From assembly GCA_026983775.1 (NCBI GenBank), contig JALSTK010000155.1, forward strand, positions 1-34,719: a stretch of 34,719 nucleotides of DNA, read 5' to 3'. Shown piece after piece: positions 1-34,719 of the stretch; the stretch's first letter is position 1, and the number at the start of each line of letters is the position of its first letter. Below the pieces are notes generated by a model, which worked only from the letters and a program-made list of their open reading frames with translations, made no database searches and had not been told where the DNA came from. The stretch is from Calditrichia bacterium. GTDB lineage: Bacteria; Calditrichota; Calditrichia; Calditrichales; Calditrichaceae. A program made the translations under genes and the position numbers.

Positions 1-1
1 A

Positions 2-610
2 GAAACCGATCCCCATTTGGAAATTTTTCGCAAGAAAGGATTGGAAGTTCTCTATCTGTATGATCCGGTAGATGAATTTGTGATGACCGGTTTGGCCAAG
101 TATAAAGAGTTTACTTTGACTTCGGTCGAGCAGGCCGATATGGGCAAGCTGGAAAAATTTGAAGATGTGGAAAAATCGGATGAGAAGATCGCTGCCCTGA
201 GCGAAGGTGAGCAGAGGGTCTTTAAAAAATTATTGGATAAGATTAAAGATATTCTTGGTGATCGGGTTACCGATGTACGTGAATCAAAACGTTTGAAAGA
301 CAGTGCCTCCTGCCTGGTGAGTCCGGATGGTGAAATGACTTCCCAAATGCAGAAGATTCTGCATATCATGAATAAGGACACATCCATACCGAAAAAAATA
401 TTTGAAGTGAACAAGGATCATAAACTGATTCGCAATTTACTGAAGATTTACAAAAATGATCCCAAGGATCCGTTTATTCAGGAGAGCGTAGAACAGTTGT
501 ATGAATCGGCTCTGTTATTGGAAGGGTATCTGACCGATCCTCACAAGCTGGTTAATCGTATCCAGGATATTCTGCTGAAAAGCAGCGATTGGCATCCGGG
601 AAATAAATAA
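2..610 (+). CDS. htpG: Chaperone HtpG (Hsp90 family), C-terminal part only
   Basis: This is the 3' end of an HtpG gene whose 5' part lies outside the window; the reading frame is open from base 2, so the first in-frame TTG at 17 is not a real start. About 202 residues are present. They cover the end of the middle domain (LEVLYLYDPVDEF, typical of Hsp90 proteins) and the C-terminal dimerisation domain with the HtpG-type blocks DSASCLV, a MQKILHIMN helix, NKDHKLI and an ESALLLEGYL stretch near the end. HtpG is a cytosolic ATP-dependent chaperone dimer. There is no MEEVD tail, as expected for a bacterial protein. It ends just before a strong terminator, so it closes its own transcription unit. 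The identification is firm from sequence recognition; nothing unusual is seen in the part that is present. Confidence 0.95.
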   Translation, partial: ETDPHLEIFRKKGLEVLYLYDPVDEFVMTGLAKYKEFTLTSVEQADMGKLEKFEDVEKSDEKIAALSEGEQRVFKKLLDKIKDILGDRVTDVRESKRLKDSASCLVSPDGEMTSQMQKILHIMNKDTSIPKKIFEVNKDHKLIRNLLKIYKNDPKDPFIQESVEQLYESALLLEGYLTDPHKLVNRIQDILLKSSDWHPGNK

Positions 611-632
611 AACAGAAAATCCGACTCTGATG

Positions 633-667
633 AAAAAGCCATTGTTCTTTTAATCAATGGCTTTTTT
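633..667 (+). terminator. Rho-independent terminator after htpG
   Basis: A near-perfect stem AAAGCCATTG / CAATGGCTTT (633-644 with 655-664), with a loop of about 10 bases, runs directly into a T-tract (662-667). It lies 22 bases after the htpG stop codon and separates htpG from the surface-protein operon that starts at 781. Confidence 0.9.
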
Positions 668-780
668 ATTTATACAGACATTTAAGAATATAGTTTTAAT
701 CTAAAGAATTTCTTATTATATTAACCTCGCTTTTAATTTAATAGAAGAAAGTAGTCAGGCTATTCGTTAAAGGTTCTAAT

Positions 781-3699
781 ATGAAAAAATATCTTTTTTT
801 CTTCTTCATTCTACCACTGATTTTATTCGGTCAGGCGCAAAGTCTGTTTTTTTCGGAATATGATGAAGGGAGTAGTAACAATAAGGCCCTGGAAATTTTT
901 AACGGAACCGGTGCCGAAGTTGATTTATCCAATTATCGTATTGCTCAGGCGGTGAACGGCGGCGGGTGGAAATATTACCATACCTTTCCGGCAGGAGCAA
1001 CCCTTGCTAATAACGATGTATGGGTAATGGTGGCCGACGCCATAGACCCGTCTCTTTTTGATCCCTCCAATGCCGATGAAGTGCTGGCCTATCCCAGCGT
1101 GGTTCATTTTAACGGGGATGATGCCAGGGCCTTGCAGATAACTACGGACGGTGGTAATAATTGGACAACGATTGACGTTATCGGCGATCCGGACAACGAT
1201 CCCGGAAACGGCTGGGCCGTGGCCGGCGTTGCGGAGGCAACCAAAGATCATACCCTGATCCGTAAAAGTACGGTAAATAAAGGCAATACGGACTGGGCGT
1301 CTTCTGCCGGGACCGATGCGACTAATTCGGAATGGATCGTTAAGGATCAAAATTATTTTTCCGATTTGGGAAAACATACCTTCGAAGGCGGAACACCGCC
1401 AACCGGGGATGGTACGGGAACGGTCACGGTTCAACCGAACGAAGTTACCGCAGATACAACGGTCGATTTAACCTTTACCTGTATCGGGGACAGTGGCTAT
1501 ACTTTAACTCAATTACAATTAACCGTAGCATCCGGGTGGAGCTGGTCCCAGAATTCTGCAGATGTATCTCTTCCCGGCGACGCCTTTACTACGGCAACGG
1601 TAACGGTTACTCAGGATACGATTCTGCTGGAAAATATTCAGCTAAGCGATTCGGTGAACGGTACCATAGTGGTCCATCAGCTAACCGCACCGGATCAGAT
1701 GACGAACAGTGTGTTTACCATAAAAACGGCGGTATCGGGTGGAACATTAACGGCGATTGCCGTCTCTCCTGCCGTGCGGATTACCGTGCCCACGCCTTTT
1801 GTATCGATTAAAGATATTCAGGAAAATGAAGCAACATATGACGGACAGACCGTTAAAATCCGAGCCGTGGTGGCCATAGGAGTGAATATAACCAGGAACG
1901 ATCGGACGGATGCCTATGTGCAGGACACCTCCGGCAGAGGAATCAATCTCAGCGATGCCAGTACCGATCATCCTGAATTGGTGCGCGGGAATCTGCTTGA
2001 AATCGAAGGAACCGTATCGAATTATACGGATAAGAACGGTGATGTAACGACCCAACTTGGAAATTTTACCCTGTCCCTGATTTCTCAGGGAAACGATGTC
2101 CCTGCCCTGGCTCACATGACAACCGCACAGGCCGGGAATATAGATCTGGAAGGTACCTTTATTCAAACCGTGGGAATTATTTCCGATAAGGCTACAGGCA
2201 TTGCCGGGGGCACGAATATTACTATCGACGACGGTTCGGGCCCGCTGCAAATGCGGATTTGGGACACCAGTGGTTTGGATCTGTCTTCTTTCGCGGTTGG
2301 AGATACCATGGGTGTCCGGGGAATCATCGATTCTTATAAGGGCAGGGCCCAGTTGTTAGTCGGATACCAGCAGGATGTATTTAAATCCCATCTGGCCCCG
2401 TCGTCCGACGGAAAAGGTTTGGTGTCTGTAGAGCCGGATAGTGTGGGCAGGAAGGAATCCGTTTCGTTACAGTTTACAATGAGCGTCTCCGAAGAAGATA
2501 CCCTGGGCGAGGTTCAATTAGTTCTCCCCGGAAACTGGCAATGGACAAATTCAAGCGGGGATGTAGTTGCTGCCGATGGTTTTAACGGGGCTAATGTCAC
2601 GGTTGATAACTCTGTGATTACTTTATCGGGTTTGGAACTAAATGCTTCTCAGACCGGGACTCTCACTATAAACAATCTGACCAGCCCCGATGCCGATACC
2701 TCTTCGACCTTTACTTTTCAAACAGCAGGCTTGAATGGTAAGTTGAAGGCCATCGAAAATCAACCGGTAGTTCTGGTTGGAAAAGGTACCAGTATTTCCA
2801 CTATTTCTATAAAGGATGCCAGAGAATTACCTGCGGGCTCTTCCGTTACCATAAGAGGGGTTATCACAATCGGTGCCGGGGTTCTCCGTACAAACTTCAC
2901 CGATGCCTATATCCAGGATGAATCCGGGTTTGGCCTGAACGTTTACAACGGTTCATCGAATTTAGATTCAAAAATAAAGCGTGGTAATCTGGTGATTCTT
3001 CGGGGAGTAACGGATTCGTACCAGGGGAAAATGGAAATAAAGAATTACACTGCCACGGTTCTTAAAACCGATGTGGCTATTCCGGGAGTGCTCTTTCTCA
3101 GCACGGAAGAGGCTTCTTCCACCATGTATGAAGGCTCATTCGTCAAGATTAAGGGAGCCATCATGGAGAAAACCTATAGCGGAGGGGGTACAAATATTGT
3201 CCTGGACGATGGTACCGGTCCGGTGACCGTCCGGGTTTGGGATACGGCCAATTTGGATTTATCGGCTTATGCGGTTGGCGATTATGTGGTAATTCACGGG
3301 GTCATCAGTATCTACAGTAATGCCGGCCAGGTTCTGTTGGCCTACCAGGAAGATATTGCCCGGCCTCAATTTAACGGTAGTCCTACCAGTTTACAGGTTG
3401 TTAATAAACCGTTTGTTCCCGATCGGGGAGAGACGATGGTTATCAAATACAGCGCTGGCGCCCAGAATACGCATATCACCTTGCGTGTGTTCGATCTGGC
3501 CGGTAGACTGGTTACCACCCTTAAAGATGGTGAGGGGTTGCCGTTTCCGACTCAAATCGAATGGGATGGACGCGATCAGGTAGGGCAATGGGTCCCATTG
3601 GGAACCTATATCTGTCATTTGGAAGTCATTAATGATGACAATGGAAAACGGACGGTTAAAATTGCCCCAATTGTAGTTGGAACTGTTTTAAGTCATTAA
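781..3699 (+). CDS. Secreted surface protein: lamin-tail domain, duplicated OB-fold units, FlgD-like Ig C-terminus
   Basis: The 972-residue exported protein starts with a signal peptide (about 1-20, KKYLFFFFILPLILFGQAQ). Residues about 21-200 resemble a lamin-tail domain of the extracellular-nuclease-associated type (FFSEYDEGSSNNKALEIFNGTG, then VWVMVADA and DHTLIRKSTV). Two long homologous units follow at about 209-540 and 542-865; each has a beta-rich part and an OB-fold, YhcR-like part (DAYVQDTSGRGINL / DAYIQDESGFGLNV; IDDGSGPLQMRIWDT / LDDGTGPVTVRVWDT). Residues about 876-972 are a FlgD-like Ig domain (ITLRVFDLAGRLVTTL, IEWDGRD, LGTYICHLEV), which in FCB bacteria often serves as a C-terminal surface-sorting module. 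No nuclease catalytic domain is visible. The family suggests nucleic-acid binding at the cell surface, but that is inference. It heads a five-gene operon. The ATG has only a weak AAAGG upstream. Confidence 0.8.
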   Translation: MKKYLFFFFILPLILFGQAQSLFFSEYDEGSSNNKALEIFNGTGAEVDLSNYRIAQAVNGGGWKYYHTFPAGATLANNDVWVMVADAIDPSLFDPSNADEVLAYPSVVHFNGDDARALQITTDGGNNWTTIDVIGDPDNDPGNGWAVAGVAEATKDHTLIRKSTVNKGNTDWASSAGTDATNSEWIVKDQNYFSDLGKHTFEGGTPPTGDGTGTVTVQPNEVTADTTVDLTFTCIGDSGYTLTQLQLTVASGWSWSQNSADVSLPGDAFTTATVTVTQDTILLENIQLSDSVNGTIVVHQLTAPDQMTNSVFTIKTAVSGGTLTAIAVSPAVRITVPTPFVSIKDIQENEATYDGQTVKIRAVVAIGVNITRNDRTDAYVQDTSGRGINLSDASTDHPELVRGNLLEIEGTVSNYTDKNGDVTTQLGNFTLSLISQGNDVPALAHMTTAQAGNIDLEGTFIQTVGIISDKATGIAGGTNITIDDGSGPLQMRIWDTSGLDLSSFAVGDTMGVRGIIDSYKGRAQLLVGYQQDVFKSHLAPSSDGKGLVSVEPDSVGRKESVSLQFTMSVSEEDTLGEVQLVLPGNWQWTNSSGDVVAADGFNGANVTVDNSVITLSGLELNASQTGTLTINNLTSPDADTSSTFTFQTAGLNGKLKAIENQPVVLVGKGTSISTISIKDARELPAGSSVTIRGVITIGAGVLRTNFTDAYIQDESGFGLNVYNGSSNLDSKIKRGNLVILRGVTDSYQGKMEIKNYTATVLKTDVAIPGVLFLSTEEASSTMYEGSFVKIKGAIMEKTYSGGGTNIVLDDGTGPVTVRVWDTANLDLSAYAVGDYVVIHGVISIYSNAGQVLLAYQEDIARPQFNGSPTSLQVVNKPFVPDRGETMVIKYSAGAQNTHITLRVFDLAGRLVTTLKDGEGLPFPTQIEWDGRDQVGQWVPLGTYICHLEVINDDNGKRTVKIAPIVVGTVLSH
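1405..3375 (+). repeat. Tandem duplication inside the surface-protein gene
   Basis: Two homologous segments of about 325-330 codons follow each other (roughly 1405-2400 and 2404-3375). Shared landmarks occur in the same order: DGTGTVTVQPNEV / DGKGLVSVEPDSV, GWSWSQNSADV / NWQWTNSSGDV, TAYIQD-type blocks, RGNLLEIEG / RGNLVILRG, the LDLSSFAVGD / LDLSAYAVGD pair and AQLLVGYQQD / QVLLAYQED. The protein copies are clearly diverged, so this is an old domain-pair duplication and not a recent slip. Confidence 0.75.
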
Positions 3700-3733
3700 T
3701 AAGCTTGTTATTTGAACAATAAACGGGGAAACA

Positions 3734-4600
3734 ATGAAGAAGGTTACTATTTTTTTAATGGTGCTGTTGATCGGTCAACTAAGTTATGGCGGGGTTTTTA
3801 GTGGCCGTTATCCTTCGGCCCGGGCCATGGGCATGAGTGATGCTTATGTAGCCATTGCCAATGATGTATGGGCCCCTTACTACAATCCGGCCGGATTAGC
3901 TGATCTGAACCGTTTTCAATTTGCTACGGCCTTACAACGTCCCTTTAATCAGACTTTTTTAAGCAATGCCTTCTTGGGCGCGGCCCTGCCTTTGCCGGGT
4001 AAATATGGGACCGTAGGAGTAACCGTTGAAACTTATGGGGTCAAGTATCAGGGATACCAGTTGTCGAATGAGACCACGGCAACATTTAGCCATGGATTCT
4101 TTCTGCTGAATGATGTTCACTCCACTCTGTCGGTTGGATATAATGTTAAATATTATTACTGGCAGTTAGGGCACTCTGTCGGCGGCCTGAATTTGGGGTC
4201 CGCCGGGGCCTTCGGCCTTGATCTAGGTTTGCAGGCTTCTCTGTATCAACGTACCTATGCGGGTGTTTACGTTTATAACATAAATACTCCTACAATGGGT
4301 GCGGAAACGGCTTATGATCTGCCGGTACGGGTTGCTGCGGGATTTGCCTATCGTCCGCTCACCGGGCTGGTTACGGCCATCTCTTTGGATAAAACGATTG
4401 GCTACGACACCGAGGTTAAGGGAGGGATAGAATTTTTTCCGGTTAAATGGCTTGCCTTCAGAGGGGGAGCATCGACCAACCCGAATCGCTTCTCCCTGGG
4501 ATTTGGACTCAATTATCATGGTTTTTTCTTTGATTATTCGTTTCAGAACCATCCGGTTTTACCGGAAACCCATAAAATCAGTTTAATGTATCAACTTTAA
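3734..4600 (+). CDS. PorV/PorQ-type outer-membrane beta-barrel protein
   Basis: The protein has 288 residues with a signal peptide (about 1-19, KKVTIFLMVLLIGQLSYG). The block after it, YPSARAMGMSDAYVAIANDVWAPYYNPAGLAD, is the signature of the PorV/PorQ/UPF0164 group: a GM-(S/G)-x-A-(Y/F)-x-A strand followed by a YYNPAGLA motif. The rest alternates short hydrophobic strands and turns and ends in a strand (KISLMYQL), as expected of an outer-membrane barrel. In Bacteroidota PorV shuttles type IX cargo; here the direct upstream neighbour ends in a FlgD-like domain, so a cargo-partner relation is possible. A GGGGAA ribosome site lies 6-7 bases before the ATG. Family placement is good; the precise role is inferred from context. 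Confidence 0.8.
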   Translation: MKKVTIFLMVLLIGQLSYGGVFSGRYPSARAMGMSDAYVAIANDVWAPYYNPAGLADLNRFQFATALQRPFNQTFLSNAFLGAALPLPGKYGTVGVTVETYGVKYQGYQLSNETTATFSHGFFLLNDVHSTLSVGYNVKYYYWQLGHSVGGLNLGSAGAFGLDLGLQASLYQRTYAGVYVYNINTPTMGAETAYDLPVRVAAGFAYRPLTGLVTAISLDKTIGYDTEVKGGIEFFPVKWLAFRGGASTNPNRFSLGFGLNYHGFFFDYSFQNHPVLPETHKISLMYQL

Positions 4601-4619
4601 GAAACAAAACTGAGACGAT

Positions 4620-7154
4620 ATGCGACTAAAAATTTTATTATTTTCGATGCTGCTTTTAATTAGTTCGGCCTGGGCTCAGAAGAGTAAAACTCTTACAATT
4701 CCGAAGCAGTTAGACATTAATCACGCCAGCTTAAAAGAGATCGCCGCTTTACCGATTCCTTCGGCTCTGGCCGAAAATATTTATGAACAAATCACCTACC
4801 GCGGCCATTTGACCAGCGTATATGAATTACAGCACGTAAAAGGAATGACCCGGACCCTCTTTAATATCATTAAACCTCTGATCCGCATCGAGCCGTATAC
4901 GGCGATGACCACGGTACAGGAGCGGATTGAGCAGATTTATTACCGGTTGGATCGCTGGAGTTCCGGTGAAGGAGTGAACGATGCTCTGGTTGATCTGTGG
5001 ATTGAAAAAGCATTGGAGCCTATGAACGTGAATTCAGCACGCTACGATCAGTTGGTAAACCTGCAGAATGTCTCTCCGATCGATGCGGTGGCGATTTTAA
5101 AGCAGCGCAGTGAAATTCACTGGTTTCGCGATGCACGTGATTTGCGGCGTACTCCGGGCCTTTCCAATTATGCTTATCGTACGGCCCGTTATTTTTTAAC
5201 CTATCAGGATGTGGCGGAAACAGGTTGGCACGGCAATATTTTGATCCGCATGGATAACACACCGTTTATGGCCAATGTAGGTGATCAAACTCAGGAAGCG
5301 GGTTTATCCGCTATTTCCAGCAAGATAAAAACCGGTTATAATTTGTTGCCCAATGTGTATTATAAAACCCGTCTTTCTTACGGACATCATGTAAAAGTCG
5401 GTTTGTCCTATGTACGAAATCTGAGTGAACCGAATCATTATGTCCAAGCGGGCGGTCTTAAAATTCCGGATGGGAAATTCTATGTGGGGCTGGAAAATAT
5501 TCGATTAGGTGATCTGGAACTGAAAAAGGTCTTTATCGGTAATTACAGCGTAACGCTCGGCCAGGGTGTGATCATGGAAAACACGGATTTCTTTATCCCC
5601 CGGAAATCGGGTTACGGTTTTCGTAAACGTTTTACAGGCCTGGCCGGAGATAATTCGCGCACCAGGGAATATACGTTACGCGGCCTGGCCGCTGAAGGTG
5701 CTTATCAGAAGTTAAGCGCTTTGGGCTTTATTTCATTCGACACACGGGATGCTATTCTCAATAAAAAACCTTTCAATAGTCGGGACGGAGTGGGGTTTAA
5801 TCATCTAATCGTTTTGGATCAGCGCTTTCCCTATGCCCTGGATGATTCTTTGCGTGGCCCGGACAGCCTGAAGTTAAGCTGGTTGAACAGTGTTAAAGAA
5901 CTGACCTACGGAGGGCATCTTCAGTACAATTTTATACCGGGAACCTATGTAGGACTTAGCTTTTATGAAAGTGCTTACAATCGTCCCATCGATCCGGATC
6001 CCTATCAGGTTGTCGGGCAGGATTATCGTGGTAATGAAAACTGGGACCTGCGCCAGGTTACGGCCGATGCGGAAATCAAACAGGATTATGGCGGTAATAT
6101 TGCCAGAGCCACCAATCCGTTGTGGAGTGCCGCCGTTTCCATGCGCCGGGTATATGGGTTTGACTTTCAGACTGTATATAAAAATATCGCCCTGCAAGGA
6201 GAATATGGGGAATTGGATAAAGGAGGCAATCTTTTTAAACTGGGAGACGACCCGAAGGCTTTCGTTCTGTCCGCCTATTTACAATATCCCAATTTCAATA
6301 TTCTGGGCTTGTATCGCAATTATGACCTGGGTTTCGATAATCCTTATCAACGATCATTTTCGAATAGCCGCCGTTATAAGGGTACCATTTTTGAGGATTA
6401 TTATTACTTACAATCTGCACTTTACGGTCAACTCTACGAGAATAATCCGCAACCGCAGGCCGAAGAAGGGTTTTACATCAGTTCTTTTTATCAGATGAAT
6501 AGAAAAATAACGACCCGTATCCAATATGATAACTGGATGCGTAAATCGGATGCGGCCAAGCAATACCGTTTAGTGGGTACGATCGACTATAAGCCCGTAT
6601 ATCCTTTAACTGTTCAACTCAGGCAGAAATGGCAAGCCAGGGAAGAACAAAATGAATTAACCCCCAATCAATTTTACCGAAACCTGGAATTCAGAGGAAG
6701 ATTGCGCATGCGTCTTTCCGCTTACGATAATCTGGATTTGATGTATGCCTCTTCCAAATTGGTGGTGCATCCCAGGCCGAGAGTCTTCGGCGATATGGCC
6801 CTGGATGGCGAAGCCATAACCGCCAATTTTATCCATAATTTCAATCATAATTTAAAAATCAGCGGCATGCTTGCCTATTACAAAGGCTTTCTGTGGAATT
6901 TCGAAGACACCCAATTTGTTGTAATGGATAGTCGCAGAGGGGCGCTTCGTTATTGGTTCTCCGTCTATAGTCGGATGAGCCATAATCTGTCCTTACGATT
7001 GAAATATACTACGGATCACGGTCTGCCTATTTCCAATATTCAATTTAATCCGAACCAATCTATTCTTGATGAAAATCCGGGTAAAACCTTTACGGCATAT
7101 TGGAACAGACCGTTTGGCAACATGTTTTATTTTGAACTTAATTACAATTTCTGA
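4620..7154 (+). CDS. Tandem helix-hairpin-helix (ComEA-like) domain fused to an outer-membrane barrel
   Basis: The protein has 844 residues with a signal peptide (about 1-19, ending SSAWAQ). Two ComEA-like HhH units follow. The first is at about 30-90 (LDINHASLKEIAALP, then YELQHVKGMTRTLFNIIKPL). The second is at about 134-195 (MNVNSARYDQLVNL, then ARDLRRTPGLSNYAYRTARYF). The remaining ~640 residues are rich in alternating aromatic strands with many Y/F/N/R residues and end in YFELNYNF, a barrel-like terminal strand. The GIG turn of the first hairpin of each unit is altered (PIPSA, NVSPI), so DNA binding may be weakened. Proteins of this layout are common in FCB genomes and, as far as I know, lack an assigned function. 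It sits 19 bases after the PorV-like gene and 12 before the next barrel gene, so it is surely co-transcribed. Confidence 0.78.
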   Translation: MRLKILLFSMLLLISSAWAQKSKTLTIPKQLDINHASLKEIAALPIPSALAENIYEQITYRGHLTSVYELQHVKGMTRTLFNIIKPLIRIEPYTAMTTVQERIEQIYYRLDRWSSGEGVNDALVDLWIEKALEPMNVNSARYDQLVNLQNVSPIDAVAILKQRSEIHWFRDARDLRRTPGLSNYAYRTARYFLTYQDVAETGWHGNILIRMDNTPFMANVGDQTQEAGLSAISSKIKTGYNLLPNVYYKTRLSYGHHVKVGLSYVRNLSEPNHYVQAGGLKIPDGKFYVGLENIRLGDLELKKVFIGNYSVTLGQGVIMENTDFFIPRKSGYGFRKRFTGLAGDNSRTREYTLRGLAAEGAYQKLSALGFISFDTRDAILNKKPFNSRDGVGFNHLIVLDQRFPYALDDSLRGPDSLKLSWLNSVKELTYGGHLQYNFIPGTYVGLSFYESAYNRPIDPDPYQVVGQDYRGNENWDLRQVTADAEIKQDYGGNIARATNPLWSAAVSMRRVYGFDFQTVYKNIALQGEYGELDKGGNLFKLGDDPKAFVLSAYLQYPNFNILGLYRNYDLGFDNPYQRSFSNSRRYKGTIFEDYYYLQSALYGQLYENNPQPQAEEGFYISSFYQMNRKITTRIQYDNWMRKSDAAKQYRLVGTIDYKPVYPLTVQLRQKWQAREEQNELTPNQFYRNLEFRGRLRMRLSAYDNLDLMYASSKLVVHPRPRVFGDMALDGEAITANFIHNFNHNLKISGMLAYYKGFLWNFEDTQFVVMDSRRGALRYWFSVYSRMSHNLSLRLKYTTDHGLPISNIQFNPNQSILDENPGKTFTAYWNRPFGNMFYFELNYNF

Positions 7155-7166
7155 TAGGGAAAACGT

Positions 7167-8435
7167 ATGAAGTATCTGTTTTTTTGTTTTATTCTTATAA
7201 TGGGAGTCAACCTGGCTATTGCCCAGAGCGGAGATTTTAATACTTCGACCATGAAATATGGCCAATTTGTTGAATTTAATTCGGCCCGTGACCTGGGAAT
7301 GGGCGGCAGTGGTCTGGCCGGGGCGGATGCCTTTTCGGCTTTGTATTATAACCCGGCTCTGATTTTCGGCCAGCAAAAAAGGCTGGGCCTTCAGGTCGGA
7401 GTCCGGATGAAGAAGGACATTGAGGACCGTTCTTATCCGTATTACGATTCGTTTGCCGGATTTAATGATTACGGCACGTATGTTTATAACAGTACTTGGT
7501 ATAATGATTTTTACGGAACGATCGTTATCCGTCCGGGTTTAAAAAAACTGACCTTAGCCGCCGGCTACTACCCCTTTTTGGATTTTAATTATAACTATCA
7601 TGAAGAGGTGCGGGATCCTGTTAATAAAAGCGATAAGCTGTTGGGGTACAATACCATCGAGAATAAGGGGACGTTAAATTCGATTCCTGTGGCAGCGGCC
7701 TATGAAATTGTGCCGAATTTAATTGTAGGAACCCAGATGGCTGCTCTTTTCGGGTCCGTAACCAAGGATGTTATCATAGATCCCAAGACAACAGATTTTC
7801 AGCATATCGCCCGTAACGAAACGTACGAACGTACTCTTAAGCAAACACCGCTTCTTTTCTCCCTGGGTTTGCATTATAAATTAAATCAACGCGCAGCCTT
7901 TGGCGTAAAGGCCCGTTTACCATTCCGCTTATCGTTTACTCAGACCGTAAGGAACAATATCGGGGATTCAATTGCAATGGTTACGACTTCCCGGATTACT
8001 TATCCATTGCGTTTTGCCGGCGGCATGGAATATCGCTTCAAAAATGTATTGGAAGCGCGCATCAATCTTGATTTCACCTACGATTTCTGGTCTCAGGCGG
8101 ATAATGATCCAAGTTTGAATTTCAGAGATACGTATACCTTCAATCTGGGAGTGGAGCATCTTTTTTACAATTATATCCCTTTGCGAATCGGGTTTTTATA
8201 TGGCACCATGCGGGAAAGTGCCGATTTTAGCCGCAGCGCTTTAACTCTCGGCAGTGGTTTTAATGTCATGGGTGCTCAAATTAATATGGCCGGCGGTCTC
8301 TCTACTCTGGAATATTATCAGGATGATCTTTTCCCCAATTCATTGTATAATTTCCCGGATCGAACCGATAAGGACAGGGTTAAACTGACCCATTTCTTTT
8401 TGCGTCTGGATGTACGATACGCATTAAATTTTTAA
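7167..8435 (+). CDS. FadL/OmpP1-like outer-membrane barrel protein
   Basis: The protein has 422 residues with a signal peptide (about 1-20, YLFFCFILIMGVNLAIAQ). After it comes NSARDLGMGGSGLAGADAFSALYYNPAL, the N-terminal signature shared by FadL/OmpP1 and PorV-type barrels (GMGG, A-x-A-x-x-x-YYNPA). Strands alternate to the end, and the last residues (RYALNF) close with Phe, which fits recognition by the BAM machinery. FadL-type proteins carry hydrophobic molecules across the outer membrane; a specific substrate cannot be read from the sequence. It is the second barrel of this N-terminal type in the operon, and differs clearly from the shorter PorV-like protein at 3734. It lies 12 bases after the HhH-barrel gene and 7 before the 5'-nucleotidase-like gene. 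Confidence 0.75.
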   Translation: MKYLFFCFILIMGVNLAIAQSGDFNTSTMKYGQFVEFNSARDLGMGGSGLAGADAFSALYYNPALIFGQQKRLGLQVGVRMKKDIEDRSYPYYDSFAGFNDYGTYVYNSTWYNDFYGTIVIRPGLKKLTLAAGYYPFLDFNYNYHEEVRDPVNKSDKLLGYNTIENKGTLNSIPVAAAYEIVPNLIVGTQMAALFGSVTKDVIIDPKTTDFQHIARNETYERTLKQTPLLFSLGLHYKLNQRAAFGVKARLPFRLSFTQTVRNNIGDSIAMVTTSRITYPLRFAGGMEYRFKNVLEARINLDFTYDFWSQADNDPSLNFRDTYTFNLGVEHLFYNYIPLRIGFLYGTMRESADFSRSALTLGSGFNVMGAQINMAGGLSTLEYYQDDLFPNSLYNFPDRTDKDRVKLTHFFLRLDVRYALNF

Positions 8436-8442
8436 CTTAATA

Positions 8443-10077
8443 GTGAAGCCTATGTTTAAAATAAAATATCTTTTACTTGTGGCGTTTGTTTTCTTTGTCC
8501 AGGATGTTTTCAGCCAAAAATCGGCAGGGCAACCATCTAAAATATATGTATTTTATTCCAATGATTTGCGGGGAGGAATAGAAGAACAGAAAGCCTATTA
8601 TCTGAACCCATTGTTTCCTCCGCAATTAGGCGGTGGCGCTTCCACGGCGACCCTTTTAAAAAAGTACCGTAAACTTGCCGGGCAGGAAGACATAACTCTT
8701 TTACTGGATGCCGGGAATATCTTCTCCGGCACACCGGCCATTGGTCGTAATTCAAAAGGGTTGGCTATTATTGAATATATGAATAAGATGGGGTATGACG
8801 CCATGGCCCCGGGTGTACATGATTTTGATTTTGGATATCCGAATTTTCTGCGGCTTTCGAAAGCGGCTCGTTTTCCCGTACTTGCTGCAAATGTTACGGA
8901 TAGTATAACCGGACAGATACCGGCACCTCTTTTACCCTATACGGTTTTAGAAAGAAATGAATATAAGATCGGTGTTTTCGGTATTACCAGTAAAGCCACG
9001 GAACAAATGGATGATCCGACACTGGTTCGCGGCGTCGTTTTCCGGGATGAAGTTACCGTTGCCCGTAAAACCGTACAGGAACTAAAAAAGCGGAAAGTGG
9101 ATTTTATCATTGCCCTTACCAATCTTGGTCTGCCCTATGATACTCAAAAAGCGTATGAGACCCTTCAGGAGATGGATCGGGAACAGGTACAAAAATTGTC
9201 TTATGTAAACACCATGGAATTTGCTCATTTTGTACCTGGCATTGATGTAATCATTTCCGGAGGCATAAATAAAGGGTACCGGCAGCCCTGGGAAGACCCG
9301 GTCAATCATACTATTTGTGTCCAGGACTATGCCCATGGCGGAAATTTGGGTCTTTTAATATTAAATGTGGATAGAGAGACCCATTCGATCGTGGATTATT
9401 CGTTGCCTTCTCCGGACGGCGGCTTACTTCTGTTAAGCGAGGATGAATTTTGGCCGGATGAAGAAATGGCTCATCAAATCACTAATCTAAAGCAAAAATA
9501 TGCACCGGATTTCGATCAGGTAATCGGGGTGACCTATAACACCATTAGCCGCAGTTCCCGCGGAGAATCTGAGATGGGAGATTTGATGTGTGACGCTATC
9601 CTGGAAGAGACAGGTGTGGATTTCGTTTTTAATAATTATTCCGGCATGCGTCAGGATATTCAGATCGGCCCCATCACTCCCCGCAAAATATCAACGGTTT
9701 TTCCCTTTGGTAATGAAATCGTACTTATTAAAATTAAAGGGAAGCTGCTTAAAAAACTTATGGAAGCTTCCGTTTACGGCTCTTTTGCCGGGTTGGCAAT
9801 CGCCGGGGGACATGTGACGTATGATAACCAGAAGCCGGATGGGCAAAAGATTATCCATTTTTCCATTAAAGGGCAGCCCCTGGATGCGGAAAAAATTTAC
9901 CGGGTAGCAACCAGTCAATACCTGGCCGAAGGAAATGCAGGTATGACTCCCTTGGCGTTTTTACCGGATGAAGATTTTACATGGACAAAGAAAACGATCC
10001 GGGAAGCGGTAGAGACCTATGTGAAAAAACATAGTCCTCTGCGCATTGAAAAAGATGGAAGATGGGTTAGAAAATAA
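8443..10077 (+). CDS. 5'-nucleotidase/UshA-like protein with degraded metal site (probable pseudoenzyme)
   Basis: The 544-residue exported protein has a signal peptide at about 4-25 (YLLLVAFVFFVQDVFSQ). Both domains of the UshA/5'-nucleotidase family are visible: a metallophosphoesterase domain (about 33-310) and a C-terminal nucleotide-binding domain (about 355-535; NNYSGMRQDI, ISTVFPFGNEI). The metal-binding motifs are largely lost. The usual DxHG reads DLRG (residues 41-44), the GD reads GN (91-92), the GNHE reads GVHD (124-127), the catalytic-region His reads Asn (TNLG, 226-229) and the GHxH/Q reads GINK (274-277). Only Asp41 and His126 remain. The GGDGY-like nucleotide-pocket block reads EGNAGM. 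The frame is intact over the whole length, so it is kept as a protein and is not a decayed gene. It is the last gene of the surface operon; a binding or scaffold role is more likely than hydrolysis. Confidence 0.8.
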   Translation: MKPMFKIKYLLLVAFVFFVQDVFSQKSAGQPSKIYVFYSNDLRGGIEEQKAYYLNPLFPPQLGGGASTATLLKKYRKLAGQEDITLLLDAGNIFSGTPAIGRNSKGLAIIEYMNKMGYDAMAPGVHDFDFGYPNFLRLSKAARFPVLAANVTDSITGQIPAPLLPYTVLERNEYKIGVFGITSKATEQMDDPTLVRGVVFRDEVTVARKTVQELKKRKVDFIIALTNLGLPYDTQKAYETLQEMDREQVQKLSYVNTMEFAHFVPGIDVIISGGINKGYRQPWEDPVNHTICVQDYAHGGNLGLLILNVDRETHSIVDYSLPSPDGGLLLLSEDEFWPDEEMAHQITNLKQKYAPDFDQVIGVTYNTISRSSRGESEMGDLMCDAILEETGVDFVFNNYSGMRQDIQIGPITPRKISTVFPFGNEIVLIKIKGKLLKKLMEASVYGSFAGLAIAGGHVTYDNQKPDGQKIIHFSIKGQPLDAEKIYRVATSQYLAEGNAGMTPLAFLPDEDFTWTKKTIREAVETYVKKHSPLRIEKDGRWVRK

Positions 10078-10151
10078 CAAAGGCTTTTTCGCTTTAATCC
10101 CGATTTTTAAGTCCCTTCAAAAATCTTAATCCTTTAAGAACAGATCAAAAC

Positions 10152-10187
10152 AAAAAAGCCCATGCATCCAGGAGACGGAGGGGATGC
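10152..10187 (-). terminator. Possible terminator between convergent operons
   Basis: On the minus strand GCATCC / GGATGC (10164-10169 with 10182-10187) form a 6-bp stem with a 12-base loop, and six T follow after a gap of six bases (A-run at 10152-10157 on the + strand). The gap and short stem make it a weak call, but it sits where the minus-strand small operon should end. The last base of the 30-codon reading frame (10187) lies in the stem. Confidence 0.4.
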
Positions 10188-10279
10188 TAAAAAAATACAT
10201 CATCCTTTATCGGAAATCCCCGAAAAATGATCCACAATGCAATCAGCACAATTTGAATAAAAAAGTAAGTCAGTTCCAT
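10187..10279 (-). CDS. Predicted 30-residue single-pass membrane peptide
   Basis: The frame begins ATG at 10279, four bases after the stop of the receiver-like gene, and ends TAG at 10187-10189. It codes for 30 residues: a short start (MELT), a hydrophobic run YFFIQIVLIALWIIF of about 15, then RGFPIKDDVFF. A single membrane helix with a positive residue (Arg20) right after it is the obvious reading. There is no strong Shine-Dalgarno site, so translation would rely on coupling to the upstream gene. It falls in an otherwise empty convergent gap and ends at the putative terminator stem, which supports a real last cistron. A frame this short can arise by chance; conservation in relatives would decide. 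No known family is recognised. Confidence 0.4.
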   Translation of the reverse strand: MELTYFFIQIVLIALWIIFRGFPIKDDVFF

Positions 10280-10283
10280 CGTT

Positions 10284-10673
10284 CTAATGCTTTATGTATA
10301 AACTTCTGAGTGTGGTCCAGCGATCGATATAATGCCGCAGATTCTTAATTTTAATCGGTTCTTGTAAAAATTCGGTCAGGTTGTCAAACATATAGGCCGG
10401 TTTATCTTTCATTTCCGAATAGAGCTCGGTGCCGATAAATATGACGGGTATCTTACTGGTTACCGGATCATCGCGCAACTTGCTGAGCATATCCGTTGCT
10501 GATTTTTTTGGAAAAAGCTCGTTAATGACAATGACAGACGGCTTTTGATGATAGGCCTGGCGAAACAGATCACTTTGACTGTTAACCGTAATGAGCTTGT
10601 AATTATAGACTCCTAAAATATCTTGGATGAGTTTCGCTCGATATGGGTCTTGTTCACAAATAAAAATTTTCAT
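10284..10673 (-). CDS. Stand-alone receiver domain without phospho-acceptor Asp (pseudo-receiver)
   Basis: The protein has 129 residues and the size and pattern of a CheY-like receiver: IFICEQD at the start, PSVIVINELFP for strand 3, IPVIFIGT for strand 4 and FLQEPIKIKNL for the last strand and turn. The residue aligned with the phosphorylated Asp is Asn51 (VIVINELFP in place of LLLLD). The conserved Lys of the KP pair is Glu105 (QEP). The Ser/Thr after strand 4 is kept (Thr82). Phosphotransfer therefore seems impossible, and a protein-interaction role or a different input is more likely. A strong AAAGGAG lies 6 bases before the ATG. It is the second gene of the sigma-54-like unit, 18 bases after the 71-residue protein, and the kinase and regulator genes lie just upstream on the same strand. 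Confidence 0.72.
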   Translation of the reverse strand: MKIFICEQDPYRAKLIQDILGVYNYKLITVNSQSDLFRQAYHQKPSVIVINELFPKKSATDMLSKLRDDPVTSKIPVIFIGTELYSEMKDKPAYMFDNLTEFLQEPIKIKNLRHYIDRWTTLRSLYIKH

Positions 10674-10691
10674 TGGCTCACTCCTTTGTTG

Positions 10692-10907
10692 TCAATTAAC
10701 AATGGGATTATCTGTCAAAATACGGGCCTGAATGGCGGAAGACAGAATATTCGGTAATTCATTTACCAATTCGTCCATGCTATTACGGTAAACGGTAAGG
10801 ACATCGTTTTCGGAAAAGGCCAGCCTAATACTGTAATATCTACGACCTTGTTCATCGTCCAGCGAAGAGATTTCCAGATTACCATCCAGTATATTTTGTA
10901 GAGACAT
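10692..10907 (-). CDS. Small 71-residue protein of unknown function, first gene of the sigma-54-like unit
   Basis: I do not recognise the family. The protein is soluble-looking and acidic: ISSLDDEQGRRYYSIRLAF suggests two beta strands, and the second half (SMDELVNELPNILSSAIQ) a helix. Two adjacent ATG codons exist (10910 and 10907). The AAGGAGG site at 10913-10919 is 6 bases from the second and only 3 from the first, so 10907 is preferred. A longer in-frame ATG at 10979 would lie upstream of the -24/-12 element and is unlikely. The gene is followed by the pseudo-receiver gene after 18 bases. Its position straight behind a sigma-54-type regulator gene suggests it is a target of that regulator. 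Confidence 0.6.
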   Translation of the reverse strand: MSLQNILDGNLEISSLDDEQGRRYYSIRLAFSENDVLTVYRNSMDELVNELPNILSSAIQARILTDNPIVN

Positions 10908-10932
10908 CATTGCCCTCCTTCTTGGGTTTACG

Positions 10933-10948
10933 GTAGATATTACAACTG
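10933..10948 (-). promoter_or_regulatory. Third copy of the TTGTA-N5-TAC motif over the -12 element
   Basis: On the minus strand CAGTTGTAATATCTAC matches copy 1 (CAGTTGTATATTCTAC) at 13 of 16 positions. It covers the -12 region of the sigma-54-like promoter. If the same regulator binds here it could block the polymerase, giving a built-in limit on expression. It could also mean the whole set is recognised by some other factor. Confidence 0.4.
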
Positions 10949-10956
10949 TCATGCCA
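10942..10956 (-). promoter_or_regulatory. Sigma-54-type -24/-12 promoter candidate
   Basis: Read on the minus strand the sequence is TTGGCATGACAGTTGTA. Compared with TGGCAC-N5-TTGC it matches TGGCAT-N5-TTGT, with the GG and GT doublets separated by exactly 10 bases. Transcription would begin near 10930, leaving a leader of about 22 bases with a strong AAGGAGG. The -12 element has T in place of C. A sigma-54 activator gene ends only about 140 bases upstream, which raises the likelihood. The TTGT also belongs to a TTGTA-N5-TAC motif, so the match is not fully independent. Confidence 0.6.
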
Positions 10957-11045
10957 ATACATAACTCTTTAATAGACAATGCGTTAGGTGAATTTTTGAC
11001 TTAAGTCCTTATAAATCACGAGATAAGCTAAGAAACGGGAAAAAC

Positions 11046-11063
11046 GGAATGTAGAATATACAA
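11046..11063 (-). promoter_or_regulatory. Enhancer-like site, copy 1 (TTGTA-N5-TACAT)
   Basis: On the minus strand this reads TTGTATATTCTACATTCC. It is identical at 15 of 18 positions to the copy at 11078-11095, in the same orientation, offset by 32 bases (about three helical turns). It is centred about 125 bases upstream of the predicted sigma-54 start, where NtrC-family activators normally bind. Confidence 0.55.
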
Positions 11064-11077
11064 CTGAGGGGTTGAAA

Positions 11078-11095
11078 GGATTGTAAAAAATACAA
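11078..11095 (-). promoter_or_regulatory. Enhancer-like site, copy 2 (TTGTA-N5-TACAA, perfect palindrome)
   Basis: On the minus strand this reads TTGTATTTTTTACAATCC; the arms TTGTA and TACAA are perfectly inverted around five T. It begins right after the stop codon of the sigma-54 regulator gene. With copy 1 it forms a phased direct-repeat pair, the usual layout for two activator dimers. Confidence 0.55.
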
Positions 11096-12436
11096 TTATT
11101 CTTTAAGACGATTCACAAGGGTACGGTAGTTGATGTTTAAAAACTCGCAGGCCTCCTTCTTGCTCTTACCGCTGTGTTCGTAGACCAGATTTACATATAA
11201 ACGGATCATTTCATCCAGGGTTAGTCGATTGAAAAGGGCGTTTTGCAGGAATAGATTTTCCTCTTCCTGTAATTCGTGGGGAATGTCTTTCAGGGTGAGG
11301 GTCTGGTGGTTTAAAACCAGCATGCGGATCAGTGTATTTTCTAACTGGCGGATATTTCCTTTCCATTCCAGTTTTGATAAATAGGAAACAAGAGCCGGGT
11401 CGAATCTGGGCACCGGGAGATCGTGTTCCCGGCAATAACGCGTGGTAAAGTAATCGATCAGAGCCGGTATATCGTCCGGGCGCTCCCTTAAGGGCGGAAT
11501 GTGAATCGGAATTACGTTCAACCGATAGTAGAGGTCTTCGCGAAATTTGTGAGTTTCCACTTCTTTGGTTAAGGTACGGTTAGTGGCTGTGATCAGTCTG
11601 AAATCGGCCTTTAGCTCTTTAGTGCCGCCCAGGCGGTAAAATGTTTTATCCTGAAGAACACGCAATAATTTTGCCTGAATAGAGAGAGGGAGTTCGCCGA
11701 TTTCATCCAGGAAAAGGGTGCCGCCCTTAACCAGTTCAAACTGGCCCTTCTTGGTTTCATGGGCACCGGTATAAGCGCCTTTTTCATGACCGAACAATTC
11801 ATTTTCGAGTAAGTTTTCCGGCAGGGCTGCGGCATTAATGGCAATAAAAGGTTTTGCGGATAGTTGGCTGCGTCTGTGGATGTGACGGGCGATGATTTCT
11901 TTTCCCACCCCGGACTCGCCGGTGAGTAGAACGGGCTCGGATGTATTACGAATTTGTTCGACCAGACGTAAGATATTCTGCATCTGTTTGCTGACTGCAA
12001 TGATCCCTTCAAAAGAAAGAGTTTCCGTTAATTTTTTACGAAGCGCCAAATTCTCCCGTTCCAGGGTTTGCATGCGCAGGGCGCGTTTGACGGACAAAGG
12101 TAGTTCTTCTTTAATATTTTCACTTTTAAAGAAGTAAGACGAGGCCCCTCTTTTTTGTGCTTCCAAGGCATTCTGATGATCCTGGGAGGATGTGATTACG
12201 ATAACCTTGACATCGGTTCCTTTGGATATGATAAAATCGAGTACCGATAATCCCTGTTCTATTTTGGGAAGGCCCAGGTCCAGCAAAACGATATCGGGAA
12301 GAAAGCGAATAAAGAGTTTTTGGGCCTGTTCCGTGTCTGTGGCAAATTCAAACATATAGTCCCTGCCCAGCCACTTCCGGAAGCTTTGCTGCCAAACCGT
12401 ATTGTCTTCTACAATTAATATTTTGGATTTACTCAT
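11096..12436 (-). CDS. Sigma-54-dependent response regulator (NtrC family)
   Basis: The protein has 446 residues in three parts. The receiver domain (about 5-120) keeps the acid pair E10/D11, phospho-acceptor D53 (PDIVLLDLGLP), T82 and K104. The AAA+ domain (about 140-370) has Walker A GESGVGKE (173-180), the sigma-54 contact loop GAYTGA (220-225) and Walker B LFLDEIGELP. The C-terminal Fis-type helix-turn-helix (about 410-446) includes GKSKKEACEFLNINYRTLVNRL. All residues needed for phosphorylation, ATP hydrolysis and sigma-54 contact are seen. The gene overlaps the histidine-kinase gene by 8 bases, so the two are a cognate pair. The likely target is the sigma-54-like promoter just downstream. 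The overall layout resembles regulators of exopolysaccharide or stress systems, but no specific subfamily can be assigned here. Confidence 0.92.
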   Translation of the reverse strand: MSKSKILIVEDNTVWQQSFRKWLGRDYMFEFATDTEQAQKLFIRFLPDIVLLDLGLPKIEQGLSVLDFIISKGTDVKVIVITSSQDHQNALEAQKRGASSYFFKSENIKEELPLSVKRALRMQTLERENLALRKKLTETLSFEGIIAVSKQMQNILRLVEQIRNTSEPVLLTGESGVGKEIIARHIHRRSQLSAKPFIAINAAALPENLLENELFGHEKGAYTGAHETKKGQFELVKGGTLFLDEIGELPLSIQAKLLRVLQDKTFYRLGGTKELKADFRLITATNRTLTKEVETHKFREDLYYRLNVIPIHIPPLRERPDDIPALIDYFTTRYCREHDLPVPRFDPALVSYLSKLEWKGNIRQLENTLIRMLVLNHQTLTLKDIPHELQEEENLFLQNALFNRLTLDEMIRLYVNLVYEHSGKSKKEACEFLNINYRTLVNRLKE

Positions 12437-13481
12437 CTTTGCCTGTATCGTTTAGAGGGAGATAAAGGGTCACTTCGGTTCCTTTTTTAAAAACAGAATT
12501 GATAAGAAGCTGACCGTGATGGGATTCAATAATTTTTTTTGCTATGGATAAGCCAAGCCCTGTATATCCCTCGTATTTTCGGGTTGTGAAAAAAGGTTCT
12601 GTAACCCGCTTTAGAAAATCCTTGTGAATACCGGATCCCCCGTCACGAATGACGATTCGCAACCAGTCAAACGGTAGCAAAGGAGAAACCGGCGGGATCG
12701 TATCGATTTTGATAGATATTTTGGTATAATCGTTACTGACAGCCATCAGACTATTGGTGATAATCTCATTAAATGCCCGGGATAACAATTCGGCGTCTCC
12801 AATTATATCGGAAACATTTGCAGAAATCTGAAGTGTAAAGTTTTCCGCCTTTAAATGTATCATTTGTAACGAATCCGAAATAAATGTATCGACAGGCATC
12901 CGAATGGGAAGGAGCTCTAGAGGCCGGATTAAAAACAGCAGACGGTTATTCACCTTACGCTGATAAGAACGGCGAATGTCCAGTTCATCGTTGCGGCAGG
13001 CTTTGGGAATCATATCCACCAGAGAGTGGCTGTCATGGAGAAGCTGAGAGATCAGGTTGGCCCAGGTCAAGTCGTTATCTTCAAGAGCCTTATATCGGAT
13101 TTGCCTTAACATGGACTGAAGAGTTTGCCAGGTTGCCAAAAGATCAATGACTACCCGGGACAAATCTTCTTTAAAGACAAAAATATAATTTACTTTAAAA
13201 GGCGGAACTTGCCCCGGAATATAATTGATATAATCGTTTGTTTTTATGAATGGATTTTTCGGATCAGGATAATTGGCCTGAGTGAAAGAATCTGCCCATT
13301 TGTGCGCATCGAATTCAGCATCGGAGAACAGGATGGGAATGAATGGCCGGGGATGATACAGATGTTTCATCACCGCCAGGATCGGACTATCGGTTTCTTC
13401 TTTCAAAAAAAGATATGTCTTTTTGGCCAAATCATCTGTGCTGAGAGCTTCTTTTGCCTGTTGTAAATAGGATTCAATCAT
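12429..13481 (-). CDS. Soluble sensor histidine kinase
   Basis: The protein has 350 residues and no membrane segment or signal peptide, so it senses a cytoplasmic input. The first ~120 residues do not match a sensor fold I know. The probable phospho-acceptor is His149 (LISQLLHDSHSLVD), although the H-box is unusual and His152 is nearby. The ATPase domain follows with an N-box (FNEIITNSLMAVS, about 237-249), G1 (RDGGSGI, about 279-285), F-box (EPFFTT) and G2 (GYTGLGLSIAKKI). It overlaps mazG by 4 bases (ATGA) upstream and the response regulator by 8 bases downstream; this tight coupling implies matched expression. The direct link to mazG raises the idea that the kinase responds to nucleotide state, but this is speculation. 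Confidence 0.88.
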   Translation of the reverse strand: MIESYLQQAKEALSTDDLAKKTYLFLKEETDSPILAVMKHLYHPRPFIPILFSDAEFDAHKWADSFTQANYPDPKNPFIKTNDYINYIPGQVPPFKVNYIFVFKEDLSRVVIDLLATWQTLQSMLRQIRYKALEDNDLTWANLISQLLHDSHSLVDMIPKACRNDELDIRRSYQRKVNNRLLFLIRPLELLPIRMPVDTFISDSLQMIHLKAENFTLQISANVSDIIGDAELLSRAFNEIITNSLMAVSNDYTKISIKIDTIPPVSPLLPFDWLRIVIRDGGSGIHKDFLKRVTEPFFTTRKYEGYTGLGLSIAKKIIESHHGQLLINSVFKKGTEVTLYLPLNDTGKDE

Positions 13482-14260
13482 TCTTCTTTTTTAGCCTCGT
13501 TCCAGTGATGATCCAGTTCCTCTAATGAAGCTTCCCTCATCTTTTGAGGATTTTGATCATATTGAGCTTCAATATAATGAAAACGTTCAGTAAACTTTTT
13601 ATTGGTAAGCCGGAGGGCATCTTCGGCATTGACGTTTACAAAGCGGGCCAGATTCACCAGGGCGAAGAGTAAATCGCCGAATTCAGCCCTGATTTGAAGC
13701 GCATCCCGCTCTCTCATCGCTTGCTGAAATTCCTGCCATTCCTCATGGCATTTTTCGATGACCGGCTCAATGGATTTCCATTCAAATCCAACAGTGGCTG
13801 CTTTTTCCTGTAAACGTTGGGCCTGTAAAAGAGCGGGAGTTGCAGAAGGGACCCCACTCAACAAAGAGAAGCGTTCCTCTTTGACAAATTTGGATTGCTC
13901 CCAGTTGTTCTGAACCTCCCGGGCCGAATTTACGGATTTATCACCGAAAACATGGGGATGGCGTTCGATGAGTTTATGCGAAAGGGCATTAACCACATCC
14001 GAAAACCGGAAACGACGGTTCTCGGAAGCGATCTCACTGTGAAAAACAACTTGTAAAAGTAAGTCGCCTAATTCTGTTTTTAATTCCTGCCAGTCTTGGT
14101 GATCAATACTTTCCAGCACCTCATAGGCTTCTTCTAACAGATAGGGTTTTAAAGATTGATGAGTCTGTTTGGCATCCCACGGACATTCGGCGCGTAAGCG
14201 GGTCATGATGCGCAGCAGATCCTCGATCGAAAAATCTTTTTTGTCTTCCAAAGAATTCAT
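13478..14260 (-). CDS. mazG: Nucleoside triphosphate pyrophosphohydrolase MazG
   Basis: The 260-residue protein has the two-repeat layout of full-length MazG. The first repeat shows RLRAECPWDAKQTHQSLKPYLLEEAYEVLESI, with the metal-binding EExxE and then ELGDLLLQVVFHSEIA. The second repeat (from about 165) has a EEWQEFQQAM stretch and RAEFGDLLFALVNLARF, again with E..GD. MazG hydrolyses (d)NTPs to (d)NMPs and pyrophosphate and in E. coli modulates ppGpp and house-cleans abnormal nucleotides. The HPHVFGD motif between the repeats is also typical. The gene lies 23 bases after the FAH-family gene and overlaps the histidine-kinase start by 4 bases. Start at ATG 14260 is consistent with the usual N-terminus of the family. 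Confidence 0.93.
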   Translation of the reverse strand: MNSLEDKKDFSIEDLLRIMTRLRAECPWDAKQTHQSLKPYLLEEAYEVLESIDHQDWQELKTELGDLLLQVVFHSEIASENRRFRFSDVVNALSHKLIERHPHVFGDKSVNSAREVQNNWEQSKFVKEERFSLLSGVPSATPALLQAQRLQEKAATVGFEWKSIEPVIEKCHEEWQEFQQAMRERDALQIRAEFGDLLFALVNLARFVNVNAEDALRLTNKKFTERFHYIEAQYDQNPQKMREASLEELDHHWNEAKKEE

Positions 14261-14283
14261 AAGTTGTCGCTTGCCATTCTAAT

Positions 14284-14937
14284 TTAGATACAACGTGTTG
14301 TAATGTTTGCTATAGTATGGATCGCTGCTTCAATAGTGTCTCCGGCTTGCAAGGGGCCGACACCGGCAGGAGTACCGGTCAGCAATAGATCTCCGGATTC
14401 AAAACGAAAAAAACGACTGGCATAGGCAATCAATTCGGATATTTTAAAAAGCATGTGGCTGGTATTCCCCTTTTGACGTACCTGTCCGTTAACCGATAAG
14501 GTCAATTGTAAATCGGCGGTCGGATCGATCTCTCCGGCAGGGATAAATGCGGAAACAGGACAGGCATGATTAAACCCCTTGGCAACAGCCCAGGGTAGTC
14601 CGGCCTTTTTTGCCGAAGACTGCATGTCCCGTAAAGTAAGATCAAGTGCCAGACCGTAGCCCAATATAAATTGCCCGGCCTGGGAAGCATCAATCTGCCC
14701 GGCGATGGCATCGATACAAACAGCAAGCTCGATTTCATGATGCACGGATCCATATCCTTTGGGAAGGGGAATGGGTTGCGTGATGTCCCACAGAGCACTG
14801 TTCGGTTTCAAAAAGAGCACCGGATCGCTGGTGCGTTCGGATTTCATCTCTTCGATATGCTTGGCGTAATTCCGTCCCACACAAACGATTTTGGATGGAG
14901 TAAAGGTGCGTTGATCCGTAAAGTAAATTTGGTACAT
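14284..14937 (-). CDS. Fumarylacetoacetate hydrolase (FAH) family protein
   Basis: The protein has 217 residues, the short form of the FAH family (YcgM/FAHD1 type: acylpyruvase or oxaloacetate decarboxylase). Motifs seen are IVCVGRNYAKHIEEM at the start, PVLFLKPNSAL, the metal ligands in VHHEIELAV (two Glu) and ALDLTLRDMQ (Asp), then AKGFNHACPVS and LLLTGTPAGVGPL near the end. The enzyme is cytosolic and Mg-dependent; members split or decarboxylate 2-oxo acids, and the exact substrate cannot be read from the sequence. It lies 8 bases after hom and before mazG in the same operon. Nothing is missing compared with the family. Confidence 0.9.
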   Translation of the reverse strand: MYQIYFTDQRTFTPSKIVCVGRNYAKHIEEMKSERTSDPVLFLKPNSALWDITQPIPLPKGYGSVHHEIELAVCIDAIAGQIDASQAGQFILGYGLALDLTLRDMQSSAKKAGLPWAVAKGFNHACPVSAFIPAGEIDPTADLQLTLSVNGQVRQKGNTSHMLFKISELIAYASRFFRFESGDLLLTGTPAGVGPLQAGDTIEAAIHTIANITTRCI

Positions 14938-14945
14938 AGCTTCCT

Positions 14946-16247
14946 CTATAAGATTCGTAATAATTTTACCGGCCCCCGTAAAAGGTGCAATTCCTCAATT
15001 TCATGGATAGACTGCATGACCTGATATTCCCTGGCCTGGTCGATTAAAATATGAACAAAGCCGATATCCGGGTATTTTTTCTTATTCACTTCCGCATGGG
15101 CAGAGGACAGATTAATGCCCTGATTTCCGATAATAGTGGTTATTTTTCCAACTACACCCGGTTTATCTTCACATGGGAAGCGAATATAATAATCTGAAAT
15201 GATTTCTTCCATGGGCATTAAGGGCTTTTCGTTCCAGCTTATTCGATACGAAAATTTTCGGGCGGCGGATTTGCGGATCAGTTCACCCACTAATACCAGA
15301 TCCCGCAGGATTAGACTGCTGGTAGGTTCCACACCTAAGCCGCGACCATACGTTAAATAATTGCCTAACAGGTCGGTCTGCACAAAAAAGGCATTATATT
15401 CACCGCGTATGGAGGTAAGAGGATGCTCTTTGGGAATTAATGTGGGGTGTATATGGATTTCCACCCGGTCTCCATGGTCTTTAATGATAGCTAATTGTTT
15501 GATTTCATACCCGAATTCATGAGCGCAATCAATATCAAAAACGGAAATATCGGCTATACCTTCCGAGAAAAGGCTGAGGTAGTTTAGTTTAAGTCCGAAG
15601 GCGGCGCTGGCAAAAATGGCCGCTTTCTGAGCGGCATCGGAGCCCTCATAATCAATCACAGATAAGGTTTCGGACATTTTTTGCATCTCTTTGGAACGAA
15701 GTACTTCTTTAAGGGGAATATGATATTTGGTCATCTCGGAAAGAATAAAATTGGAAGTCCCGCTGACAACCGCATAGAGCGATTTAATTTCATTGGCTAC
15801 CAAATCCTGTTTGAGAGAACTAATAATGGGCAATCCGCCACCCAGAGAGGGTTCCGGAAGAATATGAACACCCTCTTTGTTCGATAGATCGGCCAATTCC
15901 TGCATCTTCGAGGCCAGTAAGGTACGGTTAGCGGAAATGATATGCTTGCCCGAAGCGATCAGTTTTTTAATAATGGAAAAGGTGGGTTCAATACCACCGA
16001 TGGCATCAATAGCCACATGAATAGAGGGATCGTTTAGAATATCATTCAGTTCTGTAGTGATTAATCCGGGTTCAACCAGATGAGGTCGTTTAAAATGCTT
16101 ATTCTTAACCAGTATCTTACTCAGGTGAAGACGAAAGCCGGTTTCCTTAAAAATTTTATCCTGTTTTTCCCGAAATATTTGGAAAAAACCGAATCCCAGT
16201 TTTCCGAGTCCTAACAGAGCAAAATTTACGGTTTTTGCTTTGGGCAT
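14946..16247 (-). CDS. hom: Homoserine dehydrogenase with C-terminal ACT domain (diverged)
   Basis: The protein has 433 residues. The NAD(P)-binding domain carries LLGLGKLGFGFF (about 11-22). The catalytic domain has PEPSLGGGLPIISSL, SGTSNFIL and YEGSDAAQKAAIFASAAFG, keeping the Glu, Asp and Lys of the active site. The ACT domain (about 355-433) shows FPCEDKPGVVGKITTIIGNQGINLSSA. The enzyme reduces aspartate semialdehyde to homoserine for threonine and methionine synthesis. Departures are SANRTL where most enzymes have ANKxL (Arg108 for a conserved Lys), SGTSN where the consensus is NGTTN, and SETLS where AEADP is usual. It is a recognisable but atypical member. The start is supported by AGAAGGGA before the ATG. 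It follows exbD by 10 bases, an unusual neighbour. Confidence 0.87.
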   Translation of the reverse strand: MPKAKTVNFALLGLGKLGFGFFQIFREKQDKIFKETGFRLHLSKILVKNKHFKRPHLVEPGLITTELNDILNDPSIHVAIDAIGGIEPTFSIIKKLIASGKHIISANRTLLASKMQELADLSNKEGVHILPEPSLGGGLPIISSLKQDLVANEIKSLYAVVSGTSNFILSEMTKYHIPLKEVLRSKEMQKMSETLSVIDYEGSDAAQKAAIFASAAFGLKLNYLSLFSEGIADISVFDIDCAHEFGYEIKQLAIIKDHGDRVEIHIHPTLIPKEHPLTSIRGEYNAFFVQTDLLGNYLTYGRGLGVEPTSSLILRDLVLVGELIRKSAARKFSYRISWNEKPLMPMEEIISDYYIRFPCEDKPGVVGKITTIIGNQGINLSSAHAEVNKKKYPDIGFVHILIDQAREYQVMQSIHEIEELHLLRGPVKLLRIL

Positions 16248-16257
16248 AACATCCCTT

Positions 16258-16662
16258 CTATTTATTCTCCTTGACAGTCGAAATGACTATTTTATAAATA
16301 CCTTGCTGGCGTAAGATATCCATGACATGAATGACAACCCCATGGGTTACATTGGCATCGGCCTTGAGGACAATACTTTTATCTTTTTTAAAATGGGCCA
16401 TCTTCTTTACTTCATGGGCAAGGTTGTTTACCGATACGAGTTCATCATTGAGAAAGATATTCTTATCCTTATCCACATAGATAATTATTTTTTGAACCGT
16501 ATGTCCTTCCGAACTTTTGGCCTTCGGTAATTTAAGCTCAATTCCCGGTTGTTCCAAAAAAGTCGAAGAAACGGTGAAAAAGATAATCAGTATAAATAGA
16601 ACATCAACCAGCGAAGTGATGTCCAGTTTTACTTTGGGACGGGATTTTTCGAGTAATTTCAT
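16258..16662 (-). CDS. exbD: ExbD/TolR-type proton-channel subunit
   Basis: The protein has 134 residues, with a short cytoplasmic N-terminus, one membrane helix (about 17-37, SLVDVLFILIIFFTV) and a periplasmic domain. The channel Asp typical of the family is Asp20 (TSLVDVLF). The periplasmic part ends with VVIHVMDILRQQGIYKIVIST, the usual ExbD/TolR pattern. With ExbB it forms the inner-membrane motor that turns the proton gradient into work for a TonB- or TolA-type partner. It overlaps the upstream exbB-like gene by 4 bases (ATGA), which signals coupled translation, and lies 10 bases before hom. The ExbD/TolR choice rests on the TonB-like gene upstream. Confidence 0.92.
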   Translation of the reverse strand: MKLLEKSRPKVKLDITSLVDVLFILIIFFTVSSTFLEQPGIELKLPKAKSSEGHTVQKIIIYVDKDKNIFLNDELVSVNNLAHEVKKMAHFKKDKSIVLKADANVTHGVVIHVMDILRQQGIYKIVISTVKENK

Positions 16663-17285
16663 GATTGTTTCGTCGTTGATAAATGGATGCGTTTGATTTT
16701 TAAAATAAGATTATTGGAATAATTTTCGATATCCAGAATAAAATTTTCCGATTTTTTACTAAAATAATAAAAGGCAATTAAAATCGGAATGGCGATAAAT
16801 AAACCGGTCACCGTGGTAAGAAGCGCTTCGGATATCCCACCGGACAGGGCGGCCGTCTGGCCGATGCCCTGGTCTTTGATGACATCGAAGACCTTAACCA
16901 TTCCCAAGACGGTTCCTAATAGTCCCATTAAAGGAGAAATGGCTGCCGTTGTTTCCAGTACAATCAATCCCCTGTTTAGTTCCCGAACCTCCTGCCGCCC
17001 CTGGTCCTCTAATAATTCGCGTAATTCATTATGGGGAAGATCATGATTATCCAGAGCCAATTGAATGACATTGGACAAGGGTCCCGGCTGTTTAAGACAA
17101 ATGGAGCGGGCCAGCTCCAGATCATTCATCGAAGAAAAATTTTTAACAATGGCAATGATCTCCGGATTGAGTATTTTTCGTTTACGAAGCGCAAAACCGC
17201 GCTCTATGATATAGGCCAGGCCGATTAATGAGGCCAGTAATAGCGGATACATCATCAGTCCGCCGCGTTCAAAAAGTTCAAACAT
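16659..17285 (-). CDS. exbB: ExbB/TolQ/MotA-type proton-channel protein
   Basis: The protein has 208 residues with three membrane helices at about 10-27 (MMYPLLLASLIGLAYIIE), about 110-135 (TTAAISPLMGLLGTVLGMVK) and about 150-175 (LLTTVTGLFIAIPILIAFYYF). The motif LETTAAISPLMGLLGTVLGM, and the later SGGISEALLTTVTGLFIAIP, are the standard ExbB/TolQ signatures, including the Thr residues near the ion path. It forms the pentameric part of the proton motor with ExbD. It lies 3 bases after the TonB-like gene and overlaps exbD, giving a complete tonB-exbB-exbD set. It is the only such set in this window and presumably powers transport across the outer membrane. Confidence 0.92.
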   Translation of the reverse strand: MFELFERGGLMMYPLLLASLIGLAYIIERGFALRKRKILNPEIIAIVKNFSSMNDLELARSICLKQPGPLSNVIQLALDNHDLPHNELRELLEDQGRQEVRELNRGLIVLETTAAISPLMGLLGTVLGMVKVFDVIKDQGIGQTAALSGGISEALLTTVTGLFIAIPILIAFYYFSKKSENFILDIENYSNNLILKIKRIHLSTTKQS

Positions 17286-17288
17286 AGG

Positions 17289-18152
17289 TCATCTCCCGTT
17301 TCTTGGGTCTGGATACATAAGTTTAGCTGTTATGGTTAATGTTTTTTCAGGAAAATCATCCGGCAAGGGAATAAATGGAAAAAGGGATTCAATGGCTTGT
17401 GTACTGGATTTTTCAAGCGACTCATGACCGACATGTTTTAAAACTCTGTACGAAACCAATTTTCCTTTACGATCAATCGTATATTGAATGATCGTATAAC
17501 CGTGAATAATCCCTAATTGGTAATAAGCAGGAGGGGCGAACCACACCCGCGATAATTTATTTTTCATGGAATTGATGTAAGGAGCCCATTCCCATTGGTA
17601 CGTACTTAAAGTAAGAGCTCCGACTTCTTCCACGGAAAATTTTTTTTGATCCATCCTGTTGTTGCTGCCTTCGGACCGAACGGCGGAAGGGGAAGACTTC
17701 TGTCGGTCGAAAAGGGAAGGGCTTCGCGAAGCCTGCGAGGAGATACCGACCAGAGCCTTTTTGCTGAACTTCTTTTGCCGAAAGTTTTGTATTCGGGTAT
17801 TGGCAGGAGATAGATTGGCAAGAGGTGAATTTCCCGAACTGTAAGGCATGTTGCCCTTATTTTTGGTCGGAAGCGGATTGCGGGCCTGAGAATTTTTATC
17901 TGAAAGCAATGAGGACTGAGCGGGAACGCGATTGTTAAAATTTTTATTTTGCACGACTTCCCTGGGTTTATTGGGAACGGGCCGCGGTTTATTCTCAGGG
18001 AAAGTGAAAGCCAGTTCTTCGGGTGGAGATTCGATTTTGAGCGGACGTTTAAATTCAAGCCATTGTTCATGGCCAATCATCCATAATAAAAAGCCATGAA
18101 AAAGAATGGACAGTAAAATCGATATACCGATGATTTTCGTCTGTTTGTTCAT
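17289..18152 (-). CDS. TonB-like energy transducer
   Basis: The protein has 287 residues when started at ATG 18152 (NKQTKIIGISILLSILFHGF). An ATG 12 codons further upstream would put a non-typical stretch before the membrane helix and is rejected. One N-terminal membrane helix (about 6-28) is followed by a Pro/Asn/Ser-rich linker and, from about 195, a TonB-type C-terminal domain (YINSMKNKLSRVWFAPPAYY, then IIQYTIDRKGKLVSYRVLKH and ESLFPFIPLPDDFP). It links ExbB/ExbD to outer-membrane partners by contacting their TonB box. No clear ribosome site precedes the ATG. It heads the long operon that ends with the sigma-54 regulator. TonB rather than TolA is favoured by the C-terminal domain pattern. 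Confidence 0.8.
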   Translation of the reverse strand: MNKQTKIIGISILLSILFHGFLLWMIGHEQWLEFKRPLKIESPPEELAFTFPENKPRPVPNKPREVVQNKNFNNRVPAQSSLLSDKNSQARNPLPTKNKGNMPYSSGNSPLANLSPANTRIQNFRQKKFSKKALVGISSQASRSPSLFDRQKSSPSAVRSEGSNNRMDQKKFSVEEVGALTLSTYQWEWAPYINSMKNKLSRVWFAPPAYYQLGIIHGYTIIQYTIDRKGKLVSYRVLKHVGHESLEKSSTQAIESLFPFIPLPDDFPEKTLTITAKLMYPDPRNGR

Positions 18153-18365
18153 AAAAAATAAGTTACAATTCCCGGCTAACTTTTGCAATGATAGCCATAG
18201 ATTACCGCTATATTTTATTATTCAACGATAGTCGATTAATTTTGTGCCCTTGTTTTTAGGTTTCAGTATTGTACTTAAAGAAACATATCCTAAGGGGACA
18301 GATAAAATCGGTTTGTCGCGGAGCATAAAAAGAAAAACGAAATTTCCGGAGATTCTCAAAAGGGT
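18153..18365 (-). other. Intergenic region upstream of the tonB-exbB-exbD operon
   Basis: These 213 bases between the trmJ-like stop and the TonB-like start must hold the promoter of the long operon and the end of the M16-sfsA-trmJ operon. It is AT-rich. I see no convincing T-tract terminator. A bulged inverted repeat at 18256-18264 / 18280-18293 (TTAGG-TTTC with GAAA-CCTAA) is present but has no T-run on either side. No sigma-54 match was found. Confidence 0.5.
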
Positions 18366-19157
18366 TTAATAAATATTTCTTTGTTCTGGTTCGTCCGGTC
18401 TGGCCTCCAGGTCGTGAATGCGTGTTTCAAAGATTTGTAAAAGTTTATGGAGTAGGCGAATATCCCGTTGTTCTGCCATGGAGCGTCCGATTAGACGCCG
18501 AAAGCGGGAAATGAAATCATCAAGACTATCTCTCGGAACAAAATGAACCATTTTCAGAGAAGCGAGCAGGTGTTCATAGAATTTTTCGAGTTCGTATTGA
18601 GAGGCCGGGTTATACTCATATTCTGCAGGAGCCTGATTCATTTCCATAAAAAAAACATGGGCATAAATCATCACGGCCTGAGCAAGATTTAAAGCGGGAT
18701 TTTGGGTCGCAGTGGTGATGGTGGAATGCAAGTGACATTGGAGCAACTCCCGGTTGGATAAACCGGCATGTTCGCGGCCGAATACAATGGCAACGGGATG
18801 TTTTAGGGCTGTGGAAATCAGCTTCCGGGCGATTTCCCGGGGGGAGAAAAAGGGGAATTTAAAATGGCGTTTCCTCATCGTAGTCGCCACGACGAGACGC
18901 ATGGAATGAAGCGCCTCATTAAAAGTGGGAACAATGGCGGCCTGTTCAATGATATCATAGGAGCGGTGGGCCATTTTTTTGGCCTGTTCCGTATCCAGAG
19001 GGCAGGGATTGACCAGAATGAGTTTTTCGAATCCTGTGGTCTTCAAGGCTCTGGCAACCGATCCCACATTGCCCGGTGATTCCGGTTCGACCAAAATGAA
19101 GTGAAGGTTGCGGCGAATTAATTGGAACGGTTCGGTGAACTCTACACGGTTCGGCAT
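18366..19157 (-). CDS. trmJ: TrmH/SpoU-family RNA methyltransferase, TrmJ-like
   Basis: The protein has 263 residues with the SPOUT fold motifs in order: FILVEPESPGNVGSVARALKTTGF (motif 1, Asn and Arg of the active site), VAIVFGREHAGLSNREL (motif 2) and TQNPALNLAQAVMIYAHVF (motif 3). The wording FGRE-x-x-GL-(S/T)-N-x-EL and SLNLAQAV is closest to TrmJ, which makes 2'-O-methyl nucleotides at position 32 of tRNAs. The C-terminal extension (about 180-263) is of the size seen in TrmJ. TrmH proper acts on G18 and differs in motif 2. The gene starts 6 bases after the sfsA stop and is the last of the M16-sfsA-trmJ operon. Confidence 0.85.
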   Translation of the reverse strand: MPNRVEFTEPFQLIRRNLHFILVEPESPGNVGSVARALKTTGFEKLILVNPCPLDTEQAKKMAHRSYDIIEQAAIVPTFNEALHSMRLVVATTMRKRHFKFPFFSPREIARKLISTALKHPVAIVFGREHAGLSNRELLQCHLHSTITTATQNPALNLAQAVMIYAHVFFMEMNQAPAEYEYNPASQYELEKFYEHLLASLKMVHFVPRDSLDDFISRFRRLIGRSMAEQRDIRLLHKLLQIFETRIHDLEARPDEPEQRNIY

Positions 19158-19163
19158 GGTGCA

Positions 19164-19865
19164 TCATTCCAGACTGAAATCGATCCGGTGGGAAAGGGTA
19201 ATTTCCTGCGGAGTCACCCGGGCCAGGTACGGCAAAATTTCCACTCCCCGTTCATGAGCCTGTCCCAACATTTGCGCATATTCAGGATCAATATGAGCCG
19301 CCGGTTTAAAGAGGGTGCCGTCGCTGCGCTGAATCAGGTAGAACATCACGGCCCTGTGATTTTGCCGAACCATAGACAATAATTCATTCAAATGCTTAAG
19401 GCCCCTGGTGGTGACGGCATCGGGGAATTTGTAAAAACCGTCGTCCTCAACCAAAGTTACATTTTTGATTTCCACGTAGCATTGTTGATGGTCCTTGCTT
19501 AACAAAAGATCGATGCGGCTGTTTTTACCATAAGGGACTTCGGATTGCACTTTTGAATATCCCGCTAACTCCGGAATCCTGTTTTGGGAGATGGCTTCGG
19601 CTACGATTTTATTAGCAAGATGGGTATTGATACCGATCCAGCAGCGCTCATTATGCACCATTTCCCATGAATAGCGTAGTTTACGTTTCGGATTTCGGCT
19701 GTCACTAAGCAGTACTCTCCAGCCCGGCTGGTCACAGGTTTTCATGCTTCCGGAGTTGGGACAATGGGCAGTAATCATCTGCCCATTGTTCAACCGGATA
19801 TCGGCCAGGAAACGCTTATATCGGCGCACCAGCCGTCCTTCGATTAAGGTTTGATTAAACTTCAT
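19164..19865 (-). CDS. sfsA: SfsA family protein (DNA/RNA nuclease SfsA)
   Basis: The protein has 233 residues, the normal SfsA length. Diagnostic stretches are LIEGRLVRRYKRFLADIRL (OB-like N-terminus), AHCPNSGSMKTCDQPG, SKVQSEVPYGKNSRIDLLL, CYVEIKNVTLV, FPDAVTTRGLKHLNEL and RAVMFYLIQRSD. SfsA was first named for stimulation of maltose metabolism; its C-terminal half has a PD-(D/E)xK nuclease-like core, here the Asp of SRIDLLL and the Glu-x-Lys of VEIKN. The role in the cell remains uncertain. It overlaps the M16 peptidase gene by 4 bases (ATGA) and precedes the trmJ-like gene by 6 bases. Recognition is firm. Confidence 0.93.
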   Translation of the reverse strand: MKFNQTLIEGRLVRRYKRFLADIRLNNGQMITAHCPNSGSMKTCDQPGWRVLLSDSRNPKRKLRYSWEMVHNERCWIGINTHLANKIVAEAISQNRIPELAGYSKVQSEVPYGKNSRIDLLLSKDHQQCYVEIKNVTLVEDDGFYKFPDAVTTRGLKHLNELLSMVRQNHRAVMFYLIQRSDGTLFKPAAHIDPEYAQMLGQAHERGVEILPYLARVTPQEITLSHRIDFSLE

Positions 19866-22720
19866 TTGCCTGTTGTTTTTTCAGGAAGAAGCACTATACG
19901 CACATAATTGTTATCTTTTAAATAAAATTTTGCCGCCTGCTGAAGCTCATCGAGAGTGAGTTCTCTGTAACGATCGTCTACCTGTAAAATATCTTCCGGA
20001 TTTTGCTGATTAAAAAATTCATATCTCAGCTTGTTCACCCAGTAGTTATTTTGTTTAAGATTCGTTTCATATTCTCTTAAACCCATCTCTTTCACCTTTT
20101 CCAGATAGGAGGGGGCAAAACCGAATTTTTTAAGACTATCGATTTGAATGAAGACCTCTTTCGTTAGCTCTTCGACTCTTTCCGGGGCAGAACCGAACGA
20201 TATACCAAAGCTATATCGTTCCCGGGGATAGTGTCTCAAGCGGGCATAGACCCCGATACTGTATGTACCGCTTTTATCCTCTCTTAAGCGTTCCCGTAAT
20301 TTTATTTGTAAAGCATCGGCCAGAGCATCCAGGACGGAACGATTATGTTCATTCCATTTCTGTTTTCCGGTAAATATAATGGTCGTGTAACTCTTGGGTT
20401 CCAGACCCTTTTTGATAGCTCGATCGATGACCCCTTTGGGATAAGAATATGTGTTGTCGGCCCAGTGTTCTTTACGGTTTAAAGCAGGAAGACTGCATAG
20501 ATAGGTTTCGACTAACGGTTTTAGCTGTTCTTTGTTGAAGTTCCCCACGAAGATGAAGGTAAAATCACCGGCATCACCAAAGCGCTCACGATAAATTTTG
20601 TAAGACTCCATTAAGTCAACATGTTTAATAGTCTTGGTTGTAAAGGGAGCGAAACGGGGGTTATGCTGAGTGATAATCGCAGTGAGCGAGTCCTGGTAAA
20701 CGGCAGACGGGTCCTGTCCCTTGTTTTGGTAATAGGCGATCATCCGCGATTTGTACGATTCAAAGGCAGAACTGTCCGTACGTGGGGCCGTAAAGGTTAA
20801 ATAAATGAGCTGAAAAAGAGTTTCAAGGTCTTTGGGAGAGGCTTGCCCGGAAACGGTTTCGGTCAGTTCATTGATGGATGGTACGACTTGCACCATTTTT
20901 CCGGCCAGCATTTTTTGGAGTTGAATTTGGTTAAAATTGCCCAATCCACAGCCCGATATGATGGAGCCGGCCGTTTTAGCAGCGATCAGGTGCTCGTTAT
21001 CCACCAGAGAATAGCCGCCGGGGCTAAAAGCCGTGAATATGATCTGGTCATTCTTAAAGGTAGTGGGTTTTAATATAACCTTGATACCGTTATTTAACGT
21101 CCACTCGGTCAGACCTAAATCCGCAATCGTTTTTTCGGAGATTATTTTCCCCGGGGAGGGAACTTTAGCGAGAAGAGGTTCATTGCTGGTTTTATCTTTG
21201 TAAGCTGAAACAGACGTATTCTTTATACTTTCAATAATTTGTTGCAATTCCTCTTTGGTCGGAATTGCAACGCCCTCTTTTTGAGGAGCATTGACCAGGA
21301 TGACCCGGTTCTGATCATTCATCCATTGAGAAATCAGTGCGTCTACCTCTTCCAAACGAATGGTCGGAATATATTTCTTATATAATTCATATTCGAACTT
21401 AATACCCGGGATCGGTTCTTGCTGGAGAAAGTTTCGAATATATTCCGAAGCCAATGAGCGCGATTCGGTCTTATTCCGCTCCAGATAATATTTTTCCATG
21501 CGGCGCAAGGATGATTTTTTAACCCGCTCCAGCTCGGTTTTTGTAAAGCCAAATTGCTGGACTCTCTTGGCCTCGGTCAAAAGAGTTTTAAAGGCTCTGG
21601 GTATACCATTGTCTCTGGAAGCAGCACCCAAGATGTAAAAGTCTTTGGTACGTACTAAGTTGCCTTTACTGGAATATGCATACAGAAAAGGAGGGTTTTT
21701 TTGATGAAGCAGTTCGGAAAATCGTTGATTGAGCATCATGTTGAATAGACTTTCCACAATACTCTGGCGGTAATCTTTAACATATTTTTCATGTTCCACG
21801 GGAAGCAGGTAGTACATGGAAACCGAAGACTGGGTGGCTTCAGGATCGGAAGCTATGGCGAACAGAGTCTGTTTGTGGGACGGTACCGGGTAAAGAGTGC
21901 GCTTCTTTTCGTTGGGATTGTTTTTCATATAAGCGAAGTGCTTTATAATCTCCTGTTTGATAATTTGCGGGTCCAGATCCCCCACAGCCACAACAGCCAT
22001 TAAATCCGGACGATACCAGGTATGGTAGAATTTTTTTAAGGTTTGATGTTTAAAGGTATCCAAAACGGCTTTTTGGCCGATGGGAAGACGAAGCGCATAG
22101 CGGGAGCCTTTCAATAAAATCGGAAGCTGTTTGTCCATCATACGCTGACGGGCACCACGGCCCAGGCGCCACTCTTCGATTACCACGCCCTTCTCTTTAT
22201 CGATTTCTGTGTCATCATAGCTGACATAATGCGCCCAATCTTCCAATACGGTAAAAGCTTTATCGATTATAGCGGCACTGTCTGTAGGTACCTGAAGCAT
22301 GTAAACCGTCTCATCAAAACCGGTATAGGCATTGAGGTCGGCTCCAAAGCGCATGCCGATCGATTCGAGAAAACTGACCAAAGCCTGTTTATGAAAATGT
22401 TTACTGCCGTTAAAAGCCATGTGTTCGCAAAGATGCGCTAAACCCTGCTGATCATCATCCTCAAGAATCGAACCGGCATTAACCACCAGTCGTAATTCGA
22501 GACGGTCTTCGGGTTTTTTGTTTTTGCGAATATAATAAGTGATTCCATTGTCCAGTTTGCCCCTAATAATTTGGGAATCGACCGGAAGGGTTGTATTCAG
22601 GTTTAAAGTCGGCTCCGGAGTCCGTGTAGTGACAGCCGGTTGTTTGGCCTTAAACTGTCCGGCACAAGATCCCAGAATCAATGCCCCCAACAGGGCTGAA
22701 AAGATAAGAAAGCGTTTCAT
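19862..22720 (-). CDS. M16-family zinc metallopeptidase, predicted lipoprotein
   Basis: The protein has 952 residues. A lipoprotein signal ends with LILGSC (Cys19 lipidated), so the enzyme is anchored to an envelope membrane. The first peptidase half carries the inverted zinc motif HLCEH (His96, Glu99, His100) and a downstream Glu in VVIEEW (about 181-184). Three further M16 domains follow, as in the two-repeat pitrilysin layout; the third has the region around LGLTEWTLNNGIKVILKPT at about 530, and the last half has no HxxEH, as is usual. Such proteins degrade peptides in the periplasm or at the outer membrane. AAAGGGA precedes the ATG. It is the first gene of an operon with sfsA and trmJ and is preceded by a 244-base gap holding the promoter. 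Confidence 0.92.
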   Translation of the reverse strand: MKRFLIFSALLGALILGSCAGQFKAKQPAVTTRTPEPTLNLNTTLPVDSQIIRGKLDNGITYYIRKNKKPEDRLELRLVVNAGSILEDDDQQGLAHLCEHMAFNGSKHFHKQALVSFLESIGMRFGADLNAYTGFDETVYMLQVPTDSAAIIDKAFTVLEDWAHYVSYDDTEIDKEKGVVIEEWRLGRGARQRMMDKQLPILLKGSRYALRLPIGQKAVLDTFKHQTLKKFYHTWYRPDLMAVVAVGDLDPQIIKQEIIKHFAYMKNNPNEKKRTLYPVPSHKQTLFAIASDPEATQSSVSMYYLLPVEHEKYVKDYRQSIVESLFNMMLNQRFSELLHQKNPPFLYAYSSKGNLVRTKDFYILGAASRDNGIPRAFKTLLTEAKRVQQFGFTKTELERVKKSSLRRMEKYYLERNKTESRSLASEYIRNFLQQEPIPGIKFEYELYKKYIPTIRLEEVDALISQWMNDQNRVILVNAPQKEGVAIPTKEELQQIIESIKNTSVSAYKDKTSNEPLLAKVPSPGKIISEKTIADLGLTEWTLNNGIKVILKPTTFKNDQIIFTAFSPGGYSLVDNEHLIAAKTAGSIISGCGLGNFNQIQLQKMLAGKMVQVVPSINELTETVSGQASPKDLETLFQLIYLTFTAPRTDSSAFESYKSRMIAYYQNKGQDPSAVYQDSLTAIITQHNPRFAPFTTKTIKHVDLMESYKIYRERFGDAGDFTFIFVGNFNKEQLKPLVETYLCSLPALNRKEHWADNTYSYPKGVIDRAIKKGLEPKSYTTIIFTGKQKWNEHNRSVLDALADALQIKLRERLREDKSGTYSIGVYARLRHYPRERYSFGISFGSAPERVEELTKEVFIQIDSLKKFGFAPSYLEKVKEMGLREYETNLKQNNYWVNKLRYEFFNQQNPEDILQVDDRYRELTLDELQQAAKFYLKDNNYVRIVLLPEKTTGK

Positions 22721-22964
22721 AGATAGTCCCTTTGTTTTAATGAAGAATTTATATTAGGTTTTGTAGCAAACATTCCTACGGATAGGCCGCAATTTGAGCC
22801 GGATACATGAAAACATTTTACATTTTGTTAGATCGATGTCTCGCTTATCACGGAATAGAAGTTGTAAAATTCAGCTGTTGCAATTTAGGAATTAACTTCA
22901 TTCCTGTCATGTAAAACATTCATAACATCCCTAATTTAAAGAATGCGTATAAAAAAAGAAAGCC
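22721..22964 (-). other. Intergenic region upstream of the M16 peptidase gene
   Basis: These 244 AT-rich bases follow the oxyR stop and precede the M16 gene. They contain a perfect inverted repeat AGGAAT-N7-ATTCCT (22887-22905), and TTTTACAT-like blocks occur on both sides (about 22814 and 22909). No terminator with a clear stem follows oxyR, although a T-run on the minus strand lies a few bases after its stop. A 35-codon + strand frame at 22807 is judged accidental. Confidence 0.5.
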
Positions 22965-23909
22965 TTAATTGTGAATCTCGACAGAAACCAGTTCCCGGTT
23001 ATCCAGGTTGCGCATCTTATCGGGAATATGGTCCAGGATCTCCTCTTTCAAACGGTCTATTAAACGTTTTTTAACGAAGCTGCGACTGGTTACCAAACTC
23101 ACTTGACGTACAGGTGTGGAGAAGCGAAAAGGTCGCAAATAAGTTTGATTCCTTTTGGGAAGATTGCGAATGGCCAGTTCCGGAATAAGCGTTAAACCGG
23201 CACGGGATTCCACGATTTTTTTCAGCGATTCAATAGACCCGCTTTGATAGGATAAAGATGAAGAATCCTGTGATGTATCGGCGTGACAGATGTTGATGAC
23301 CTGATTTCGGAAACAATTACCCTCATCCAAAAGCCAGACATTCTCCACGGTAAGATCGGCAAAATCTAGCGCTTCTTTGGAAAAAAGAGGGTGCTCCGGT
23401 GAGATATACGTATAAAATTCTTCATAAAATAACGGCATAATGTGGATGGATTTATCGGGCCAGGGGGTCACAAATATTCCGGCATCCAGATCATTGCTTT
23501 TTAGTTGTTCGATAATTTGTTCCGTTAATTTTTCAGTAATGCTGACATGGACTTTAGGGTGTTTTTTTAAGAAAGTGTTAATAAAAAGAGGAACCAGATA
23601 AGGAGCAATGGTAGGAATAATACCGAGGCGCAGCTCGCCGCTAATATCTTTTTGAAAACTGCGTACCAGTTCCGGAATTTTTTCACTTTCCTGTAAGACA
23701 TATTTGGCCTGCTCTATGATCTGCTCACCGATCTCGGTGGGTATGAGCGGTTTTTTGGAGCGGTCGAAGATTTTTACTCCCAATTCGTCTTCCAAATGCT
23801 GTACCTGGATGGTTAAGGCCGGCTGGGTAATGAAACATTTCCGGGCCGCTTTTAGAAAATTCCGTTCCGTATCCAGAGCAACGATGTATTTTAATTGCGA
23901 TAGAGTCAT
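22965..23909 (-). CDS. oxyR: OxyR-type LysR regulator with both redox cysteines
   Basis: The protein has 314 residues when started at ATG 23909 (TLSQLKYIVALDTERNFLKA). An upstream ATG would add 11 unrelated hydrophobic residues. The N-terminal winged helix-turn-helix spans about 1-60. The sensor domain has LLDEGNCFRNQVINICHA with Cys199 and Cys208 at the same numbers and spacing as the peroxide-sensing pair of E. coli OxyR, which also supports the chosen start. On oxidation these form a disulfide and activate antioxidant genes. It is divergent from dps and catalase, the classic targets. No Shine-Dalgarno site precedes the ATG. Recognition is firm. Confidence 0.93.
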   Translation of the reverse strand: MTLSQLKYIVALDTERNFLKAARKCFITQPALTIQVQHLEDELGVKIFDRSKKPLIPTEIGEQIIEQAKYVLQESEKIPELVRSFQKDISGELRLGIIPTIAPYLVPLFINTFLKKHPKVHVSITEKLTEQIIEQLKSNDLDAGIFVTPWPDKSIHIMPLFYEEFYTYISPEHPLFSKEALDFADLTVENVWLLDEGNCFRNQVINICHADTSQDSSSLSYQSGSIESLKKIVESRAGLTLIPELAIRNLPKRNQTYLRPFRFSTPVRQVSLVTSRSFVKKRLIDRLKEEILDHIPDKMRNLDNRELVSVEIHN

Positions 23910-23914
23910 AAAAA

Positions 23915-23942
23915 ATATTAATGGTAATATATTTATTATCAA
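23915..23942 (-). promoter_or_regulatory. oxyR promoter with palindrome over the -10; possibly leaderless
   Basis: On the minus strand TTGATA (23937-23942), a 16-base spacer and TAATAT (23915-23920) resemble a housekeeping promoter. The oxyR ATG begins only 5 bases after the -10, so the transcript would start at or very near the start codon. The -10 lies in the palindrome ATATTA-N4-TAATAT (23915-23930), a possible OxyR self-repression site. The region is very AT-rich, so both calls carry chance risk. Confidence 0.45.
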
Positions 23943-23943
23943 T

Positions 23944-23972
23944 TTGAATTATGAAATTACGCTATGTATGTT
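23944..23972 (+). promoter_or_regulatory. dps promoter candidate
   Basis: TTGAAT (23944-23949), a 17-base spacer and TATGTT (23967-23972) match a housekeeping promoter. A start near 23979 gives a leader of about 36 bases with AAAGGAG ahead of the dps ATG at 24015. The AT-rich palindrome and oxyR promoter lie directly upstream of the -35, where OxyR-type activators bind. Confidence 0.45.
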
Positions 23973-24014
23973 GTAAATGCAAAAAATAATATAAACAAAA
24001 AAGGAGAAATCAAA

Positions 24015-24491
24015 ATGGAACAATTCAATGTCTTTGGTTTGCCCAAAAAGTACACCGATGAAATGGCGGACAAATTAAATCAATTACTGAGCGATTTTCA
24101 AATCTATTACCAAAATTTAAGAGGCATGCACTGGAATATAAAAGGGGCTCATTTTCTGGTTCTGCATGTCAAGTTGGAGGAATTGTATAATGTGGCGGCT
24201 GAAAATGTGGATGAAATTGCCGAGCGGATTTTAATATTGGAGAATCAGCCTTTGCATACTCTGCAGGATTATGTTCAACAAAGCAGCTTACCCGTAGCCA
24301 GGGATGTACGGGATCCGCAGCAGGCCATAAACTTTGTAATCGGTAATCTGAAGGCTTTAATTGATCTGGAACGTAAGCTCATTAGTGTGGCTGAGGCATA
24401 TAATGATCACGGCACCATTACGATCCTTAGTGATTATATTTCCAGACAGGAAAAAGAAGTGTGGATGCTGCGTTCTTCCCTGCAAGAATGA
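24015..24491 (+). CDS. dps: Dps-family ferritin-like DNA-protecting protein
   Basis: The protein has 158 residues starting at ATG 24015, preceded by AAAGGAGAAATCAAA; an in-frame ATG 17 codons upstream is rejected because it lies before the ribosome site. The Dps ferroxidase signature is seen: His39 in GMHWNIKG, His51 in LHVKLEELY, Asp66 and Glu70 in NVDEIAERI. These residues bind iron between two subunits of the 12-mer, which oxidises Fe(II) with peroxide and stores it. The N-terminus is short and lacks a Lys-rich tail, so direct DNA binding is doubtful. It is divergent from oxyR and 99 bases ahead of the catalase gene on the same strand. Confidence 0.92.
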   Translation: MEQFNVFGLPKKYTDEMADKLNQLLSDFQIYYQNLRGMHWNIKGAHFLVLHVKLEELYNVAAENVDEIAERILILENQPLHTLQDYVQQSSLPVARDVRDPQQAINFVIGNLKALIDLERKLISVAEAYNDHGTITILSDYISRQEKEVWMLRSSLQE

Positions 24492-24518
24492 AGGCGTTTA
24501 TGTAAGGATCAACTAATT

Positions 24519-24559
24519 CACCGTTTTGTGCAGAAAGTCAGTCGGTGTTTTTTGCACAA
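24519..24559 (+). promoter_or_regulatory. Two overlapping, mutually exclusive inverted repeats between dps and catalase
   Basis: CACCG (24519-24523) pairs with CGGTG (24543-24547) and is followed by six T (24548-24553), a terminator-like arrangement with a short stem. TTGTGCA (24526-24532) pairs with TGCACAA (24553-24559), using the loop of the first stem and the last T of its tail. The two folds cannot coexist. This may be a weak terminator with a competing fold, or coincidence. Confidence 0.35.
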
Positions 24560-24590
24560 CTCAAATTTTAATTAAGTCAAGGAGAAAGAA

Positions 24591-26033
24591 ATGAGTAAAA
24601 AGAAAACCTTAACCGGTTCGGCGGGTATTCCGATCAGTGATAATCAGAATTCACTTACCGCCGGAGAGCGGGGGCCAACTCTGTTACAGGATCATCAATT
24701 GCTTAACAAGCTGGCTCATTTTCACAGAGAGCGTATCCCGGAGCGGGTGGTACATGCCAAAGCAGCCGGAGCCTATGGAACCTTCACAGTTACCAAGGAT
24801 ATCACATCCTATACCAAAGCCAGGCTTTTTTCGGAAATCGGTAAAAAAACCGAAGTCTTCGGACGGTTTTCCACGGTTGCCGGTGAAAAAGGCTCGGCCG
24901 ATACGGTACGGGATGTTCGTGGTTTTGCTCTTAAATTTTATACGGAAGAAGGAAACTGGGATCTGGTTGGCAATAATACACCGGTGTTCTTCATAAGGGA
25001 TGCTATGAAATTTCCGGATTTTATTCATACCCAGAAACGGGTGGCGCAAAGCAATCTGCGTTCGGAGACAATGTGGTGGGATTTTTGGTCGTTAGTACCC
25101 GAATCTTTGCATCAGGTAACTATTTTGTTTTCGGATCGTGGCATTCCTCAGGGAATTCCCTACATGAATGGCTACGGTAGCCACACCTTTAGCTTTATCA
25201 ACAGCAACAACGAGCGTTTCTGGGTGAAATTTCATTTTAAGACCCGCCAGGGGATTCAAAATATGGAGCCGGAAGAAGCGGATCGTCTTGCCGGTAAGGA
25301 TGCGGATTATCATACGCGGATGTTATTCGAGGCTATTGAGAACAGGGAATATCCGCAGTGGACGCTTTATGTGCAGATCATGCCCGAAACAGAGGCGGAA
25401 AACTACCGCTGGAATCCCTTTGACCTGACCAAGGTCTGGTCTCATCAAGACTACCCCCTGATTGAGGTAGGGATACTGGAGCTAAATCGTAATCCGCAGA
25501 ACTATTTTGCCGAGGTGGAACAATCGGCTTTTTCACCGGCCAATGTCGTACCGGGGATTTCTTTTTCACCGGATAAAATGCTACAAGCCCGGATTTTTGC
25601 CTATGCAGATGCACATCGTTACCGGCTGGGAGTCAATCACGAACAAATCCCGGTAAACAAGCCCAGGGCGGCTAAAGTGAACAATTACCAGCGCGACGGA
25701 TACATGGTAACAGGAGATAACGGCGGTGCTGCCGTGAATTACGAGCCCAATAGTTTTGGCGGACCGGTAGAGGATGCTGCATATAAAGAGCCACCTCTAA
25801 AGATATGGGGTGATGCCGATCGCTACGATCAAAAGCGCGGTGTAGATGATGACTATGTGCAACCCGGAGCATTGTTTCGGCTCCTTTCTGCTGAAGAACA
25901 GACGCGTCTGATTAATAATATTGTCGAGAGTTTAAAGAAAGTACCCAAAGATATTCAGCAACGGATGGTCGGTCATTTCCTGCGTGCGGATAAATCCTAT
26001 GGAGAAGGGGTGGCCAAAGGATTAGGATTGTAA
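24591..26033 (+). CDS. katA: Monofunctional haem catalase
   Basis: The protein has 480 residues, the small-subunit (clade 3) size. The distal haem pocket is complete: His55 in [12 protein letters not shown], Ser in [12 protein letters not shown] and Asn128 in [11 protein letters not shown]. The proximal Tyr lies in [14 protein letters not shown]. Other family blocks are [22 protein letters not shown] and PVNKPR. The enzyme converts hydrogen peroxide to water and oxygen in the cytosol. AAGGAG lies upstream of the ATG. It follows dps by 99 bases and may share its transcript. OxyR control is expected from the divergent oxyR gene. Nothing is missing. Confidence 0.95.
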
Positions 26034-26096
26034 GCCGGGCTTAATTGATATACCCGGCGGGGCTGCCGGTTATAACAAAAGCCTGCAGCCCCTTTT
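26034..26096 (+). terminator. Tandem hairpins ending the dps-catalase unit
   Basis: First hairpin: GCCGGG / CCCGGC (26034-26039, 26053-26058), starting right after the catalase stop codon. Second hairpin: GGGGCTGC / GCAGCCCC (26059-26066, 26085-26092), followed by TTTT (26093-26096). The second is a plausible Rho-independent terminator. The stems are palindromic and may also act on the convergent efflux operon, though the minus strand lacks a T-tract at this point. Confidence 0.75.
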
Positions 26097-26131
26097 AAAA
26101 GAGAGCCTATTTTTTTATAAAAAAATTGAAT

Positions 26132-29100
26132 TTATTGAATACCATTCTCCTTTCTTCCTTCGAACAAATAATAAAAAGCGGGAATCACGAACAGGGTTAA
26201 AAGAGTCGAAGTCAGCAAACCGCCGATACTGACTACGCCCAGGGGCTGCCTCATCTCCACACCGGAGGAGCCTATACCGATCGCCAACGGTAACATACCC
26301 AGGATAATAGCTATTGTGGACATAATGATCGGTTTTAATTTAGTCGGACAGGCTTCGATTAAAGCACTTTTTACATCCATCTTCTGTTCGCGAACCAGCT
26401 GATTGGTATAATCGAGCATTAAAATAGCATTATTTACCACAATGCCGATTAACATAATGATAGCCATCAGCGAGGTAATGGCAAAGGATATATGGGTATA
26501 GTAGAGTGAGGCTAACACGCCGATTATGGCCAGGGGCACGGTGAGTAGAATAAAGAGGGGTTGCACAAAACTTTCCAGGATAGCAGCTAACAGCATATAA
26601 GTTAAAAGAAGGGCCAGAATAAAAGCGAAGGACATATCACTGATCATTTCGTTCATCATCTCCGCCATACCGGACCACTTTATTTTGTAACCGGCCGGAA
26701 AGTTAATTTCTTCCAAACGTCTGTTAATTTCTTTGGTTACATTACCCATGGGCACTCCCGGCTCCGGCGCCCCGGTAAACAGGATAGCCTTGTATTTATC
26801 CCGATGCAGAATTTTGGAGTAGCTCTTGGTGAAGCGAATATCCGCCAACTGGGATAAGCGGTAGACCACCCCTCTCGGAGAGGGAATGGAAATGCGGCCG
26901 ATTTTTTCCGGAGAATCCACGGAGGCATCGTCCATGGTTACGGTAATATCATATTCTTCGCCGTTTTCCAGATATTTTGAAGCCGTGATTCCTACCAGAG
27001 CCGCGCGTACGGTTAAAGCAATCTCCTGAACGCTAATTCCGGATTCGGCCAGCATGGTGCGTTTGGGGGTAACGGTGATTTCCGGTTTGCCCTCTCTGGA
27101 GCTTTGATCAAGGTTGATCAGACCGGGTACATCATGGATTTTTTGTAAGATTTGGGTTTTAAGATGGTTCAGAGTTTCCATATCCTGGCCCATAAGAAAG
27201 AATTGTAAAGGCGAACCCTGTTTGGAAGAAAAAGATTTGTAGTTTACCGTAATCAGGCGGGCATTGGGAATATCGGAAAAATCTTTCACAAAAGAAGTAA
27301 CATAGTAATCGAGCTTATGTTGGCGTTGATCTACAGGAACAAGATTGACATCCATTCGTGCCAAATTAGTGCCCACATTCGAATCATTGATGCGGCCCAA
27401 TTCGGTAATGATATTTATCACTCCCGGATAGTTGTGAATTTTTTCTTCCATAGTCTTCAATACCTTACCGGTCTCATGGAGATTATATTCCTGAGGAAGT
27501 TCGACGGTAATCTGAAGTTGACCGTTGTCTGAGTTTGGCATCATATCAAAGCCGATTTTCGGTCCATAAAATACTACAGATAAAATAAACAGCAGGAAAG
27601 AAACGACAAGAATAATAAAGCTGACCCTTTTATTTTGCAGAGACTTGCGTAGTAGTTTTTTGTAAAAAATATCCCACGATCGATAAAACGTATCCATTTT
27701 TTCGGATAATCTACCTGTCTTGTTGCCTTCGCGCAGCATCAAGGAAGCCAGCATGGGGGTAAGCGTAAAGGAAAAGAGCAGAGAAAATAAGGTGGAAAAA
27801 GAGGCGGCCAAAGCCAGCTCTTTCATAAAGCGGCCCACCATGGATGACATATTGGCGATAGGCAAAAAGACTACGACATTCGTCAGAGTAGCGGCTATAA
27901 CCGCCACAGCTACCTCCGTTGTACCCTTGAGTGCGGCCTTCCGGCGATCATTCCCCATGCTTTTATGGCGAAAAATATTTTCAATCACCACAACGGAGTT
28001 GGAGACCAGTACCCCCACGGAGACCGAGATGCCCATAAGGGACATAATGTTAAGGCTCATATTAAAAAGCCGGAACAAAAGGAAGGTAGATATAATCGAA
28101 GCCGGCATGGATAGCGCCACAATAATCGTAGATCGGATATTAAATAAAAAGAGGAATAGAATGAGCGATGTAAAGAGGATACCGAGAATAATATTACTCA
28201 TGGTGTCGTTTACAGAGCTGCGTGTGAAGTTCGCTTTATCACTGGCGACTTTCAGGGATAATCCTTCCGGGAGCTCTTTTTGAATTTCCGGAAGCGCCTT
28301 TTTTACGGCGTCGGAAACAGTTACTTCATTCCCGTCGGAACTTTTAATGATGGACAGATGCACGGCGTTGGAATCGGTTCTCTGTGAAACGGCATCAAAA
28401 AAGATAGTTCGTTCAATGATATCTTTCCCGCCATCCTGAACGTCGGCAATTTGACCTAATTTTTTATTGCCGAATGCAGTTGGAATCTGCAAATTGCGCA
28501 GTTCACGGATACTTTGAAATTTACCCTTGACACGCGTGGAATATTCCTGATTGCGGATCGTAAAGGTTCCGCCGGGCAAGTCGATGTTCTGGGAAGCAAG
28601 GATACGGATTAACCGAGGAAGAGAAATATAATTTTTATAAACCACCCGGTTTTGCAGGGCAACGCGGATTTCCCGTTTTTGACCCCCGGTTATTTTTACA
28701 TCGGCCACTCCGTTAATCTGCGAAAAACGATCCTTTAACTTGGTGTCCGCCAGTTGGTAAAGTGTTCTGGGATCCAGGTTACCACTTAAAATCAAATCGA
28801 TGATCGGTGCAGCTTTAATATCGATTTTCTGAATAATAGGTTTCTTGGCATCTGCGGGCAGGGTATTTATAATCTGGTCGACTTTATCCTTTACCTCCTG
28901 ATTGGCCACATTCACATTTTTAGACAAGTCGAATTCCAGAAGAGTAATGGCTACCCCTTCCAGATTATAGGATTCGATCCTTTTAATCTGACTAATCGTG
29001 GCCACGGCATCTTCAATTTTCTTGGTAATCAGAGTTTCGGTTTCTTTCGGACCGGCACCGGGGTAGATCGTGGTAACCGTTACATAGGGGATTTCCACCT

Positions 29101-29215
29101 CGGGCATATGATTCAGATTTAATTTATTGAAAGCAAGTCCGCCGAAAATTATAAATACCAGCAGTAACATGGTGGTAAGTACAGGGCGGTCTATAGATAG
29201 TTTAGCTAAAAACAT
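26132..29215 (-). CDS. RND-family efflux permease lacking the usual proton-relay residues
   Basis: The protein has 1027 residues with the AcrB/HAE1 layout: helix 1 at the N-terminus (TTMLLLVFIIFGGLAF), a first periplasmic loop (about 40-335), helices 2-6, a second large loop and helices 8-12. The helix-4 block reads GVLVSNSVVVIENI, with Ser405-Asn406 where AcrB has Asp407-Asp408. The helix-10 block reads GIVVNNAILMLDY, with Asn at about 928 where AcrB has Lys940. Asn in helix 10 is, as far as I recall, common in a branch of the family; loss of both acids in helix 4 is more striking. The frame is intact and the rest of the fold looks normal. It forms a tripartite pump with the adaptor and TolC-like genes upstream. 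Confidence 0.92.
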   Translation of the reverse strand: MFLAKLSIDRPVLTTMLLLVFIIFGGLAFNKLNLNHMPEVEIPYVTVTTIYPGAGPKETETLITKKIEDAVATISQIKRIESYNLEGVAITLLEFDLSKNVNVANQEVKDKVDQIINTLPADAKKPIIQKIDIKAAPIIDLILSGNLDPRTLYQLADTKLKDRFSQINGVADVKITGGQKREIRVALQNRVVYKNYISLPRLIRILASQNIDLPGGTFTIRNQEYSTRVKGKFQSIRELRNLQIPTAFGNKKLGQIADVQDGGKDIIERTIFFDAVSQRTDSNAVHLSIIKSSDGNEVTVSDAVKKALPEIQKELPEGLSLKVASDKANFTRSSVNDTMSNIILGILFTSLILFLFLFNIRSTIIVALSMPASIISTFLLFRLFNMSLNIMSLMGISVSVGVLVSNSVVVIENIFRHKSMGNDRRKAALKGTTEVAVAVIAATLTNVVVFLPIANMSSMVGRFMKELALAASFSTLFSLLFSFTLTPMLASLMLREGNKTGRLSEKMDTFYRSWDIFYKKLLRKSLQNKRVSFIILVVSFLLFILSVVFYGPKIGFDMMPNSDNGQLQITVELPQEYNLHETGKVLKTMEEKIHNYPGVINIITELGRINDSNVGTNLARMDVNLVPVDQRQHKLDYYVTSFVKDFSDIPNARLITVNYKSFSSKQGSPLQFFLMGQDMETLNHLKTQILQKIHDVPGLINLDQSSREGKPEITVTPKRTMLAESGISVQEIALTVRAALVGITASKYLENGEEYDITVTMDDASVDSPEKIGRISIPSPRGVVYRLSQLADIRFTKSYSKILHRDKYKAILFTGAPEPGVPMGNVTKEINRRLEEINFPAGYKIKWSGMAEMMNEMISDMSFAFILALLLTYMLLAAILESFVQPLFILLTVPLAIIGVLASLYYTHISFAITSLMAIIMLIGIVVNNAILMLDYTNQLVREQKMDVKSALIEACPTKLKPIIMSTIAIILGMLPLAIGIGSSGVEMRQPLGVVSIGGLLTSTLLTLFVIPAFYYLFEGRKENGIQ

Positions 29216-29225
29216 TACGCCTCCT

Positions 29226-30275
29226 CTACTTTACCACGTTAATTTTTATACCGTCCGTGAGACGGGCATTCCCTTTGATAATTAAAGAATCACCTGTGGT
29301 CAGGCCCCGATCAATTTCGTAAAAGATGCCGGATTCATTTTTAATAGAAATATTTTGTCTTTTGGCCTTACCGTTTACGGCCAGGAAGACATATTTTTCA
29401 GAGTTCTCGCTACGAACCAGATTGCGGGGAACCACAATGGCTTTTTCATTTTTATATAGAACAACTTTTACGTCCGCGGTAAGACCGGGAAGAATTCGGC
29501 CGTTGGGGTTATCAAAAATGAGATCGGCAGAAAAGGCCTGCTTCATAGGATCCACACTGAGAGATAGATCACTTACGTATCCGGGATAGGTACGGCCGTT
29601 GGTGGTGGCCAGAACCTTCATTCCTTTCTGAATCAACTTACGTTCACTATCCGAAAGCCAGATGCGGATTTTCATTTTATTCAGCTGAGCAATCGTAAAG
29701 AGCGGAGTCTTGGCTTTAACATTATCTCCTTCATGGACCATGATTTCCGTAACCACTCCGGAGTAAGGCGCATCCAATTGCAGCATATCTTTCATGATTT
29801 CATAATTACGCTTATCCACTTTAAACCTGGTCTGAATGCCGTCGAACTGAGCCTGTGCGATTTCCCCTTTTTCGTATAAGGCTTTCATTCTCTGATAAGA
29901 TTTTCTGGAATTTTCGTAGGCAGCCTTAGCCTGTTGATATTGGGAAGCGGGAGCATCTTCAGGGAAACGGATAATTATTTGATCCTTTTTTACTTTCGCC
30001 CCGGGTTGCACCGTAATATGATCTATCCTGCCACCGATCATAGCCCCGACAGTCGTCTCTTTAAATCCCTTAAATTTTCCAAAAAAAGTGATATACTTTT
30101 CGAAAACCCGGGGCTTGATCTGTTCTACAACGACCGGCAAACCGTTTTCTTTCTGGATTTCTTCCATACTCTTCGATCCGTTCTGTTTCTGCGAACCACA
30201 ACCGTTTAAGAATCCTGTGGAAAGGACAAAGCCCAGAACAAGGAGGTACGTCTTAATATTTCTAAGTTTCATCAT
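29226..30275 (-). CDS. RND efflux periplasmic adaptor (membrane fusion protein), lipoprotein
   Basis: The protein has 349 residues from ATG 30275; the next codon is also ATG (30272) and is better spaced from GAGGA, so either start is possible. A lipoprotein signal ends at Cys26 (GFLNGC). The lipoyl-like half-motifs follow (IGGRIDHITVQPGAKVKKDQ, later APYSGVVTEIMVHEGDNVKA), with a helical hairpin between them (about 110-160), a beta-barrel part and a membrane-proximal domain with VVPRNLVRSENSEKYVFLAVNGKAKRQNI. The adaptor joins the permease to the outer-membrane channel. It lies 18 bases after the TolC-like gene and 10 before the permease gene in the same operon. Confidence 0.92.
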   Translation of the reverse strand: MMKLRNIKTYLLVLGFVLSTGFLNGCGSQKQNGSKSMEEIQKENGLPVVVEQIKPRVFEKYITFFGKFKGFKETTVGAMIGGRIDHITVQPGAKVKKDQIIIRFPEDAPASQYQQAKAAYENSRKSYQRMKALYEKGEIAQAQFDGIQTRFKVDKRNYEIMKDMLQLDAPYSGVVTEIMVHEGDNVKAKTPLFTIAQLNKMKIRIWLSDSERKLIQKGMKVLATTNGRTYPGYVSDLSLSVDPMKQAFSADLIFDNPNGRILPGLTADVKVVLYKNEKAIVVPRNLVRSENSEKYVFLAVNGKAKRQNISIKNESGIFYEIDRGLTTGDSLIIKGNARLTDGIKINVVK

Positions 30276-30293
30276 ATTTTCCTCTATTTTTAG

Positions 30294-31721
30294 CTATTTG
30301 TGTAACAGATTTTTTATGAATTCAGTGGAGGTAGAATCAAGTTTCCCAACCAAATCGAACAATTCCGCTTTAGCGATCAGATAATCATGAATAGAATTGG
30401 TAAAATTGGTTTTGGCCTGACTCAGAGCAATGTCCGCGTCTTTAAGCTCCAGCTCGCTGCTTAACCCCTGTTGGTAGCGATCTTCAGCAATCTGATATGC
30501 TTTCTTGGCCAGATCGATATTATCCTGCATTAATTCGATTAGTTTTTTGACTCGTTTCAAATCGTTCACTTTACTTTTAATGCTTGTAACGGTGGCATCG
30601 GAGAGGGTGCTGATTTGCTCGTCGGTCTGTTTGGCGGTAATTTGATCTTGTTGTACTTTGTGGGCAGTACGTCCGCCCTGGAATAAATTGATGGAAAAGG
30701 TCACGCCTATCATGGAAGATTGATAATTTTGAAAATTCCAACCTTCACCGGAGCCGGCATAGGAATAATTTCCAAAAGCGGCCAGGGTCGGCCAATATCC
30801 CCCGCGATCAATGGCCGTCAGTTCATCATCCAATTGTCGTTTAATTTGCAAGGTACGAATCGTTAAGTTCGATTTAAGTGCTTCCCGAATCAGCTCTTTC
30901 TGCGAAGGAAGAGGCGCATCCTCATATTGCATTTTCCCTATCACCGTGATGGCTGTGTTCTGATCAATATGTAAAAGTATTTTCAATCCGTCTTGGGCGC
31001 TGAGTAAGACATTTTCCAATTGGAGGATGATCGGTTGAAGATTTTTTACACGTACTTCAGCCTGCATCAAGTTGAAATTGGAAATAAGTCCCTGTTCGTG
31101 CATGGATTTAATATTCTGCAGATGCTCCTGGGCATTTGCAAAGCGACTTTTAGCAATATTCAGCAGATCCCGGGCCAGCAGAACACCATAAAAGGCTTTT
31201 TTAACATTTAATGCGGTTTTGGAAACCGTACTCTTTAGTTTTTCTTCGGAAAGGTGCAAATAAATTTGAGAAGCACCGATGCCGCGCAGGACCGCGGAAT
31301 TAAATAGAATCTGAGTAACTTGAAGTTGCGCCTGATAGCTGTTTTCGCGGGCAAAGGTCTGTAATTTAAAACCGAGGGGCATAAATTTGGATGCATCGTA
31401 AGGTAACACACCCTCGTCGAATAGAATACCATAGGTAGCATTATTCAACATGGCTCTGAAGTCGGGGAAAGCCATTTTCGGTTTTTGTAAAAAATGGGAG
31501 AGATTCGCCGAAAGGGCCACGGTTGGCAGAGCATAACCAAAGGCTTCCTTTACGGCCGCTTTGGCTTTGTCCACCTCCAACCGTGAAACTTCAACTTCGC
31601 GGTTGTTCTTAAGAGCCATGTCAAGCGCCTGGTCCAGGGTCAGTTGCTGCTCCTGTGCCCATAAAAGGGGGGTGGTAAACAGCAACAAGAGAAGAATAAA
31701 AATTTGCTCCTTCTTCTTCAT
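30294..31721 (-). CDS. TolC-family outer-membrane efflux protein
   Basis: The protein has 475 residues with a signal peptide (about 1-22, FILLLLLFTTPLLWAQ). Two OEP repeats are seen. The first begins QQLTLDQALDMALKNNREVEVSRLEVDKAKAAVKEAFG. The second ends with the long helical stretch AKKAYQIAEDRYQQGLSSELELKDADIALSQAKTNF, a hallmark of TolC proteins. It forms a trimeric channel from the outer membrane into the periplasm. AAGGAG precedes the ATG. It is the first gene of the efflux operon and has a 196-base leader region after the TetR-family gene. Confidence 0.92.
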   Translation of the reverse strand: MKKKEQIFILLLLLFTTPLLWAQEQQLTLDQALDMALKNNREVEVSRLEVDKAKAAVKEAFGYALPTVALSANLSHFLQKPKMAFPDFRAMLNNATYGILFDEGVLPYDASKFMPLGFKLQTFARENSYQAQLQVTQILFNSAVLRGIGASQIYLHLSEEKLKSTVSKTALNVKKAFYGVLLARDLLNIAKSRFANAQEHLQNIKSMHEQGLISNFNLMQAEVRVKNLQPIILQLENVLLSAQDGLKILLHIDQNTAITVIGKMQYEDAPLPSQKELIREALKSNLTIRTLQIKRQLDDELTAIDRGGYWPTLAAFGNYSYAGSGEGWNFQNYQSSMIGVTFSINLFQGGRTAHKVQQDQITAKQTDEQISTLSDATVTSIKSKVNDLKRVKKLIELMQDNIDLAKKAYQIAEDRYQQGLSSELELKDADIALSQAKTNFTNSIHDYLIAKAELFDLVGKLDSTSTEFIKNLLHK

Positions 31722-31765
31722 TTAATACTCCTTAAATGTGTTTTCGTAGTGTCAAAAGTCTCTTG

Positions 31766-31787
31766 CTCCAAAGGGAATCCTTCGGAG
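31766..31787 (-). promoter_or_regulatory. Stable hairpin in the leader of the efflux operon
   Basis: On the minus strand CTCCGAAGG-ATTC-CCTTTGGAG forms a 9-pair stem (one G-T pair) with a 4-base loop, 45 bases before the TolC-like start codon. No T-tract follows, so it is not a typical terminator. A further 5-pair stem AGCCG-TGGG-CGGCT lies upstream at 31838-31851. They could be leader-RNA elements or the end of the TetR transcript. Confidence 0.4.
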
Positions 31788-31917
31788 TTTGAGAATATAA
31801 CGCAGGGCAATGTATTAATTTGTTTAATAAACTTATCAGCCGCCCACGGCTTCGTTTCGGCCGCAAAAATGTGGAATTCATTAATAAACCCATACCAAAG
31901 ATAAAATTTAAACACGA

Positions 31918-32556
31918 TTATGTGTCTAAAATTCCCTGAAAAATGAGTTTGGTATATTCATTCATTAAAACAGAACGTTTGATGCGGAACAGTTGATTCA
32001 CTTCAGGTTCGATAACGGAATAAATCTTAATCATTCCGATTAATTGCATCCAGATCAACAAGACCGTTGGCAGAGGATTCAAATCCTTGCGAATAATTCC
32101 TTCCTGCTTACCTTCGTCCACAAGAAGAATCCATTTGTTTAAGAAGGCCTGGTCCATTTCCTCATTGCGGCGATGATCTTCCGTGTCCTTACTGAATTCA
32201 ATACGATTGGTCATAAAGTAAAAAAACAGATTAAAATAATCCGGATGTTTGCTCTGAAAACGAAAAATGACTTTAAGTAAGATTTCAATTTTGTTCCGGG
32301 TGGATTTCGCTTTTTTTAAAGAATCATCCACCATTTTAAACAGGATTTCCTGACCGCGTAAAAAGATGGCAAACAGTAAATCTTCTTTGTTTTTAAAATA
32401 GAGATACAGAGTCGCCTTGCCGAGTTCGGCCTTTTCGGCTATGGCTGCCATAGTAACGCGGTCAAAACCTTCCTTAAAAACCACCCGTTCCGCTGCGTCA
32501 ATAATGTCATTTCGTCGTTGCAGTCTTTCCCGTTCTCTTCTTTCCGCAACCCCCAT
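31918..32556 (-). CDS. TetR-family transcriptional regulator
   Basis: The protein has 212 residues. The N-terminal DNA-binding domain is typical (RNDIIDAAERVVFKEGFDRVTMAAIAEKAELGKATLYLYFKNKEDLL); the C-terminal ligand domain is diverged, as usual. A strong GGAGG (32561-32565) precedes the ATG. The gene is read ahead of the TolC-adaptor-permease operon on the same strand, so it is the likely repressor of the pump, released by a pump substrate. Its own promoter holds a perfect palindrome (see 32590-32604), suggesting autoregulation. No second copy of that palindrome was found before the TolC-like gene. The inducer cannot be read from the sequence. Confidence 0.9.
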   Translation of the reverse strand: MGVAERRERERLQRRNDIIDAAERVVFKEGFDRVTMAAIAEKAELGKATLYLYFKNKEDLLFAIFLRGQEILFKMVDDSLKKAKSTRNKIEILLKVIFRFQSKHPDYFNLFFYFMTNRIEFSKDTEDHRRNEEMDQAFLNKWILLVDEGKQEGIIRKDLNPLPTVLLIWMQLIGMIKIYSVIEPEVNQLFRIKRSVLMNEYTKLIFQGILDT

Positions 32557-32581
32557 CTGTCCTCCAATATGGTGACGATAA

Positions 32582-32609
32582 ATTATTTTCTGACCAATGG
32601 TCAGTTAAA
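32582..32609 (-). promoter_or_regulatory. tetR promoter with the palindromic operator in its spacer
   Basis: On the minus strand TTTAAC (32604-32609), a 16-base spacer and AATAAT (32582-32587) form a reasonable -35/-10 pair, giving a start near 32575 and an 18-base leader with GGAGG. The spacer contains the perfect palindrome CTGACC-AAT-GGTCAG (32590-32604), which touches the -35. Binding there would exclude polymerase, as in typical TetR autorepression. Confidence 0.65.
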
Positions 32610-32700
32610 GAATGGCAAGTTTAAGAAATAAATGAATTAAATCAAAGGATTTTTTTTAAAAACAGGATTTAAACAGCTTACAAAAATAGTCGGCGGGAAT

Positions 32701-33945
32701 CTACTTAAATAAGATACGATCCTGGTTAAATTCATCCCAGCGCTGGATCAGATAATATTTTTCAGCTTCGAAGATACGGTTGATATTCTCCAAATATTCT
32801 TCGGCTTCACGTGTTTCCATATTTCTGGTTTTATTCACATAAGAGAGCACCCGGGAGTGATAAAAGGGAATGAGCGCTTCCAGGAGCTGTTCACGATCCA
32901 TATTATTCGTATGATAGGCGATAGCAAAGTTAAACAAAATTCTGGCCCACAAGTTACTCTGATAGTAAAAATTATCCTTGTTCTCGATTTTCAGATACTT
33001 TTCCATCTCCCTGGTTTCCGTAATGGGAAGGACCTTGTTATACAATTTTTCGTATTTGCGATATCCTTCCCTGAAACTGTTAAACAATTTCTCCGTATTG
33101 ACATCAATGGCCGGCGGTTTTTCGTCTACGCCGAGTCCGAAGCCGTATATACTACTGGGACGGGTTTCGCAGATATATTTCCACAGATATTCGAATTCAA
33201 TCATCAGATCGAACAGAGTAGAAACCACCTGAATAAACATTTTACTTAGATCGGCGGCAGGGTCTTTGGCTTTATGAACCTTGGGAGCACCCAGGAAGGC
33301 CTGACAGATATTAAAATGGCGGGCAATCGCTATGGTGGTCATCCAGATGTCAATGCCAAAATGAGCAATCTTATCGTTCCAGAGTTTTTCGGAAAGAAAG
33401 GCCCTGGCCAATTTGCCGGAGAAACCGAAATCCCCGCCTATGGGCTGGCGAACCCGTAGGCCGAACAGGGTTCGTAGCAAAGGATAGGCAATATGATTGG
33501 TGATGGTGCCGTCATATTTATGGCGCACATAGATAGGGGTTACATAGTCGAAACGGCCCATAAGCGGTTCACCCAAATAGCGAATCCACTGGGGAGTGAT
33601 ACTCTTCAGATCGGCGTCGACTACAATAACGGCTTTGGCATTTAACTCCACGGCAGCACGGAATAGGTTGCGAAAATTATTACCCTTGCCTTTCACATGG
33701 GGCGGGGTGGAAATATAAATTTTGGGTGTTTTGGTCGGGGTGTGCATAAAAACTTCACCCGTACCATCGGGAGAATGGTTGTCCACATTAATAATGACGG
33801 CTTTCTTGTCCGGAAAAAATTCTTCCAACCCGCGGCTGGCCACATCGGTGGGGAAAGCAATATTGTCGGCTTCATTATAAGAAGGAATCCCGACAATGAT
33901 TTCCGCAGAACGAATTTTACTGGGATTTTTTACGATAGATTCCAT
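32701..33945 (-). CDS. GT-A glycosyltransferase, GpgS/mannosylglycerate-synthase-like
   Basis: The protein has 414 residues and no membrane helix. The nucleotide-sugar domain (about 15-250) shows IVGIPSYNEADNIA, NVDNHSPDGTGE, KGKGNNFRNLFRAA, the DxD motif in VVDADLKSITPQWI and QPIGGDFGFSGKLARAFL. The C-terminal helical part (YHTNNMDREQLLEALIPFYH onwards) resembles that of mannosylglycerate synthase. The pattern PGKG-like/DAD/PxGG is shared by glucosyl-3-phosphoglycerate synthase and mannosylglycerate synthase, which make compatible solutes. The exact sugar and acceptor cannot be read. AGAGGGGG lies about 10 bases before the ATG. It stands alone, divergent from a MATE transporter gene. Confidence 0.75.
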   Translation of the reverse strand: MESIVKNPSKIRSAEIIVGIPSYNEADNIAFPTDVASRGLEEFFPDKKAVIINVDNHSPDGTGEVFMHTPTKTPKIYISTPPHVKGKGNNFRNLFRAAVELNAKAVIVVDADLKSITPQWIRYLGEPLMGRFDYVTPIYVRHKYDGTITNHIAYPLLRTLFGLRVRQPIGGDFGFSGKLARAFLSEKLWNDKIAHFGIDIWMTTIAIARHFNICQAFLGAPKVHKAKDPAADLSKMFIQVVSTLFDLMIEFEYLWKYICETRPSSIYGFGLGVDEKPPAIDVNTEKLFNSFREGYRKYEKLYNKVLPITETREMEKYLKIENKDNFYYQSNLWARILFNFAIAYHTNNMDREQLLEALIPFYHSRVLSYVNKTRNMETREAEEYLENINRIFEAEKYYLIQRWDEFNQDRILFK

Positions 33946-34011
33946 CTGAACCGGGCCCCCTCTGTTTTTGCTTTACGAAGGAAAAGGAAGCAATAAATTT
34001 GCATCTCGTCC

Positions 34012-34026
34012 TTGTAATTCGTACAT
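34012..34026 (+). promoter_or_regulatory. Isolated TTGTA-N5-TACAT motif between divergent genes
   Basis: TTGTA-ATTCG-TACAT has the same arm sequence and spacing as the enhancer-like sites at 11046-11095. It lies in the 135-base gap between the glycosyltransferase and MATE genes. No -24/-12 element was found nearby, so it may be a distant site for the same regulator or chance. Confidence 0.3.
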
Positions 34027-34080
34027 CAAAACAAAATTTGCGTTACTTATCTGCTAATTGCAAATAAAAAGACAAAAATA

Positions 34081-34719
34081 ATGGATAGTAGACCGCGCCA
34101 GATCATTCATCAAAATCTCCATTACACCATACTTCAACTTTCCTTTCCGGGAATGGTTTCATCGGTTTTGCAAACCCTGTTTCAGCTGATCGATGCTTAC
34201 TGGGTAGGGAAATTAGGTGCGGCTGCCCTGGCGGCAATCGGTGGTTGTTCCTTTATTCTCTGGGCTATTTTTTCATTAACGGCGCTGAGTGTTAATGGTA
34301 TATCGGCTCTGGTAGCTCAAAATATCGGTGCCGGAAAATATGATCGGGCCCGTTTAACCGCGGGACAGGGAATAATGATATCGACTGCAGTCTCTTTGTT
34401 TTTGCTTGTAGCGACTCTTCTTTTTCAAAATGCATTGTATACGTTGATGGGTTTTTCTTCCGAGGTTTCGCAGCCGGCTCATGATTATATGACGATTGTG
34501 CTTTTCGGTTTACCCTTTGTGTTTTGGTTTACGAGTTTGGAGAGTGTTTTCCGGGGTATGGGCAACACGAGAACTCCCATGTACATTTTAGCCATTGCCC
34601 TGGCTTTGAACGCCGTTTTGGATCCGCTATTGATTTTGGGCTGGCTGGGTCTGCCCGCTCTGGGAATTAAAGGAGCGGCTCTGGCAACGGCTCTGGCTCA
34701 GTTGCTGGCTTCTGCGCTT
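34081..34719 (+). CDS. MATE-family multidrug/organic-compound exporter, 5' part
   Basis: The frame is open from ATG 34081 to the window end, giving the first 213 residues of a protein that would normally have about 450. The start DSRPRQIIHQNLHYTILQLSFP is followed by the MATE signature LIDAYWVGKLGAAALAAIGG, then LSVNGISALVAQNIGAGKYDRA and a GMGNTRTPMYI-like block. Six membrane helices can be traced (about 20-40, 50-70, 90-115, 130-150, 158-180 and 190-213). The family exports cationic drugs or metabolites using a sodium or proton gradient. No Shine-Dalgarno site precedes the ATG. It is divergent from the glycosyltransferase gene; nothing else can be said of its role. Confidence 0.92.
   Translation, partial: MDSRPRQIIHQNLHYTILQLSFPGMVSSVLQTLFQLIDAYWVGKLGAAALAAIGGCSFILWAIFSLTALSVNGISALVAQNIGAGKYDRARLTAGQGIMISTAVSLFLLVATLLFQNALYTLMGFSSEVSQPAHDYMTIVLFGLPFVFWFTSLESVFRGMGNTRTPMYILAIALALNAVLDPLLILGWLGLPALGIKGAALATALAQLLASAL

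Follow-up and report, generated by a model that had tools for sequence, protein, structure and literature searches.

A conserved pair of palindromes as the probable enhancer of a local, essentially one-operon sigma-54 switch in Calditrichia

Activators of the NtrC family (group I bEBP) combine a receiver, an AAA+ domain and a Fis-type HTH and work from paired palindromes 100–160 bp upstream of a −24/−12 promoter, the classical NtrC site being TGCACY-N5-RGTGCA. Enhancer sites of this family lie about 100–150 bp upstream and act by looping (PMC7057263). LuxO of Vibrio has few targets and recognizes 13-bp sites with TTGCA/TGCAA half-sites (TTGCA-N3-TGCAA). Its sites at the qrr genes were mapped by ChIP, for example ttgcaaaatgcaa (PMC10328515), and a pair of sites precedes the promoter by about 100 bp (PMC11407668). 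A further relative is PrsK/PrsR (PEP-CTERM exosortase). Upstream of PEP-CTERM genes, a sigma-54 site is preceded at about 63 nt by a motif that has TTTACA at its end and is repeated in some cases only (PMC1569441). Conserved upstream sites beside orthologous activators were also described for the EBP regulons of Clostridiales and Desulfovibrio, where a common motif is TGT-N9..12-ACA (PMC6615313, PMC4641369).

The locus described here is read on the minus strand of a 34,719-nucleotide stretch of DNA from a Calditrichia bacterium (GenBank assembly GCA_026983775.1, contig JALSTK010000155.1), the whole of which is called the window. Pfam searches of its regulator (11096–12436, minus strand) showed a receiver (PF00072, E = 6e-15), a sigma-54 AAA+ domain (PF00158, E = 2e-69) and a Fis-type HTH, the last as a weak HTH_8 match (E = 0.002, 18.4 bits, cut-off 22), which is the domain set of an NtrC-type activator. 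Paired palindromes and a −24/−12 promoter are likewise shared with the NtrC family, whereas the motif here is TTGYA-N5-TRCAA and the regulon appears to be one local operon. The resemblance to LuxO lies in the half-sites and the small number of targets; in contrast, the sites here are 15 bp long (N5 in 72 sites) with Y/R at the fourth position, the target genes encode proteins, and the regulator scores 302.2 bits with the LuxO model NF041946, below its cut-off of 800. The best NCBIfam match of the regulator is PrsR (TIGR02915) with 381.7 bits, below the curated cut-off of 502.6, and the kinase scores 43–95 bits with the PrsK-type model, whose cut-off is 300. The Clostridiales and Desulfovibrio regulons belong to different phyla.

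The regulator has one clear orthologue per genome in almost all class genomes, with 53–81% identity, the next group of proteins reaching at most 45%. The cognate histidine kinase (12429–13481, minus strand) is a short form without an N-terminal hydrophobic region, and a sequence search of the genome contigs with this kinase returned distant kinases only. The longer kinase of other class families has about 680 aa and a long hydrophobic N-terminal region; by family, the kinase is short in f1, f2 and f4, and the hydrophobic region is present in f3, f5 (most) and f6.

Two palindromic sites lie between the regulator gene and a sigma-54 promoter. Site 1, the distal one (11081–11095, minus strand), is the perfect palindrome TTGTATTTTTTACAA and begins directly after the regulator stop codon, and site 2, the proximal one (11049–11063, minus strand), is TTGTATATTCTACAT, with one mismatch to the consensus. 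An earlier note on this DNA had described two 18-base sites (11046–11063 and 11078–11095) that agree at 15 of 18 positions with a 32-bp offset, which was borne out. It had also called them similarly oriented, which is literally so but carries no information because each site is a palindrome. The note placed the sites about 125–160 bases before the predicted start; alignment with relatives puts the conserved start at the ATG of position 10907, with an alternative at 10910, and the sites are then about 140–190 bp upstream. In a scan of the window, TTGTA-N5-TAC occurred five times counting both strands, against 0.39 expected, at 11051–11063, at 11081–11095 (on both strands, this site being its own reverse complement), at 10933–10945 and at the distant position 34012.

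The DNA behind each regulator orthologue contained two palindromes and then a sigma-54 promoter wherever the sequence reached far enough. The 72 sites from 36 genomes of six families gave as consensus a 15-bp palindrome, TTGYA-N-WWW-N-TRCAA, in which positions 2, 3, 5, 13 and 14 are invariant in 72/72 sites and the three central bases are A or T with two exceptions. The motif predicted earlier, TTGTA-N5-TACAW, had to be widened to TTGYA/TRCAA; in this form site 1 stood at the equivalent place in all 36 genomes with the full region, which answers positively whether the sites are conserved among relatives. The offset between the sites is 31 bp in 7 genomes, 32 in 16, 33 in 12 and 34 in 1. Mean pairwise identity within families f1, f2 and f4 was 72–73% for the sites and 66% for the promoter, against 34–39% for the spacers. 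A search for the pair over 40 class genomes was positive in 34, each of which has it at a single place that is always the regulator locus (the pair of G014 was counted twice, two contigs overlapping there), and a reversed-pattern control over the same genomes gave no pairs. The second site is degenerate in G021 and G023. As for the remaining four genomes, contigs end at the locus in G036, G013 and G022, G036 retaining one site and the promoter before the contig end, and G039 is 62% complete. Outside the class, scattered matches were seen in 2 of 20 genomes, and nothing more.

The promoter (10941–10956, minus strand) is the −24/−12 element TGGCATGACAGTTGTA, and a TGGCA-type element with GG/TG spacing is present in 36/36 genomes; rpoN, encoding sigma-54, is found in the window's own genome. 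Site 2 is 107 bp from the −24 element here and 94–120 bp across the 36 genomes, the distance being 105–107 bp in 19 genomes, 115–116 in 8 and 118–120 in 8, and the single genome with 94 bp has an atypical promoter. Paired sites 80–200 bp upstream, as in NtrC-type enhancers, were found in all 36 genomes. Spacing to the promoter is non-uniform, and since periods of 10–13 bp fit it about equally well, an exact helical phasing of the sites to the promoter is no more than suggested. Regulator, pair, sigma-54 promoter, (small gene) and receiver follow one another in this order even in relatives whose pair is 80–450 bp past the regulator stop.

Additional evidence came from genome G004, which carries a clearly diverged, unlinked second copy of the small target gene; here TTGTAATATATACAA stands 106 bp upstream of a separate sigma-54 promoter, TGGCACATCTTTTGCG, implying that the site travels with the target. 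The contig ends before any second site could be seen. This arrangement is an independent check on the predicted enhancer function. A search for one site and a promoter at 88–108 intervening bases recovered the orthologous loci, the G004 paralogue and a few isolated matches at other places. TTGYA-N5-TRCAA occurs perfectly at 27 places in the genome from which the window comes, and only the window site combines an intergenic position with a matching sigma-54 element; the other 26 are almost all inside ORFs, and all of them lack an appropriately spaced sigma-54 element. The genome scan for further targets that the earlier note had proposed thus yielded none in the own genome, TTGTA/TACAW variants included.

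The NtrC-type activation layout put forward in that note is strongly supported by the adjacent regulator, the presence of rpoN, the class-wide pair with its −24/−12 element and the spacing at the G004 paralogue. It is very probable, judging from these sequence comparisons, that the pair is the enhancer from which the adjacent regulator activates a sigma-54 two-gene operon. For an orphan sigma-54 activator of a little-studied class, this gives a precise class-wide candidate binding motif together with a target.

The alternative that survives best, improbable as it is, is that the enhancers are bound not by the adjacent regulator but by another sigma-54 activator or palindrome-binding regulator. 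The own genome contains 24 matches to NtrC-type regulators, so that cross-binding by one of these may occur. However, the pair adjoins the regulator gene in all class loci with both on one contig, and the recognition helix of the adjacent regulator, NYRTL, is nearly invariant across the class. The joint absence of regulator and sites from four genomes was considered as proof of binding and dropped because contigs break off right at the locus in three of these and the fourth has a completeness of 62%.

Self-limiting repression had also been suggested in the earlier note, on the strength of a third TTGTA-N5-TAC copy over the −12 element, which would make three operators. The string does occur at 10933–10945 on the minus strand (within the 15-mer TTGTAATATCTACCG, 10931–10945). 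However, the TTGTA of this string is identical with the −12 element and as such is required by sigma-54, and TTGTAATATCTACCG violates position 14, which is A in 72/72 real sites. Moreover, none of the other 35 orthologous promoters has the TTGTA-N5-TAC form starting at the −12 TTG, so that the third copy is present in 1/36 genomes. As a repressor site it was rejected on these grounds, and self-repression, which rested on this copy only, was dropped because the copy is non-conserved and misfits the motif. Three operators are accordingly a very improbable arrangement; the third copy appears to be the −12 element plus a chance match, without a role, and shows that a promising 'third operator' can arise as a by-product of a −12 element.

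It was also considered that the palindromes might be an RNA element or a terminator ending the regulator transcript, since site 1 directly follows the stop codon in the window and the palindromes can form short hairpins of −2.7 and −0.5 kcal/mol. These stems are weak, no terminator-like structure was called at the two sites, and this candidate was rejected. In several relatives, moreover, the pair lies at the distances from the stop codon given above yet 105–120 bp from the promoter, and in G004 the site of the paralogue precedes another promoter that is unlinked, which makes a function in the transcript highly unlikely, more so than a third operator. Least credible of all, to the point of being negligible, is that the repeat arose by chance in AT-rich DNA between genes. 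When the intergenic region was shuffled 300 times (first-order), 4 of the shuffles contained a direct repeat of 18 bases as good as this one, so that the pair is only moderately surprising from within-window statistics and relatives were needed, and its conservation in 36 genomes while the spacers diverged makes it certain that the pair is real.

With the pair read as an enhancer of the adjacent regulator, its target operon comprises two genes. The first (10692–10907, minus strand) encodes a 71-aa class-specific protein, predicted as beta-beta-beta-alpha, that matched no Pfam or NCBIfam family. Its structure model (three strands and a helix, pLDDT 82) had no PDB match at E < 0.001. Among the 60 genomes searched the protein is confined to the class, and it is absent or unrecognized in several class families. 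The second gene (10284–10673, minus strand) encodes a stand-alone degenerate receiver, which is present in every class locus read whose sequence extends to this point and is the constant target of the promoter across the class. The phospho-acceptor Asp position of the receiver holds N in 24, D in 4, S in 1 and H in 1 of 30 sequences, and the conserved Lys position holds E in 29 of 30; in the window protein Asn replaces the Asp and Glu the Lys of a canonical response-regulator receiver. Its C-terminal segment, EPxKIKNxRHxxxRW, is almost invariant across the class, and among PDB entries the DivK and PleD receivers are nearest to it in sequence. These results point to a target of two genes that is deeply conserved and as yet unstudied.

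The best reading of the locus is a local, essentially one-operon two-component sigma-54 switch of classical architecture. The histidine kinase would phosphorylate the regulator, and the activated regulator is predicted to bind both 15-bp palindromes, on one helix face and separated by three turns, about 125 and 157 bp upstream of where transcription is predicted to begin. DNA looping would then bring about activation of sigma-54 RNA polymerase at 10941–10956, with formation of the open complex, and the promoter would turn on the genes for the 71-aa protein and the degenerate receiver. The receiver, no longer phosphorylatable in the usual way, most likely acts by protein contact, and its downstream role, on which we can only speculate, would most likely be contact-based feedback or relay. 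We tentatively suggest, as a rather doubtful extension, a class-wide module in which the sigma-54 switch acts on essentially one operon and the phosphorylation-dead receiver and its beta3-alpha partner either feed back on the kinase or the regulator or relay the signal by contact to a cell-surface process. The G004 paralogue (L167, G004:C321:4500-6536) is followed by a long reading frame resembling a secreted repeat protein, which hints at a possible link between the regulated process and the cell surface.

Some features of the surrounding DNA were noted by eye. In more distant families (L132, L133, L134, L137–L141), an OB-fold/nuclease-like gene converges on the receiver gene and is often followed by a YfcE-like phosphodiesterase gene, instead of which the window has a 5′-nucleotidase-like gene. 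Elsewhere in the window, at 22965–26033, a gene for an OxyR-like LysR-type regulator lies beside Dps-like and catalase genes, and this region is probably an oxidative-stress cluster.
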